This document shows positions 1-64,000 of a stretch of DNA of 64,000 bases, piece after piece. The position numbers were made by a program, and so were the translations under genes. The notes below the pieces were generated by a model. It did not search any database, was not told the DNA's origin, and was given only the letters and a program-made list of their open reading frames with translations. This DNA is from Brumimicrobium oceani (GTDB taxonomy: Bacteria; Bacteroidota; Bacteroidia; Flavobacteriales_D; Crocinitomicaceae), in NCBI RefSeq assembly GCF_003143775.1, contig NZ_QFRJ01000002.1, forward strand, positions 330,501 through 394,500. The letters are read 5' to 3'. The stretch's first letter is position 1. Each line of letters starts with the position of its first letter.

Positions 1-3000
1 AGCTGTGGCTGTTGGTGCGATATCATCATTGATTGTAATGGTTTGAACCACATCAATATTATTTCCACAATCGTCGGCAATATTGTAGGTTCTTGTAATG
101 ATTTCCGGACAAGTATTTCCATCTGAAACATCGCTTACATGCGTCACAATAGGAATTACTGTACAGTTATCAGCTTCATCGGTAATTGCAGAAATATCCA
201 CTGCGGGTACATCCGATATACATTGAACTGTAACATCTGCAGGTGCTGTTCCCGTTGGAAGAATAGTATCATTAATGGTGATGATTTGCGTCACATCAAT
301 ATTATTTCCACAATCATCGGCAATATTGTAAGTTCTTGTGATTACTTCTGGGCAAGTGTTACCATCGGAAACATCGCTGACATGCGTCACTGTTGGATTT
401 ACTGTACAGTTATCTGCTTCGTCTGTAATGTAATTAACATCTGGAGCAGGAACATCACCAATACATTGAACGGCCAAAGGAGCTGCCGAACCTGTTGGAA
501 GAATGTCATCATTTATCGTGAATGTTTGTACAAGATCTATGTTATTTCCACAATCATCTGCAATGTTGTATGTTCTTGTAATGACTTCTGGACAAGTATT
601 TCCATCTGAAACATCGCTCACATGTGTCACTGTTGGGTTGACTGTACAATTGTCTGCTTCATCTGTAATCGCTAAAACATCCACCGCAGGAAGATCTGCC
701 AAACATTGTAAAGCCACATCTGCTGGAGCAGTTCCTGTTGGAAGAATTGTATCATTAATTGTAAAGGTTTGCAAGACGTTAATGCTATTTCCGCAATCGT
801 CAGCAATGTTGTAGGTTCTTGTGATAATCTCCGGACAAGTATTCCCATCTGACACATCACTCACGTGTGTTACTGTTGGAATGGCAGTACAATTATCTGC
901 TTCATCAGTGATTAAATTAATGTCTGCCGCTGGAAGGTCTTCAATACATTGCAGTGTTACATCTGCAGGCGCTGTTCCAGTTGGATTAATATCGTCATCA
1001 ACCGTTATGATTTGAATCACATCTATATTGTTTCCGCATGCATCTGCAATGTTGTAAGTTCGTGTAATCGTTTCAGGACACAAATTTCCATCTGAAACAT
1101 CGCTCACATGTGTAACTATTGGATTTGCAGTACAATTATCCGCTTCATCTGTAATTGCAGTAATGTCAACTGCTGGAACATCACCTATACACTGAACTGT
1201 AGTGTCGGAAGGAGCTGTAGCTGTTGGATTGATTAAATCATTGATCACAATATCTTGACTACAAGAAACAGTCACTCCACAAGTATCAGCAATTTGATAG
1301 GTTCTTGTGATTATTTTTGGACAAGAATTACCGTTAGAAACTTCACTCAATAAAATAAATGAAGAAGAATCAATTATTCCTCCGGCAGGAATAGTAGCAG
1401 AGCCACCAGCAGCAATAAATTCATCAAAGTTCGCATAAGCAGCTTGTTCAGAAATATCACAAACAGCGGTTAAATCTCCCGGACAAGTAATGTCTGTAAT
1501 AGCAGGAGAAACTGTAATCATTACTTGATCAGAAGAAAAACAGTTGGTTAAATCTGCCGTTACCGTATAGTAAGTTACTCCAACTGGTGGCACAAAACCA
1601 ACGCCATCTGTAATGCCATTATCCCAAGAAAGTATTGCTCCATCAGGATTATTAGCAGATAGCACTATCGTAGTTCCTTCACAATAAAATGCATCTGGCC
1701 CCGCATCAATCAAACCTGATGTTGGGTCATTGATGTTGATAGAAACATTTTCTGTTGTTGTACACGAAGGACAGTCAATATCTGAAACTGTAAAATTAGT
1801 GTAAGAACCTGCAATCAATCCAGTAATGACATATTCACCTGCTGCGTTTGTAGTAATTGTGTTTGTTGGACCACCATCATAACTCATTTCGTAACTTGTG
1901 TTAGGATCCAATCCAGAAAGTGTTATTGTTCCATCACTTCCTCCACAAGAACCAGTTCCCGTTCCAGAGACTGTAAATGTTGGTGTATAAGAAGCAATCG
2001 TTATTTCGTGCGTCACATTAATACTGTTTCCACAATCGTCTGTAACACTGTATATTCTTGAAATAATTTCCCCATTACAAGAATTCCCGTCTGTACTTTC
2101 AGAAGAAAAAGCTACAATTGGGTTTACCGTGCAATTGTCCGCTTCATCAGTTACTACAGAAATATCAACGGGTGGAACATCTGTTAAACATTGCACTACA
2201 AGAGGAGCCGGATTACTTGCCGTTGGATTCACATCATCATTCACTGTAATGGTTTGAACGACATCAATATTATTTCCACAGTCATCCGCAATATTGTAAG
2301 TTCTTGTAATGACTTCTGGACAAGTATTCCCATCTGAAACATCGCTAACGAAAGTCACCGTTGGATTTACAGTACAATTATCTGCTTCATCGGTGATTAA
2401 AGAAATATCATGTACTGGAACATCGCCAATACATTGAACTGTAAGATCGACTGGAGCTGTTCCAGTTGGAAGAATGTCATCGTTGATTGTGATGAACTGA
2501 ACTAAATCAGTAAAATTCCCACAATCGTCCGTTATTCTATAAGTTCTTGTAATTTGCTCTGGGCAGGTATTTCCATCTGAAACATCGCTGACATGGGTTA
2601 CAATTGGATTTACTGTACAATTGTCTGCTTCGTCTGTGATTTCTAAAACATTAGGCAAAGGAACATCGCCAATACATTGAACAGTCACATTGGCTGGAGC
2701 TGTTCCGGTTGGAGCAATATCATCATTCACTGTAATGGTCTGAATAACATCAATATTATTTCCGCAGTCATCTGCAATATTGTAAGTTCTTGTAATAATC
2801 TCCGGACAAGTATTTCCGTCAGAAACATCGCTGACATGGGTTACAATTGGATTTACTGTGCAATTATCCGCTTCATCGGTAATTTCTAAAACATTAGGTA
2901 TAGGAACATCGCCAATACATTGAACGGTAAGATCAGCAGGAGCAGTTCCGGTTGGGAGAATGTCATCATTTACCGTAATTGTTTGAACGACATCAATATT

Positions 3001-6000
3001 ATTTCCGCAATCGTCTGCAATGTTGTAAGTTCTTGTAATGACTTCCGGACAAGTATTTCCATCTGAAATATCGCTAACATGGGTTACGATTGGATTTACT
3101 GTGCAATTATCTGCCTCATCGGCAATTTCTAAAACATCAGGAATTGGAACATCGCCAATGCATTGAACTGCAAGATCAGCGGGAGCTGTTCCGGTTGGAA
3201 AAATGTCATCGTTTACCGTAATTGTTTGAACGACATCAATATTATTTCCGCAGTCGTCTGCAATATTGTAAGTTCTTGTAATGATTTCTGGACAAGCATT
3301 CCCATCTGAAACATCGCTAACATGCGTTACAATTGGATTTACTGTGCAATTATCAGCTTCATCTGTAATTAAAGACACATCAGGAATTGGAACATCACCA
3401 ATACATTGAACAGTCACATTTGCAGGAGCTGTTCCTGTTGGATGAATATCGTCATTTACGGTGATTATTTGATTGAGGTCAGTAAAATTTCCGCAATCAT
3501 CAGTAATTCGATAAGTTCTTGTGATTAACTCTGGACAAGTATTTCCATTTGAGACATCGCCCACAAAAGTTACCGTTGGATTTACAGTGCAATTATCTGC
3601 TTCGTCTGTAATTAAAGAAATATCATTTGCTGGAACATCGTCAATACATTGAACAGTAAGGTCAGCAGGCGCTGTTCCTGTCGGATTGATGTCGTCGTTG
3701 ATAGTAATTAGCTGAATTAAATCAGTGGAATTGCCACAATCGTCTGTTATTCTGTAGGTTCTTGTAATTTGCTCAGGACAAGTATTTCCATCTGAAACAT
3801 CGCCAACGAAAGTCACTATTGGATTGGTCGTACAGTTATCGGCTTCGTCTGTAATTAAATTGACATCTGCCATTGGCACATCACCAACACATTGAACTGT
3901 CACATTTGCTGGAGCCGTTCCTGTTGGAGCAATATCATCACTCACCGTAATGGTTTGAACGACATCAATATTATTTCCGCAATCGTCTGTAATGTTGTAA
4001 GTTCTTGTAATGATTTCTGGACAAGTATTCCCATCTGAAACATCGCTGACATGCGTCACAATAGGATTTACAGTACAATTATCTGCTTCGTCGGTAATTT
4101 CTAAAACATTAGGCAAAGGAACATCACCAATACACTGAACGGTAATATCTGCAGGAGCTGTTCCGGTTGGAAGAATATCATCGTTGATTGTAAAATCCTG
4201 TGTAAGATCGGTAAAGTTTCCACAATTATCGGTGATTCTGTAAGTTCTGGTAATAATTTCCGGACAAGTATTTCCATCTGAAACATCGCCAAGGTGTGTA
4301 ACGATCGGGTGAGCTGTACAGTTGTCATTCACATTAGTTACCAGGGAACTATTTGCAGCAGGAATATCTGTCACACATTGAAACGCCATTCCCGCAGGAG
4401 CTGTTCCTGTTGGGTTTATATCATCATTTATGGTAATAATTTGGGTACATGTTTCTGTATTTCCGCAATCGTCTTGAATTTGATAGGTTCTGGTCACAGT
4501 TTCAGGACAAGAATTATTATCTGAAACTTCGCTCAGTAAAGTAAAAGTTGAAGGCAGAATCGAAGCTCCTGCAGAAACTGAAACAGAACCACCGGCATTT
4601 TCGAAAGCTGTTAGATTAGCATAAGGTGGCTGCTCTGAAATATTGCAATTTGCAGTAAGATTTGGAGGACAATTGATGGTTAAAGTAACAGGATAAATGG
4701 TAATGAGAAACGATGTTTCATCTTCGCAAAAAGCAGGAAGACCGCTATCATAAATGTACATTGTAGTCGTTGAAGAAATAATATCTCCTGGATTATATTG
4801 TGTTCCTGTTCCTCCTGTACCCGTGTAATAAGCCTCACTTCCTGATAAATTTGCACCTGTAATTGCAGGAAGCGTATAAGGTAGACATTGGTTTACATCA
4901 GGAATTGGATTAATGATGGGAAAAGGATTAACATTAACGCAGATTGTGGTATCGTAAGAACATCCAAAATTATCAGTTGCTTCGTAAGTGTAGCAAGAGC
5001 TTCCTAAAGCAGGTGGTTCCACGTTTATTGGATTTGTACCACTTACAATAGTGGGGTCAGCTTGCCAATTTTCTGAAACAATTACCGGTGTAAACGCAAT
5101 TGAAGGTGGAATAATTCCTGTGTTAAAGTTCAAACTCCAATCGAATACAAAACCATTATCGCTGGCCCAATCGTCGGTAAAAGTCAAAGTCCAAACTCCG
5201 TTCAAATCACAGCCAACCAGTGCATCCATAGGATTTTCAGATTCATAAGAGCCAGCAGGAATACTTATTCCCGACGTTCCGTTTGCGGCCAAAGTTCCGT
5301 TCGTAGCGTTTGGTGTCCAGCAGTAATCAAAACCAATACCTTGCGCAAATGGAAAATTATCGTTATCAATTGGAGAACCTAAATGTGCGCCTACACCAAA
5401 ATTAAAATCTACTAAATTTACTGTTTGTCCGGAAGGACATTCTATTATCACCCCTAAATCTCCCAAAAAGGAATGCTCCATATTTACACAAATAGATAAT
5501 AAATCATCAATATCTGTTAAGCTTTGATTAGGTAAAAAACACTCGATATTTACTGAAGTCGAGTAAGAAACTCCTGTTCCATCTGGCAAAGCTATAGGGG
5601 GAAAAACAGGTTGATCACAAATACGATCGAAAGTGACTGGAGTAACCACACCTGTAAGAACAGATTGATCTCCGATACAAATTTCTTCTGGTACAGCTTC
5701 AGTTCCTGTAAATTCGGGTGTGGTAGAAACTCTAATTTCTTGATTGGTTATATTCGTATTTGAACATCCTTCAATATCTTCCATTTGAAGCTGAATAAGA
5801 TAACCGCCATCATTATTAAAAGTATGACTTACATTTTGTCCAACCGGATTTACACCATCTTGGGTGCTCCAGCTAAAGGTTGATGTAGCATCTGATTGCG
5901 TATATTCTGTGTTGTTAAACGGGTAGGTTCCACTTCCTGTCATTGACACAGTAGTTCCTTGGCAAATTCGAATAACTCCATCTGGATCGGGCGCGGGTGA

Positions 6001-6459
6001 AAAAGAAAAATTAGAGCTAAAATCTTGACAAGCTGGTTTACAGCTGATCACTCCTTCCCACCCCACATTACTTCCTGATAGATTTGCGGTGAATACGAAG
6101 GTAAGACAGCCAGAGGCATTACTTGGTGATGCTTCAACAAACCCAGGACCAGTTGCCCCAGAGTATGTTCCAATAGGTGGTGCGCCAACATTATCTCCAT
6201 CATAAATCGTGAACTGATCATAATAGAATTCCGTGTTAAAGCTGACAAAATCTACACGAGTTGACATTCCATTACTTGGACAAATGGTATAGGTTAAATT
6301 TTCACCATTTGTATAATTTCCAGAGGGACCACCCGTATCATAAAACATTCCAGTACAAGTAGTAATTGTGTCTCCATCTGTCATATTAAAGTTTTGGGCG
6401 AATATTGAATTTGCACCTATTAATATGAAGAAAAAAATAATTATACTGATGTGTTTCAT
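1..6459 (-). CDS. Giant secreted multidomain protein (CUB, PKD, P-domain, HYR-like repeats), 3' end outside window
   Basis: The frame is open from an ATG at 6459 to the window edge (2153 codons, no stop); the C-terminus lies beyond base 1. Residues 1-20 are a signal peptide ending SIFAQ. Residues about 25-140 look like a cysteine-containing CUB domain (ending GWEGVISC). A PKD-like stretch follows, then at about 290-460 a proprotein-convertase P-domain (LSICVNMEHSFLGDLGVIIE, later GVWTLTFTDDW). From about residue 590 the protein is roughly 16 HYR-like repeats of 80-81 residues, each with four cysteines (TVQC, ADNC, TCPE, DDCGN), interrupted at about 1250-2000 by an Ig/SprB-like module also present in the two upstream paralogues. 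By analogy with those paralogues I expect a type IX secretion C-terminal domain off the window. Probable role: adhesion or extracellular binding. The small gene 32 bp upstream may be co-transcribed. Confidence 0.85.
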   Translation of the reverse strand, partial: MKHISIIIFFFILIGANSIFAQNFNMTDGDTITTCTGMFYDTGGPSGNYTNGENLTYTICPSNGMSTRVDFVSFNTEFYYDQFTIYDGDNVGAPPIGTYSGATGPGFVEASPSNASGCLTFVFTANLSGSNVGWEGVISCKPACQDFSSNFSFSPAPDPDGVIRICQGTTVSMTGSGTYPFNNTEYTQSDATSTFSWSTQDGVNPVGQNVSHTFNNDGGYLIQLQMEDIEGCSNTNITNQEIRVSTTPEFTGTEAVPEEICIGDQSVLTGVVTPVTFDRICDQPVFPPIALPDGTGVSYSTSVNIECFLPNQSLTDIDDLLSICVNMEHSFLGDLGVIIECPSGQTVNLVDFNFGVGAHLGSPIDNDNFPFAQGIGFDYCWTPNATNGTLAANGTSGISIPAGSYESENPMDALVGCDLNGVWTLTFTDDWASDNGFVFDWSLNFNTGIIPPSIAFTPVIVSENWQADPTIVSGTNPINVEPPALGSSCYTYEATDNFGCSYDTTICVNVNPFPIINPIPDVNQCLPYTLPAITGANLSGSEAYYTGTGGTGTQYNPGDIISSTTTMYIYDSGLPAFCEDETSFLITIYPVTLTINCPPNLTANCNISEQPPYANLTAFENAGGSVSVSAGASILPSTFTLLSEVSDNNSCPETVTRTYQIQDDCGNTETCTQIITINDDINPTGTAPAGMAFQCVTDIPAANSSLVTNVNDNCTAHPIVTHLGDVSDGNTCPEIITRTYRITDNCGNFTDLTQDFTINDDILPTGTAPADITVQCIGDVPLPNVLEITDEADNCTVNPIVTHVSDVSDGNTCPEIITRTYNITDDCGNNIDVVQTITVSDDIAPTGTAPANVTVQCVGDVPMADVNLITDEADNCTTNPIVTFVGDVSDGNTCPEQITRTYRITDDCGNSTDLIQLITINDDINPTGTAPADLTVQCIDDVPANDISLITDEADNCTVNPTVTFVGDVSNGNTCPELITRTYRITDDCGNFTDLNQIITVNDDIHPTGTAPANVTVQCIGDVPIPDVSLITDEADNCTVNPIVTHVSDVSDGNACPEIITRTYNIADDCGNNIDVVQTITVNDDIFPTGTAPADLAVQCIGDVPIPDVLEIADEADNCTVNPIVTHVSDISDGNTCPEVITRTYNIADDCGNNIDVVQTITVNDDILPTGTAPADLTVQCIGDVPIPNVLEITDEADNCTVNPIVTHVSDVSDGNTCPEIITRTYNIADDCGNNIDVIQTITVNDDIAPTGTAPANVTVQCIGDVPLPNVLEITDEADNCTVNPIVTHVSDVSDGNTCPEQITRTYRITDDCGNFTDLVQFITINDDILPTGTAPVDLTVQCIGDVPVHDISLITDEADNCTVNPTVTFVSDVSDGNTCPEVITRTYNIADDCGNNIDVVQTITVNDDVNPTASNPAPLVVQCLTDVPPVDISVVTDEADNCTVNPIVAFSSESTDGNSCNGEIISRIYSVTDDCGNSINVTHEITIASYTPTFTVSGTGTGSCGGSDGTITLSGLDPNTSYEMSYDGGPTNTITTNAAGEYVITGLIAGSYTNFTVSDIDCPSCTTTENVSININDPTSGLIDAGPDAFYCEGTTIVLSANNPDGAILSWDNGITDGVGFVPPVGVTYYTVTADLTNCFSSDQVMITVSPAITDITCPGDLTAVCDISEQAAYANFDEFIAAGGSATIPAGGIIDSSSFILLSEVSNGNSCPKIITRTYQIADTCGVTVSCSQDIVINDLINPTATAPSDTTVQCIGDVPAVDITAITDEADNCTANPIVTHVSDVSDGNLCPETITRTYNIADACGNNIDVIQIITVDDDINPTGTAPADVTLQCIEDLPAADINLITDEADNCTAIPTVTHVSDVSDGNTCPEIITRTYNIADDCGNSINVLQTFTINDTILPTGTAPADVALQCLADLPAVDVLAITDEADNCTVNPTVTHVSDVSDGNTCPEVITRTYNIADDCGNNIDLVQTFTINDDILPTGSAAPLAVQCIGDVPAPDVNYITDEADNCTVNPTVTHVSDVSDGNTCPEVITRTYNIADDCGNNIDVTQIITINDTILPTGTAPADVTVQCISDVPAVDISAITDEADNCTVIPIVTHVSDVSDGNTCPEIITRTYNIADDCGNNIDVVQTITINDDIAPTATA

Positions 6460-6491
6460 AAAATTAGCCTTTAGTAGTTGTAGTTGCGCTT

Positions 6492-6920
6492 TTAATACTT
6501 TCTCATTTTCCGATTAATTTGCTCATTGGAATATATAATTATGATTTGATTGCTTTCCTTATTGATCCTAAAGGCTCCCTTCTCAATAGTTGGGAAATTA
6601 TACATTAGGAAATTAAAGTCTTTAGATTGTAAATCGCTTGCAAATTGATTCGCCGAAATTGCTTTTCCCTTGTAATGCACCAGAGGTAGTAAATCTAGTT
6701 GGGCAACTTTCTCACTAGGAACCGTTCGGATTGAATATCCTTGCTGAGATTTTACCTTGAGATGCTTAATTAATCCAGGATTGCTTTTTAGACTGCTTTC
6801 ATACTCTGTTTTCCCTAAAAACTCCTCCACTAACTGGTCTGGAGTATTGTTTTGAGAAAACACTAGTGTGGGTATAAAAACAATGAATAGTATAGATATA
6901 CACTTTTTCAAGTTATTCAT
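6492..6920 (-). CDS. Small secreted protein of unknown function, between giant repeat proteins
   Basis: A 142-residue protein starting at an ATG. It opens with a clear signal peptide (KKCISILFIVFIPTLVFSQ, cleavage near residue 22). The mature part is about 120 residues with no cysteines or motif I recognise; it is mixed charged and hydrophobic and ends in a basic tail (INRKMRKY). It lies on the same strand as, and 32 bp upstream of, the giant protein that follows, so the two could share a transcript. It does not look like a PorP/SprF outer-membrane partner, which would be about 300 residues. Real gene likely; function unknown. Confidence 0.7.
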   Translation of the reverse strand: MNNLKKCISILFIVFIPTLVFSQNNTPDQLVEEFLGKTEYESSLKSNPGLIKHLKVKSQQGYSIRTVPSEKVAQLDLLPLVHYKGKAISANQFASDLQSKDFNFLMYNFPTIEKGAFRINKESNQIIIIYSNEQINRKMRKY

Positions 6921-7343
6921 AAGTATAGTTTTGCACTTATTAAACGAAAAAAAAGATCAAATAGTTGCGCCAGCTTTGGTTTTATTTCTACGGACTTTTC
7001 ATGAAATTCCCGAGTTTCGATTCATACCTCAATGTATCACTAGTTATCAGACAGTTACATTCATCCAACTTGTATTTTTGATGAATCCGACTACTTTTTT
7101 TTGAGAATTGCAAGGGATGATTTTGTTTTTCGCGAACCTGAAATTATTTTAATCATGGTAAAAGAAGATTTGGATTTTTGGATTGAGATTTTGCTTTGAT
7201 GATCGGCAAGCAGACAATTGCGAAACGTTCTGAAATATCTTTTCGATCTATGGTTGTGCTTCAATGATGAGTGGGGGGGACGATTACAAATCGTCCCTAC
7301 ATCATCTCTTCAATCTATGATTTGTGCAAGGATGATGATTCAA
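6921..7343. other. Gene-free interval with one REP-like palindrome
   Basis: This 423-bp gap separates the small secreted protein from the 3' end of the 1819-residue protein. Open frames in it look random: no family resemblance and poor starts. The one clear structure is the palindrome at 7277-7297 (separate entry). No promoter of the TAnnTTTG type is evident on the minus strand just before 6920. Confidence 0.5.
7277..7297. repeat. REP-like palindrome, copy 1
   Basis: GGGACGATT and AATCGTCCC form a perfect 9-bp stem around a 3-base loop (ACA). The same motif recurs at 12944-12967 and, shortened, at 54532-54545, always outside genes. It lies 46 bp past the stop of the 1819-residue protein gene. 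No T-tract follows, so terminator function is not shown for this copy. Confidence 0.6.
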
Positions 7344-10300
7344 TCACCTCAACAAGCTCACGCTCCCAATAATCTCCTTGCTCTCCTCGTTTCGCAATTT
7401 TTTAAAACTGATTTTCCAGAGGTATGCGCCTTCAGGAGCGAATTTTATTTGGCTTGCGCCGTAGGTTCCGTCCCAGCCGTAGTTGGCGTCGTTGCTTTCG
7501 AAGATCAATTCTCCCCAACGGTTATAAACCTCTAATTTATAATCTAAAGGGTCAAATCCTGAGGTAAAAACTGGTTTAAAAGTTTCGTTGTATTTGTTTC
7601 CGTCAGGTGTAAATGTGTTGGGAACGAAATAAACCAATTCTTCGAAAAACGGTAAATCTAAATTGAAAGTATCTTGACAACCCAAATTACTCGTTGCGAT
7701 TAGTTCGACATCAAAAATGAATTCCTTTTTTATTGAATTAACAGAATATTCATGGGTTGGATGAATGGCATTACTGAATTCTTCATCTCCGAAATCCCAT
7801 TCGTAAGCCGTTGCTCCAGTAGATTCATTGGTGAAATCTGCTACATTGTATATATTGGTTAACTCCTCAGGATTCACAAAGAAATCTGCTACCGGATAAT
7901 CATCAATGCATATATAATCTGTTATTATTAAATCATCAACACAACCGTTTGATAATTCAACTTTTAAATTGACATCATAACAGCCGGCTTCTGTGAAAAT
8001 GTGATTTACGTTGCAACCGTTTATTTCTTGATTTCCATTAATTGTGAAGACACATGTGTTCCCAATTCCTGGTGAAGTACTAAACAAATTTACTTCTTGC
8101 GGCGCACAACCCACTGTTCTGTCCGCTAAAAATGAAACCTCTGGAGAAATAATTACATCAACATCTACTTGGTCTGAGTTTTCACATCCATGAATTGAGG
8201 TTCCAATCACAGTGTAAGTTACGAGTCCTAAATTTGGCGTAAATGGAACATTATCAACAACTCCATTGTCCCAAACATAAGTATCTGCGCCACTTGCTGA
8301 GAGTGTTACTTCTTCTCCATCACATACCGTTAAATCATTGCCTGCATTCACAATAGGCAAAGGATTTACAGTTACTTGCACTAGATCTGTTGTAAAACAA
8401 TTTACTTTTTCCGCGGTAACTGTATAAATGGAAATTCCCACCGGTGGAACAAAACCAAGTCCATCCACTACTCCATTGTTCCAAGAAACATTTGCTCCAT
8501 CTGGATTAAAAGCCGTTAATGTGATGCTTTCGTTTTCACATACTATAATATCAATTCCTGCATTTACAATTGGTGGAACTGGATCTGTCAATGTCATTGT
8601 TACATTTTCTGTTGTACTACAAGTTAAACATGTTGCTTCTGTTAATGTGAAATCTGTGTAAGTTCCTTGAACTAGTCCTGTGATGGTATATTCCCCGTTG
8701 GCATCTGTTGTAATAGAAAACGGAGTTCCACCATCATAAGTGAGTTCATAATTTGATGATGGAATTAATCCTGAAAGTGTAATAGTTCCTTCGTTTCCAT
8801 CACAAGTTGTTGGATCGGTACTTGAAACGGTAAAAACAGGATCAAATAAGTCAATTACAATAATCTGCTGGACATTTATACTGTTTCCACAATCATCTTC
8901 AACTTTGTAAAAACGAGTAATTTCTTCTCCATTACAGGTATTTCCATCCGTTGCTTCAGACAAAAATGTTACTGTTGGATTGGCCGTACAATTATCTGCT
9001 TCATCTGTTACAACCAAAGGGTCTGGAAGTGGAACATCAGCCAAACAAGCTGCGAAAATCGTATCTGGATTACTTGCCGTTGGAAGAATATCATCATCAA
9101 TCGTAATGGTTTGAACAACATCTATATTGTTACCGCATTTGTCTTCAATATTGTAAGTTCGTGTGATCACTTCTGGACAAGTATTTCCATCTGAAACATC
9201 GCTCACGTGCGTCACAGTTGGAACGTTAGAACAGTTGTCGGCTTCGTCTGTAATTGACAAAACATCTACAACTGGCAAATCGCCAATACATTGAACTGTT
9301 GTGTCATTAGGAGCGGTTCCAGTAGGCAAAATTATTTCGCTGATCACGATATTCTGAGTACAAGAAAGCGTTACTCCACAAGTGTCAGAAATTTGATAAG
9401 TTCTCGTAATTGTTTCTGGGCAAGTTATTCCATCAGAAATTTCGCTAAACATTGTAAATGAAGCAGAATCAATTATTCCTCCTGCAGGAATCGTTGCAGA
9501 ACCTCCTGCGTTAATAAATTCTTCAAAATCGGCATAGGAGCTTTGTTCAGAAATATCACAAGAAGCCGTTAAATCTGCCGGACAAGTAATGTCTGTAATT
9601 GCTGGAGAAACCGTTATCATTAATTGATCTGATGAAAAGCAGTTCACTCTTTCAGAAGTTACAGTGTAGTATGAAACACCCACTGGCGGAATAAATCCAA
9701 CTCCATCGCTTACTCCATTATCCCATGAAATATTTGCACTTTCAGGATTAAAAGCATTTAGAATAACCGTAGTTCCTTCACAATATTGAGCATCTGGACC
9801 AGCACCAATAACCGCTGCAGTTGGATCATTGATGTTTATTGAAACGTTCTCTGTTGTGGTACATGCAGGACAATCGCCATCAGAAACAGTGAAGTTTGTG
9901 TAAGAACCTGCTGGCAAACCAGTAATTACATAGTCTCCTGTTGCGTTTGTAGTGATTGAATTTGTTGCACCACCATCAAAACTCATTTCATAATTTGTAT
10001 TTGGTGAAAGTCCAGAAAGCGTTATTTCTCCATCTGTTCCATCACAAGATGTTGTTCCTTGCCCTGTAACGGTGAAGATTGGCGTATAAGAATCAACAAG
10101 AATTGTGTGTGTAACATTTATACTATTTCCACAAACGTCCGTTACGCCATAAATACGTGTGATAATTTCTCCATTACAGGAATTTCCATCCGTACTTTCA
10201 GAAACAAAAGCAACCGTTGGATTTGCAGTGCAATTGTCCGCTTCATCTAAAATCACAGCCGGATCAACTGCTGGAACATCTGTTAAACATTGAACGGTAG

Positions 10301-12803
10301 TTGAAACATTTGAAGCAGTTGGATCAATATCATCGCTGATTGTAAACAACTGAGTGATGTCAGTGAAATTCCCACAATCGTCTGTAATTCTGTAGGTTCT
10401 TGTGATTATTTCAGGACAAGTTGCTCCATTCGAAACATCTGAAACATGAGTAACTACTGGATTTGTAGTACAATTATCGGCTTCATTTGTAATCAAACTA
10501 AGATCTGGAGCAGGAATATCCGCTAAACATTGAAGTGTTAAGTCTGCTGGTGCTGTTGCTGTTGGTGGAATGGTATCTAAAACTTGAATGATTTGGTCAA
10601 CATCAAAGAAGTTTCCGCAATCATCAGTTATTCTGTATGTTCTTGTGATAATTTCTGGACAAGTATTTCCATCTGAAACATCAGAAACGAAAGTTACCGT
10701 TGGATTTGCAGTACAATTATCCACAGCATCAGTTACTACATTTATGTCTGAATTGGGAACATCACCTGCACATTGAACAAATATAGAATCAGGAACGCTT
10801 GCTGTTGGTTTAGTGGTATCATTAATGGTAATTCTTTGTGTTAAATCAATGCTATTATTGCACCCATCAGTTACTCTGTATATTCTTCTGATGACCGCAG
10901 GGCAAGTAAATCCACCAGAATAAGTTGTAGTATGAATCACAGTTGGAGTCGTGGAACAATTATCTGTAACTCCTGTAACCACATTTATACCCACCGGAGG
11001 AACTTCACTTATGCATTGAACATATAGGTCTGACACTGTTCCCGTTGGATCAATATTATCATATATCGATATACTTTGTGTTAAATCTGTATAGTTTCCA
11101 CAGTCATCTGTAATTCTGTATGTTCTTGTTATGATTCTGGAGCATCCACTTCCAATTGTAGCATCAGAAACAAAAGTAACTACTGGGTTTACGGTACAAT
11201 TATCCGCCACACCTGTAACTAAAGCAATATCCACTGCGGGTAAATCCTCAATACATTGAACTGTAGTATCGGCAGGTGAAGTTCCTGTTGGGGGAATTGT
11301 GTCTTTAACTGTAAATAATTGAATAAGATCTGTAAAGTTTCCGCAATCGTCAGTAATTCTGTAAGTTCTTGTGATAATTTCAGGACAAGTATTGCCGTTA
11401 GAAACATCACCTTCATACGTAACAATTGGATTTACAGCACAATTATCGGCCTCGTCGGTGATTAAATTCACATCAGGTGCTGGAATATTTGTAATACATT
11501 GCACTGTTGAGTCTGCTGGTGCTGTTCCAGTAGGATCAATATCATCAATGATTGTAATGCTTTGATTTACATCTGTGAAATTCCCACAGTCGTCAGTAAT
11601 TCGATAGGTTCTTGTAATAATTTCTGGACAACTTCCTCCATTCGAGACATCTGACAAAAAAGTGACCACTGGATTAGTTGTACAATTATCTGCTTCATCC
11701 GTTATTAAACTAAGATCTGGAACTGGAATAACTGTGTTACATTGAATTGTAATGGGCGCAGGAGCTGTAGCTGCTGGTGGAATTGTATCTAAAACGACAA
11801 TTGTTTGTGTAACATCAATATTGTTCCCACAATTATCGGCAATATTATAAATTCTTGAGATCACCTCCGGACAAGTATTTCCATCTGAAGATTCACTTAC
11901 AAAAGTAACTATTGGATTAGCTGTACAATTATCTGCGGCATTAGTGATTACATTGACATCTACTGGAGGAAGATCTGAAATACATTGAACAAATAAAGAA
12001 TCAGCCGAACCTGTTGGGTCAATATCTTCTGGACAGCAGGTATAAACAAAATTAGAGCTTGCTCCGTTCAATGTGAAATTATTAAAAACTCCTGTTTGCA
12101 TTACATTTGCTGAGTTTTCTAGATTGGAAATAGCGGTATTATTTCCAGCTGGAATTCCTTGATTAAAATCATAATAGACCAACAAACCTGTTTCATTTCC
12201 AACTAATTCAATGTCAATTTGTGCATTGATTTCAGCACTTGTTTTCGCATAATTCCAGATTCTAAATTCATCCAAATCACCTTCATATAATTGTGAAACT
12301 GGATTAGGTGTTTGATCAAATTCTTGACCTAAAGAGTGAAAGTCGGTGGACTCAAAAGAAAAAGCATGATTTGCAACTGTATTTATTTGACCATCAACAA
12401 ATAGAGAACAGACGCCATTATCATAAGTAAAGGCAAGGTGATGACAATCATTATCTCCAATAGGTGTTGTTCCTTCCATCCAAATTTCAGCTCCGTTTGC
12501 AGATTTTAAATAAAGTACAGGAACATCAGGAGTACTATCAAAAGAACCAGCGTATCTAAAAATGAGTCCATTTTCGTAATTAAAGTTCTTATTTGAAGAA
12601 TAAAAAACGTTGTGGTCTGTATTATTTTGTCCTTCAAATTTCACCCAAAATTCTACGGTAAAACTACTCAGATTTGCAACGGAACTGCTGATTGAATTAA
12701 TGTTGACGTAATCTCCATTTTTGAAATTTAGTGCATAATTAGTGCTTTGGGCAGAAATATTAAGACTGAATAAGACAAGAATTAATGTTATTGTGTGTTT
12801 CAT
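7344..12803 (-). CDS. Giant secreted protein: LamG-like domain, HYR-like repeats, PKD, type IX secretion C-terminal domain
   Basis: An 1819-residue protein with an ATG start. Residues 1-18 are a signal peptide (LVLFSLNISAQ). Residues about 20-235 resemble a LamG/concanavalin-A-like domain (FTVEFWVKFEG, CHHLAFTYDNGVCSLFVDGQ, DEFRIWNYAKT). Then follow about eleven HYR-like repeats (ADNCTxNPxV, CPEIITRTY, DDCGN, DxIxPT), broken by Ig/SprB-like modules (GTITLSGL, YVITGLPAGSYTNF, SWDNGV). A PKD domain sits near 1640-1690 (FTNESTGATAYEWDFGDEEF). The last roughly 90 residues are the gliding-motility-type (type B) CTD: VPNTFTPDGN, YNRWGELIFES, YGWDGT, GAYLWKISF. Known for the family: this CTD directs export by the type IX system and cell-surface attachment. 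Substrate and partner are unknown. Confidence 0.9.
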   Translation of the reverse strand: MKHTITLILVLFSLNISAQSTNYALNFKNGDYVNINSISSSVANLSSFTVEFWVKFEGQNNTDHNVFYSSNKNFNYENGLIFRYAGSFDSTPDVPVLYLKSANGAEIWMEGTTPIGDNDCHHLAFTYDNGVCSLFVDGQINTVANHAFSFESTDFHSLGQEFDQTPNPVSQLYEGDLDEFRIWNYAKTSAEINAQIDIELVGNETGLLVYYDFNQGIPAGNNTAISNLENSANVMQTGVFNNFTLNGASSNFVYTCCPEDIDPTGSADSLFVQCISDLPPVDVNVITNAADNCTANPIVTFVSESSDGNTCPEVISRIYNIADNCGNNIDVTQTIVVLDTIPPAATAPAPITIQCNTVIPVPDLSLITDEADNCTTNPVVTFLSDVSNGGSCPEIITRTYRITDDCGNFTDVNQSITIIDDIDPTGTAPADSTVQCITNIPAPDVNLITDEADNCAVNPIVTYEGDVSNGNTCPEIITRTYRITDDCGNFTDLIQLFTVKDTIPPTGTSPADTTVQCIEDLPAVDIALVTGVADNCTVNPVVTFVSDATIGSGCSRIITRTYRITDDCGNYTDLTQSISIYDNIDPTGTVSDLYVQCISEVPPVGINVVTGVTDNCSTTPTVIHTTTYSGGFTCPAVIRRIYRVTDGCNNSIDLTQRITINDTTKPTASVPDSIFVQCAGDVPNSDINVVTDAVDNCTANPTVTFVSDVSDGNTCPEIITRTYRITDDCGNFFDVDQIIQVLDTIPPTATAPADLTLQCLADIPAPDLSLITNEADNCTTNPVVTHVSDVSNGATCPEIITRTYRITDDCGNFTDITQLFTISDDIDPTASNVSTTVQCLTDVPAVDPAVILDEADNCTANPTVAFVSESTDGNSCNGEIITRIYGVTDVCGNSINVTHTILVDSYTPIFTVTGQGTTSCDGTDGEITLSGLSPNTNYEMSFDGGATNSITTNATGDYVITGLPAGSYTNFTVSDGDCPACTTTENVSININDPTAAVIGAGPDAQYCEGTTVILNAFNPESANISWDNGVSDGVGFIPPVGVSYYTVTSERVNCFSSDQLMITVSPAITDITCPADLTASCDISEQSSYADFEEFINAGGSATIPAGGIIDSASFTMFSEISDGITCPETITRTYQISDTCGVTLSCTQNIVISEIILPTGTAPNDTTVQCIGDLPVVDVLSITDEADNCSNVPTVTHVSDVSDGNTCPEVITRTYNIEDKCGNNIDVVQTITIDDDILPTASNPDTIFAACLADVPLPDPLVVTDEADNCTANPTVTFLSEATDGNTCNGEEITRFYKVEDDCGNSINVQQIIVIDLFDPVFTVSSTDPTTCDGNEGTITLSGLIPSSNYELTYDGGTPFSITTDANGEYTITGLVQGTYTDFTLTEATCLTCSTTENVTMTLTDPVPPIVNAGIDIIVCENESITLTAFNPDGANVSWNNGVVDGLGFVPPVGISIYTVTAEKVNCFTTDLVQVTVNPLPIVNAGNDLTVCDGEEVTLSASGADTYVWDNGVVDNVPFTPNLGLVTYTVIGTSIHGCENSDQVDVDVIISPEVSFLADRTVGCAPQEVNLFSTSPGIGNTCVFTINGNQEINGCNVNHIFTEAGCYDVNLKVELSNGCVDDLIITDYICIDDYPVADFFVNPEELTNIYNVADFTNESTGATAYEWDFGDEEFSNAIHPTHEYSVNSIKKEFIFDVELIATSNLGCQDTFNLDLPFFEELVYFVPNTFTPDGNKYNETFKPVFTSGFDPLDYKLEVYNRWGELIFESNDANYGWDGTYGASQIKFAPEGAYLWKISFKKLRNEESKEIIGSVSLLR

Positions 12804-12943
12804 AAAAATTGCAGTATCAAAGAAGTAATAGTATCGATTTGCACTTCGAATCTATTTTTAGAATAAATTGCAAGTTTAAGGATAAAAAGCGCTAACACAA
12901 AACCAAGTAAAAGACATAAAAATAAATGTTTTGAAAATGAAAA

Positions 12944-12967
12944 AGGGACGATTTGTAAATCGTCCCT
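12944..12967 (-). terminator. REP-like palindrome, copy 2; possible terminator of the 2125-residue protein gene
   Basis: A perfect inverted repeat, AGGGACGATTTG paired with its complement ending AAATCGTCCCT. It lies 53 bp beyond the stop at 13020. Read on the minus strand the stem is followed by TTTTTC, so it could end transcription of the gene before the next giant gene starts at 12803. It is the same motif as the palindrome at 7277-7297. Confidence 0.55.
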
Positions 12968-13019
12968 GCGTTGTGTCTTCGTACAATGTGTAGCTTTTAA
13001 AAAAATCGTAATTGGTTAA

Positions 13020-16000
13020 CTATCTCAACAAATTCACACTTCCAATCTCTTCAACATTTTCGTCATCTTTTAATTTCTTAAAGCTAATTTTCCAGATGTA
13101 AGTCCCTTCTGGGGCAAACTTAATATTACTAGCTCCAAAGGTTCCGTCCCATCCATAGGCTGGATCGTTACTTTCAAAAATCACTTCGCCCCAACGGTTA
13201 TAAATCTTCAAATTGTATTCCATAGGATCAAATCCAGAGGTAAATACAGGTTTAAATGATTCATTAAACAAGTTTCCATCTGGTGTGAATGTATTGGGTA
13301 CATTATAAATTAAATCTTCAAAGAAAGGTAAATCTCCAATAATTGAATCTGCACAACCTAAATCACTGTAAGCAATTAGCTTTACTTCATAGATTCTTTC
13401 TGCTGGGTTTCCAAGCACGGAATACTCATGAATTGGATTTACTGAGTTGCTGTATGTACTGTCGCCAAACTCCCATTGATAAGTAACTGCTCCACTAGAT
13501 TCATTTGTAAATTCAGCTTCATTATTGAAAGTTGTCAACTCCTCAGGTTCAATAGAGAAATCTGCAATTGGATAATTATCAATACAAATATAATCTGCCA
13601 TAGTTTCAGTATCGGAACAACCATTCGCTAATTCAACTTCCAGGGTAACGTCATAACAATCTGCATCAGTGAAAACATGACTTACGTTACAGCCATTGAG
13701 CATAACGTTACCTCCAATAGTAAAACGACATTGGTTACCAACTCCAGGACTTGTGCTAATTAAATTAATTTCTTCTGGCGCACATCCTTCTCTTGTATTT
13801 GCTGTAAAAGAAACTACTGGCACTTCTAAAACACTAACATCAACTTGATCTGTATTTTCACAACCCGAAGCAGAAGTTCCTGTAACGGTATAAGTTTGCG
13901 TTCCTAGAGTTGGCGTAAACGGAACACCATCAAGCACCCCATTATCCCAAGTATAGGTCACTGCTCCACTTCCCGACAAGGTCACTTCTTCACCTTCACA
14001 AACCTCAACCATGTTTCCTGCAGAAACATTTGGTAACGGAGACACTACTACTATTACATCATCGGTTGTAGTACAATTGGCTAATTCAGCCGTTACCGTG
14101 TAAGTTAAAGAACCCACTGTAGGAACAAAACCTACACCATCAGTGACACCGTTATTCCAAGAAATATTTGCGGCATCAGGATTTGTGGCTGTTAAGGTTA
14201 CCGTTTCTCCTTCACAAACTTGTAGATCTGAACCTGCATTTACCGCAGGTGGTGTTGGGTCAGTTAAAGTAATAGAAACATTTTCTGTAGTGCTACACGC
14301 AGAACAAGTCGTTTCTGCCACAGTATAGTCTGTGTAAGTTCCTGCAGACAAGCCAGTGATCACGTATTCGCCCGCAGCATTAGACGTTATCCCTGTTGCA
14401 GTTCCTCCATCATAAGTTAAATCGTAATTTGTAGAAGGTGTTAAGCCAGAAATAACAATAGTTCCATCCGTTCCATTACAAGTGCTTGGGTCATTTCCAG
14501 CAACACTAAAGTTTGGATCTTCTGCTCCAATCGAAATTATTTGAGTTAGATCTGTAAAGTTTGAACAATCATCCGTTACTCGGTAAGTTCTTGTAATTAA
14601 CTCACCGGCACAAGTATTTCCATCTGTAACTTCTGAAACAAAAGAAACAACTGGAGAAACTGTACAGTTATCGGCCTCATCTGTTATGATCGCAACATCG
14701 AAAACAGGAACATCTGTTAAACAAGCGACAAATAAAGTATCTGGATTACTTGCAGTAGGCGAAACGGTATCGTTCACTGTGATCACTTGAACAAGATCAA
14801 CATTATTTCCGCAATCATCCGCAATGTTATAAGTTCTAGTGATTACTTCAGGACAAGTATTTCCATCTGAAACATCGCTCACAAAAGTAACTGTTGGATT
14901 AGCTGTACAATTATCCGCTTCATCAGTGATTAAAGCAATATCTGCAGCAGGTATATCCCCTGCACACATGACAAGAGTGTCAGTAGGCACTGTTGCTGTT
15001 GGGGCAGTGTCATCACTAATTGTGATCACTTGCACCACATCTATATTGTTCCCGCAATCATCCGCGATATTGTAAGTTCTTGTTACCGTAATTAAACATC
15101 CACTTCCTGTCGTCACGTCTCCTACATGAGTTACCGTTGGATTAACGGTGCAATTGTCTGCTTCGTCAGTTATTGAAGTAACATCTGCGGCAGGCAAATC
15201 TCCAACACATTGAACAGTTAAATCAGCAGGCGCTGTTCCGGTAGGATTTTCATCATCATTCACAATGATTGTTTGTGTTGCTGAAACAGAAACTCCACAA
15301 ACATCGGTTAACTGATAAGTTCTTGTAATTGTTTCAGGACAAGATCCTCCGTCTGACACTTCACCTAACATTGTAAATGATGCAGAATCAATTTTTCCTC
15401 CAGCAGGAAGAGAAACCGTTCCTCCATCCGCTAAAAATGCATCGAGATCTGCATAAGGAGGCTGTTGAGAAATATTACAAGAAGCAGTTACACCGGTTGG
15501 TGCGGTAATTCCTGTCAATGGTGGGTGAACTGTTACTGTCACTTGATCCGTACTGATACAATTTAACAATCCTGCAGTAACAGTATATGTATTGATTCCA
15601 ACAGGAGGAACAAAACTCGCACCATCTGTCACTCCATTATCCCACGCGATACTTGCTCCATCAGGATTAAATGCAGTTAATGTAACAGCACTTCCTGGAC
15701 AAACTTCTTGATCCAAACCTGCGTCGATAGTTGGTGGAATTGGGTCATTTAAAACGATACTTGAATTATTGATTCCTTGACATCCATTGAAAATTACTTC
15801 AAAATCAGAATAAGCCCCTGCACTAAGGCCTGGAATTACGATATTCCCTGAAGAGTTAGAGTTCATAACGTTTGGCCCAACCGTAGCTCCATTAAAATAA
15901 GACACTTCGTAAACATCATTGGGATCTAAACCTTCAATTACAACTGTTCCATCTGTTCCATTACACACCGTTGGGTCTGTAAAAGAAACATCAAAAACAA

Positions 16001-19000
16001 TATTTGTATTGACCAATACAGTTGTGGTTGCATCTGCCGAACAAGCATTTCCATCCGTATATGTGTATGTAATTGTATGTGTTCCAAGACCTGCAACGCT
16101 TGGATCAAAATCTCCTCCAACAACACCTGGACCAGAGAAAACGCCTCCAGTTGGTGTCCCGCCTAAGCTTACTGTTGCTGCAAATTCACAGATATCAGCA
16201 ATAGGATCAATTGTTGGCGTTGGCAGCGGATTTACTGTAATATCAATCGTTTGATTTGTTGCACATTCTCCTGCATTTGGCGTAAAAGTATAAGTTGCTG
16301 TTCCTAAAGTTGTCGCTACAACAGCAGGACTCCAAGTTCCATTTACACTTTCATTTGAAACTGTAGGTAGCGTTGGTGGCGTATCATTCTCACAGAAAGC
16401 TGTTGCTACACCAAAAGTAGGAACTGTTTGTGCATTCACGGTAACCGTTACATCATCTGTAGAAATACAATTATTTAAATTCGCTGTAACAGTATATGTT
16501 TGCGTTGTTGTTGGCGTAAATGCTACTCCATCAGTAATTCCTTGATCCCAAGAAATAGCCGCACCATCAGGATTAGTCGCAGTTAACGTAACTGGTGTTC
16601 CTTCACAAACCGTTTGATCAGTTCCTGCATTTACTGTTGGTGCATTAGGATCTGAAAGATTCAAAGTCGTATTGTCTGTGCTAAAACATCCACCTGACCC
16701 CACAAAGAAAGTAGTGTATGCTCCTGCATTTAAACCAGAAATCATGACTTCACCAGAAGCATTTGAAACAAAATTTGTTGGTCCAACAATTCCCCCGTTA
16801 TCATAAGAAACAGAGTAAACAGTGGAATTTTCCAGACCAGAAATGGTAATGCTTCCATCGGTTCCTCCACAAGCTGTTGGGTTAGTTGAAGCCAATGTAA
16901 AATCTAAATCCGTATTGACTTCGATATCTACGGTTGAACTTCCCGTACATCCATTTCCATCTGTGAAAGTATAAGTTATTGTATGTGTTCCTAAACCAGC
17001 AACAGCAGGATCAAAATCCGCTCCTGACATACCGTTTCCTGAGAATGTACCTCCAACTGGATTTGCCGTTAAAGTTACTGAAGCAGAAGCCACACAAATA
17101 TCAGAAGGTGCTGTAATTGTAGGATTAGGTTCAGGATCAACTGTCACGTCTAAAGTTGCAGTTGCCGCACACAATCCAGCGTCTGGTGTGAAAGTATATG
17201 TCGTTGCACCAACAATAGTGTTTGAAATTGTAGCTGGATTCCAAGTTCCTGTAATGTTTTCATTGGACATTGCAGGTAAGCTTGGAGCTGCTGTGTTTTC
17301 GCAAAAATTAGCAATTGCGTTAAAAGTGGGAATATCCTGTGGAGTCAAAGTAACAGTAACGTCATCAGTGGCAGAGCAACCATTCAACAAAACCGTAACC
17401 GTGTAGGTTTGTGTATTCGCTGGAGTAAAAGGAACACCGTCTGTAACTCCATTATCCCAAGAAATTGTTGCTCCTGCAGGATATCCTAAAGCGGTTAAAG
17501 TTACAGAACTCCCTGTACAAATTGTTTGTGGAGCGCCTGCATCAACCGTTGGACCATTCGGGTCTGAGAGTCCTATGGTGGAATTATCTGTTCCTATACA
17601 AGCATTCAATTCCACAGAAAAATTACTATAGCTTCCTGCACTTAATCCTGTGATTACCGCCTCTCCTGAAGCATTTGATGTAATACTTAATGGACCAACT
17701 GTTGTCCCTCCATCATCATAACTTACATTAAAAGTAGTTGAGTTATCTAGACCACTTAATGTTATCGTTCCGTCTGTTCCTGCACAAACAGAAGGGTCCG
17801 TTGCGCTTAAAGTAAAGGAAGGGATGGTTTTTCCGGGATCAATAGTAAAAGTCTGATCACCAGCACAACTCCCATTACTTCCGGAAATAGTATATGTACC
17901 CGCAGGTCCACTAACGATTCCTGTTGGGCTAACTACTGGACCAACAGGCGCAAAAGTGTAGCTCAGTGAATTGTCATAATTTGTAATCGCCACAGTGCTA
18001 TTAACGTTACAATCTGCTGCGGTTTCTAATGTTAATATGGGATCTGCTGGAGTACAATTGGTGAAGGCTATGGTTGTGTCATTTGAACAAGTTAAACCTG
18101 AACCAATAGAGTCTTCAAACTCTACATTTAACGCGACTGAAATATTCCCACTCCATTCCATAGGGTTTAGAGCTGAACAGCTTGTCGCTGGGGAATACGT
18201 CGTATTGTTACCACCATTACTCAAAGCGTTAGGGAAAACATAAACTTCTACCGTACTATTTTCATCATACCAAGGAATAAATGGCAAATTAAAGCCATAA
18301 CTAAAATTAGGAGTAGCAAAAGGATAATTTGCTACAACTATATTATCCACATAAACGCTTACAGTTCCACTGGGATCGGTATGGTTAAAACAGTAGGAAT
18401 TAACAGCGACATCCAAACTTAAAGAATTGGCACTTCCACCAGAATTGTTGGGAGGGATATTAACGTATCCTGCATTATTAGAACCTCCAAATGGTGAATT
18501 AGCAACTACTGCAGGAGTAGATGAATTGTACTGAATTGGATCTTTTGGCCCTGAAGTAGAACAACAATTTGGTCCTGCAGCAAAACCATTGTAAGTTATG
18601 GTAAATATTTCACTACCATCTACACAAGCATTGGCAGGCACAGTAGACGGTGTAGGAGAAATATCGAAGATTGTTCCTATATCGCTATTGTCGCAATCAA
18701 ATTGTGCTGTTACATCCCAAGTACAGGTTGTAGAATTCCATATAATCTCAACTAAATCATTAGGATCTGAAGGCACTTCAGGATAAACTACAACAGCATG
18801 TGTTCCTGAAGCCAAAACGGTATTGGTTTCATCACAAACAATTTCCCATGGCAGATTAATATTTGTTGTAGTACAAAAATCAGTATTTGCAAGAGTGAGC
18901 CCAAGGCTGATGTCTTTACAAAAATCAACCGTTTTTGTGATGATACCTGATGGTGTTGTAACATTTAATGTTGCTGAACTAATGGTCGGTTTCAAGCTAA

Positions 19001-19397
19001 AAAAACTTGTTTCATCCACAGCAATCCCTGCAGTGACTCCATTTTGGGTTAAGGTATAAGTACCGTTTACTGTGGTCAATGTAAAATCTGTACCGTGTAC
19101 AGCAGGGTCTAATGGCCCAATAGTACCGTTATAGGATCCAGTTCCGGTCTCACTATAAACTATTACTCCCGACAATTGACTGATCACTTGAACACTTCCG
19201 CCGGTTGTCAAAGTTCCATTATAATCAAAAAACAGCTCGCTATTGCAGCTGCTGTTCTCAAAAGTCATTGAATAATTTTGTCCTGCACAAGCCTCACCGC
19301 TTGCGGTTACAGCGGTCGAATAAGAGGGACAATTCTGTGAATTACCATTAAAAATAAAGAATACACAAACAATTAGGGTGGGTAAAAAATTTCTCAT
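13020..19397 (-). CDS. Giant secreted protein: Ig/SprB-like modules, HYR-like repeats, PKD, type IX secretion C-terminal domain
   Basis: A 2125-residue protein with an ATG start. Residues 1-20 are a signal peptide (CVFFIFNGNSQ). Residues about 21-460 are a cysteine-containing N-terminal region I cannot assign. From about 480 to 1340 come alternating modules: a Gly/Ser-rich type (DGTITLSGL, ITGLSAGSY), an Ig-like type (ISWDNGVTDGVPFTP, TYTVT) and a third beginning TITAPSDIC. Only about four HYR-like repeats are present, against eleven or more in the neighbours. A PKD domain (FTNESSGAVTYQWEFGD) and a type B CTD close the protein (VPNTFTPDGN, YNRWGEVIFES, YGWDGT, GTYIWKISF). The last 400 residues are very similar to those of the 1819-residue paralogue, pointing to tandem duplication with N-terminal swapping. 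Confidence 0.9.
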   Translation of the reverse strand: MRNFLPTLIVCVFFIFNGNSQNCPSYSTAVTASGEACAGQNYSMTFENSSCNSELFFDYNGTLTTGGSVQVISQLSGVIVYSETGTGSYNGTIGPLDPAVHGTDFTLTTVNGTYTLTQNGVTAGIAVDETSFFSLKPTISSATLNVTTPSGIITKTVDFCKDISLGLTLANTDFCTTTNINLPWEIVCDETNTVLASGTHAVVVYPEVPSDPNDLVEIIWNSTTCTWDVTAQFDCDNSDIGTIFDISPTPSTVPANACVDGSEIFTITYNGFAAGPNCCSTSGPKDPIQYNSSTPAVVANSPFGGSNNAGYVNIPPNNSGGSANSLSLDVAVNSYCFNHTDPSGTVSVYVDNIVVANYPFATPNFSYGFNLPFIPWYDENSTVEVYVFPNALSNGGNNTTYSPATSCSALNPMEWSGNISVALNVEFEDSIGSGLTCSNDTTIAFTNCTPADPILTLETAADCNVNSTVAITNYDNSLSYTFAPVGPVVSPTGIVSGPAGTYTISGSNGSCAGDQTFTIDPGKTIPSFTLSATDPSVCAGTDGTITLSGLDNSTTFNVSYDDGGTTVGPLSITSNASGEAVITGLSAGSYSNFSVELNACIGTDNSTIGLSDPNGPTVDAGAPQTICTGSSVTLTALGYPAGATISWDNGVTDGVPFTPANTQTYTVTVLLNGCSATDDVTVTLTPQDIPTFNAIANFCENTAAPSLPAMSNENITGTWNPATISNTIVGATTYTFTPDAGLCAATATLDVTVDPEPNPTITAPSDICVASASVTLTANPVGGTFSGNGMSGADFDPAVAGLGTHTITYTFTDGNGCTGSSTVDIEVNTDLDFTLASTNPTACGGTDGSITISGLENSTVYSVSYDNGGIVGPTNFVSNASGEVMISGLNAGAYTTFFVGSGGCFSTDNTTLNLSDPNAPTVNAGTDQTVCEGTPVTLTATNPDGAAISWDQGITDGVAFTPTTTQTYTVTANLNNCISTDDVTVTVNAQTVPTFGVATAFCENDTPPTLPTVSNESVNGTWSPAVVATTLGTATYTFTPNAGECATNQTIDITVNPLPTPTIDPIADICEFAATVSLGGTPTGGVFSGPGVVGGDFDPSVAGLGTHTITYTYTDGNACSADATTTVLVNTNIVFDVSFTDPTVCNGTDGTVVIEGLDPNDVYEVSYFNGATVGPNVMNSNSSGNIVIPGLSAGAYSDFEVIFNGCQGINNSSIVLNDPIPPTIDAGLDQEVCPGSAVTLTAFNPDGASIAWDNGVTDGASFVPPVGINTYTVTAGLLNCISTDQVTVTVHPPLTGITAPTGVTASCNISQQPPYADLDAFLADGGTVSLPAGGKIDSASFTMLGEVSDGGSCPETITRTYQLTDVCGVSVSATQTIIVNDDENPTGTAPADLTVQCVGDLPAADVTSITDEADNCTVNPTVTHVGDVTTGSGCLITVTRTYNIADDCGNNIDVVQVITISDDTAPTATVPTDTLVMCAGDIPAADIALITDEADNCTANPTVTFVSDVSDGNTCPEVITRTYNIADDCGNNVDLVQVITVNDTVSPTASNPDTLFVACLTDVPVFDVAIITDEADNCTVSPVVSFVSEVTDGNTCAGELITRTYRVTDDCSNFTDLTQIISIGAEDPNFSVAGNDPSTCNGTDGTIVISGLTPSTNYDLTYDGGTATGITSNAAGEYVITGLSAGTYTDYTVAETTCSACSTTENVSITLTDPTPPAVNAGSDLQVCEGETVTLTATNPDAANISWNNGVTDGVGFVPTVGSLTYTVTAELANCTTTDDVIVVVSPLPNVSAGNMVEVCEGEEVTLSGSGAVTYTWDNGVLDGVPFTPTLGTQTYTVTGTSASGCENTDQVDVSVLEVPVVSFTANTREGCAPEEINLISTSPGVGNQCRFTIGGNVMLNGCNVSHVFTDADCYDVTLEVELANGCSDTETMADYICIDNYPIADFSIEPEELTTFNNEAEFTNESSGAVTYQWEFGDSTYSNSVNPIHEYSVLGNPAERIYEVKLIAYSDLGCADSIIGDLPFFEDLIYNVPNTFTPDGNLFNESFKPVFTSGFDPMEYNLKIYNRWGEVIFESNDPAYGWDGTFGASNIKFAPEGTYIWKISFKKLKDDENVEEIGSVNLLR

Positions 19398-19677
19398 ACA
19401 ATAGTTTTAATTACAATTTTCCAGACTCATTTTAAATAAACAACTTTGAATTGAGGAAATATCTCAACAAAGAATTAACTATGTTATTCTTTTCCAATCT
19501 TTTCAAAAGTCTACTTAGTGAAAATAAATCTGAAAACTATATGCCCCAAAAATAGTTAAAATCATGATAATGCACCATTAATATTTGAAGGAACAATCTT
19601 TTTTTATTAACAATAAACAAACAAATATTTGAATAAGTCTGCAAAGTTTAAGCTTAAGTTTAGGAGAAAGATGGAAA

Positions 19678-20556
19678 TTAGTCAAACAGACATGTTTCAT
19701 CGTCCAGCTCTGTTTCTATAGTGCAATGACTGAACTTTTTGTCCTTTAGCAAAGTTTTCACCTTCTCTTTTACACTTGTAATCTCATCCAGTGAATGAAG
19801 CTTTTCCAATCGAAGATGTGTTGAAAAAACATGATGATCTCCGTCTAATGACCAAACATGAGTATGATGCATATCTTTCACCTTAGCAATAGCCAAAATT
19901 TCCCTTTGTATTTGAGCCAAATCTATTTCCTTTGGAACACCTTGAAGAAAGAAATATAAAGTTTCTTTTAATCTTCCAATGACACCGTACAAAATATAAG
20001 CAGTTATCGCCAAAGATAAAATTGGATCGATATAGGGCGTTGGATAAAAATAAATAACGATTGCCGCAATCAAAACCGCTACCCAACCCAAAACATCTTC
20101 TAACATGTGCCAGTACACTACTTTTTCATTCATACTGCTGGAAGAGCGCATTTTTAATACAACTATACCGTTCACCAGTACCCCCATTAAGGCAAACACA
20201 ATCATCCCAAGTGCATCAGACTCCTCAGGATTAACGAGCCTTTCAATCGCAGCGTAGATCACAAATCCTGAACCCAAAATAAGAATGATACTATTGATTA
20301 ACGCCCCTAACAATGAATACCTGGCATAGCCAAAAGAGAATTTAGAATCGGCTTTTTGTTTTGATTTATTTTCCAAATACCAAGCTGATCCCAAAGATAA
20401 ACTATCGCCCAAATCATGAATAGCATCCGAAATAATGGCTACACTATTGACATAAATCCCTCCTATTATTTCAAAAATAGAAAAGCCAAGATTCATCCAA
20501 AAAGCTAGCTTTAAGTTTTTTGTGGAAGAATGATCGTGACTGTGGTTATGAGACAT
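19678..20556 (-). CDS. Cation diffusion facilitator family transporter, zinc-type
   Basis: A 292-residue inner-membrane metal/proton antiporter with an ATG start. It begins with a His-rich tail (MSHNHSHDHS) and has six predicted membrane segments. The metal site can be read as His47 and Asp51 (SDAIHDLGDSLSLG) plus His150 and Asp154 (YWHMLEDVLGW). This H-D/H-D arrangement is known for zinc-preferring members such as CzcD and ZitB. A cytoplasmic C-terminal domain follows (HHTHVWSLDGDHHVFSTHLR), ending in an acidic tail with one cysteine. It lies 53 bp after the ade stop on the same strand, so the two may be co-transcribed. Likely role: zinc export; exact metal not proven. Confidence 0.92.
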   Translation of the reverse strand: MSHNHSHDHSSTKNLKLAFWMNLGFSIFEIIGGIYVNSVAIISDAIHDLGDSLSLGSAWYLENKSKQKADSKFSFGYARYSLLGALINSIILILGSGFVIYAAIERLVNPEESDALGMIVFALMGVLVNGIVVLKMRSSSSMNEKVVYWHMLEDVLGWVAVLIAAIVIYFYPTPYIDPILSLAITAYILYGVIGRLKETLYFFLQGVPKEIDLAQIQREILAIAKVKDMHHTHVWSLDGDHHVFSTHLRLEKLHSLDEITSVKEKVKTLLKDKKFSHCTIETELDDETCLFD

Positions 20557-20609
20557 ATTTTTCAGTATTGACTTTGGAGTATTGAGTATAAAGCTTTGAG
20601 TATTGCGCG

Positions 20610-22232
20610 TTATTGATAAAGTGATACAAATTGGAATTGACCGCCATCGAAAAGACCTTTATCGCTGAGTTTTAGTTGTGGAATAACCAATAAAGCACAA
20701 AAGGAGAGCGTCATAAATGGTGCGTTTAATTTTGCTCCCAATTCTTTAGAACGTTGGTCCAAACTTTCGTAACGTTCTGCTACTTTTTCACCGCTTTCTG
20801 TGGTCATTATTCCGGCAACTGGCAAACCTAGAACCTCTTCTTCGATTCCATTGGCTAAAGAAATTCCACCCTTTTCTTTAACAATAAGGTTGATGGCTTT
20901 TTGAATATCATCATCATTCGTTCCCACAGCAATAATGTTGTGACTGTCGTGTGCTACACATGAAGCAATTGCCCCTTCTTTCAGTCCGAAATTCTTGATA
21001 AAAGCTACAGCAGGCTTTGCGTCAAAATAACGATTAACAACAACTACTTTAAGAACATCATTTTCGACATCTGCCAGCAATTCTCCATGCTCAGATTTTA
21101 AAATATGTTCTGTTTCTTTGGTCACCAACTGTCCATCTTCAACAACAATTACACGCACTTTATTGCTTGTATTCACAACTTTTAATTGTGAACTGTTGAT
21201 TGGTGAACAGTTAAAATTATTGGGTAGCGCTGCATCTATTCTTGCGAATTTCACCTCATCATTTTCAAAAACAATATTTCCATCAATAACCGTTTGCTTC
21301 ACCTTGAAGTTTTTCAAATCTTCAACAATGCAAAAGTCCGCTTGATCTCCAACACGCAGTTGTCCAACATCCATTCTGTAATGCTCAATCGGGTTGATAC
21401 AGGCGGCTTGTAGTACATTAAATAAATCACAACCTTTCTCGACAGCTCTTGCCACCAATTGATTAATGTGACCCAACACAAAATCATTGGGGTGTTTGTC
21501 ATCAGAACACAACATTATTTCACTCGGGAATTCGTCAATCAAAGTGTAGAGTGCTTCAAAATTTTTAGCTGCACTCCCTTCACGAATAAGAATTTTCATT
21601 CCATATTTCAGTTTATCGAGCGCTTCTTCCTTCGTAAAACATTCATGGTCTGTTTCTATTCCTGCTTCAATATATTTTTTTGCGTCTTCACCTCTCAATC
21701 CTGGTGCGTGACCATCTACTCTTTTATCAAGACTTTTGGCCAATTCAATTTTCGCCATTACTCCTTCATCACGAAAAAGAACGCCAGGATAATTCATCAT
21801 TTCTGCCAAGTAATTAACACGCGGAAACTTGAATAACTCTCGGATGTCTTCTAAATCAATTTCTCCACCTGCTGTTTCAAAAGTTGTAGCAGGAACGCAT
21901 GAAGGAGCGCCAAAAAAGAACTTAAAAGGAGTTTCATTCCCATTATTTATCATGTATTCTACTCCCGCTCTACCCAAAACATTTCCTATTTCGTGCGGAT
22001 CAGAAATTGTAGCTACTGTTCCTTGTTTTACTGCCAATCTAGCAAATTCAGAAGGAATTAACATTGAACTTTCGACATGAACATGCGCATCAATAAATCC
22101 TGGTAAAATATATTGATCGGGCACCTCATCATTGGGAAGGATAGAATGAATTTTTCCGTTTTCTACTTTTAAAATTCCTTTGATGATTTGCTTGTTCTTT
22201 ATGTCGACTATGTTTCCTTTAAATTCTTGCAT
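20610..22232 (-). CDS. ade: Adenine deaminase
   Basis: A 540-residue member of the amidohydrolase superfamily, full length for the adenine deaminase family, that converts adenine to hypoxanthine in purine salvage. Metal-binding and catalytic motifs are visible: GFIDAHVHVESS near residue 45, SDPHEIGNV near 80, DGHAPGL near 180, TDHEC near 205 and CSDDKHP near 255. The C-terminal part has the family's SHDSHNIIAVGTND and GIMTTESGE stretches. The ATG at 22232 places the beta-sandwich strand that normally precedes the barrel. A 53-bp gap separates it from the downstream transporter gene. Confidence 0.93.
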   Translation of the reverse strand: MQEFKGNIVDIKNKQIIKGILKVENGKIHSILPNDEVPDQYILPGFIDAHVHVESSMLIPSEFARLAVKQGTVATISDPHEIGNVLGRAGVEYMINNGNETPFKFFFGAPSCVPATTFETAGGEIDLEDIRELFKFPRVNYLAEMMNYPGVLFRDEGVMAKIELAKSLDKRVDGHAPGLRGEDAKKYIEAGIETDHECFTKEEALDKLKYGMKILIREGSAAKNFEALYTLIDEFPSEIMLCSDDKHPNDFVLGHINQLVARAVEKGCDLFNVLQAACINPIEHYRMDVGQLRVGDQADFCIVEDLKNFKVKQTVIDGNIVFENDEVKFARIDAALPNNFNCSPINSSQLKVVNTSNKVRVIVVEDGQLVTKETEHILKSEHGELLADVENDVLKVVVVNRYFDAKPAVAFIKNFGLKEGAIASCVAHDSHNIIAVGTNDDDIQKAINLIVKEKGGISLANGIEEEVLGLPVAGIMTTESGEKVAERYESLDQRSKELGAKLNAPFMTLSFCALLVIPQLKLSDKGLFDGGQFQFVSLYQ

Positions 22233-22457
22233 GTAAATGATGTTTTAGGTAAAATTAAAAATTCAAAAGTCTTTAAGCTACTAAATTGACGGATTAAATA
22301 AGCTCAATTGAAATTCAGTGGAAAAGCCATGATCTGAAATTTGAATTTCTTAAGCTATTTGCAATTATTGTATTTTAGCTGTATTTTTATGACAAACAAT
22401 TAGTTAAACTAACAACTATAATTGAGTTTTAGCACTACACTCCATAAGCCAAACAGT

Positions 22458-22796
22458 ATGAAAACAGTACAATTCGTTCTTGGAACCTTAGTTATTTCAA
22501 CTTTATTTGCTTTTGCTTCTTTAAAAGATCATCCTGATCAATTCATTGGAGTTTATGGCAGTAAAGGAAGTTACGCGATAATTATTAATCCGGATATGAC
22601 ATTCACCTATATTGACAATACGCAAACGAAAAACATTAACGTTTCAGGAAAATGGGAATTCAAAGGCAAAGAAATCACCTTAAAAAGCGACACAAAATCT
22701 AAAATGATTTCAAAATGGACATTAACGAATAAAGATTCATGTTTGAAATCCAAAAAAGGATTTACTTTTTATACCTTGTGTAGGAATTGTGAATAG
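22458..22796 (+). CDS. Small secreted protein of unknown function
   Basis: I start this at the ATG at 22458 rather than an upstream TTG because the ATG directly opens a signal peptide (KTVQFVLGTLVISTLFAFAS). The result is 112 residues. The mature part (GVYGSKGSYAIIINPDMTFT, then SGKWEFKGKEITL) has the beta-strand rhythm of small lipocalin-like or copper-resistance-type periplasmic proteins, but no family is certain. It ends with three cysteines (SCLKS, TLCRNCE), two close to the C-terminus. It is divergent from ade and precedes the amine oxidase on the same strand. Confidence 0.65.
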   Translation: MKTVQFVLGTLVISTLFAFASLKDHPDQFIGVYGSKGSYAIIINPDMTFTYIDNTQTKNINVSGKWEFKGKEITLKSDTKSKMISKWTLTNKDSCLKSKKGFTFYTLCRNCE

Positions 22797-22852
22797 TATA
22801 TCCGACGGGTTCTATACAGTGTTCTTCTTGACTAAATAAAGCTTTTAAAGAA

Positions 22853-24220
22853 ATGATTAAAAAAACGGACGTAATCGTAATCGGTGCTGGACTTTCTGGT
22901 TTAACCGCTGCAAGAAAACTTGAAGAATTGGGTTATTCCGTTAAAGTAATTGAAGCCCGAGATCGAGTGGGAGGAAGAAATGAAACGCATCTCTTGGCTG
23001 ATGGTCAAGTTTTAGATTTAGGCGGACAGTGGATTGGTCCTACGCAAACGAAAATGTATGAATTATGTAAAGAATTGAAGTTAGAACTCTTTCCGACCCA
23101 TAATGAAGGAAAAGTTATTCTGTATGACCACGGAAAGAAATCCTTGATGGGATCAAAAAATGGCGCTTTACCCAAATTGAATGTCTTTATTTTATTGGGA
23201 TTAGGTTTAATCATCAAGAAAATAGAAAAGCGGGTTGACCAAATTGATTTAGACGCTCCATGGAAGCACCCGAAAGCTAAGGTTTGGGACAGTGAAACAC
23301 TGGAGTCTTGGGTTAGAAAAAACACCAAACTAAAGAAAGTCAGGGCATATTTCAACATTGTTTCAGAAGTCGTTTTTTCTACAGAAGCAAGTGATATTTC
23401 TTTTCTCCACTTCCTTTTTTATGTGAAATCTGGAAGCGGAATGGACAATCTTTTGAATATTGATGAAGGAGCACAAAAGGAAAGAGTTGTTGGTGGTACG
23501 CAACAAATCAGCATTCGATTATCCGAATTATTAAAAAATGAAGTCATTTTAGAAAGTCCTGTTACCCGAATTGAACAATCGGAAAATGGAGTAAAAGTCT
23601 TTTCGAAAGAACAGTTTTGGCAAGCTAAAAAGGTAATAGTAACACTCCCTCCTACTTTAGCCGGAAGAATAACATACGCGCCTCCATTGCCTGGAATGCG
23701 TGATCAACTCACACAAAGAATTCCAGCGGGTTCTGTGATAAAAATTCAAATTATCTATAAAACTCCATTTTGGCGAAAAAAGGGATTAACAGGTCAAGCA
23801 GTTAGTTTTACTGGTCCCCTAAAAATCGTAATGGACAATTCATTACCCAACGATTCAAGAGGAGTTTTGGTGATGTTTATGGAAGGGAACGACGGCAGAG
23901 AAGCTTCGGAATGGACGCTCGAAAAACGCACGCAAAAAGCAATAGGCTGCTTGGTGAAATACTTCGGAGATGAAGCCAAAGATTATTTGGACTATATAGA
24001 ACGAAACTGGTGCGATGAAGAATTTACGCGCGGCGGATATGGTGGTCATTTTACACCTGGCGTTTGGTCAGGATTTGGAAAATATTTACGAAAACCAATC
24101 CAACACATTCATTGGGCTGGAGCAGAAACCGCCACCGTTTGGAATGGCTACATGGAAGGAGCAGTACGTTCTGGAGAAAGAGTTGCTACTGAAGTTTCGG
24201 AAACTCTAAAAGACTCCTAA
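22853..24220 (+). CDS. Flavin-dependent amine oxidase (monoamine oxidase-like)
   Basis: A 455-residue FAD-dependent oxidoreductase. The N-terminal dinucleotide-binding motif is plain (VIVIGAGLSGLTAARKLE), followed by the ribose-binding Glu (VIEARDRVGGRN) and GGQWIGPTQ. The C-terminal FAD motif is HWAGAETATVWNGYMEGAVR, as in monoamine oxidases. The cysteine that carries covalent FAD in mitochondrial enzymes is not present at the matching place (GGYGGHFTPGVW), so FAD is probably held non-covalently. Substrate unknown: amine or polyamine oxidation is inferred from the family. It starts 56 bp after the small secreted protein gene and ends before a bidirectional terminator. Confidence 0.88.
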   Translation: MIKKTDVIVIGAGLSGLTAARKLEELGYSVKVIEARDRVGGRNETHLLADGQVLDLGGQWIGPTQTKMYELCKELKLELFPTHNEGKVILYDHGKKSLMGSKNGALPKLNVFILLGLGLIIKKIEKRVDQIDLDAPWKHPKAKVWDSETLESWVRKNTKLKKVRAYFNIVSEVVFSTEASDISFLHFLFYVKSGSGMDNLLNIDEGAQKERVVGGTQQISIRLSELLKNEVILESPVTRIEQSENGVKVFSKEQFWQAKKVIVTLPPTLAGRITYAPPLPGMRDQLTQRIPAGSVIKIQIIYKTPFWRKKGLTGQAVSFTGPLKIVMDNSLPNDSRGVLVMFMEGNDGREASEWTLEKRTQKAIGCLVKYFGDEAKDYLDYIERNWCDEEFTRGGYGGHFTPGVWSGFGKYLRKPIQHIHWAGAETATVWNGYMEGAVRSGERVATEVSETLKDS

Positions 24221-24228
24221 TCCAATAA

Positions 24229-24269
24229 AAAAAGGTGGCAAAAAACCTAAAGTTCTTAACCACCTTTTT
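24229..24269. terminator. Bidirectional terminator between amine oxidase and ychF
   Basis: AAAAAGGTGG and CCACCTTTTT form a 10-bp stem around a 21-base loop, with A- and T-runs on both outer sides. It sits between convergent genes (amine oxidase ending 24220, ychF ending 24345) and can serve either strand. Confidence 0.7.
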
Positions 24270-24344
24270 CTAAAACTATAATTATTTAATCGAAGTAAAA
24301 TGTTTTGAGACTCGCCTCGCTACTCAATACTTCTAGCTGATATC

Positions 24345-25442
24345 CTAAACATTGAAACGGAAGTGCATGATATCACCATCTTTTACAATGTATTCTTTTC
24401 CTTCTACTCCAAATTTCCCTGCTTCTTTACAAGCTGCTTCAGAACCGTATTTCACGAAATCTTCATACTTCATCACTTCCGCACGAATAAATCCTTTTTC
24501 GAAATCTGTGTGAATTACACCTGCCGCTTGAGGAGCTGTTGAACCTTTTAAAACTGTCCAAGCACGAACTTCTTTTACTCCAGCTGTGAAATAAGTATCT
24601 AAGTCCAACAATTTATAAGCTGAACGAATCAAACGCGCTACTCCAGACTCGGTTAAACCCAATTCTTCCATAAACATTTGGCGTTCTTCGAAAGTATCTA
24701 ACTCTGTAATATCTGCTTCGATCTGAGCCCCTATGATCAACACCTCAGCGTCTTCATCCTTAACAGCATCTTTTACCATGTCAACGAATTTATTTCCGTC
24801 TTTCACAGATGATTCGTCAACATTACATAAATACAAAACTGGCTTTACAGTAATCAAATGAAGCTCTTTAACATGCGGCCATTCGTTTTCATCAAAATCC
24901 ATTGAGCGCACTGACTCACCCGATTCCAAGTGTTTTTTAATGCGTTCTGCTAAATCATAAGCTCTTTTCGCTTCTTTATCACCAGATTTTGCAGTTCTTG
25001 CCAGACCATTTAAACGCTTTTCAACCGTTTCAAGATCTTTCAATTGCAATTCATAATCAATAACTTCCTTATCTCTTAGAGGATCTACAGAACCGTCTAC
25101 GTGCACGATATTGTCATCTTCGAAACAACGCAAAACATGAATAATTGCATCTGTTTCACGAATATTTGCCAAGAATTGATTTCCTAAACCTTCACCTTTT
25201 GAAGCTCCTTTTACCAATCCTGCGATGTCCACAATTTCCATAGTCGTTGGTACAACGCGCTCTGGTTTCACAATCTCTTCTAACTTTTCAAGACGTGGGT
25301 CTGGAACAGAAATAGTTCCTACGTTAGGTTCGATTGTACAAAATGGATAGTTTGCCGACTGCGCTTTCGCATTCGATAAACAGTTAAATAAGGTAGATTT
25401 ACCCACATTCGGTAAACCAACAATTCCACATTTTAATGCCAT
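24345..25442 (-). CDS. ychF: Redox-regulated ATPase YchF (OLA1-type GTPase-family protein)
   Basis: A 365-residue protein of the usual family length, starting at the ATG at 25442. P-loop GLPNVGKSTLFN is at residues 7-18 and DIAGLVKGAS carries the G3 Asp. The G4 motif is NVDE instead of NKxD, the mark that gives this family ATP preference. The C-terminal TGS domain is visible (AWTVLKGSTAPQAAGVIHTD ... FVKYGSEAACKEAGKF). Known role: ribosome-associated regulatory ATPase. It has its own promoter, with TATCTTTG 18 bp upstream of the start on the minus strand. Confidence 0.96.
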   Translation of the reverse strand: MALKCGIVGLPNVGKSTLFNCLSNAKAQSANYPFCTIEPNVGTISVPDPRLEKLEEIVKPERVVPTTMEIVDIAGLVKGASKGEGLGNQFLANIRETDAIIHVLRCFEDDNIVHVDGSVDPLRDKEVIDYELQLKDLETVEKRLNGLARTAKSGDKEAKRAYDLAERIKKHLESGESVRSMDFDENEWPHVKELHLITVKPVLYLCNVDESSVKDGNKFVDMVKDAVKDEDAEVLIIGAQIEADITELDTFEERQMFMEELGLTESGVARLIRSAYKLLDLDTYFTAGVKEVRAWTVLKGSTAPQAAGVIHTDFEKGFIRAEVMKYEDFVKYGSEAACKEAGKFGVEGKEYIVKDGDIMHFRFNV

Positions 25443-25459
25443 TTGAAAAAATTTTGATG

Positions 25460-25467
25460 CAAAGATA
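25460..25467 (-). promoter_or_regulatory. ychF promoter, -7 element
   Basis: The plus strand reads CAAAGATA, i.e. TATCTTTG on the minus strand, an exact match to the Bacteroidota -7 consensus TAnnTTTG, 18 bp before the ychF ATG. No clear -33 element was read. Confidence 0.55.
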
Positions 25468-25762
25468 ATGCTTGGAATTGATTAAAGCCCTTAAATCCAT
25501 GCAAAATCAGTATATATGTTAGTACAATAGTTTTGCGCTGTAATAGAACGCGGGCCTTCGACAGGCTAGTCACCGCATAATAGATGCAAGCAACGTGGAT
25601 AATCGCGGATTTTTCAGCATTTGGTAAATTAAGATTTTAGCGGATTACTTGCAATTAATAATACAACTTTATGACTAATCACTACCTTCACAAATATTTG
25701 AACGTTGAGCAAGCCGATTCCCCTAACTTCCTTCATAACTTCTGTATAGTTTCTGATTGAAA
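25468..25762. other. Gene-free start of the accessory island
   Basis: About 300 bp without a credible gene between the ychF promoter and the 79-residue ORF. Part of it (about 25545-25620) is visibly richer in G+C than its surroundings (ACGCGGGCCTTCGACAGGC and GTGGATAATCGCGGA), which may be a foreign remnant marking the left edge of the island. I could not match it to a known element. Confidence 0.35.
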
Positions 25763-26002
25763 TCACCTTATTTTCTTACTCAATTTCTCCATTTTGTCAG
25801 ACAGTTCAAACAAGTCGGCAAGCAACATGTGAACAGCGTCCTCACTCAGAACACCTCGCTTAAGGTCTTGGGGGACTTCCTTACTTTTATCTGCCAAAAC
25901 ATCTTTCATGTATTGAAATTCATAATCCTCCTTCAATGTCCTTAGTTTTATCAATGAATCTGAAAGTTCCGTTAATACATTGTCAGATTTTTCAACAAGC
26001 AC
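25763..26002 (-). pseudogene. Coiled-coil ORF, probable 3' remnant of a gene cut by the repeat array
   Basis: The frame gives 79 residues from a GTG at 26002. It is strongly helical with a coiled-coil look (SDNVLTELSDSLIKLRTL, ELSDKMEKLSKKIR at the end). No ATG precedes it: going upstream the frame stays open (FLDELTVLVEK) until it runs into the first repeat sequence at about 26017, where resemblance to the array begins. The simplest reading is that array DNA replaced the 5' part of an older gene. A short intact gene with a GTG start cannot be excluded. Function unknown. Confidence 0.4.
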
Positions 26003-26017
26003 TGTAAGCTCGTCTAG

Positions 26018-26885
26018 AAAACCTGAAAATCCGGGAAATTTAGAATCTACAAAACCCTAAAACCCTTACTGTGAGCGCCTCTAAAGGTTTTTAACGGTTA
26101 ATAACCGATGACAAATAGTTATTCCAGAGAAAACCCAGAAATTCCAAAACTCAAGAATCCACAAAACCCTCAACTCCTTTCTATTAGTGCCTCTAAAGGT
26201 TTTTAACGGTTAATAAGCGATGACAAATAGTTATTCCAGAGAAAACCCAGAAATTCGGGAAATTCAGAATTCACAAACCCCTCAATCCCTTGATATGAGC
26301 GCCTCTAAAGGTTTATAACGGTTAATAACTGATGGTAAGTAGTTATTCCTGAGAAAACCCAGAAATTCCAAAACTCAAGAATCCACAAAACCCTCAACTC
26401 CTTTCTATTAGTGCCTCTAAAGGTTTTTAACGGTTAATAAGCGATGGTAAATAGTTATTCCCGAGAAAACCCAGAAATTCGAAAATTACAGAATTCACAA
26501 AAACCTCAATCCCTTGCTATGAAAGCCTCTAAAGGTTTTTAACGGTTAATAACCGATGTCAAATAGTTATTCCTGAGAAACCCATAAATCCGAAAATTAC
26601 GGAATTCACAAAAACCTAAACCCCTTACTGTGAGCGCCTCTAAAGGTTTTTAACGGTTAATAACCGATGGCAAATGGTTATTCCCGAGAAAACCCAGAAA
26701 TTCGAAAACTCCAGAATTCACAAAACCCTAAAACCCTTGATACGAGCGCCTCTAAAGGTTTTTAACGGTTAATAACCGATGTCAAATAGTTATTCCTGAG
26801 AAAACCAAAAAATTCGAATATTACAGAATCCACAAAACTCTCAATCTCCTGCTATGAGCGTCTCTAAAGGTTTTTAACGGTTAAT
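26018..26885. repeat. Left part of a direct-repeat array, about 112-bp unit, eight cores
   Basis: The core GCCTCTAAAGG starts at 26077, 26189, 26301, 26412, 26525, 26636 and 26748, with GTCTCTAAAGG at 26860, giving spacings of 111-113 bp. The first 28 bases of each unit (through TTAACGGTTAATAA) are almost invariant. The remaining roughly 84 bases vary by scattered substitutions (two recurring versions, AAATTCCAAAACTCAAGAAT and AAATTCGAAAATTACAGAAT), not by unrelated spacers. The last unit stops after GGTTAAT at 26885, 25 bp from the stop codon of the gene inserted next to it. All units run in the same direction. Confidence 0.9.
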
Positions 26886-26909
26886 CAAAACAATAAATTC
26901 AGATAAAAT

Positions 26910-29564
26910 TCAGATAAAATAGCTGTTAAAATCGCGATAAGCAGATGAAACTAACCAATATTTATATTGATTTGGCTTGATGATCACAAAACTATCTCGC
27001 GTGGGGTAAAGTCTTACAATCTTTTCTTGGTTTAGCATTTTTAAATTATTTAAATCTACACCTATTTCTAGAAAAGACCCAATATCCGCCTGCAACTCAG
27101 GTTCTATTATGTCACTAGTATATTGAAAAAGAACAGCGATAAAACTTTCTTCCCATAACATGACTTTACTCAATTTGTACTGCAAGGAACCATCTCCATA
27201 TAATGAATTTACGTTATGAGTAAAAGCCTCACTGTAATTCAATATGAAAGGTAAATAATCATTTTTATTAATCTCTTGAAGAATTTGATTTTCAGATCTT
27301 AAACGCAACAAATTACTTTGATAATTCAGACTCTCCAACATCATTTTAGTATCATATTTTTGAAAGACTTCTAAATTTTGAATGAATGGTAAATTCAAAA
27401 AATCTAAGACTGAAAACTCCCCCTTTTCTTTCACTAAAATTTCCTCATTTGCTAAACTTATGTAGAAAATATAATAGTCCAGATAATTACGAAATGAAGT
27501 ATATAACTCCTCTAATTCAAACTCAGATTGGTCAGCTTTAGTGATAATTAATAGCCCTTCCAGAAAATGTAATTCATTTCCAGACATCTTTACAAGGGGC
27601 ACATCAGCATTAAAAGAGCTATAGTTTTTAAAATAATCGAATAACTTTAATCCCAACAAACTTTCATTTTCCACTCTAATTTGATTTTCGAAAAGTAAAC
27701 TTCCCAGTGTTGGAAATTTTTGAAATGCTTCAACAAAATCGCGCACTTTCCCACCTCCTAACAAATCACTTTTCCAGATAGTAGGATTAAAAACTTCTGT
27801 TTGTTTGTTAATCAAATGAATGTCATAAGTATCGCATTCAATCGCAATATGTTCTTTGGCTAATTTCGAAGTATTTATGACCAAATTCGTTAGGCTCATA
27901 CAACAATCTGCTTTGTCGTTTCTAATCAGTAGCAAACTTGTCGCTGAATCAGTCATTTCACTTCCAAAATGTCCATTTATGGAAAACTGAACGAAGTTGA
28001 AAATCTTCAGAACCGTTTGTTGAATAAATAGAGCATCATGATAATCTGGATATTTCTGGTCAAATAAAAATTTTGAACCGTTGACAAATAAACAAGAATA
28101 TCCGCTTTGCTTTAAGTAGAAAAATGAATTAGAAATGTAATGTTCCGAAACACAAGTGGCTGGCAGTTCAATCGCTTTATTATTTACTTCCCAAGCATTT
28201 AAAGTTTGATTTTTTAATGATTTAACAGAAACAGGATTACCTATTACAAGATCAAAACTCGCTTTAAACTTTTCGTTCTGGTCGAAAAAACTTCCTAAAA
28301 CAATTGGAAAATCAATTGATGAATGTACACTTTTTATCCCATTTCCCACTTCAGCATCTAGAACAGAAAGGTGAAAAATGAATTTTATAAATTGTAAATC
28401 CTCAACATCTTGGGCTAAACAAATTATAGCGTTAACTACCTTTTGAATTTGCTCTAAACCCAGATTTTTCACATCGAATTTCAGCTTCTCCAATTGGATT
28501 AATCTTCTAAAAATCAATACTAAAATCGAAGTTGAACCAATGGCAGGAATTAGAATTCTATAATTAGAAAGGTCAATATTTCTGAGTCTAGAAAAGGGAA
28601 GTGCCTCTTCTACTTGAACCTGAAGAAGTGTTGAAGGAAGCTCAGAACATAAATATTTACCGCTATCTCCAAATAAAACATGATAAATAATTTCACCTAT
28701 TGCTTCATTCGATAGATATTTAAAATCTAATAGATTCCAAAACTTCACTTCGTTTATCAACTGATCTCTAAAATCTGCAAAAGGCTTAGCAGAAAGAATT
28801 ATTTTATCTTTCTCATCAAAATTTACATATTCATAATTGAATTGATTTACAGCGTATGCTGAATTCTTAAAAAACGATTCATAACTGTTAATGTCGTCAA
28901 GCGAAAAACCTAAGTCTGAAATTTTAGGATTTACCAGTGAAAAAGCTTCTAAATACTTCTCCTCCATCAGTTTTAAAAGCAGAACATTTACAATTAGTTT
29001 CTTTTGAGTCGTTAAATCCTGTTCACCAAAATACCTTTTTAGAAAAGTGTATAATTCATCAACATTTTTCTTTAAAATCTGAACAGAAGATTGACGATAA
29101 TCAAATTCATTACGCATTTCGTCCATTGTCCAAAATGTCCCAGATTTTATCCGAATCGCAAGATTTTGAAAGGGAATATTCAAAAAAACGTCACCTAAAT
29201 CACTTTGAGTTTTTTTACAATTGACAATAAAATATTTTGAGTCATAAATGAAAATTGCTAGCGGAACTGCATTCCTATTCCACAATTGATTTTGAATTTC
29301 ACAAATAGCCAAAGTGTCAGCAGAAGAAGGTTTAGATTTATCCGACCAATCATAAAAATAAATCATTGGTTTTGGTTCTCCAATCGATTGAGAAATAAAG
29401 AAAACAGATTTCGCACCAAATGATCTAGCCTCCTCTAAATAAAAACGTTGGTTCCCCGAATTATCTTGGAGAGCGTTTTCTGTATTGATGATTTCCTCAC
29501 CCAAAAAGCCCAATTCTCGAATTACTTTCTCAAAAGCATTCTCTGCTACAACCGTTAACTCCAT
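26910..29564 (-). CDS. Large protein resembling type IIG/Eco57I-type methylases with degenerate catalytic motifs
   Basis: 884 residues from the ATG at 29564 (a GTG sits one codon before). The layout follows Eco57I-type restriction-modification proteins. An N-terminal part (PMIYFYDW, IQNQLWNRNAVPLAIFIYDS, FIVNC) is followed by a helical stretch. Then comes a region matching the methyltransferase core in order: IPAIGSTSILVLIFRRLI where families have DPACGSGxFLVxAxRRL, FHLSVLDAEVG where they have SLYLALLD, and FDLVIGNPVS where they have FDxVIGNPPY/W. The C-terminal part would be the target-recognition region. The SAM-binding Asp and Cys-Gly and the NPPY/W Pro-aromatic are replaced, so methylation is unlikely, yet the frame is intact. 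The gene sits inside one unit of a repeat array. Family assignment is inference. Confidence 0.6.
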   Translation of the reverse strand: MELTVVAENAFEKVIRELGFLGEEIINTENALQDNSGNQRFYLEEARSFGAKSVFFISQSIGEPKPMIYFYDWSDKSKPSSADTLAICEIQNQLWNRNAVPLAIFIYDSKYFIVNCKKTQSDLGDVFLNIPFQNLAIRIKSGTFWTMDEMRNEFDYRQSSVQILKKNVDELYTFLKRYFGEQDLTTQKKLIVNVLLLKLMEEKYLEAFSLVNPKISDLGFSLDDINSYESFFKNSAYAVNQFNYEYVNFDEKDKIILSAKPFADFRDQLINEVKFWNLLDFKYLSNEAIGEIIYHVLFGDSGKYLCSELPSTLLQVQVEEALPFSRLRNIDLSNYRILIPAIGSTSILVLIFRRLIQLEKLKFDVKNLGLEQIQKVVNAIICLAQDVEDLQFIKFIFHLSVLDAEVGNGIKSVHSSIDFPIVLGSFFDQNEKFKASFDLVIGNPVSVKSLKNQTLNAWEVNNKAIELPATCVSEHYISNSFFYLKQSGYSCLFVNGSKFLFDQKYPDYHDALFIQQTVLKIFNFVQFSINGHFGSEMTDSATSLLLIRNDKADCCMSLTNLVINTSKLAKEHIAIECDTYDIHLINKQTEVFNPTIWKSDLLGGGKVRDFVEAFQKFPTLGSLLFENQIRVENESLLGLKLFDYFKNYSSFNADVPLVKMSGNELHFLEGLLIITKADQSEFELEELYTSFRNYLDYYIFYISLANEEILVKEKGEFSVLDFLNLPFIQNLEVFQKYDTKMMLESLNYQSNLLRLRSENQILQEINKNDYLPFILNYSEAFTHNVNSLYGDGSLQYKLSKVMLWEESFIAVLFQYTSDIIEPELQADIGSFLEIGVDLNNLKMLNQEKIVRLYPTRDSFVIIKPNQYKYWLVSSAYRDFNSYFI

Positions 29565-29709
29565 CACTTGAAATAAATAAAGCCTAAATTAAAAAATATC
29601 GCCTCCACCAAAACCAATAAGTCATTTGTTGTTCCAATAACTGATGAAAGGCAGTTTTTTATGTTTGGTAGTAGTGCGATTTCTAAGTGAATATCGATTA
29701 GTTGGGAAG
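29565..29709. other. Upstream flank of the cassette gene, with a diverged partial repeat unit
   Basis: Bases 29636-29646 read AATAACTGATG, the exact continuation of the split repeat unit whose left half ends GGTTAAT at 26885. From there to the next repeat core at 29731 is 95 bp, against 89 bp in an intact unit, but the sequence between has diverged strongly. The promoter of the cassette gene should lie in 29565-29635; I see no TAnnTTTG element there. Confidence 0.45.
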
Positions 29710-30340
29710 TTTAAATCTCTTGCTATTAGTGCCTCTAAAGGTTTTTAACGGTTAATAAGCGATGATAAATGGGGTATTCTAGAGAAAGCCCATAAATCCG
29801 AAAATTACGGAATTCACAAAAACCTCAATCCCTTGATATGAGCGCCTCTAAAGGTTTTTAACGGTTAATAACTGATGTCAAATGGTTATTCCTGAGAAAA
29901 CCGAAAAATTTGGGAAAATTATAGAATTACAAAAATTCTAAACCCCTTGATATGAGCGCCTCTAAAGGTTTATAACGGTTAATAACTGATGGCAAATAGT
30001 TATTCCTGAGAAAACCCTAAAATTCGAAAATTACAGAATTCACAAAACCCTGAACCCCTTGATATGAGCGCCTCTAAAGGTTTATAACGGTTAATAACTG
30101 ATGGCAAATAGTTATTCCTGAGAAAACCCTAAAATTCGAAAATTACAGAATTCACAAAACCCTGAACCCTTTGATATGAGCGCCTCTAAAGGTTTTTAAC
30201 GGTTAATAAGCGATGGTAAATAGTTATTCCCGAGAAAACCCAGAAATTCCAAAACTCAAGAATTCACAAAAACCTCCACCACTCGCTACGAGCGCCTCTA
30301 AAGGTTTTTAACGGTTAATAAGCGATAGTCTAAATGAGCA
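29710..30340. repeat. Right part of the direct-repeat array, six units
   Basis: GCCTCTAAAGG starts at 29731, 29843, 29958, 30070, 30182 and 30293, spacings 111-115 bp, in the same direction as the left part. The units starting at 29958 and 30070 differ at only one or two bases, a sign of recent duplication. The last unit decays after about 30 bases. With the left part the array has 14 cores. Each core holds TTAACGGTTAA, a palindrome around a central G, and many units also hold AATAAC...GTTATT, a second inverted repeat with a 12-base loop. Confidence 0.9.
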
Positions 30341-30420
30341 ATTCTGAGAATACCAAATAAGTAAAGAACCGTAACCCAAAAAGCCCCTACCACCTCATCA
30401 CTAAAACAAACTAAATACAC

Positions 30421-30978
30421 TTATTTTGGGTGCGCTTTGTAATAGAATTTCCAAAAACCATACTCCTCTTCGGGTTTAATCAATTTAAATGTTTCTGTAT
30501 AATTAATTTTATCAATTTCTAAATTCCAGCTCCGTTTTGAATCTAACTTTTCGTTAAGAATGGGGAATAATCGATGCGTGAATTGATCAAAAGCCACTTG
30601 AAGCGATAAACTATCCTTATCAGTTGAAAACGTCCAATTACCAGAAATTCCCGTTATGCGATTGTTCGAGTTGTCGCTGTGAAAAAAGACAATTCCGCCT
30701 ATTACACCAATGTCAAGTTGAACTGTGAAATAATCATCGGTTGACAGAAAATCCTTTTTATGCTTAAAGTTTCCATTTTCATGACTCATTGGATCCAATC
30801 TATAACTAAGTTCTGCATCCAAATCCTCTAATTTTTGACCAGGTGTAAGAAAGGGTTTTTCCTTGTACATCAAACTTATTGGACTGTACTCCTTCGACAC
30901 ATCAAATTCTTCCTTATTTGAACACGAAGTAATGAGTAGGAGTAGGAAGACAAACAATGCTAAAGTTTCGGGTTTCAT
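30421..30978 (-). CDS. Lipoprotein of unknown function
   Basis: I place the start at the ATG at 30978 (a GTG lies five codons upstream), giving 185 residues. The N-terminus is a lipoprotein signal: a hydrophobic run (LALFVFLLLLITSC) with lipobox LITSC, so Cys19 would be lipidated. The mature part has no family I recognise; it includes GVIGGIVFFHSDNSNNRITG, GNWTFSTDKDSLSL and a basic end (FYYKAHPK). It lies right after the repeat array, alone between the array and the nuclease-NTPase pair. Its role in the island, if any, is unknown. Confidence 0.7.
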   Translation of the reverse strand: MKPETLALFVFLLLLITSCSNKEEFDVSKEYSPISLMYKEKPFLTPGQKLEDLDAELSYRLDPMSHENGNFKHKKDFLSTDDYFTVQLDIGVIGGIVFFHSDNSNNRITGISGNWTFSTDKDSLSLQVAFDQFTHRLFPILNEKLDSKRSWNLEIDKINYTETFKLIKPEEEYGFWKFYYKAHPK

Positions 30979-31182
30979 TTTTGTGTGTTTCACTTATTGT
31001 TTGGATTGAATGGAGTGTGAATATTTATTACTGATAACTAAGGTAAATATAAAGGGAATTAATTGATTATAAAAAGTATAGGGGTAGGCTTTAAAATCGG
31101 TACGAAAGGAAGAAATCAATAACAAACGCAATGAGGTCAAGCTTACTTGAATTTATTGATGCTTAATTGTTAAGGGCTGGTT

Positions 31183-32070
31183 TTATTTTATTCTATAGTA
31201 TTTGGCATTAAAATCGTCAAGTAAATAGATTCTCTCAAAACCAGATGTATCGAGGTTAAAATCGTTTTCAATTTCGAAAGAATCTCGGTTAAGTGAACCT
31301 GCAACTAATAATAACCACTGTTCATTCAATTTGGATAATCTCTTATATCTTGCAACTTTAGACTCTTTTTTGTCAATAAAAAATTTAAGAGTTTCGAATT
31401 CTAGTTTTTCTGTTTTGTTAATATTAGTTCTTAAAATATACTTTACTTGTGTGTGTGGCTTAATTGAAACTCTATTTATATAATGTGGTTTATCAGTTTC
31501 TTCACCATTAATTAAAGAGTGGACATAATTTGCAATCTCCATAGATAATTTTGAAGACTCCTGTTTTTTGAAGGAGAATAAATCGTCAATAAATCTTATA
31601 TCAACAATCATATTTGGACAATTAGGATATTTTTCCTTGAATGGGGTTAGGGAATCAGTGAATGTGTTAATATAATATTTTTCAACTCTTTGAATTAGAT
31701 TCTTTATAGATCCAACATTACCGACTGTTTTTGTATTTCTAATTGTTTCGTGTTCTAAGCCTATTATTTTATCTTTTACTTGAATAATAAAGTCAGGAGA
31801 TTCACTTTTACTTTTTATCGAAATTTCTTCATTTAAGAGTATCAAAAATTTACCTACATGACTTATTTCTAATTTTTCTTTATCAGAATTTTTATTAGAT
31901 AATAGATGGTCAATCATTAGGTGTATTTTTTGACTAACCAATTTATGCTCATCTCTTATTTTCTTTAAATCATCAGGATTGAAGTTCAATTTACCTTGGT
32001 TGTAGTTTATTTCAATTTGATAATGTTTTTTTTGCTCTTTGCAACGTGATTGTGTATGGTGTCGTAGCAT
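31183..32070 (-). CDS. Unknown protein, partner of the nuclease-NTPase gene
   Basis: A 295-residue soluble protein with an ATG start 18 bp after the stop of the upstream NTPase gene, so almost certainly co-transcribed. Visible features: a charged helical N-terminal half; a central SPDFIIQVKDKIIGLEHE, whose D and E-x-E pattern could be a diverged PD-(D/E)xK nuclease core; and a C-terminal WLLLVAGSL ... GFERIYLLDDFNAKYYRI, a pattern I associate with small uncharacterised nuclease-like proteins. None of this is firm. The context suggests a second component of a defence system. Confidence 0.6.
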   Translation of the reverse strand: MLRHHTQSRCKEQKKHYQIEINYNQGKLNFNPDDLKKIRDEHKLVSQKIHLMIDHLLSNKNSDKEKLEISHVGKFLILLNEEISIKSKSESPDFIIQVKDKIIGLEHETIRNTKTVGNVGSIKNLIQRVEKYYINTFTDSLTPFKEKYPNCPNMIVDIRFIDDLFSFKKQESSKLSMEIANYVHSLINGEETDKPHYINRVSIKPHTQVKYILRTNINKTEKLEFETLKFFIDKKESKVARYKRLSKLNEQWLLLVAGSLNRDSFEIENDFNLDTSGFERIYLLDDFNAKYYRIK

Positions 32071-32088
32071 CCCGCAGAGTGCTATGCA

Positions 32089-35000
32089 CTATAAACTTTG
32101 TTGTAAAGTGCTATATTTTTTTTGATATTTCATCCAGCCTGAATAAGTGCTTAATTTCGTTTTAATTGAACTATCGGAGTAGCCAGAGAAAAATCCTTTT
32201 ATTTCTTCATTTTTCAATAATTCACTTAATTTCTTATTATCGATTTTATCATAGATTAATCTAAATGAACCTAGATGCTTGTTATTTTCTATAAATTCAG
32301 ATAGTTGAACTTCAGGCTCTATAGAATTCAAAATTCTTAATCCAATGGAACTTAAATCAACAGCACCACCAACTTCATTTAATATTCCAAGAAAAATCAA
32401 ATCCGATATTTTTCTTTGATTTTCTAAAGGTATGTTGTTGTCAAAATCAACAATAGCATCTATTACGTAGCTTGGACTGAAACTTAAATAATAAGAACCA
32501 AGATTTCTTATCTTATTTGTGAAATTAAGGTTTACACCACCTTCTGACTCATAAGTGAGAATGAAATTCGCCCATGATAAAAGAACACTTGCAACTTGTT
32601 TTTTCGAGGTGACGCTTTTATACGGAGCTAATACATCACCTATTTTTTCAATAATATCATTTGCTTTTAATTTCCCATATAATTTTAAAAGATCATAGGT
32701 TTGTTTGATATTTACATTCTTCTTAGCTTCCTCAAATAATCGTTCTTGTATATTGGTTTCGGAAATAATTATATCCCCATCTTCTGAAATTAAATCCATT
32801 AAAAGTAAATCGCGTACTTTCCGTTGAGCTAAGGATTCGCTGTCTAAATTATATTTTTCAAATGATTTGATACAAATTAAAGGAGAGTATCCTGGTATTT
32901 GTTCATGTTTATCCTTGATTGCTGCACTACCTCTCCCTTTATTGATTTCAACAACCCTGTCTTTTATTGCTAGATTGCTCATCTTTAGCCATATTATCAA
33001 GTATTTTGCATAGGTATTCCAAGTGCTATCCTCAAATTTTACAGTAGTAAAAATTGACTTTAATACTTCAACAATATCAATGACTTCAATGGTGTCTTTT
33101 TTGATTTTTAAAAGTTCATAATAAGGAGTGTAATTAGATAATTTTTTCGAGATATAATCTTTAAAAAAATCGGATGAAATACTATCGACCTTAGGTGTGA
33201 CCAAGTATTCATCCTTTCCAGATGTCTTCTTAACTAAACCAATACTTCTTAACTCAATGAGGATATTTCCCATTGAGTTTTCAGAAATGTCATTTGGATA
33301 ATCACTGCACAAATCAGTCAAAGATTTTTTCTGGTTTAATTCGAAAGTTAAAAAACAATCAAGGCAGGCTTTACCACTATTACGTAATAGATAACTTTCA
33401 CCAATTACTGGAATTTCTTTTGTTACAATATAGTCTCTAAATATATCCCAATATATATTATAACTACTACCAGTCCTAATTACTAACCTACTATGAATTA
33501 ACGAATTAACAACTTCTTGATCGATAGTTTCGTATTCTGAAATTTCAAAAGGGTTTCCATCAAATGCCCTTTTAGCAATATATTCTAAGGCTTTAGATTC
33601 TTCTCCGGATAAATTTGAAAGATCACTTTCAAACAATTCTTTATAATTTAATTCTTCTTCAATAATTTCGTCAATGGTTTTACCTTCTTTGTATTGATTG
33701 AGAGTATGGATACACAATTTTTTTGCTAACCAAGGAAATCCTTGAGAACTTTGAATTAACCTATTCTCTAGTTCGACACCAATGCTTTTACCTATACTTT
33801 CCTCTAATTGCTTTATAATTTGCTTCACATCATTTTGGGAAAAGGCTGGAATTGTGATTGGATATGCATATTCTCTTAATTGAATAAATTTTGGATGTGC
33901 GGGATTTCCAATAGGAATGTTTATTTCGGATTTCCATGAGAATCCAACGACCAAGTTTGCTTTTTGAGAATCAACGTCTAAGCAAAACTTGTAAAATGCA
34001 TCAAATAAGTTATCCTTTCTAAATTGATCCTCAAATTGGTCAAAAATAAGAACTAATAATTTTTTTGATTTTTTTAATTCTTTAAATAAGATTTTCACCG
34101 ATTCATCAGCAAGAATATCATGTGGAGATGCTATTAGTAGTTGCTTAGTGAAAATGTTATTTTCGAGAAAATTATTTTTAATCGCATCTTCAACGAGTTT
34201 TTTAAATGCAAGTCCAATGAAATTTGCACTTGAGGCACTCCTTGTATCAATTGCAGAAACAAATAACCGTCCTTTCCAAAATTTTAAGTTTAAGCTACTT
34301 CCTTTTAATTCGGCTAGCAATGAACTTTTACCCCAACCTGATTTACCATCTAGGAAAAAAATCCTCTTTTCTGTATTTCCTGTTCTAACCTTCTCCAAAA
34401 ACCCTTTTAAATTTCTCCTTAAATTTAAACGACCAATAAAGTGATGAAATGAAGCAGGAGAAGTTTCATACCAGTTTTCACTTTCTCTAATTTGAATTAT
34501 TATATCCCTTTCGTGCTCATTAGATAAACCGACTGCACTTGGTGTACTATTGCTAATTTCTAAAATTTCAAGATCTGCTAATTCCTTAATGTTTTTTTTG
34601 TAAAAATCTTGAATTAACTTTACTTCAGGTTTGTTAGTTTTTGCATTTAAAGTTGTGAAATATTGGGCAACGCTCCCTTTTTGTAAAATTAATATATAAT
34701 GAAACCCTTTTGGACTGTAGGATAGAATCAATTTTGATATTTCTAGGTCTGCAATACTGTCATCTTTAAAGGGCATAATTTTCCCAATATCTTCCAATAT
34801 TTCTATCAATTCTTGCGGACCTATAAATGATACGTTTTTCTTTTTTTCCGATAGCTGTAGGCTTAATGTGGCAGCTTGCCTATCCAATTCTTGTGTATGA
34901 ATAAAATAACCATAATCAGCCATTTTATCCTCTACGCCATAATCCATTGAATATATAAAATTCTTTATTTCAGTTGATTTCGGCTTTATTTTAGCCTTAC

Positions 35001-35193
35001 ATTCTGCGTAAAGTATTTCATTTTTAGTTTTATGTTCAGCAAACAAATCTATTTCAAGACCCGCATCATGTACATTTTGAATTATTTTGTATCGGTCTTT
35101 TTCCAAAACCATCCGTATCAAGTTTTCAAAGACACTGCCATTTTTAGATTTATGGTCTCCTTCCTCTAATAAAACTTTAATTTCCTTTAACAT
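32089..35193 (-). CDS. Mrr-like nuclease fused to STAND-type NTPase, putative anti-phage protein
   Basis: A 1034-residue cytoplasmic protein with an ATG start. Residues 1-135 look like a restriction-endonuclease (PD-(D/E)xK, Mrr-like) domain: GSVFENLIRMVL, Asp49 in GLEIDLFA, and Glu64/Lys66 in LYAECKAK. A P-loop GKSGWGKSS is at 283-291, and a Walker-B-like strand LLVLIFDQFEDQF at 379-391 carries Asp385 and Glu388. After the NTPase comes a winged-helix-like region and about 400 helical residues that would act as the sensor. This effector-NTPase-sensor order is known from STAND defence proteins (Avs type and relatives). It is shorter than classical Avs and is not assigned to a named type. Confidence 0.75.
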   Translation of the reverse strand: MLKEIKVLLEEGDHKSKNGSVFENLIRMVLEKDRYKIIQNVHDAGLEIDLFAEHKTKNEILYAECKAKIKPKSTEIKNFIYSMDYGVEDKMADYGYFIHTQELDRQAATLSLQLSEKKKNVSFIGPQELIEILEDIGKIMPFKDDSIADLEISKLILSYSPKGFHYILILQKGSVAQYFTTLNAKTNKPEVKLIQDFYKKNIKELADLEILEISNSTPSAVGLSNEHERDIIIQIRESENWYETSPASFHHFIGRLNLRRNLKGFLEKVRTGNTEKRIFFLDGKSGWGKSSLLAELKGSSLNLKFWKGRLFVSAIDTRSASSANFIGLAFKKLVEDAIKNNFLENNIFTKQLLIASPHDILADESVKILFKELKKSKKLLVLIFDQFEDQFRKDNLFDAFYKFCLDVDSQKANLVVGFSWKSEINIPIGNPAHPKFIQLREYAYPITIPAFSQNDVKQIIKQLEESIGKSIGVELENRLIQSSQGFPWLAKKLCIHTLNQYKEGKTIDEIIEEELNYKELFESDLSNLSGEESKALEYIAKRAFDGNPFEISEYETIDQEVVNSLIHSRLVIRTGSSYNIYWDIFRDYIVTKEIPVIGESYLLRNSGKACLDCFLTFELNQKKSLTDLCSDYPNDISENSMGNILIELRSIGLVKKTSGKDEYLVTPKVDSISSDFFKDYISKKLSNYTPYYELLKIKKDTIEVIDIVEVLKSIFTTVKFEDSTWNTYAKYLIIWLKMSNLAIKDRVVEINKGRGSAAIKDKHEQIPGYSPLICIKSFEKYNLDSESLAQRKVRDLLLMDLISEDGDIIISETNIQERLFEEAKKNVNIKQTYDLLKLYGKLKANDIIEKIGDVLAPYKSVTSKKQVASVLLSWANFILTYESEGGVNLNFTNKIRNLGSYYLSFSPSYVIDAIVDFDNNIPLENQRKISDLIFLGILNEVGGAVDLSSIGLRILNSIEPEVQLSEFIENNKHLGSFRLIYDKIDNKKLSELLKNEEIKGFFSGYSDSSIKTKLSTYSGWMKYQKKYSTLQQSL

Positions 35194-35452
35194 AGGTTTT
35201 TTTTAGTTGCTTACAGCAATTGACTATATGCATTGTACACATTTCACCTGTACCGTCCATCCCAAATTTAACAATTTAATCCGAACAACTACACTTTTAG
35301 AATCCTTATTTCAAACACAATAGAACCTCAACGAATACTAACAAACATTTAAAATTACTTACTTCTCCACCACTCCACCCACAAACACCAAAAAAAAAAA
35401 AACAACTCCCCAAAACAAACCGCTAAATACCAAAGCGAAGCTTTACCCCACA
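35194..35452. other. Gene-free AT-rich gap between the defence genes and clpX
   Basis: No credible ORF. The interval contains a long A-run near 35390-35402 and no obvious repeat unit. It probably holds the promoter of the nuclease-NTPase gene at its left side, but no exact TAnnTTTG element was found on the minus strand. Confidence 0.4.
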
Positions 35453-35488
35453 AAAAAAAGCGGCCCTGACCTAACAGAACCGCCTTTC
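35453..35488 (-). terminator. clpX terminator
   Basis: On the minus strand, AAAGGCGG pairs with CCGCTTTTTTTT across an 18-base loop. It lies 23 bp beyond the clpX stop codon, giving a GC stem followed by a T-run. Confidence 0.65.
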
Positions 35489-35510
35489 AAAATAGTTTTA
35501 CTCAAATAAT

Positions 35511-36755
35511 CTAAGCTGCCTTCATTTTCGCCATCTTAGAATTTGAAAATTGCTTTTTCGCATATTCTAAAGTTACCCTGTACTCCTTCGCATGATCTTT
35601 ACTTGCTGGAATTTCGTACATCGCTTCTGTTAGAATGGCTTCACAGATTGAACGTAAACCACGAGCACCCAATTGGAATTCTATGGCTTTTTCAACAATG
35701 AAATCAAGGACTTCGCTGTCGAATTTCAAGTCTATTCCGTCAATTTCAAATAACTTAACATATTGTTTGAACAATGAATTTTTAGGTTCTGTTAAAATTC
35801 TACGCAATGCTGCTTTGTCTAGTGGTTCCAAGTAAGTCAATACAGGGAAACGACCAATCAATTCAGGAATTAAACCAAAGGATTTTAAATCTGTAGGATT
35901 CACAAATTCCAATAAATTGTCCTTGTCAATTCTTTCCTCTTCCTCGTTCGCAAAACCAATTGTTTGACGATTTACACGGCGCGCAATCAGTTTCTCAATT
36001 CCGTCAAAGGCTCCACCACAAATAAATAAGATATTCTTAGTGTTCACTTTTACCATCTTTTGCTCTGGGTGCTTTCTTCCTCCTTGTGGCGGAACATTCA
36101 CCTCTGCTCCTTCAAGCAATTTTAGCAAAGCTTGCTGAACTCCTTCTCCAGAAACATCTCTCGTAATGGAAGGATTGTCACTTTTACGTGCGATTTTATC
36201 AATTTCGTCAATGAAGATAATTCCACGTTCTGCCGCTTGAACATTGTAATCTGCAGCTTGCAAAATACGCGATAAAATACTTTCAACGTCTTCACCAACA
36301 TATCCTGCTTCCGTTAGAACAGTGGCATCAGCGATACAAAAAGGAACGTTTAACATTTTAGCAATAGTTTTCGCTAAAAGTGTTTTCCCTGTTCCTGTTC
36401 GTCCAACCATCACCACGTTCGACTTATCAATTTCGATGTCATCATCGCCAACCTTCTGGTTTAAACGCTTATAATGGTTGTAAACCGCAACAGACAAAGT
36501 TTTCTTGGCAGATAACTGACCAATCACATATTCGTCTAATTTGGCTTTTATTTCTGTGGGCTTCATCAAGTTCAAAGGCGCATCATCAGATCCACCGTCA
36601 ATTCCTAATCCACCACTTGGTATTTCTTCTTTCACAATCGTTTGCGCTTGAATAATACAGTGATCACAAATGTGCCCTGAAATTCCCGCAATTAACAATC
36701 TGACCTGACTTTTTGGTCGGCCACAGAAAGAACATGTTGTTTCTTTTTTACTCAT
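35511..36755 (-). CDS. clpX: ATP-dependent Clp protease ATP-binding subunit ClpX
   Basis: 414 residues from the ATG at 36755; an upstream TTG is less likely. The zinc-binding domain is at the N-terminus (CSFCGRPKS ... HICDHC). The AAA+ module has Walker A GRTGTGKT near residue 120 and Walker [11 protein letters not shown] near 185, the pore-loop region follows, and sensor 2 is in [10 protein letters not shown]. Unfolds and feeds substrates to ClpP, which is encoded next upstream on the same strand. A -7 element (TATTTTTG) lies about 50 bp upstream, with a small hairpin in the leader, so clpX can be transcribed separately from clpP. Confidence 0.97.
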
Positions 36756-36767
36756 ATATCTTGACAA

Positions 36768-36795
36768 AAAAGGTCAATATCGCTATCGACCTTTT
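36768..36795 (-). promoter_or_regulatory. Leader hairpin upstream of clpX
   Basis: AAAAGGTC and GACCTTTT form an 8-bp stem around a 12-base loop. It lies between the putative clpX transcription start and the ATG, so the mRNA leader could fold here. It could also be a weak attenuator or an operator half-site pair; function unknown. Confidence 0.35.
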
Positions 36796-36806
36796 GATTA
36801 ATTTTA

Positions 36807-36814
36807 CAAAAATA
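36807..36814 (-). promoter_or_regulatory. clpX promoter, -7 element
   Basis: CAAAAATA on the plus strand reads TATTTTTG on the minus strand, matching TAnnTTTG, 52 bp before the clpX ATG and in the gap after clpP. Confidence 0.5.
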
Positions 36815-36915
36815 CGCAATTCCATTTGGCTACCCAAAAGGGAGCGTAAAACTGCCTTGTTTAATTTCGTTTCGAACTCTAAAACTCAACGACAAACCAA
36901 TTGTATATCAACTAC

Positions 36916-37584
36916 TTATTTATTCTTGCGTAACAACACTTCATCCACCATTCCGTACTCCTTCGCCTCTGTTGAAGTCATCCAGTAGTCACGGTCAGAA
37001 TCATGCTCCACTTTGTCAAATGGCTTTCCTGTATGTGTTGCAATAATATCGTACAATTCTTTCTTCAATTTCAGAATCTCACGCGCTGTAATTTCTATAT
37101 CAGAAGCCTGACCTTGCGCACCACCTAATGGTTGGTGAATCATCACACGTGAATGTTTCAATGCTGTACGTTTTCCTTCTGCACCTGCACACAATAAAAC
37201 TGCACCCATAGAAGCCGCCAAACCTGTACAAATCGTTGCTACATCTGGACTGATGTACTGCATTGTGTCATAAATTCCTAATCCTGCATAAACACTTCCA
37301 CCCGGAGAGTTTAAGTAAATTTGAATGTCTTTTTTAGGATCTACAGACTCTAAAAACAACAATTGAGCGTTAATGATATTCGCTACTTGGTCGTCAATTC
37401 CAGTTCCTAAAAATATAATTCTGTCCATCATCAAACGAGAAAAAACATCCATTTGTGACATATTCAATTGACGTTCCTCAATAATATAAGGTGTCATTGA
37501 AGATTCAATATATTGTCCAACATGAGCACTATTAATCCCTAAATGCTTTGTTGCGTATTTTTTAAACTCATCTTTATTATACAT
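36916..37584 (-). CDS. clpP: ATP-dependent Clp protease proteolytic subunit ClpP
   Basis: I start at the ATG at 37584 ([19 protein letters not shown]), which fits Bacteroidota ClpP; another ATG at 37602 is possible. About 222 residues. The catalytic triad is visible: Ser in [11 protein letters not shown], His in [11 protein letters not shown] and Asp in HDSDRDYW. The oligomerisation region [12 protein letters not shown] and the substrate-binding [13 protein letters not shown] are intact. It forms the tetradecameric peptidase that works with ClpX, encoded downstream on the same strand after a gap of about 160 bp. Confidence 0.96.
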
Positions 37585-37602
37585 ATTTTTCTCTTTTTGC
37601 AT

Positions 37603-37914
37603 GTTCTTAAATCGCGTTAAAGATACAATTCCCAATTAAAATTGTTCAACATTTAATTACGAATTACATAATTACGAATTACGAATTGATGTAAATGATT
37701 TAAAACCCGTAATTCATTTTTTGAATATCAAATATCATGCTTTCTTCATCGGTCAGTCAAAATTGGAATGAAACACGCCAAAAATGAAGATTCTGTATGA
37801 TATGTGTAATTGGTTGACGTCATTCTGGCAGATTTTAAAAATTAATTACGAATTGTTGAATTACGATTTACGAATTGAATTCGTAATTCCCTTATTCGTA
37901 ATTCGTAATTTCCT
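37603..37914. repeat. clpP / NIF3-family intergenic region with repeated AATTACGAATT motifs
   Basis: The divergent promoter region holds two clusters (37655-37690 and 37838-37910) of short overlapping repeats built on AATTACGAATT and its complement AATTCGTAATT, including the palindrome ACGAATTGAATTCGT. No gene is present. The clusters may be low-complexity expansion or an operator-like array. Confidence 0.5.
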
Positions 37915-37922
37915 TACCTTTG
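37915..37922 (+). promoter_or_regulatory. Promoter of the NIF3-family gene, -7 element
   Basis: TACCTTTG matches TAnnTTTG and ends only 6 bp before the ATG at 37929, so the leader would be very short or absent. Confidence 0.5.
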
Positions 37923-37928
37923 TCTACT

Positions 37929-39029
37929 ATGGAATTAAAAGTTAATAACATCACCGATTACCTGGAAGGATTTGCACCTTTAAGTAGTCAAGAAAGCTAT
38001 GACAATTCAGGCTTAATTGTAGGAAATCGCGAAATGAAAGTCACCGAAGTCCTACTCTCGTTGGATTGCATCGAAGAAACGGTGGAAGAAGCCATAAAAA
38101 TTGGAGCCAATTTAATTATTGCGCACCACCCTATCGTTTTCGGCGGATTAAAACAGTTGAATGGTAAAAACTACGTTGAGCGCACTGTCATTAAAGCCAT
38201 AAAAAATGACATCGCGATTTATGCCATTCACACTAATTTGGATAATTATAAATTTGGGGTGAATTATGAAATTGCAAAACGCATAGGAATTGACAATCCA
38301 CGTGTTTTGGCTCCAAAAAAGAATGTTTTAAAAAAACTAGTATTCTTTTGTCCAGAAAATGAAGCGGAGAAAGTTACTCGAGCTATTTTTGAAGCAGGTG
38401 GAGGAAATATAGGAGAATATGCCGAATGTTCGTTTTCCAGTGACGGTGAAGGAACATTTTTGCCCAATGAAAAGGCAAACCCTACTTTGGGTACAAAGGG
38501 AAAACAAGAAAAAGCGAAAGAAAAACGTGTTGAAGTACTGATTTCTGCTCACAAAGAAAGACAAATCGTGAATGCCATGATTTCTGCTCATCCTTATGAA
38601 GAGGTGGCCCATGAAATCTACCCAATTTCCAATGTGAATCAAGATGAAGGATCAGGAATGATAGGAAAACTCGAAAAACCAATGGAGGTTAAAGCCTTTT
38701 TAAAGCATATTAAAACAGCTTTTAATTGCGGAACTATTCAACACACTGAATTGGTGAAACAAGAAATTGAAACGGTAGCTTTTTGTGGAGGTTCAGGCAG
38801 CTTTTTGTTAGGCAATGCGAAAAGTCAAAAAGCAGATATTTACATCACAGGAGATTTCAAATACCATGAGTTTTTTGATGCGGAAAAAGAGATTATCATC
38901 GCAGATATCGGACATTTTGAGAGTGAGCAATATACTCCTGATTTAATTCTTGCACTATTGAAGAAAAATTTTATTAACTTTGCCTTCCATTTGAGTAAGG
39001 TGAATACAAACCCTATTAATTATTTTTAG
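37929..39029 (+). CDS. NIF3/DUF34-family metal-binding protein (Nif3-like dinuclear metal center)
   Basis: 366 residues from the ATG at 37929. The N-terminal motif LIIAHHPIVFGG and the C-terminal ADIGHFESEQ supply the His/Glu ligands of the family's dinuclear metal site. Between them lies the extra PII-like domain of the long bacterial version (about residues 130-240). The family is often annotated as GTP cyclohydrolase I type 2, but its biochemical role is unsettled. It is followed after 5 bp by the zinc-ribbon gene, an arrangement common in Bacteroidota. Confidence 0.92.
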   Translation: MELKVNNITDYLEGFAPLSSQESYDNSGLIVGNREMKVTEVLLSLDCIEETVEEAIKIGANLIIAHHPIVFGGLKQLNGKNYVERTVIKAIKNDIAIYAIHTNLDNYKFGVNYEIAKRIGIDNPRVLAPKKNVLKKLVFFCPENEAEKVTRAIFEAGGGNIGEYAECSFSSDGEGTFLPNEKANPTLGTKGKQEKAKEKRVEVLISAHKERQIVNAMISAHPYEEVAHEIYPISNVNQDEGSGMIGKLEKPMEVKAFLKHIKTAFNCGTIQHTELVKQEIETVAFCGGSGSFLLGNAKSQKADIYITGDFKYHEFFDAEKEIIIADIGHFESEQYTPDLILALLKKNFINFAFHLSKVNTNPINYF

Positions 39030-39034
39030 CATTT

Positions 39035-39790
39035 ATGGCAACAAAAGCAAAAGCTAAGTCAAGCACAACTATCGCTGAGCGCTTAGAAGCATTAGCGAAT
39101 TTACAGCAAATTGATTCAGAAATTGATCGTCTTTTAACAATTCGTGGTGAGCTTCCTTTAGAGGTTGAAGACCTTGAGGCAGACATCGAAGGTTTGGAAA
39201 AAAGAGTTGAGAAATTGACTGGCGAACTAAAAGATATAGAAACTGATATCAGTAACCGTAAGAATGAGCAAAAAGATGCCCAAGCTGCGATTCTACAATA
39301 TAAAGAGAAGCAAAATAACGTGCGTAACAACCGTGAGTTTGAATCTCTAAGTAAAGAAATTGAATACCAAGAATTGGAAATTCAATTACACGAAAAGAAA
39401 GCAAAAGAAGCAAAAGCCCAAATTGCTCACAAAAAAGAAGTAATTAGTGATGTTCAGGAAAAGCTGACAGGTCGTAAGACAGACTTAAAAGTAAAAAAAG
39501 CTGAACTAGAAAATATTATTGCTGAAACTGAAAAAGACGAGGAAAAACTCAAGAAAAAATCAGAAAAAGCAATGAAACAATTGGATGATCACTTAAAAAC
39601 AGCTTACCAAAGATTGCGTACTAGCGCTAAAAACGGTTTAGCAGTTGTTCCTGTTGATCGTGATTCTTGTGGAGGATGTTTCAACAGAATCCCACCACAA
39701 CGTCAATTAGATATCGTTCAAAAGAAAAAGATCATAATCTGTGAACACTGTGGAAGAATTTTAGTTCCTAGTGAAGAATTAGAAGACTAA
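39035..39790 (+). CDS. Coiled-coil protein with C-terminal C4 zinc ribbon (CT398/DUF164-like)
   Basis: 251 residues. Residues about 15-185 form a long charged coiled coil (heptads through RKNEQKDAQAAI and VQEKLTGRKTDLKV). The C-terminal end carries four cysteines in a ribbon: SCGGCFNRIP and ICEHCGRIL. The architecture matches the zf-RING_7/CT398 family, a putative nucleic-acid or secretion-associated adaptor of unproven role. Co-transcribed with the NIF3-family gene; a terminator follows 20 bp after the stop. Confidence 0.9.
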   Translation: MATKAKAKSSTTIAERLEALANLQQIDSEIDRLLTIRGELPLEVEDLEADIEGLEKRVEKLTGELKDIETDISNRKNEQKDAQAAILQYKEKQNNVRNNREFESLSKEIEYQELEIQLHEKKAKEAKAQIAHKKEVISDVQEKLTGRKTDLKVKKAELENIIAETEKDEEKLKKKSEKAMKQLDDHLKTAYQRLRTSAKNGLAVVPVDRDSCGGCFNRIPPQRQLDIVQKKKIIICEHCGRILVPSEELED

Positions 39791-39810
39791 TTTTTTCAAT
39801 AATATAGAGA

Positions 39811-39840
39811 AAGTCCTAGCAGAATTGTTAGGGCTTTTTT
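39811..39840 (+). terminator. Terminator after the zinc-ribbon gene
   Basis: AGTCCTAGC pairs imperfectly with GTTAGGGCT, followed by TTTTTT. It is placed 20 bp after the stop at 39790. Confidence 0.7.
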
Positions 39841-39849
39841 ATTGGTTAT

Positions 39850-40113
39850 TTATTCCAAATAAGATTGAATCATTTTTAAGGTCTTTTCAATAAAGTCAGA
39901 ATCATAATAGTTAATCAAATCGTGACTTTTATCACCATAAAACTCAACATAACCATCGCACACATCAAAAGTAAATGGCAAGCCTGATTTAGATGTGAGA
40001 TAAAATAAATAATCACCTTTATCATCTTCAACTCTAAAAGTTAAATTGCTAGTGATAATAAAGTTTTCAATGGACTTCAATAATTCAGTTTGCTTTTTAG
40101 AATCTTGCTTCAT
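39850..40113 (-). CDS. Small hypothetical protein
   Basis: 87 residues from an ATG; no signal peptide or membrane segment. Alternating strands and helices (SNLTFRVEDDKGDYLFYL, GLPFTFDVCDGYVEFYGD, FIEKTLKMIQSYLE) suggest a small alpha/beta fold. It is convergent with the zinc-ribbon gene and alone. I do not recognise a family. Confidence 0.55.
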   Translation of the reverse strand: MKQDSKKQTELLKSIENFIITSNLTFRVEDDKGDYLFYLTSKSGLPFTFDVCDGYVEFYGDKSHDLINYYDSDFIEKTLKMIQSYLE

Positions 40114-40293
40114 ATTTTAAAACTAAATTAAATTCCATTTACCGTAAAAATCCTTTTTAATCGTTTAATTCGATTTGAAAATTCTGAAAAACTGGTGAAA
40201 AATATAAAAAAGCATCAATTATGGTCGATTTTATATTGATTAAAACAACACTACGAATGCATTTGTTCCTTCCTTAACAATCACCCAATTATA

Positions 40294-40377
40294 GCGCAGA
40301 GCGCAAAGCACAAAGCGCAAGGCCTAAAGCGTAAAGCCTAAAGCGTAAAGCCTGAAGCGTAAAGCCTAAAGCCCAAA
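40294..40377. repeat. 14-bp minisatellite
   Basis: Four tandem copies of GCCTAAAGCGTAAA or close variants occupy 40322-40377. They are preceded by a degenerate stretch of the same flavour (GCGCAAAGCACAAAGCGCAA). It is intergenic, 17 bp past the stop of the membrane protein gene. Confidence 0.85.
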
Positions 40378-40393
40378 CCCAAATAACGCAAAC

Positions 40394-41065
40394 CTACCCT
40401 TCCTTCTTCTTTGTATTCAAAAACTTTTCTATTCTTTTCGTCAAGATTTGAAACACCATTTTGGCATCTTTCTCTTCCAGCTTTCTACCAAAAGAAATAC
40501 GTTTCTGGAAAAATTCGAATTGTAGCCTATTTGAACCTCGAACCCATAAGGAATCATCGTAAACTTTCTGAATAGAATTCTCCTTCATTTCGATTAAAGA
40601 AAATCTAGAAATATTCTCTATCAAGTATTGTTTAGACTTTCCATATGAACCAATAGAACGCTTGATTCGCAACACATTTTTATCTAGTTTAATATACTCC
40701 CTTCCAAAAAAGAGATAGATCATAGTTCTAAAAACCCGAATAGCGAAATACAACCAAAAAATCATAAATATAAACAAGATGAGTTTTTCTTGGTTGCCAT
40801 AATCCTTAAACATTTGAGCAGCTACATACCCCCCAATGAGCAGCCATAACAAGAACCAGGAAATTAATAATCCTTTTTTACGTCCCAATTTTGGAGGATA
40901 AATAACAAAACTGATACTCTCCTTTTTATCCAAAAAACTTACACGATCGCCAATCCACTTCATATAGCCCAAAGATAAATCAAGTTTTCCAAATACAAAC
41001 AACCCAATCATAAACAAATGTGAAAATAGTGAAGTCCAAAGAAAGAAGACCGTAAAAAACGTCAA
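40394..41065 (-). CDS. Membrane protein of unknown function
   Basis: 223 residues from a TTG at 41065; the first in-frame ATG is at 41011, so the start is uncertain. Three hydrophobic segments are plain: near residues 5-28 (only complete from the TTG), 68-86 (LLISWFLLWLLIGGYVAAQM) and 93-120 (LILFIFMIFWLYFAI). A basic cytoplasmic C-terminal domain follows, ending FLNTKKKEG. It resembles small bacterial PH-like membrane proteins in layout, but no family is certain. Confidence 0.55.
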   Translation of the reverse strand: MTFFTVFFLWTSLFSHLFMIGLFVFGKLDLSLGYMKWIGDRVSFLDKKESISFVIYPPKLGRKKGLLISWFLLWLLIGGYVAAQMFKDYGNQEKLILFIFMIFWLYFAIRVFRTMIYLFFGREYIKLDKNVLRIKRSIGSYGKSKQYLIENISRFSLIEMKENSIQKVYDDSLWVRGSNRLQFEFFQKRISFGRKLEEKDAKMVFQILTKRIEKFLNTKKKEG

Positions 41066-41386
41066 GAGCTTGTAAGATCAATACTTTTATCTTCAATTTT
41101 ATTTAGAAGGTCGTTTTTAATTCCACAATTTTAATTAAAGCTAAATGATTGTCAAATTAGTTCCAGTTTTATTTCAATGGAAAATCCCTGTTGGAAAGAC
41201 ATCGCTGATAACCTCTTTAAAATGGAACTGGTATGGCAGTAGTTGGTTGAAATGCCAGCAGTAAAATTAAGTTTTAAAGGACTAAATTTGATTAGTCACA
41301 GCATTCTAAGTTGCGCTAAAATTTCTTTTGAAAAATCAAAATCATTACTTAATTTAATACCAGAATATAAACCAAAAATTACAATT
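41066..41386. other. Gene-free stretch upstream of the pterin dehydratase gene
   Basis: The frame in front of the dehydratase is open back to a TTG at 41243, but that extension has no resemblance to the family, so I treat it as non-coding. No promoter motif with a full TAnnTTTG match, no repeats and no RNA gene were seen. Confidence 0.4.
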
Positions 41387-41632
41387 ATGAATTGGAGCAT
41401 TGAAAACAACAGATTAGAAAGAGACTTCACATTTGAAGATTTCAATCAGGCATTAGCATTCGTAAATAAATTGGGCGAAATTGCAGAGGATTTGGACCAT
41501 CACCCCACTATTCTTTTACACAGTTATAAAAAAGTGAATATTAAACTCACCACAAGCGAAGAAGGAAATATCGTAACAGAGATGGATCATAAAATGTCGA
41601 AAAGAATAGATGAAGCACTCAAAACGATATAA
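41387..41632 (+). CDS. Pterin-4-alpha-carbinolamine dehydratase family protein
   Basis: 81 residues from the ATG at 41387 (MNWSIENNRLERDFTFEDF). The active-site motif LDHHPTILLHSYKKVNIKL is intact with the paired His and following Pro. The length is slightly short but complete for the family. Known activity: dehydration of 4a-hydroxytetrahydropterin during aromatic amino-acid hydroxylation; some bacterial members have other roles. No phenylalanine hydroxylase is nearby, so the in vivo role is open. It is 36 bp before purE, which has its own promoter. Confidence 0.9.
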   Translation: MNWSIENNRLERDFTFEDFNQALAFVNKLGEIAEDLDHHPTILLHSYKKVNIKLTTSEEGNIVTEMDHKMSKRIDEALKTI

Positions 41633-41646
41633 TTTCATAAAATATT

Positions 41647-41654
41647 TATCTTTG
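41647..41654 (+). promoter_or_regulatory. purE promoter, -7 element
   Basis: TATCTTTG matches TAnnTTTG exactly and lies 15 bp before the purE ATG. Confidence 0.55.
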
Positions 41655-41668
41655 ACGAAAAACAAATT

Positions 41669-42151
41669 ATGACCAAAGTAGGAATTATAATGGGGAGTAA
41701 ATCAGACTTACCAGTAATGCAAGAAGCAGCTGATATTCTCGATTATTTAGGAGTAAAGTATGAAATGGATATTGTTTCCGCCCACAGAACACCTGAAAAG
41801 ATGTTTGAATATGGAAAAAATGCACATTTAAGAGGAATTAAAGCGATCATTGCTGGTGCAGGAGGTGCAGCCCATTTACCAGGAATGGTGGCTTCTTTAA
41901 CTCCCCTTCCTGTTATCGGTGTTCCTGTCAAATCTAGGAATTCTATCGATGGTTGGGACTCTATTTTATCCATTCTACAAATGCCTGGAGGAATTCCTGT
42001 AGCTACCGTAGCATTAGATGGCGCAAAGAATGCAGGAATACTTGCTGCAAAAATTGTCGCAGTCGCAGAACCTGAACTGATGGAAAGATTGGTAAAATAT
42101 ATCGATGAACTCAAACAAGCTGTATTGAAAACAGCAGAAGAATTGAAATAG
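41669..42151 (+). CDS. purE: N5-carboxyaminoimidazole ribonucleotide mutase, PurE class I
   Basis: 160 residues, the usual length. Signature motifs: [10 protein letters not shown] at the N-terminus, SAHRTPEKM near residue 40 with the catalytic His, [14 protein letters not shown] near 70, and PVIGVPV...[19 protein letters not shown]. Converts N5-CAIR to CAIR in purine biosynthesis. No purK neighbour in the window. A strong terminator follows 25 bp after the stop. Confidence 0.96.
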
Positions 42152-42175
42152 ATTCATCAATAGATAATACATAGC

Positions 42176-42208
42176 AAAGGAGGAGCCCATGGGTTTTCTC
42201 CTTTTTTT
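42176..42208 (+). terminator. purE terminator
   Basis: AAAGGAG pairs with CTCCTTT, with an inner CCCATGGG stem, followed by a T-run. It is a clear factor-independent terminator. Confidence 0.8.
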
Positions 42209-43239
42209 ATTGGCTAACAGAATGGTTTTTGTGTAGTGTTGTTTCATTGAAAGATGTTTCAACTTTTAACGATTGACGGAAATATTTTTTTTTGGGTTAC
42301 CAAGTTAGTTCGTTTATGGAAGGAGATTTTTCTATGCTGTAATCCTAGCTAAGCCCACAGAGTTGGTGATATGTTAATAAAAAACGGCTTGCGCTTTTTA
42401 TTATGCCACAGAGGTGACACAAACCAGAATTAATACTTTCATTAACCTAGACTAGTTCTTTTTTTGAAAAGAAAGGGTGTTAATTACTTAACTTGTACCC
42501 ATGTGTCTCCACTCCGTGGCTTTAGGAGCGAACTCATAATTGTTTTTATTAACATTTTGCCACTCCTGTGGCAATTATAAATTTCAAAACAAATTAATGA
42601 TCAGTCGAATCCAAATAATTCGTTTTTTTAAAAACTTCTCAATTGGATGAAAAACGGGTCAGTTTTAAAAGTTAAGGATAAAGTTTTTTCTTGACTAAAA
42701 ATCCCTGTATAAAAATTAGTCTTATCATATCTTGAGTTGATCTTTTAGACTCTGTAAAAGATGAAGTGCATAAAAGAACAAGATTAAAGCGTTCCCACAA
42801 GATATACCACGAAGTAGCACATTAGGTAAATAAAGCGTTCCCACAGGATATAATCTTGCAGGAACATTTTGTAAAAGGGTTAAATTCCCCCTCTTTTTTG
42901 AACTCACATCCTAAAAAAAAGTTACCGCAAGAGATTAAATCTTGAGGGAACTTTTGCTTATTTCTCGGTCTAGTTTCACATCGACAAGCCACAAGAAAAC
43001 TTATAGCTAAATGTCAATCTTATTTCGAAAAGAAGCATAAATTGAAAAAATATTGACGTGATTTTACTTGTAATTGACGTGTGAATATTAGCTGGCCATT
43101 GTTTTATAATATAACATATCCCCACAAATTCAATGTAACACTGAAAAACAGCTTAACGGTGACGATAGGATTTCCCTCAAATAAACTTTAGATAACGGCT
43201 TATATTGGTAACCCAATATTTTTTAATACATAGATGTAT
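42209..43239. repeat. Gene-free stretch rich in REP-like palindromes
   Basis: About 1 kb with no credible gene. TGTTAATAAAAA at 42372-42383 faces its complement at 42543-42554. Short palindromes lie near each (CCACAGAGGTG near 42407, CCACTCCGTGG near 42509, GCCACTCCTGTGGC near 42559). A second family, GTTCCCACAAGATATA, occurs at 42791 (half copy), 42837-42865 (full palindrome GTTCC...GGAAC) and 42921-42951 (CAAGA...TCTTG inside GTTAC...GGAAC). These look like non-autonomous palindromic elements. Confidence 0.6.
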
Positions 43240-43279
43240 TTTTTTGCAGATACGCACAGCCTTGCGTATCTGCAAAAAA
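43240..43279. terminator. Perfect 17-bp hairpin
   Basis: TTTTTTGCAGATACGCA faces its exact complement TGCGTATCTGCAAAAAA across a 6-base loop (CAGCCT). A/T runs on both outer sides would let it act as a bidirectional terminator. It lies between the palindrome-rich gap and the nqr operon's own terminator. Confidence 0.6.
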
Positions 43280-43322
43280 CCGTGCAAATTAGACCAAAAT
43301 AACCGTACAAATTAGACCAAAA
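43279..43322. repeat. Two direct copies of a 21-bp sequence
   Basis: ACCGTGCAAATTAGACCAAA (one A follows) and ACCGTACAAATTAGACCAAA (one A follows) differ at one base and are spaced 23 bp apart. They lie between the 17-bp hairpin and the nqrF terminator. Function unknown. Confidence 0.7.
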
Positions 43323-43350
43323 AAAAGCGTTTCTCTCGAAACGCTTTTTT
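43321..43350 (-). terminator. nqr operon terminator
   Basis: AAAAAAGCGTTTC pairs with GAAACGCTTTTTT across a 4-base loop (TCTC). It lies 20 bp after the nqrF stop and has T-runs in both directions. Confidence 0.85.
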
Positions 43351-43369
43351 TAAATATCATAAATTCAGA

Positions 43370-44668
43370 TTAACCCCCGAAATCATCAAATGATACGTTT
43401 TCTGGAGGAACACCCCAATCATCACACATTTTAAGAACCGCTTGGTTCATCAATGGTGGACCACAGAAATAAAATTCGATATCTTCTGGTTCATCATGTT
43501 TACTTAAATATTGGTCAATTACCACTTGGTGAACGAATCCAACAAATCCATCCGCTTCCTCATCGTGGATATCTTTCTTCACTGTCCAGTTATCCTCTTC
43601 TAATGGTTCAGAAAGTACCATATAGAATTTAAAGTTAGGGAATTCTCTCTCTAATTCACGGAAGTGCTCAATGTAGAACAATTCAGCTTTCGAACGACCT
43701 CCATACCAATAAGTCACTTTACGGTCTGTTCTCATTGTCTTAAACAATTCGTATAGGTGAGAACGCATTGGAGCCATACCAGCACCACCACCAATGTAAA
43801 GCATTTCAGCATCTGATTCCTCGTTGATGAAGAATTCACCGTAAGGACCAGAGATAATTGCTGGATCTCCTTGTTTCAAATTAAAGATATAAGACGACGC
43901 AATTCCTGGATTCACTTTCATCCATCCACCCGCCTTACGGTCAAATGGTGGAGTTGCAATACGTACGTTTAACATAATTCTTCTTCCCTCAGCAGGGTAA
44001 GAAGCCATTGAATAAGCACGGACAGTATCCTCTGTATTCTTCATTTGAAGAGGCCATAATTTGAACTTATCCCAATCTGCTTTAAACTTATCAGGCTGTC
44101 CTGGGTGATCCTCAGGGTGAGCTGTGATGTCCATTGTTTTAAAATCAACCACACAATTAGGAATACGAATTTGGATGTAACCACCCGCTTTGTAGTTCAT
44201 ATCCTCTGGGATCTCAACAATAAATTCCTTAATGAAAGTCGCCACGTTGTAATTAGATACAACTTTCGCTTCCCATTCTTTAATTCCTAGGATCTCTTCA
44301 TGCACTTCAATTTGCATGTCTTCTTTTACCTTCACTTGGCAACTCAGACGGAAATTGTCTTTAATTTCTTTTCTAGAGAAATGTGGTTCCTCAGTTGGTA
44401 GAATACTTCCACCTCCATCGTGAACCTGACATACACATTGAATACAAGTTCCACCACCACCACAAGCCGATGGCAAAAAGATTTGTTCATTACTTAAAGT
44501 AGATAATAGAGTGTCTCCTCCATTAACTTCTAAAACTTTATCTCCATTAATAGTAATCTTAATTTTTCCTGAAGGAGACAATTTTGCTTTTACAAAAAGC
44601 AACATAGAAACCAACAATAAAATTACTGCTAAGAAAAATACTACTGTAATTAAAATTGATAAACCCAT
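43370..44668 (-). CDS. nqrF: Na+-translocating NADH:quinone reductase subunit F
   Basis: 432 residues, one N-terminal membrane segment (ITVVFFLAVILLLVSMLLF). The 2Fe-2S ferredoxin domain has its cysteines in SACGGGGTCIQCVCQV and LSCQVKV. FAD binding is in RAYSMASYP, and the NADH domain has GGGAGMAPMRSH and YFCGPPLMN, ending in VSFDDFGG. It is the electron entry point of the complex. Its ATG overlaps the nqrE stop (TAATG). Last gene of the operon. Confidence 0.97.
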   Translation of the reverse strand: MGLSILITVVFFLAVILLLVSMLLFVKAKLSPSGKIKITINGDKVLEVNGGDTLLSTLSNEQIFLPSACGGGGTCIQCVCQVHDGGGSILPTEEPHFSRKEIKDNFRLSCQVKVKEDMQIEVHEEILGIKEWEAKVVSNYNVATFIKEFIVEIPEDMNYKAGGYIQIRIPNCVVDFKTMDITAHPEDHPGQPDKFKADWDKFKLWPLQMKNTEDTVRAYSMASYPAEGRRIMLNVRIATPPFDRKAGGWMKVNPGIASSYIFNLKQGDPAIISGPYGEFFINEESDAEMLYIGGGAGMAPMRSHLYELFKTMRTDRKVTYWYGGRSKAELFYIEHFRELEREFPNFKFYMVLSEPLEEDNWTVKKDIHDEEADGFVGFVHQVVIDQYLSKHDEPEDIEFYFCGPPLMNQAVLKMCDDWGVPPENVSFDDFGG

Positions 44669-45384
44669 TAGTTTTCTTGTTTTACATTAATAATTTGTGA
44701 AGTTTCTACTGCACCTCCACTAATTGTATTCGTTTTTTCTTGTTTCTTTTTCCCGTATTCAACCCCCATGAAACTCATGAAAGCAATCCCCATTAATCCA
44801 GTTACGATAAAAGTAATACCTAAACCTCTCAATGCTGGTGGAACGTTTGAATAACGTATCTTTTCACGAATAGCAGCCAAGGAAACAATAGCGATAAACC
44901 ATCCAATACCAGACCCTAGAGCAAATGATGTTGCATCTAGAATTGTAGAATATTGACGGTCTTGCATGAATAATGCTCCCCCTAAAATAGAACAGTTTAC
45001 AGCGATAAGTGGTAAGAAAATACCTAACGCTCCATAAAGCGCAGGAGCAAATTTCTCCACCAACATTTCAACTAACTGAACAATTGACGCTACAACAGCT
45101 ATGAACATAATAAAAGATAAGAAACTCAAATCAATCGTTTTTGATCCGCTCACTCCATACTCAGGATTTAACCAAGATAAAGCTCCTTCTTTTAAAACAT
45201 AGTTCTCTAGCAAATAGTTCATTGGTACGGTAACTACCAATACGAAAACAACCGCTAACCCTAGACCAACACCCGTCCTAACTGTTTTAGAAACAGCTAA
45301 ATACGAGCACATCCCAAGGAAATACGCGAAAATCATATTTTCGGTAAAAATCGCCTTTACGAATATATCTAATGTACTTTCCAT
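44668..45384 (-). CDS. nqrE: Na+-translocating NADH:quinone reductase subunit E
   Basis: 238 residues, membrane-embedded with six hydrophobic segments. Characteristic stretches: FTENMIFAYFLGMCSYLAVSK, with a conserved Cys that helps hold the intramembrane iron centre with NqrD, and AVNCSILGGALFMQ with the second Cys. It is somewhat longer than the roughly 200-residue norm: a hydrophilic insertion after the third segment (LKEGALSWLNPEYGVSGSK) and a C-terminal tail (KKKQEKTNTISGGAV). Translation is likely coupled to nqrF by a TAATG overlap. Confidence 0.95.
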   Translation of the reverse strand: MESTLDIFVKAIFTENMIFAYFLGMCSYLAVSKTVRTGVGLGLAVVFVLVVTVPMNYLLENYVLKEGALSWLNPEYGVSGSKTIDLSFLSFIMFIAVVASIVQLVEMLVEKFAPALYGALGIFLPLIAVNCSILGGALFMQDRQYSTILDATSFALGSGIGWFIAIVSLAAIREKIRYSNVPPALRGLGITFIVTGLMGIAFMSFMGVEYGKKKQEKTNTISGGAVETSQIINVKQEN

Positions 45385-45405
45385 AATTAAAATCTTAACT
45401 TCTTA

Positions 45406-46095
45406 TTAATTTTCTTCTACCAGTTCCTTGTTCATTGAACGCTGAACCCAGATAATAATTCCCACAACGATCAAGGCCATTGGTGGAAGAATCATCATAT
45501 TGTTGTTTACATAACCTAATGCGTAAAGTCCGCTTTCCTCGCCAGGCAAGTTGTTCCCGAAAATGGACGCTCCCCAGATTTTTCCTGAACCTAACACCTC
45601 ACGCACAAGTGCAACAAGAAGTAGAATCCAAGCATAACCAATAGCGTTACCTACCGCATCCAAGATTGACGGCCATGCTTTGTTGGCCATAGCAAAGGCT
45701 TCAAATCGACCCATGATAATACAATTGGTGATAATCAAACCTACAAAGACCGATAACTTTTCAGAAACATCTGGTACGAAGGCTTGAAGCGACTCGTTTA
45801 CAATAATAACCAGCGATGCAACGATTACTAACTGTACAATAATACGTACACGTGATGGTATAAGATTTCTTAGCAAGGAGACAATTAAGTTACCAAATAC
45901 CATAACGAAAATTACGGAAATGGACATCCAGAAAGCTTGCTCTACCTGAACCGTAATGGCCAATGCAGAACAAATACCTAGAACTTGAATTGTAATTGGG
46001 TTGTTATCCGATAATGGATCAGTAATTAAACGTTTGTTCTTTTTAGAGAACAACGGCTCGCTTGGCGCTTTAACTTTTTCTTCAGTGTTACTCAT
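45406..46095 (-). CDS. nqrD: Na+-translocating NADH:quinone reductase subunit D
   Basis: 229 residues from the ATG at 46095 (MSNTEEKV); an earlier in-frame start would overlap nqrC and is not needed. It has six membrane segments, the half-site LGICSALAITVQVEQA and the second TNCIIMGRFEAFAMAN, whose cysteines pair with those of NqrE around the iron centre. The start lies 4 bp after the nqrC stop. Confidence 0.95.
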   Translation of the reverse strand: MSNTEEKVKAPSEPLFSKKNKRLITDPLSDNNPITIQVLGICSALAITVQVEQAFWMSISVIFVMVFGNLIVSLLRNLIPSRVRIIVQLVIVASLVIIVNESLQAFVPDVSEKLSVFVGLIITNCIIMGRFEAFAMANKAWPSILDAVGNAIGYAWILLLVALVREVLGSGKIWGASIFGNNLPGEESGLYALGYVNNNMMILPPMALIVVGIIIWVQRSMNKELVEEN

Positions 46096-46099
46096 AGCA

Positions 46100-46819
46100 C
46101 TATTTATTTTTACTGAAATATTTATAATAAACTTCCATGGTCTCATTTACCATTCGCTCCACACCTTTTGAGGTGATCGTTCCTCCTGTAATTCCATCTA
46201 CCTTTTGAGATTCAGAACCAGAACCATTTTGAACTACAGAGATTGGTGTAAATGTTCCATTGCTTGCAATCTTTTCACCGTTGTAACGGTTTTCGAAAAA
46301 ACTCTGAGAGATTTCAGCACCCAATCCAGGAGTTTCTCCTTTATGATCGAATGAAGTTCCCACTATAGTTTCGTAATCGTCTGCTAAAGCTACGAATCCC
46401 CAAATTGGACCCCATAACCCTTTACCTACAACAGGTAAAACAAACAATTTTTCACCGTCTTTTTCCGCCTCAAAAATTGGATAAAGTCGATCTGTAACTT
46501 TTACTGTTTTATCTCTAAATTGCTTTTGTACATCTAAACTAAAAGCTTGCTTTTCTGCTGGAAGATTCTCTTGTAAATTACCAGAATGAGAAATCACGTA
46601 ACTCTCAGTAATGTATTTATCATATTTCTCGCTACCATCTTTACGTGTAGACTCTACACCCAAAGCAGAAAGAATATTCATTTTCTTTTTTACTTCTACA
46701 TTTGCTTTTTTCAAAGGTCCTAATCCTATTGAAAGGGAAGAAAGGATCACTCCCACAACTATTACTAATATAATTGAGAAGGCAAAAGTATAACCGTTTG
46801 CGTCTTTATTTACTTTCAT
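46100..46819 (-). CDS. nqrC: Na+-translocating NADH:quinone reductase subunit C
   Basis: 239 residues, one N-terminal membrane segment (FAFSIILVIVVGVILSSLSI) and a periplasmic FMN domain. The covalent FMN attachment site is in DGITGGTITSKGVERM: the Thr corresponding to the SGAT Thr is present, with Gly in place of Ala. The start lies 2 bp before the nqrB stop region, so the operon is tightly packed. Confidence 0.95.
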   Translation of the reverse strand: MKVNKDANGYTFAFSIILVIVVGVILSSLSIGLGPLKKANVEVKKKMNILSALGVESTRKDGSEKYDKYITESYVISHSGNLQENLPAEKQAFSLDVQKQFRDKTVKVTDRLYPIFEAEKDGEKLFVLPVVGKGLWGPIWGFVALADDYETIVGTSFDHKGETPGLGAEISQSFFENRYNGEKIASNGTFTPISVVQNGSGSESQKVDGITGGTITSKGVERMVNETMEVYYKYFSKNK

Positions 46820-46821
46820 AT

Positions 46822-48099
46822 CTAAGCTGTTTTAAATCGTTTTTGACGTCTTGAAATATTTGCTTGAACAACATAGTGATCAATCAATGGAGCCATTATA
46901 TTCATAAACAAAATCGAAAGCATTACCCCTTCAGGATATGCTGGATTAAGTACACGAATTAATACCGCTAGTCCCCCACCTAGGAAACCATACCATAATT
47001 TACCATACTGTGTTTGCGATGCAGTAACTGGATCTGTTGCCATGAACACTGCTCCAAAAGCAAATCCACCAATTATTAGGTGATAGTAAGCCGGGATATC
47101 CATGTATGCATTTGCTCCAACTAGGTTCATTAATAAACCGAATGCCAAACCTCCAGCGAAGAAAGAAAGAATAATTCTCCATGAAGCTACACCAGTATAA
47201 AGTAACAATGCTGCCCCTAACAAAATAGCAATTACAGAGGTTTCTCCTACAGAACCAGGAATCATTCCGATAATTGCATGCAGTGGGTCGTAGGCTCCTT
47301 CAAATTTCTGAATTAACTCAGCACTTGTTGAACCTCCCGCGAGGACTTCTCCAGAAACAACAGGGGAATCTCCAACAAATGAAGCTAAATCACCTAGCGC
47401 AGTAGCACCTGACGCACCATCTGGAAGTGTACCTCCGTTTTCTGCAATAACATCCGTTGTTCCAGATTTCCATACTTTATCTCCTGACATTGCCGTTGGG
47501 TAAGCAAAGAACAAGAATGCTCTTGCCGTTAATGCGATATTTACGATGTTCATTCCTGTTCCACCGAAAACTTCCTTACCTATAACAACTGCAAATGCTG
47601 TAGCAACACCAACCATCCATAACGGAACGTCAGCTGGCATTGTTAATGGAATTAACATCCCAGAAACTAGAAACCCTTCATGAAGCCCATGTCCGCGTAC
47701 AAAACCGAATATAAACTCAATAGCTAAACCGACTCCATAAGAGACGATTACCAGTGGTAAAACTTGGAATAATCCGTAAACAACTTTATCTCCAAATCCA
47801 GTAAGATAGTCGCTGTAAGCACCATATTGTTCCGGATTAAGGTAAGATTGTAATTCATAATGCCAGTGACCTGTATTATAAATACCAAATAATAATGCTG
47901 GAATCATAGCTAAAACAACCATAAACATGGTACGTTTTAAATCTACCCCATCACGTATATGTGACCCTTTTTGTGTTACATGTTTTGGTGTAAACAAAAA
48001 TGTGGAGAGCGTTTCGTAAAGTGGGTACATTTTCTCCCACTTACCACCCTTCTCAAACTTTGGGTCAAGATTTTGAATGACTTTTTTTAATGCTTTCAA
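46822..48099 (-). CDS. nqrB: Na+-translocating NADH:quinone reductase subunit B
   Basis: 425 residues. The start codon appears to be TTG at 48099: the conserved N-terminus (ALKKVIQNLDPKFEKGGKW) begins there, an AGGAAA lies directly before it, a stop precedes it in frame, and the next ATG would delete conserved residues. Many membrane segments; the covalent FMN site is GASGATAL with its Thr. The quinone-binding region and HLIIGGFAFGAVFMATDPVT are intact. It houses riboflavin/FMN and the sodium path. Confidence 0.95.
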   Translation of the reverse strand: MKALKKVIQNLDPKFEKGGKWEKMYPLYETLSTFLFTPKHVTQKGSHIRDGVDLKRTMFMVVLAMIPALLFGIYNTGHWHYELQSYLNPEQYGAYSDYLTGFGDKVVYGLFQVLPLVIVSYGVGLAIEFIFGFVRGHGLHEGFLVSGMLIPLTMPADVPLWMVGVATAFAVVIGKEVFGGTGMNIVNIALTARAFLFFAYPTAMSGDKVWKSGTTDVIAENGGTLPDGASGATALGDLASFVGDSPVVSGEVLAGGSTSAELIQKFEGAYDPLHAIIGMIPGSVGETSVIAILLGAALLLYTGVASWRIILSFFAGGLAFGLLMNLVGANAYMDIPAYYHLIIGGFAFGAVFMATDPVTASQTQYGKLWYGFLGGGLAVLIRVLNPAYPEGVMLSILFMNIMAPLIDHYVVQANISRRQKRFKTA

Positions 48100-48124
48100 T
48101 TTCCTAAAATTTATATATTAACAA

Positions 48125-49486
48125 TTACATGCATTCCTCTTCAATTACATCTAAACCTTCTCGGATCTTTTCCTGAATAGCTATTTTAGATGTACAAACA
48201 TATTCACACAATGCGAAGTCTTCTGGCGCGATTTCATAAATCCCCAATTGCTCCATTGCATCAATGTCGTTTACCATAATTGCTTTGATTAATTGCATTG
48301 GCAGTATATCAAAAGGTAACACCTTTTCCATTTCACCGGTAACAACAAAACCGCGTTCTTCACCATTTAAGTTGGTGTCCAAACGATATTTTTTGTTTGG
48401 CATTAACCATGTAGGGAACAAGCGGTGGCTTGAATACTTATCAAAACCTGGAGCTAACCATCCATCGGTTAGGAAAAATTTATAATCATCTCCTTCTGGA
48501 AGTACAGTAATTTGAGCGTCATAGAATCCTAAAAATCCTTTTTCACCAATTGCCTCACCAGTTAATGCATTACCGCTGATTACACGTACATTGTCGTTGG
48601 TTAAATTACCTTTAACAATGGACTCTACATTTGCACCAATAATCGTTTTATAGTACTTTCTACCCTCTGTTTCAGAACCTGTCAATGCAACATAACGCGT
48701 TGGATCATAGCTTCCTTCTGCAAAGAATTTACCAATAGTGACTACATCTTGGGGGTTTACTGTAAAGACAAACTCGCCTTTATCAATAGGATCGAAATGA
48801 TGAATCTGCGTTCCCACATTTCCAGCAGGGTGCTTACCTACAATCTTGTTAATTACCACATTTTTTGCATTCACGAAACATTCGTCTGGTGAGCCCTTAC
48901 CATTTAAAGTGATGTTTACTTTACCATCAGTCAATTTCGCTAAAGCATTTAAACCATGCTGGAAAAATTGGTCCTGACCGTGCAGAATAAAATCATAATC
49001 TGGTGCTAAAGGAGCTGAATCGAAAGACGAGATAAAAATCGCCTTTGGAGTTACCGAGGGATCGGCAATCTTGTCTAAAGGACGCTGTTTTATGAATGGC
49101 CACAATCCGTTCGCCAACATTGTTGACTTCACCTCTTCTCTTGAAATCGAAGAAGGGTCTATTGGATTAACGTGAACCGCCTCATCTGTTGAAGAAGCTG
49201 AGATACGCACCTCTAGGATACGCCTCTTTTCACCCCTCAAAATTTCAGAGATTGTTCCCGTTACCGGAGACACAAACTTTAAATCCTTATTATATTTATC
49301 GTAAAACACGACTTCACCACGTTTTACCTCCTCCCCTTCTTTCAATATGACTTTCGGAATTAATCCGTGAAAATCTGAAGGTTTTAATGCGACCATGGTA
49401 GGCTTCTTAGCCTCTACTTTAACCTGGTCGGCTTCACCGAACAACTTGATATCAAGTCCTTTCTTAAGTCTAACCGCCTTTGACAT
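48125..49486 (-). CDS. nqrA: Na+-translocating NADH:quinone reductase subunit A
   Basis: 453 residues, first gene of nqrABCDEF. Recognisable stretches: IKLFGEADQVKVEAKKPTMV near the N-terminus (Rnf/Nqr barrel-sandwich), SPVTGTISEILRGEKRR, GKHPAGNVGTQIHHFDPI, and RVISGNALTGE near the middle. Known role: cytoplasmic/peripheral subunit of the Na+ pump with quinone contact. Upstream lie a TATTTTTG promoter element and a 29-bp palindrome. Confidence 0.96.
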   Translation of the reverse strand: MSKAVRLKKGLDIKLFGEADQVKVEAKKPTMVALKPSDFHGLIPKVILKEGEEVKRGEVVFYDKYNKDLKFVSPVTGTISEILRGEKRRILEVRISASSTDEAVHVNPIDPSSISREEVKSTMLANGLWPFIKQRPLDKIADPSVTPKAIFISSFDSAPLAPDYDFILHGQDQFFQHGLNALAKLTDGKVNITLNGKGSPDECFVNAKNVVINKIVGKHPAGNVGTQIHHFDPIDKGEFVFTVNPQDVVTIGKFFAEGSYDPTRYVALTGSETEGRKYYKTIIGANVESIVKGNLTNDNVRVISGNALTGEAIGEKGFLGFYDAQITVLPEGDDYKFFLTDGWLAPGFDKYSSHRLFPTWLMPNKKYRLDTNLNGEERGFVVTGEMEKVLPFDILPMQLIKAIMVNDIDAMEQLGIYEIAPEDFALCEYVCTSKIAIQEKIREGLDVIEEECM

Positions 49487-49513
49487 GTTTATATAGACAT
49501 TTTATTTAGTCCA

Positions 49514-49521
49514 CAAAAATA
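49514..49521 (-). promoter_or_regulatory. nqr operon promoter, -7 element
   Basis: CAAAAATA on the plus strand reads TATTTTTG on the minus strand and matches TAnnTTTG, 28 bp before the nqrA ATG. Confidence 0.55.
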
Positions 49522-49571
49522 TAAATTTGTTCGGTTTATAGTGTGCTTAATGATGCTTAAGCGTGACACTT

Positions 49572-49600
49572 CTTTAATTTAGAATCATTCTAAATTAAAG
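49572..49600. promoter_or_regulatory. 29-bp palindromic operator resembling Fur/PerR/Irr boxes
   Basis: The centre TTTAGAATCATTCTAAA is palindromic around one C and extends outward to 14 bp on each side (CTTTAATTTAGAAT and its complement) without a mismatch. It resembles the TTAGAATnATTCTAA type of site bound by Fur-superfamily repressors. It lies 86 bp upstream of nqrA and 111 bp upstream of apaG, so either could be controlled. Confidence 0.6.
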
Positions 49601-49710
49601 AGATAGAGAGTCCATAATTAAAACTTTAAGTTTTTTGGGAAAATTCGATCGAATAACTATATTTATGCATTATTTGCGAAAATTTAAATGCATTTATCTA
49701 ATTACAAATC

Positions 49711-50109
49711 ATGAATGTTGCCATTACTAAGGGTATAAAAATAACAGTAAATACACTATTCCGCTCGGATTTAACTAAGCTGGAAAAGCATCTTTATTTT
49801 TATAATTATTCGATTAAAATTGAAAACTTAAGCAACAATAGAGTTCAGCTCATTTCTCGTTATTGGAGAATAATTGATTCACTTGCACCTACAAGAATTA
49901 TTGAAGGAAAAGGGGTAATTGGAGAACAACCAACTTTAGAACCAGGTGAAACTCACCTTTACACTTCTGGTTGCGATCTCTCTTCTGGATTAGGATATAT
50001 GGAGGGTTATTATAATTTCAACACGATAAATGATCAAGGTGAAATAACAAATTCTTTTAAGGTAAACGTCCCTAGATTTACGTTGGAATATGTAGGAAAA
50101 TTAAATTGA
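49711..50109 (+). CDS. apaG: ApaG-family protein (DUF525)
   Basis: 132 residues, full length. It follows the family pattern closely: TKGIKITVNTLF, YNYSIKIENLS, VQLISRYWRI, EGKGVIGEQPTLEPGE, YTSGCDLSSGLGYMEG, and a C-terminal VPRFTLEYVG. The fold is an immunoglobulin/fibronectin-like sandwich. ApaG was linked genetically to Co2+/Mg2+ efflux in enteric bacteria, but the molecular role is not settled. Divergent from nqrA. Confidence 0.93.
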   Translation: MNVAITKGIKITVNTLFRSDLTKLEKHLYFYNYSIKIENLSNNRVQLISRYWRIIDSLAPTRIIEGKGVIGEQPTLEPGETHLYTSGCDLSSGLGYMEGYYNFNTINDQGEITNSFKVNVPRFTLEYVGKLN

Positions 50110-50321
50110 GTTCCGCTTTTAGTAATGCTGTGAAAGGTATTTTAAACCGCCACCATTTTAATTTTTCAATCACTAAACACCGATTCGCAATTATAAGCTA
50201 TCATTACTCATATTGTAATAAGGACCATTCACATAATGAGAAATCTTGAATCGGAATTAGCCTAGCTGATTGGCTCTAAATGATTGGGATTAAAAAACCA
50301 AACAATCACAAAAGGGTCAAT

Positions 50322-50870
50322 TTACTTCGCTTTGAAATCCAACGCTGCCGAATTTAGACAATACCTTAATCCAGTTGGTTTTGGCCCATCTTCAAATACA
50401 TGACCTAAATGACCATCACATCTTGCACAAACCACTTCAATTCGATTCCAACCATTTGATTTATCAATAACTTCAGAAACGTTTTTCTCATTTAAAGGCT
50501 CATAAAAACTCGGCCATCCAGTTCCAGATTTAAATTTAGTACTTGAACTAAAAAGTGGCAAATTACATCCCACACAATTGTAAGTTCCTTCTTTCTTGTT
50601 GTCCCAATATTTACCAGTAAAGGCACGTTCGGTTCCTGCTTGTCGACTCACATAATATTGTTCATCCGTAAGCTGACTTTTCCATTCGGCTTCTGTTTTA
50701 ACCACTTTCTTTATCGTGTCCTCAAAAACCGAGGTAGACCCCATTTCAAAACTGGCAGATGCAGTCTTAGATGGGGCAGTTATAGCTTTATCGTTTGTAC
50801 AAGACATGGTCACAACTGTGAACAATAACAGGACTGAATTTAGAAATATAAAATTGATGTGATTTTTCAT
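50322..50870 (-). CDS. msrB: Peptide methionine-R-sulfoxide reductase MsrB, lipoprotein form
   Basis: 182 residues. The N-terminus is a lipoprotein signal ([11 protein letters not shown]). The MsrB domain begins near residue 58 ([20 protein letters not shown]). The zinc-binding pairs are CVGC and CARC, the substrate region is SGTGWPSFY, and the resolving/catalytic Cys lies in [11 protein letters not shown]. It reduces methionine-R-sulfoxide in oxidised proteins; as a lipoprotein it should act in the periplasm or at the outer membrane. It is a single gene convergent with apaG. Confidence 0.95.
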
Positions 50871-50921
50871 ACTTTATAATACAATTTCAATTACAAAATG
50901 TTCAAACGCATAAGTATTAAT

Positions 50922-50929
50922 TAGATTTG
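50922..50929 (+). promoter_or_regulatory. MFS transporter promoter, -7 element
   Basis: TAGATTTG matches TAnnTTTG and ends 15 bp before the ATG at 50945. Confidence 0.5.
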
Positions 50930-50944
50930 CAAATTTATAATTTT

Positions 50945-52135
50945 ATGGGATACAGCAAAAATTTTTGGGCTTTAAGTTTAGGCATGTTCTTTTTCATGAC
51001 ATCTTTCAACATGATCATTCCTGAGCTTAATGGGTTTATCACCAGTTTAGGTGGAGAAGCCTACAAAGGTTTAATCATAGGACTATTCACCATAACAGCA
51101 GCTTTATCTAGACCCTTCTCTGGGAAAATGGCGGACACCGTAGGAAGAAAAAGCACGATGTACATTGGCACATTCGTGAGCATTATCATTACTCTGATTT
51201 ATCCATTGAGCGGTACGATAGCATTTTTTTTAGTACTAAGGTTTCTTCATGGCTTTTCCACAGGCTTCCTTCCCACAGGAGCCACAGCCTTAGTTACAGA
51301 TTTGCTACCGCCCGAAAAAAGAGGTCAGGGAATGGGCGTTTTTGGAACAGGAATAGCACTTGGATTAGGAGTAGGACAGGGATTAGGAACACCTATAGCC
51401 CAAATGTTTTCCATCAATGGACTATTTATCGCTTCTAGTTTAATGGCGTTAATTTCGCTGGTTTTAATAAAATCAGTAAAAGAAACGTTACCTGAGCCAC
51501 AAGCTTTTACCATAAGTATCTTTAAAATACGCATAGAGGATGTTTTTGAAAAAAAAGTTTTTCCTGCGGCAGTGGTAATGTTTTTAACAACAATTTGTAC
51601 GGGGCTAATTTTAGTACTCACACCAGACAAATCCGTTTATTTAGAAATAGAAAACAAAGGGTGGTACTACGTTTTCTACGTTGTTTCAACGATAGCTGTC
51701 CGCCTATTTTCAGGAAGATTATCTGACAAGTTCGGTCGCCGACAAACACTTGTTTTGGGAATTTCTTTTCTCATTGTGGCGATGTTAATGACTGGCTATG
51801 CAAAAACGGAGCTTTGGTACACTAGCGCCTCTTTTATTTTTGGTATTGCAACGGGAATAAGCTCACCAACGTTATTCGCCTGGATGGCAGACCTTTCTCC
51901 TGCGCACAGAAGAGGCGTGGGTTCGGGAACCCTTTTTATAGCTTTAGAATTAGGCATTTTGTTCGGTGCGATAAGTACTCTCTCCATTTATGAAAACACC
52001 GCTGAGAGCCTAAACAAAGCATTTATATTTGGTGCAGTTGTAGCTGGAACGGCATTGATGTATTTAGTACTCCATTTACTATTCAGTAAAACCAACATTC
52101 ATTACCAAAGCAACTCAAATAAATCCAAAAGGTAG
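50945..52135 (+). CDS. Major facilitator superfamily transporter
   Basis: 396 residues from the ATG at 50945 (an upstream TTG is rejected). Twelve hydrophobic segments. The family's loop 2-3 signature reads GKMADTVGRKS and its repeat in the second half GRLSDKFGRRQT. The N-terminal part (FFFMTSFNMIIPELNGFI) and GFSTGFLPTGATALVTDL are typical of drug/sugar-type efflux members. Substrate not predictable from sequence. Confidence 0.9.
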   Translation: MGYSKNFWALSLGMFFFMTSFNMIIPELNGFITSLGGEAYKGLIIGLFTITAALSRPFSGKMADTVGRKSTMYIGTFVSIIITLIYPLSGTIAFFLVLRFLHGFSTGFLPTGATALVTDLLPPEKRGQGMGVFGTGIALGLGVGQGLGTPIAQMFSINGLFIASSLMALISLVLIKSVKETLPEPQAFTISIFKIRIEDVFEKKVFPAAVVMFLTTICTGLILVLTPDKSVYLEIENKGWYYVFYVVSTIAVRLFSGRLSDKFGRRQTLVLGISFLIVAMLMTGYAKTELWYTSASFIFGIATGISSPTLFAWMADLSPAHRRGVGSGTLFIALELGILFGAISTLSIYENTAESLNKAFIFGAVVAGTALMYLVLHLLFSKTNIHYQSNSNKSKR

Positions 52136-52848
52136 TTTTAGCTAAATAGGACGCCCCTTTTTAGTCGCAGATTGTAAAAGCCAATTTCTTTCCCTAGGAA
52201 ATTTTAAATGCTTATCCGATACTTTACCAGCTATTTAATATGCTACAATAAAAAGCACTCTCTTTAACTAGGCCAGATCCTTCCAGAGATGACAGTTGTG
52301 GTTGCTGGTAAGCAAGTGAGAGGGGAAAAGTAAAAGCGCTAAAGCGCTTTTACTTTTCCCCTCTCACTTGAAATATGAACCTAGCTTAATGTCATCCTGA
52401 AGCGAATTTCTTTTTTCAACTGGTTGGAAATAGAAATTTGCGAAGGATCTTGTCAGTTCACCGCTGAATCACATTATGGTAGGGTTAGATATATTTACTG
52501 GTAAAGTATCGGATAGGCATTAAATTTTAAATTGATAATCAAAACATTGTCTTCTGATGATGAACTAGAATCTAATAGAAAAGATCCTTCCGAAATTAAA
52601 AAACTGAGATTATTTTTATTTGCACATCCGGTTAACAATGTGACTCATTTTAGGGGGAATAAGTCAGGATTTGAAAGTGGTGGCGCATAGGGACACCCAC
52701 TCTAAAACACTCACTATTAAGGCTCTTTATAATAAAACACAAATAGGGTTAAACGATAGTGCTTAATACGATTTAAGTGGACGACCCTACAAATAAATCA
52801 AAAAAGCTCCATATAAACGCTAAGCATTAGAACTATTGCAGAAATAAA
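52136..52848. other. Gene-free stretch holding an inverted-repeat element
   Basis: About 710 bp without a credible gene. Its main content is the 315-bp element at 52207-52521 (separate entry). The part from 52522 to 52848 has no recognisable structure apart from being AT-rich. No RNA gene was recognised. Confidence 0.5.
52207..52521. mobile_element. MITE-like element with 24-bp terminal inverted repeats and a 58-bp inner hairpin
   Basis: AATGCTTATCCGATACTTTACCAG (24 bases at 52207-52230) faces its complement at 52498-52521 with one mismatch. Inside, 52313-52370 is a perfect inverted repeat with 28-bp arms and a 2-base loop (CAAGTGAGAGGGGAAAAGTA... / ...CTCACTTG). AGATCCTT near 52275 and AAGGATCT near 52443 are a further nested pair. 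It is too short for a transposase, so mobilisation would be in trans. The exact ends and any target duplication were not resolved. Confidence 0.6.
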
Positions 52849-52869
52849 AAAACGGCCAAAAGCCGTTTT
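52849..52869 (-). terminator. Terminator of the acidic small protein gene
   Basis: AAAACGGC and GCCGTTTT form an 8-bp stem around a 5-base loop, with A/T runs on both sides. It lies about 98 bp past the stop at 52967. Confidence 0.6.
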
Positions 52870-52966
52870 AAAATACATATATTTTTTCTTTGAAAATAAT
52901 CTCTAAACATCCTTAACTTAATTCCCAATCACAGGAAATTAATTTTCAAAAAGTTAGCGTTAAAGC

Positions 52967-53275
52967 TTATTCGAACTCCTCGTCAATATCTTCCTCTTCG
53001 TACTCTTCTTTTACTTCCTCTTTCAAGAAACCTTCGTCATCATAATCATCATCGTCTTCGATAATTTCTTGTGCTTGACTAACCGTCATTCTAATTAAAT
53101 AATAATAATCACTCGTTTCAAACGGGAGCGCACTCACTGTGTTACCGTCTTTATTTTTAAACTTTATCAAGTGACCCTCAAACCCTTCTGGATAATTTAA
53201 TTTGATTTGTTGCTTAACTTGTTTGTCTAATTTAGCGTAATCTTTTACAACTCTGGGCTTACTGCTACTACTCAT
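52967..53275 (-). CDS. Conserved acidic small protein
   Basis: 102 residues from an ATG. The N-terminal two-thirds are ordered (VKDYAKLDKQVKQQIKLNYP, LIKFKNKDGNTVSALPFET, YYLIRMTVSQAQEII). The C-terminal third is almost entirely acidic (DDDDYDDEGF, EEEDIDEEFE). I recall close homologues across Flavobacteriales, sometimes mislabelled as DNA primase, but I see no primase motif. The acidic tail recalls RNA-polymerase delta-like proteins; that is only a resemblance. Function unknown. Confidence 0.75.
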   Translation of the reverse strand: MSSSSKPRVVKDYAKLDKQVKQQIKLNYPEGFEGHLIKFKNKDGNTVSALPFETSDYYYLIRMTVSQAQEIIEDDDDYDDEGFLKEEVKEEYEEEDIDEEFE

Positions 53276-53472
53276 AATATACTATTTGTCAATTTTAAAT
53301 AACACGGTAAAAGTATTAAATTAGTACAATCGTCAAACTTAAATTCATAATTTTTCTAAAAATTATTCAATTAAAATATTTCGATAAATGAAAAACTATT
53401 TTATGAAAAAGTAAAGCATAAATTAATTTCAAAGATTAGGACTTAAAAACATTAGCAATTGAGAAGAAAATG

Positions 53473-53480
53473 TATTTTTG
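53473..53480 (+). promoter_or_regulatory. gpsA promoter, -7 element
   Basis: TATTTTTG matches TAnnTTTG and ends 11 bp before the ATG at 53492. Confidence 0.5.
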
Positions 53481-53491
53481 TAGAACGTACT

Positions 53492-54493
53492 ATGGATAAA
53501 TCTGAAAAAATAATAGGTGTTATTGGTGGCGGAAGCTGGGCAACTGCTTTGATAAAAATTCTTACTGAGAATGTATCAAAAGTAAACTGGTATATGAGAA
53601 ATGAAGAAGCTGTTGAGCATATTTTAAAATATCAGCGCAACTTAAAGTATCTTCAAGGAGTTGAATTAAAGACTGACAAAATTAATGTGTCTACCAACTT
53701 AATTCAAACGGTAAAATCCTCAGATATAATTATACTCGCAACTCCCTCCGCTTTTTTAACTTCATTATTCGAAGACTTTCCAAAAGAACTGTTTGAAGGA
53801 AAAACTATTTTCTCTGCTGTAAAAGGAATTATTCCTGAATACCACGCTATTCCTGCACGCTTTATTCATAAAACCTTTGACACACCTTACGATAAAATTG
53901 GAATTATTTGCGGTCCGTGTCATGCAGAAGAAGTTGCCTTAGAGCGCCTCTCCTACCTTACCATTGTTTGTCAGGATGAAGATATCGCTGACGACATGGC
54001 GGATAGATTTAAAACGCGATACATTAAGACCACTACTTCTGATGATTTGTTTGGTACGGAACTCTCAGCCATTCTAAAGAATGTGTACGCTATTGCCTCA
54101 GGAATTTGTGCAGGGCTAGGATATGGGGATAATTTCCAAGCTGTACTTATATCAAATGCGATTCAAGAAATCGAAAACTTTATTGATGAAGTTAGCCCGA
54201 TACATCGAGATGTAAAAAGCAGTGCATACCTCGGAGACTTATTGGTTACAGCTTATTCAAAGTTCTCTAGGAATAGAACTTTTGGATTTATGATTGGAAA
54301 AGGTTACTCTGTGAAGATTGCCCAAATGGAAATGGACATGATTGCTGAAGGCTACTACGCTGTTAAGTCAGTTATGGAAATCAACAAAAAATTCAATGTT
54401 GAAATGCCAATCGTTGAAGCAGTGAACAATATTATATACGAACGTATTTCACCAGTTATCGAAATGAAGATTCTTACAGATCGTTTATCATAA
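53492..54493 (+). CDS. gpsA: NAD(P)-dependent glycerol-3-phosphate dehydrogenase
   Basis: 333 residues from the ATG at 53492, just after the promoter element; an upstream TTG would overlap that promoter. The Rossmann motif is GVIGGGSWATAL at the N-terminus. Further signatures: ILATPSAFL, SAVKGI, GICGPCHAEEVA, and GTELSAILKNVYAIASGI with the catalytic Lys. Produces sn-glycerol-3-phosphate for phospholipid synthesis. Ends convergently with groL across an inverted repeat. Confidence 0.95.
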   Translation: MDKSEKIIGVIGGGSWATALIKILTENVSKVNWYMRNEEAVEHILKYQRNLKYLQGVELKTDKINVSTNLIQTVKSSDIIILATPSAFLTSLFEDFPKELFEGKTIFSAVKGIIPEYHAIPARFIHKTFDTPYDKIGIICGPCHAEEVALERLSYLTIVCQDEDIADDMADRFKTRYIKTTTSDDLFGTELSAILKNVYAIASGICAGLGYGDNFQAVLISNAIQEIENFIDEVSPIHRDVKSSAYLGDLLVTAYSKFSRNRTFGFMIGKGYSVKIAQMEMDMIAEGYYAVKSVMEINKKFNVEMPIVEAVNNIIYERISPVIEMKILTDRLS

Positions 54494-54502
54494 AAAATCG
54501 GT

Positions 54503-54552
54503 GTTATGTATGGGCGATTGTAAGGACGATTTGCAAATCGCCCATACATAAC
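54503..54552. terminator. Inverted repeat between gpsA and groL; REP-like copy 3 inside
   Basis: GTTATGTATGGGCGATT faces its exact complement (17-bp arms) around a 16-base loop. The loop and right arm include GGACGATTTGCAAATCGCCC, a variant of the palindrome at 7277 and 12944. It sits between convergent genes and may stop transcription in both directions, although it lacks a long T-run. Confidence 0.6.
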
Positions 54553-54573
54553 GCCCAAACACACCAATACCTG

Positions 54574-56220
<1,647 letters not shown>

Positions 56221-56245
56221 TTAATTTTAATTTAAAGATTAATAA

Positions 56246-56524
56246 CTACGCTTGGAACACTCCGTAAATATCGGCCTCTTTCATAATTAAGAAAGTTTTT
56301 CCCTCAATTTTTATTTCCGTTCCAGAATACTGACCAAACAATACAGTATCTCCTTCTTTAACTGTTAATGGTTCATCCTTTTTACCATCTCCTACAGCGA
56401 TAACCGTCCCTCTTAAAGGCTTCTCTTTTGCTGCATCTGGAATTATAATTCCACTTGCTGTTTTTTCTTCTGCTGGGATTGGCTCGATAAGCACACGATC
56501 CGCTAATGGTTTTAATGCTGACAT
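56246..56524 (-). CDS. groS: Co-chaperonin GroES
   Basis: 92 residues. Signatures: [20 protein letters not shown] at the N-terminus with the mobile loop ([16 protein letters not shown]), and [16 protein letters not shown]. Lid of the GroEL chamber. Upstream, a near match to the -7 consensus (TAGAATTG) lies about 50 bp before the ATG. No CIRCE-type GroE operator was seen. Confidence 0.97.
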
Positions 56525-56720
56525 ATTGTTCGTTTTTTTAAGTTTAAATTTATTGAATGCTGCTCGACCAATTCTATGCCATTACTGTTACAGCTTACTT
56601 TTGTCAGAACGCTACAATAAAGCACAAAAAAAATGTCAGCGTATATGACACACTGACATTCTTAAAAAGTATTATGTTAAAGTGAACCTTGAATCAATTC
56701 ACTAAAAGTCTTTTTTATCT

Positions 56721-57017
56721 TTACTCTGCATCGCTCGCTGGCGCTGCTGGTTGTTCTGTTTCTTGTGGTGCTGCTTCTGCAGGAACTCCTGTTGGTTCGT
56801 GATACATTAGCGTCATTACAATACTCAAGATACCGATAACACCTGCTAAACTCCAAGTGGCTTTTTCCACAAAATCATTCGTTTGCTTAACCCCTCCTAA
56901 TTGTTGAGCCGAACCAAAATCAGTCGATAAACCTCCACCTTTTGGATTTTGCATTAAAACTAGTAACACAAGTAAAATACTTGCGATCATAATAAGTATA
57001 GTCAATAAAGTTCCCAT
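56721..57017 (-). CDS. secG: Preprotein translocase subunit SecG
   Basis: 98 residues, two membrane segments (TLLTILIMIASILLVLLVLM and WSLAGVIGILSIVMTLMY) joined by the conserved QNPKGGGLSTDFG loop. The C-terminal tail is Ala/Pro/Glu-rich, as often in Bacteroidota. Part of the SecYEG channel. It starts 3 bp after the stop of the TPR gene, in the miaB-to-secG cluster. Confidence 0.95.
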   Translation of the reverse strand: MGTLLTILIMIASILLVLLVLMQNPKGGGLSTDFGSAQQLGGVKQTNDFVEKATWSLAGVIGILSIVMTLMYHEPTGVPAEAAPQETEQPAAPASDAE

Positions 57018-57020
57018 ATT

Positions 57021-58448
57021 CTAATTTAATTTTCTTGTCAAAGTTTCAATTTGAAGTGCAAAGAAACTCTTTTTTTCTGGAAATTTCAACAATAATTTTT
57101 CATAAGCTTCAATTGCCTTAGGATAATTGCCCTGAGCACTATAGATTTTAGCCAATGTCTCACTCACTGGAAGCCTTGATTCATCTAGGCTTTCACGCGC
57201 TTTCTTGACAGGAGAAAAGAACTCTGATTTTCTTTTTTCAGGTGTTGAAATTTCTTTATTTTTTTCTTTTCCTTCAATTTTTTGTACTGATTTTGTCTCT
57301 TTTCTAGAACTTTCGTCTATTTCGTCTTTCTTTATCTCTTCCCTTTCTTCAGATTTTCTGTCCTCAGATATAAATGAACTCATCCATGAAGTAAAAGACT
57401 TTTTCTCTTCATTTGAATTATTTTCAGCTTCAGTATCCTTTTTATCCTCAACATCAGCATGAAGCGCTGCTTCATTAAGAGGTAAATCAAAAATTATAGA
57501 TTCCTCCTGCTGTTCCTCATCAAAATTTTCATCACCTGAGGATAACTCCGATCGGTCAAGTTTCCTTAGCTTTTCAAAGCTATAAGTTTCAGCCTCCGAC
57601 TCATCAACCTCAATGAAAATAGACGAGCTTACCGCATGCGCTAAAATATCCCTGTCTAAATCACTAACATTTCGAAGCTTTTTCGAAATATTTTCTTGAT
57701 CTACCTGGTCTTCTCCTTTACTTTTTGAAGAATCCTGCTCCTTCACCTCAGCTTGTGCCCCTTCATTTGCATCATCTCCTGACAGGTTTTCTTGATCAAA
57801 CTCATCACTTGCCTCTTTATCCTCCAATTCCACCTCCGCGATATCCTGAGACAAGTCAGGTTGATGCGTTTTGGTCTCAATTTCTTTAAATTCTTCCTTT
57901 ACCGCTTCTGCTGCAGTGAACGATTCTAGTTCATGAAGACTTCCTTCGTCTGACTCCGAAAGACCCAAGTCTTTTTCCTCAACAGGTTCCTCTAGAGAGC
58001 TGTCTTCTAAAGACTGCTCAATTTGCAAAATCTCCTTTTCCTCCTCCTGATGTTCTGCTTTCTCACCATCAGCAGATTCCTCCGAGCTAATGAAAATGGA
58101 AGCATCATTGCTATTATTTTCAACCACTTCTTTATCCTCTCCTGAAGTGGATTGTTGTCCTCCTTCCAATTCAAACTCATCGTGAGAAATATCTTCTTGA
58201 ATAGAATTTTCTTCCACAGAATGAACCAGATAAAATAACTGTGCTCTGTCGGGTATTTTGTAGGCATGATTTTTTAACTCCGCTTCAAATTGAATGGTAT
58301 TATGAAGCGCTAAGCCCTTAAGATACAATTGAGAAAATATTGCTGTAAAAGGATACCTTTCCGCTAACTGTCGTAAGCCTTCTAAATCCTCCAACTTTAT
58401 CATTGAAGGATTTTCTATTCTATTCGATATTTCTATGAAATTTAACAT
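57021..58448 (-). CDS. TPR-containing protein with a long acidic disordered middle
   Basis: 475 residues. Residues 1-95 are a helical N-terminal domain (LEDLEGLRQLAERYPF, FSQLYLKGLALHN). About 95-420 are very rich in Glu, Asp, Ser and Lys and surely disordered. The last roughly 55 residues hold a TPR-like pair (SETLAKIYSAQGNYPKAIEA, KLLLKFPEKKSFFALQIE). Its ATG overlaps the lptE stop (TAATG). The same gene lies between lptE and secG in other Bacteroidota, as I recall; its role is not defined. Confidence 0.88.
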   Translation of the reverse strand: MLNFIEISNRIENPSMIKLEDLEGLRQLAERYPFTAIFSQLYLKGLALHNTIQFEAELKNHAYKIPDRAQLFYLVHSVEENSIQEDISHDEFELEGGQQSTSGEDKEVVENNSNDASIFISSEESADGEKAEHQEEEKEILQIEQSLEDSSLEEPVEEKDLGLSESDEGSLHELESFTAAEAVKEEFKEIETKTHQPDLSQDIAEVELEDKEASDEFDQENLSGDDANEGAQAEVKEQDSSKSKGEDQVDQENISKKLRNVSDLDRDILAHAVSSSIFIEVDESEAETYSFEKLRKLDRSELSSGDENFDEEQQEESIIFDLPLNEAALHADVEDKKDTEAENNSNEEKKSFTSWMSSFISEDRKSEEREEIKKDEIDESSRKETKSVQKIEGKEKNKEISTPEKRKSEFFSPVKKARESLDESRLPVSETLAKIYSAQGNYPKAIEAYEKLLLKFPEKKSFFALQIETLTRKLN

Positions 58449-58957
58449 TACCAGTTCGAAAGTAACTTATTTAAAACATCTTGCACTACTTGTTCATTAA
58501 TTTCTGCCAACAATTGCTGCTGAATAGTTCCAACGTCTTGAGAAGCATCGAAATCTGCGAAACGAGAACTAGTCAGCTCCATAACATCTTCTTCTGGCGC
58601 TGAGATAAATATTTGGAAGCTGGACCTAATCGTTAATCTATTTTTCACTTCACTTGCATTCTCTTGCAAAGACAAAGGAGTTACATTATAGGACAAAACA
58701 GTCCCCGTAACTATAATTTGAGGATCATCTGATTCATTAGAGACCAAGTTTAATCCCACTCTATTCTGTATCCCATCCTTGATTAATTCGGATAATTCGG
58801 CAGAATAACTAATTGGAGCATTTGCTGCTTTATTTTCTAAGGTCGTCACCATAAATCTTTTCCACTCTGGCGGCACACTCCCGTCTTTAAACGAGAGACT
58901 GGCAGGCCAACAAGAGGATAACAAAAGTGCAACACTGGCTAATAGAATTATTTTCAT
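58448..58957 (-). CDS. lptE: LptE-family lipoprotein (LPS assembly)
   Basis: 169 residues with a lipoprotein signal (ILLASVALLLSSC; Cys16 lipidated). The core follows the family pattern of Bacteroidota LptE (PISYSAELSELIKDGIQNRVGLNLV, DPQIIVTGTVLSYNVTPLSL, LTIRSSFQIF). Expected role: plug for the LptD outer-membrane channel in lipopolysaccharide export. It starts 14 bp after the sigma-54 activator gene and overlaps the TPR gene. Confidence 0.85.
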   Translation of the reverse strand: MKIILLASVALLLSSCWPASLSFKDGSVPPEWKRFMVTTLENKAANAPISYSAELSELIKDGIQNRVGLNLVSNESDDPQIIVTGTVLSYNVTPLSLQENASEVKNRLTIRSSFQIFISAPEEDVMELTSSRFADFDASQDVGTIQQQLLAEINEQVVQDVLNKLLSNW

Positions 58958-58971
58958 AGCATGGCAATAGC

Positions 58972-60237
58972 CTATTTTAAATTATATTCTTTTATTTTCC
59001 TATATAAAGTTCGTTCAGATATTCCTAACTCCTTTGCAGCATCCTTTCTTTTTCCGTGGTGCTTTTCTAAGGCTTTTTTCACAAACTCCATTTCGCGCTC
59101 TTCCAAAGATAGAGATTCCTCTACTTCAATGTGCTCTTGATAGTCACTATCTACAATGGTTACCTCTTCTTGTGGAGCATATTCTCTATCTTCCCGCACT
59201 TCATCCCTCAAGCCTTCTTCGAGCAACTTTTTACTGTCCTCATTTGTAATATCAGAATACACACGATTCAATACATCACGTTGCGTACCAGTTAAATCGA
59301 CTTCCTTATTGCCATTGAGCATTTCAATGACCAATTTTTTAAGCTCATTCATGTCTCTCTTCATATCGAAAAGAAACTTGTAAATCAATTCTCTATCCGA
59401 GAAAGAATCACTTTCTTTAGACTTACCACCAACTACAGCTGGAACACCAGAAACAATATCTTCTGGCAAATAGTATTTCATTTTTTCTAAAGTGATTTCT
59501 CTTTCATTTTCAATCACTGAAATTTGCTCTACAATATTTTTTAGTTGACGTATATTTCCAGGCCATGGATAGCTAACCAAAGCCACAACGGCATCATCTT
59601 GCAATTTAATTGAAGGCATTCTGTACTTCTCCGCAAAATCAGCTGCAAACTTCCTAAACAAAAGATGTATGTCCTCCTTTCGGTCTTTTAAGGGTGGTAA
59701 TTTTATCGGAACCGTACTTAATCGATAAAGCAAGTCCTCTCTGAACTTGTTTTTTCGAATGGCTTCGGCCATATTTTCATTAGTAGCTGCAACTACCCTT
59801 ACATTAGTTTTGATTACTTTCGATGAACCGACCCTAATGAACTCTCCCGTTTCTAAAACACGCAACAAGCGCACTTGGGTTTGCTGAGGAAGTTCCGCTA
59901 CTTCATCCAAAAATATTGTTCCTCCATCCGCTTCCTCAAAATAACCTTTTCGACTTCCGCTAGCACCTGTAAAAGCACCTTTCTCATGTCCAAAAAGCTC
60001 AGAGTCTATCGTCCCTTCAGGAATTGCACCACAATTCACAGCAATATAACTACCGTGTTTTCTGGTACTTAAATGATGAATAACCTGGGGAATAATCTCC
60101 TTTCCTGTACCACTCTCCCCGGTAACCAAAACCGATATATCCGTAGGGGCAACTTGCGCTGCAACCTCCAAAGCACGATTTAACCCAGGCGCATTCCCAA
60201 TAATACCAAATCTCTGTTTGATTTGTTGAATATTCAT
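58972..60237 (-). CDS. Sigma-54-dependent transcriptional activator without receiver domain
   Basis: 421 residues. There is no response-regulator domain in front: the AAA+ module begins at residue about 15. Walker A is GESGTGKE, the sigma-54 contact loop is GAFTGA in ELFGHEKGAFTGAS, and Walker B is GGTIFLDEVAELP. A linker of about 120 residues follows, then a Fis-type helix-turn-helix at the end (AAKELGISERTLYRKIKEYN). It activates RpoN-dependent promoters. How it is switched is unknown, since no sensor domain is fused. It lies between miaB and lptE (gaps of 15 and 14 bp). Confidence 0.93.
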   Translation of the reverse strand: MNIQQIKQRFGIIGNAPGLNRALEVAAQVAPTDISVLVTGESGTGKEIIPQVIHHLSTRKHGSYIAVNCGAIPEGTIDSELFGHEKGAFTGASGSRKGYFEEADGGTIFLDEVAELPQQTQVRLLRVLETGEFIRVGSSKVIKTNVRVVAATNENMAEAIRKNKFREDLLYRLSTVPIKLPPLKDRKEDIHLLFRKFAADFAEKYRMPSIKLQDDAVVALVSYPWPGNIRQLKNIVEQISVIENEREITLEKMKYYLPEDIVSGVPAVVGGKSKESDSFSDRELIYKFLFDMKRDMNELKKLVIEMLNGNKEVDLTGTQRDVLNRVYSDITNEDSKKLLEEGLRDEVREDREYAPQEEVTIVDSDYQEHIEVEESLSLEEREMEFVKKALEKHHGKRKDAAKELGISERTLYRKIKEYNLK

Positions 60238-60252
60238 AGTTCTATCCGATTA

Positions 60253-61680
60253 TTAAGCTTCAACAATTTCTCCTTTTAGTGAAGCTTTATTACAATCTGT
60301 AATTTTCACCATTACATAGTCACCAGGCTTCGAGCCCTTGCGATCGAAAATAACTTTGAGATTACGGTCCGTTCTTCCCATCATTTGCTCCTCAGAGCGC
60401 TTTGATGGAGTTTCAACCAACACTTTCTCCACTTTACCTATTTGTGCTTTGTTCATCGCCAAACTATGCTCATGTTGAAGTGTAATAATCTCCTCTAATC
60501 TTCTTTGTTTCTCTTCCTCTGGAATATTGTCCTCAAACTTTCTTTCTGCTAAGGTTTTTGGTCGCACAGAATATTTATACATGTAAGCCGTGTCATATTT
60601 AACCTCTCTCATAATTGAAAGCGTATCCTCGTGTTGCGCTAAGGTCTCGTCACAAAACCCAGTGATGATGTCTGTTGTAATTCCACAATCAGGGATAATT
60701 CGATTAATCGCTGCTATTCTGTTTAAATACCATTCACGAGTGTAACCTCTATTCATTCGTTTGAGTACATCGCTATTTCCCGATTGAACAGGTAAATGAA
60801 TGTAGTTACAGATATTTTCATACTTGGCAATAGCATGCAAGACATCAATCGTCATGTCTTTAGGGTGAGAGGTAGAAAAACGAACTCTTAAATCTGGATG
60901 AACTTCAGCCACCATTTCTAACAATTGAGCAAAGTTAGTGGTTGGACTATTTTCGTCCTTAATCTCTCCTTTACTCGTCATATTCCAACGGTAAGAATCT
61001 ACATTCTGACCTAATAAAGTTACCTCTCTATACCCTGCGTTGAACAATGCTGCGCACTCTTGCACAATGGTATGCGGATCTCGACTTCTCTCTCTTCCTC
61101 GAGTAAAAGGAACAACACAGAATGAGCACATATTGTCGCATCCACGTGTAATACTTACAAAACCAGTAACTCCATTCTTATCTAAACGAACAGGACTAAT
61201 ATCAGCATAAGTTTCATCGCGTGAAAGCAAAACATTTACAGCTTTCTGTCCACCCTCTACCTCTTCAATTAACCCCGGCAAATCACGATATGAATCTGGA
61301 CCTGCAACAATATCTACCAACTTTTCTTCTTCAAGTAAATTAGTTTTCAAACGCTCGGCCATACAACCCAATATTCCAATAATTAATCCTGGTCTTTGTT
61401 TTTTGGCTCTGTTAAACTGTCTTAAGCGATTCCTAATTCTTTGCTCCGCATTTTCACGAATACTACAGGTATTAATCAAAATTAAATCTGCTTCTTCAGA
61501 ATCTTGTGTCGTTGAAAATCCATCATTTACTAAAATTGAAGCAACTACTTCACTGTCCGAAAAATTCATAGCACAACCATAACTTTCCAAGTACAGCTTT
61601 CGACTTCCTTCAGTCTTATTCATTGAGATCGCTTCGCCTTGGCGTGTCTCATCCATATCTTTATCTAAAACAATTCCCAT
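60253..61680 (-). CDS. miaB: tRNA-2-methylthio-N6-dimethylallyladenosine synthase MiaB
   Basis: 475 residues. The UPF0004 N-terminal domain has its cysteines in [23 protein letters not shown] and ILGCMAERL. The radical-SAM cluster motif is [25 protein letters not shown] domain closes the protein ([27 protein letters not shown]). It methylthiolates i6A37 in tRNAs. First gene of the cluster running to secG; its promoter lies 25 bp upstream. Confidence 0.96.
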
Positions 61681-61704
61681 TGTAAATATTCATTTTATGA
61701 AAGG

Positions 61705-61712
61705 CAAAGATA
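61705..61712 (-). promoter_or_regulatory. miaB operon promoter, -7 element
   Basis: CAAAGATA on the plus strand reads TATCTTTG on the minus strand, an exact match to TAnnTTTG, 25 bp before the miaB ATG. Confidence 0.55.
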
Positions 61713-61926
61713 TATTTTCTTATGATGGTGTCAAAATGTCAGTAGCTAATTTTTAATAATTATCGAACAACATGGTAAAGCACAGGGTTTTTTCTACCTA
61801 AAATCATAAAAAAAAGCAGGTATTGAGTGCAGAGAATTCAAGTAAATTATCAATAAAGTTTGTATTTGGTATTAATTTGGAGTTATTTTGCACTCAATTT
61901 CAGAAAAAGCATTTAACATAATCAAT

Positions 61927-64000
61927 ATGGCAAAGAATTTAGTTATCGTGGAGTCTCCCGCAAAAGCAAAGACAATTGAAGGGTATCTTGGAAAAGACTT
62001 TCTAGTTCTGTCCAGCTATGGTCACGTAAGGGATCTTGCAAAAAAAGGAGTGGCGATTGATATCGAAAACAACTTCAAGCCGAATTATGAAGTGAGTCCA
62101 GATAAAAAAACAATAGTTTCGGATTTAAAGAAACAAGTAAAAGCAGCGGACACTGTGTGGCTAGCGACGGATGAGGACCGTGAGGGTGAGGCGATTTCTT
62201 GGCACCTTTACGAAACTTTGAAATTAAAAAACAAGGACACTAAAAGAATAACTTTTAACGAAATTACAAAAGTTGCTGTTCAAAAAGCAATAGAGGAACC
62301 ACGAGAAATCAATCAAGAATTAGTTAACGCCCAACAAGCCAGAAGAGTATTGGACAGATTAGTGGGATTTGAACTTTCACCTGTATTATGGAAAAAGGTA
62401 AAACCTAGCTTATCTGCCGGTCGAGTTCAATCCGTAGCCGTTCGATTAATTGTTGAGCGCGAAAGAGAAATAATGAAATTCACTCCTGAAAGCTATTTTC
62501 GTGTAGTTGGTGATTTTGCAAAAGAAAAAGACAAAGTATCTGCAACATTAGCACATAATATAGGTACGGACAAAGAGGTAGAATCGTTTTTAAAAGATTG
62601 CGATAAAGCCACTTTAAAAGTAACTGAGGTAACAAAAAAACCAGGAACTAAAAATCCGAGCGCTCCATTCATCACCTCAACACTTCAACAAGAAGCCAGT
62701 TTAAAATTAGGATTTAGTGTTTCGCGAACAATGAGAGTTGCACAAAGTTTGTACGAATCTGGCCTCATCACATACATGAGAACAGATAGTGTAAATCTAT
62801 CCGAAACAGCAATGGAAGGTGCAAAAAGTACCATCATTAAAGATTACGGTAAAGAATACAGTAACCCTAAGAAGTTTAAAAGTAAAAGTGCAGGAGCACA
62901 AGAGGCACACGAGGCTATTCGACCAACAGATTTTGGTGTTTCTTCTGTAAACAAAGGGAATGATGAAGATCGTTTATACGATTTGATTTGGAAAAGATCA
63001 ATCGCTTCTCAAATGAGTCCCGCAAAACTAGAAAGAACTACAATTAAAATTGGAGCACCTGAAGTACAAGACATCTTTGTAGCCAAAGGAGAAGTAATAA
63101 AATTTGATGGTTTTCTAAAAGTCTACCTTGAATCACAAATGGATGATGACGAGGAAGAAGACAAAGCATTAGAAGGATTACTTCCGGATTTAAAAGAAGG
63201 TACAGAGCTTTCCACTTTATCTGTTGTAGCGCGTGAAAGATTTACGAAAGCCGCTCCACGTTATGTTGAAGCTTCTTTAGTAAAAAAGTTAGAGGAATTA
63301 GGAATAGGAAGACCTTCCACTTATGCACCAACAATTTCAACTATTCAAAAAAGAGGTTATGTTGAAAAACTTGAACGCGAGGGAACTGAAAGAAGCTACC
63401 TCGTCTATACATTAGATGATTCAGGCACAAGAAAAGAAGAGGCGACAGAAATAACGGGAAGAGACCGTAACAAACTTTCCCCTTCAGACATAGGCATGGT
63501 GGTCACAGATTTCTTGGTAGAGCATTTTGGTGAAATATTAAGTTACAACTTCACGGCAGAAGTAGAACAAGAATTTGATGAAATCGCAAACGGCCTCAAA
63601 GAATGGACGGAAATGATAAAAAGATTCTACGACCCATTCCACCAAACCGTCGAACATACACTAGAACACTCAGAACGAGCTTCTGGAGAGCGTTACTTGG
63701 GAGAACATCCTAAAACAGGAGAAAAAGTAATAGTTAGAATAGGACGTTATGGCCCAATGGCTCAAATTGGAGACACCGAGGAAGAAGGAGACAAAAAAGC
63801 TAGATTTGCAAGTCTTCGCCCTACGCAGTCTATTGAAACCATAACATTTGAGGAGGTCATGGACTTATTCAAACTTCCAAGGAACCTAGGTGAATTTGAG
63901 GACAAAGTGGTTAAAGCCAATATTGGAAGATTTGGTCCTTATGTTCAACATGATGGAAAATTTGTTTCCATTAAAGAAGACGATCCAATGAGTATCGAAT
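61927..64000 (+). CDS. topA: DNA topoisomerase I, 3' end outside window
   Basis: The frame is open from the ATG at 61927 to the window edge (691 codons). The TOPRIM domain is clear: VESPAKAKTIEGYLG with its Glu, and TDEDREGEAISWHLYE with the Asp-Asp-Glu metal site. The active-site Tyr is Tyr283 in GLITYMRTDSVNLS. AQEAHEAIRPTD and GIGRPSTYAPTISTI are standard. Zinc-ribbon-like C-terminal repeats begin near the edge (RYLGEHPKTGEKVIVRIGRY). Relaxes negative supercoils. Divergent from miaB. Confidence 0.96.
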   Translation, partial: MAKNLVIVESPAKAKTIEGYLGKDFLVLSSYGHVRDLAKKGVAIDIENNFKPNYEVSPDKKTIVSDLKKQVKAADTVWLATDEDREGEAISWHLYETLKLKNKDTKRITFNEITKVAVQKAIEEPREINQELVNAQQARRVLDRLVGFELSPVLWKKVKPSLSAGRVQSVAVRLIVEREREIMKFTPESYFRVVGDFAKEKDKVSATLAHNIGTDKEVESFLKDCDKATLKVTEVTKKPGTKNPSAPFITSTLQQEASLKLGFSVSRTMRVAQSLYESGLITYMRTDSVNLSETAMEGAKSTIIKDYGKEYSNPKKFKSKSAGAQEAHEAIRPTDFGVSSVNKGNDEDRLYDLIWKRSIASQMSPAKLERTTIKIGAPEVQDIFVAKGEVIKFDGFLKVYLESQMDDDEEEDKALEGLLPDLKEGTELSTLSVVARERFTKAAPRYVEASLVKKLEELGIGRPSTYAPTISTIQKRGYVEKLEREGTERSYLVYTLDDSGTRKEEATEITGRDRNKLSPSDIGMVVTDFLVEHFGEILSYNFTAEVEQEFDEIANGLKEWTEMIKRFYDPFHQTVEHTLEHSERASGERYLGEHPKTGEKVIVRIGRYGPMAQIGDTEEEGDKKARFASLRPTQSIETITFEEVMDLFKLPRNLGEFEDKVVKANIGRFGPYVQHDGKFVSIKEDDPMSIE

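Follow-up and report, generated by a model that had tools for sequence, protein, structure and literature searches.

An interrupted tandem array of a dispersed palindromic repeat in Brumimicrobium oceani and an associated clade of small zinc proteins

The window, which is the whole stretch of 64,000 nucleotides analysed here, derives from Brumimicrobium oceani, a bacterium of the family Crocinitomicaceae. Between the genes for a YchF-like GTPase and ClpX it contains a tandem array of a short repeat, which is split by a segment carrying a gene. The features of this gap are the following:

24345..25442, minus strand: YchF-like GTPase, left border of the gap (name from reading of the sequence)
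26018..26885, plus strand: left array part, 8 cores and 7 full units of 111–112 bp, stopping at GGTTAAT within the eighth palindrome
26082..26110, plus strand: an example of the 29-bp near-palindrome that is the core of each unit, TAAAGGTTTTTAACGGTTAATAACCGATG
26886..29635, no strand: inserted segment, 2,750 bp, 31% G+C against 36% in the window
26910..29567, minus strand: 885-aa relative of Eco57I-type N6-adenine methyltransferases, with motif I and NPPF degenerate
29636..29735, plus strand: remnant of the interrupted unit, which opens with AATAACTGATG, closes with TTTAAATCTCTTGCTATTAGTGCC and is degenerate in the middle
29736..30340, plus strand: right array part, 6 cores and 5 full units of 112–114 bp; the right edge is approximate, just past the last core
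32089..35193, minus strand: 1,034-aa protein with an Mrr_cat endonuclease match and sub-threshold AAA/STAND matches
35511..36767, minus strand: ClpX, right border of the gap (name from reading of the sequence)

The array comprises 14 cores, eight to the left and six to the right of the gene, all in one direction. The initial annotation had already described this arrangement; the spacing of the cores, measured here, is 111–114 bp (111–112 bp on the left and 112–114 bp on the right). The cores, counted from the G of GTTTWTAACGGTTAAT, start on the plus strand at 26087, 26199, 26311, 26423, 26535, 26646, 26758 and 26870 in the left part, and at 29741, 29854, 29968, 30080, 30192 and 30304 in the right part. 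Over their whole length the 12 intact units are 77–99% identical to one another and lack unrelated spacers; a CRISPR array was rejected on these grounds, as the initial annotation had also concluded. Left and right units are intermixed in one tree, with modest support. No match to the array was found among 72,556 plasmid records, and a comparison of window positions 25400–30500 with Rfam gave three matches at E values up to 1, all far below the gathering scores.

In the interrupted unit, GGTTAAT (ending at 26885) is followed by the 2,750-bp insert and then by AATAACTGATG, with which the unit resumes at 29636; this continuation had been proposed before, and the in-register position of AATAACTGATG bears it out. 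With both strands counted, the ~60 kb of non-array window contain a single instance of the 11-mer class AATAA[CG][CT]GATG, so that only ~0.0015 occurrences are expected in the 175 bp examined. The first 64 nucleotides of the remnant match array spacers modestly (6 of 300 shuffles were equally good). Near both ends of the insert there is a weak inverted match, AACAAYAAAT, and 8 of 2000 random pairs were as good; no transposase was found in the insert. Several observations support the view that a foreign segment of 2.75 kb entered a single unit within the right arm of the palindrome: the remnant is in register, AAT is present at both edges of the insert, the units are intermixed, and the inserted gene occurs in 0 of 58 other relatives. 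Since the remnant is degenerate and its distance from AATAA to the next core is ~5 bp above that of a normal unit, the event may also have been older or less simple.

The initial annotation had placed the inserted gene at 26910–29564. Its end at 26910 and the 24 bp between its stop codon and the break were confirmed, but the 885-aa open reading frame starts with a GTG at 29567, and 29564 is the next codon, an ATG. Related proteins elsewhere in the phylum have 962–1,020 aa; the best relative was aligned over residues 11–638 and 675–884, at 28–29% identity. The Pfam score of the protein for the Eco57I-type family (PF07669) is under the cut-off. At the catalytic motifs the window copy has IPAIGSTS and NPVS, and the seven aligned relatives all have CGSG and NPPF; motifs I (GxG) and IV (NPPY/F) of active Eco57I-family methyltransferases are absent from the 885-aa protein. 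The gene is a putative horizontally acquired relative of Eco57I-type methyltransferases whose catalytic motifs have been lost. The 1,034-aa Mrr_cat protein is the second defence-like gene of the same gap. In six genomes of the genus Brumimicrobium the gap between YchF and ClpX varies from 0.4 to 10 kb, and none of the five read for arrays (G001, G002, G003, G004 and G009) holds one. An integrase was recognised neither in the list of open reading frames for 18–40 kb of the window nor among the four proteins that were run against Pfam.

The 14 units in the window are tandem copies of a repeat that is otherwise dispersed and of the REP/MITE-like type. The consensus of the element is a 29-bp near-palindrome, TAnnSGTTWTTAAC-S-GTTAAWAACSnnTA, preceded by ~25 conserved bases, and it is present in several genera of the family. 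In G153, whose genus is presumably Fluviicola, the element is found between genes, either single or as a doublet around a conserved middle of ~130 bp; its copies lie between open reading frames, except at loci with small, overlapping mechanical ones. All ten doublets read in this genome are direct (10/10), their middle shows 71–86% column identity against 41–60% outside, and the nearest open reading frame on the 5′ side of the element is co-oriented with it in 24 of 27 loci. Fully read arrays start and finish in the palindromic element. Among the 15 arrays with at least three cores in four genomes examined, only that of the window contains a gene. The number of cores varies at a single locus upstream of a zinc protein gene (3 in G000, 3 in G003 and 16 in G002), and G313 carries R-R at a site where G144 has a single R (the element). 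For the L010 array, which ends at GGTTAAT, no second half-site was found within 8 kb. Literature on REP/RAYT, zinc ribbons, Brumimicrobium, Fluviicola and Crocinitomicaceae yielded no paper on these repeats.

In the near-palindrome, 72% of the pair cells are complementary, against 32–51% when the alignment is slid, although column shuffles also retain 70.5% because the columns are conserved. Of 500 shuffles, the observed value was reached by 6 for the covariation score, 11 for cells changed on both sides, 25 for percent paired, 32 for pair types and 167 for pairs changed on both sides. A hairpin maintained by covariation was therefore rejected, the signal being weak, and this weakness favours a double-stranded site. 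The folding of four single elements barely beats that of shuffled sequences (z from -0.3 to -1.3).

What is new here is the partner of this repeat family, a clade of small zinc proteins of unassigned function. The associated proteins have 115–163 aa and are of the CxxC...GRSDKxFCxxxCKNxYH type; the family as a whole is present in 59 of 60 genomes sampled from this bacterial family. In a tree of 57 zinc proteins, a clade of 18 was recovered with support of 99/92. A palindrome lies at most 350 bp upstream of 15 of the 18 clade members, against 2 of 39 in the other (sister) clade (Fisher 4e-9), an upstream palindrome being defined by a score over 11 that at most 1 in 200 shuffles equalled; by this rule L115, L119 and L111 (scores 7.5, 6.4 and 5.4) were scored as lacking it. 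The three clade members without a detected one are L190 (164 bp of upstream sequence covered), L175 and L191. The possibility that all zinc proteins share a palindrome in front of their genes was also considered, and no such general palindrome was seen. In the eight clade-gene loci read, the palindrome copies adjoin the 5′ side of the gene; L228 and L230 have a further copy ~2 kb beyond the other side, and on C19 of G228 a broken gene has a copy on its 3′ side.

The abundance of the repeat follows the same clade, in an association that does not come from a random sample, as genomes were picked partly for the repeats or the gene. Counted with one sequence model of the element (R1), copies number 52 in G000, 40 in G153, 37 in G002, 24 in G003, 16 in G228 and 10 in G134, all with the zinc clade, while 12 of the 13 genomes without it, among 28 scanned, have 0–1; clade status was also checked for ten further paralogs from eight of these genomes. 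G362, with a fragmented assembly, has four elements and no clade gene; G144 has a clade gene and no R1 match, but carries its own palindrome variant; and in G017 three clade genes (L099, L266 and L267) go with a single R1 match. As a test by prediction, the variant read from the zinc-gene upstream regions of genus g15 was searched for and found dispersed, with strand-hits of 25 in G144, 18 in G023 and 15 in G313, so that the variant scattered in this genus matches that of its own zinc genes; seven other genomes gave 0 in six cases and 1 in G399, and the reversed pattern gave 0 in all ten. With regard to the protein, the Pfam scan of five members gave no tyrosine transposase domain (Y1_Tnp), and no catalytic motif was recognised. 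A structure model (pLDDT 82) matched no PDB fold at E ≤ 0.001, and no PDB sequence was found under E 0.2.

Taken as a whole, a history of a zinc-linked spreading repeat, array turnover, and the insertion of a methyltransferase relative into one unit appears reasonably probable. The zinc protein would bind the palindrome as a dyad and regulate its own gene, and either this protein or an unseen transposase acting with it may spread the element. Unequal recombination between direct repeats would expand or shrink them into arrays. In the variable YchF–ClpX gap, a catalytically degenerate and horizontally acquired Eco57I-type methyltransferase relative would then have split a unit of one of these arrays in a single event, leaving half of the unit to the left and half to the right of the insert, with AAT at either edge.

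Several other explanations have to be weighed against this account. That a mobile gene hit neutral tandem DNA in a general insertion hotspot by chance, its position in the unit being meaningless, is a serious possibility. The YchF–ClpX gaps of relatives, which hold different genes without such an array, agree with it, and the palindrome makes up from 13% (15 bp) to 26% (29 bp) of the unit, so that a single hit there would be unremarkable; on the contrary, the AAT edges and the weak inverted match of the ends resemble a defined event, and some g15 cases are suggestive as well. It is improbable that the gene lies between two independent arrays, with no unit ever interrupted: the arrays examined have a core at either end, which makes both halves look complete, and the supposed remnant is degenerate, yet the in-register AATAACTGATG and a tree that mixes units from the two sides are at odds with this reading. 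Also rather unlikely is a role of the zinc protein as an ordinary transcription regulator, with the dispersed palindromes as the operators of its regulon. Its own gene is preceded by the palindrome, and dyad symmetry with weak covariation is as expected for a double-stranded binding site, whereas the co-orientation of 5′-side reading frames in G153, as with 3′ elements, the doublets with a conserved middle and arrays of up to 16 copies are not what a regulon would lead one to expect.

Finally, the palindrome may be a landing or recombination site for foreign genes, with cassettes taken up by the units either directly or as cargo flanked by two repeats. This is unlikely, even if the g15 gene-content differences beside repeats make such a role possible. 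Apart from the window insertion, in the right arm and with AAT at both edges, a 411-aa gene of G023 lies between R and a gene that we take, by our own reading, to be LysE-like, and R adjoins the LysE-like gene in G313 and G144. At a dinB-like locus the gene sets (PemK/MazF-like, GH18, Fic) and the position of R differ among G144, G313 and G023; ~3 kb of genes beside R in G023 are absent from G313. Nonetheless, R is unchanged in place in 34 of 42 g15 site-by-genome comparisons (11 of 39 sites were not comparable), and the remaining 8 trace to three loci, at one of which a repeat unit without genes was gained or lost. Moreover, the junctions at the dinB-like locus fall elsewhere than at R, and G023 L238 and G144 L233 differ by 1.5 kb of gene-bearing DNA at a distance from R. 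The loci were selected around R, which is intergenic, where gains fall anyway, and no recombinase is known. It is important to note that the initial annotation had proposed a cassette at the palindrome. Insertion inside the unit stands, but a dedicated cassette site is unsupported as stated, since 14 of the 15 arrays have no gene and are spaced too tightly for any, and the element in G153 is a dispersed repeat. Arrays without a gene in relatives had been named as evidence against a cassette; they exist for the array family, whereas the five relatives' gaps hold no array at all. The idea retains some probability, as some g15 gene-content differences adjoin a repeat. A stronger version, in which a treble-clef-like zinc protein and the palindrome form a self-spreading system unrelated to RAYTs, with the repeats as preferred landing sites for single genes and the window as one filled site, is improbable.

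Among known systems, integron cassette arrays resemble the window and G144 L227 in having genes between co-oriented repeats, but nearly all units here are gene-less, no integrase was recognised nearby, and attC boxes were not recognised by eye. The 885-aa protein can be aligned with Eco57I / type IIG proteins (PF07669), although motif I and NPPF are lost. Insertion inside an extragenic palindrome is shared with insertion sequences that target REP palindromes, such as ISPpu9 (PMC8450116), while the window insert has no transposase. The window provides a landmark, an array split by a foreign gene, as a reference for tracking array turnover. REPINs also form palindrome doublets around a spacer in extragenic space (PMC3116915), but theirs are inverted and those of G153 are direct. 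The repeat and its partner gene parallel REP/RAYT systems (REPtrons, BIMEs). These differ in that the linked protein here is a small zinc protein without a Y1_Tnp match in five scanned, copies reach at most 52 by R1 in 28 genomes instead of the usual >100 per genome, units are direct and not alternating, and the palindrome adjoins the 5′ side of the zinc gene, whereas a RAYT gene is flanked by two inverted copies. The near-palindrome, at 29 bp and extragenic, falls within the REP size of 20–40 bp. By comparison with PMC2817692 and PMC8266576, both systems share short extragenic palindromes, a palindrome-linked gene and clusters; repeat abundance follows gene presence, and palindrome and gene co-vary, here in a non-random sample. 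These papers attribute REP spread to one enzyme class, the RAYT tyrosine transposases. The REP-like family described here goes with a protein without Pfam similarity to RAYTs, and its proposed spreading by the zinc protein would be comparable to that thought to be carried out by RAYTs. Should these repeats prove to be under the control of the zinc protein, or to be driven by it, part of a widespread family (59/60 genomes) would gain a role, and bacteria would have a second route to dispersed palindromes.

The window is part of contig C12, in a genome that measures 3.85 Mb and has a completeness of 99.97, and a re-reading of its sequence recovered every feature that the initial annotation had claimed for the array of 14 units split by the gene for an 885-aa protein. 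The insertion interrupts unit 8 of this array within the right arm of its palindrome, which reads ...TAAAGGTTTTTAACGGTTAAT, followed by 2,750 bp and then AATAACTGATG. Since the intact unit reads GGTTAATAACTGATG, AAT is present twice at the interruption. The right-hand remnant (29636-29735) is a good match to the unit at its two ends only. The unit of the window array is closest (82%) to that of an array upstream of a small zinc-protein gene about 88 kb away.

The product of the inserted gene has a sub-threshold Pfam match to PF07669 (E 0.0013). A sample of the phylum yielded relatives with around 23-29% identity over the matched stretches in 7 of its 394 other genomes, and a search of 58 other relatives did not find the gene. 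Alignment with seven relatives shows that motif I and NPPF are lost in the window copy; its reading frame is intact. Distant matches occur in 21 plasmid records, mostly annotated, among the 20 listed, as N-6 DNA or SAM-dependent methylases, and the G+C content of the insert is 31% vs 36% in the window. The gene is read as a methyltransferase relative of foreign origin that is catalytically degenerate.

The gap between YchF and ClpX, where the array is found, acquires genes with or without an array. In six genomes of the genus Brumimicrobium (without G008, and without G005, G006, and G007, where the sequence read did not reach ClpX) the two genes are 0.39 (G001), 1.8 (G003), 2.6 (G004), 5.7 (G009), 7.1 (G002), and 10 kb (window's genome) apart, the intervening genes differ wherever space allows, and no array like that of the window is present in the gap of the five relatives. 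Two further genes occupy 31183-35193 of the window: one, at 30% G+C, has a 1,034-aa product in which Mrr_cat and AAA/STAND-like matches were found, and the other encodes a 295-aa protein for which no Pfam family was found; they are perhaps a second defence-like module. The gap of G009, without palindromic array, bears a pair of direct repeats of 66 bp that share 98% identity and lie 3.6 kb from each other (2491-2556 and 6072-6137 of locus L059).

The element, a 29-bp near-palindrome with about 25 conserved bases before it, counted with the 62-position model R1, belongs to a repeat family of doublets and arrays. Of the 15 arrays of at least three cores that were examined, the window's genome contributes seven, G003 four, G002 three, and G216 one; G002 may hold more, because it has 37 R1 matches. 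Units in Brumimicrobium mostly measure 105-119 bp (approximately 216 bp in L010, 185-215 bp in L088 and L090), spacers vary from array to array, and the arrays read out have a core at both start and end, L010 being truncated where its contig begins. Only the window array, among the 15, contains a gene, which is probably a one-off insertion. The L010 array (1-700, start of contig C9 of the window's genome) stops at GGTTAAT, the same base where the window array breaks, and beyond it lies a metallophosphatase-like gene (named by reading); no second half-site was found within 8 kb of this array, inside which the contig begins. In another genus, the single-contig genome G153 has 40 R1 matches, with the nearest mechanical ORF 5' of the element co-oriented in 24 of the 27 loci read (binomial 5e-5). 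At ten loci the element forms a direct doublet with its copies 146-203 bp apart, and column identity in nine aligned doublets is 71-86% in the middles vs 41-60% outside; these doublets have the layout of a miniature dispersed element whose terminal copies are direct. If its two ends recombined, a single copy would remain, and one site has a doublet in G313 vs a single element in G144, two genomes of genus g15.

The family is linked to, and co-varies with, a clade of small CxxC...GRSDKxFCxxxC zinc proteins. An array adjoins such a gene in the window's genome and G003, and a single element does so in G384; the array at this site differs naturally in length, with three cores in both former genomes vs 16 in G002 (L237 4517-6154, units of about 108 bp, directly upstream of the gene). 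Related genes are present in 59 of 60 sampled family genomes. A maximum-likelihood tree of 57 different sequences, in which long branches make the placement of some rows unsure (program warning), contains a clade of 18 (support 99/92). When 59 upstream regions were scored with a position matrix from elements not adjoining zinc genes, the palindrome was detected upstream of 15 of the 18 members (all except L190, with 164 bp upstream, L175, and L191) vs 2 of 39 outside (L120 and L106), and none of 500 label shuffles clustered these genes as well. L120 and L111, zinc genes of the other clade (G031, G188), are preceded by another palindrome-like sequence (GAG...CTC in L120, weaker in L111), and may be a second pair. 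The structure model of the zinc protein (pLDDT 82, pTM 0.56) had no fold match in PDB at E <= 0.001.

The exact core pattern occurs in 10 of 399 genomes of the order sample, window's genome included. At least two R1 elements were found in 12 of 15 genomes with the zinc clade vs 1 of 13 without it (Fisher 1.7e-4; 28 genomes, not random), the exception being G362 (670 contigs); G017 has three clade genes and a single R1 match. Ten added paralogs from eight clade-negative genomes are all far more like the other clade. Within Brumimicrobium alone, the three clade genomes have 52, 37, and 24 R1 matches, and the seven without the clade 0 or 1. R1 barely detects the palindrome upstream of the g15 zinc genes; if the repeats accompany their own zinc gene, that variant should therefore be dispersed in g15. 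This was borne out, with 25 (G144), 18 (G023), and 15 (G313) strand-hits, which include some zinc-gene upstreams themselves and count many sites on both strands because the site is palindromic. The reversed pattern gave no hits in ten genomes; the variant gave none in G009, G004, G018, G031, G348, and G216, and one in G399.

The repeats might alternatively be landing sites for genes. Gene content does differ beside the g15 variant at two of three differing loci, in G023 a 411-aa gene lying between the repeat and a LysE-like gene at one and about 3 kb of genes at the other, and also at a dinB-like locus, where PemK/MazF-like, GH18, and Fic genes appear in differing combinations. However, the repeat is in an unchanged place in 34 of 42 site-by-genome comparisons (11 of 39 sites, the dinB-like locus among these, were not comparable), and the eight that differ stem from those three loci. 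Since, in addition, the dinB junctions do not coincide exactly with the repeat and one 1.5-kb difference sits away from it (L238 vs L233), this explanation is kept only as a rival of modest probability. In G144, some 160 bp of the dinB-like 5' end are duplicated on the far side of the repeat-bearing segment (L227 4426-4589 and 6304-6467), as if the segment had entered by homologous exchange.

The interrupted array is real, and the repeats are preferably regarded as partners of the zinc clade. The zinc protein would bind the palindrome and autoregulate, the repeats would spread, and arrays would grow by unequal recombination. The repeat family and its zinc partner work like the pair of extragenic palindromic repeats and Y1 tyrosine transposase known as REP/RAYT, but the zinc partner does not pass the protein test that defines that family.
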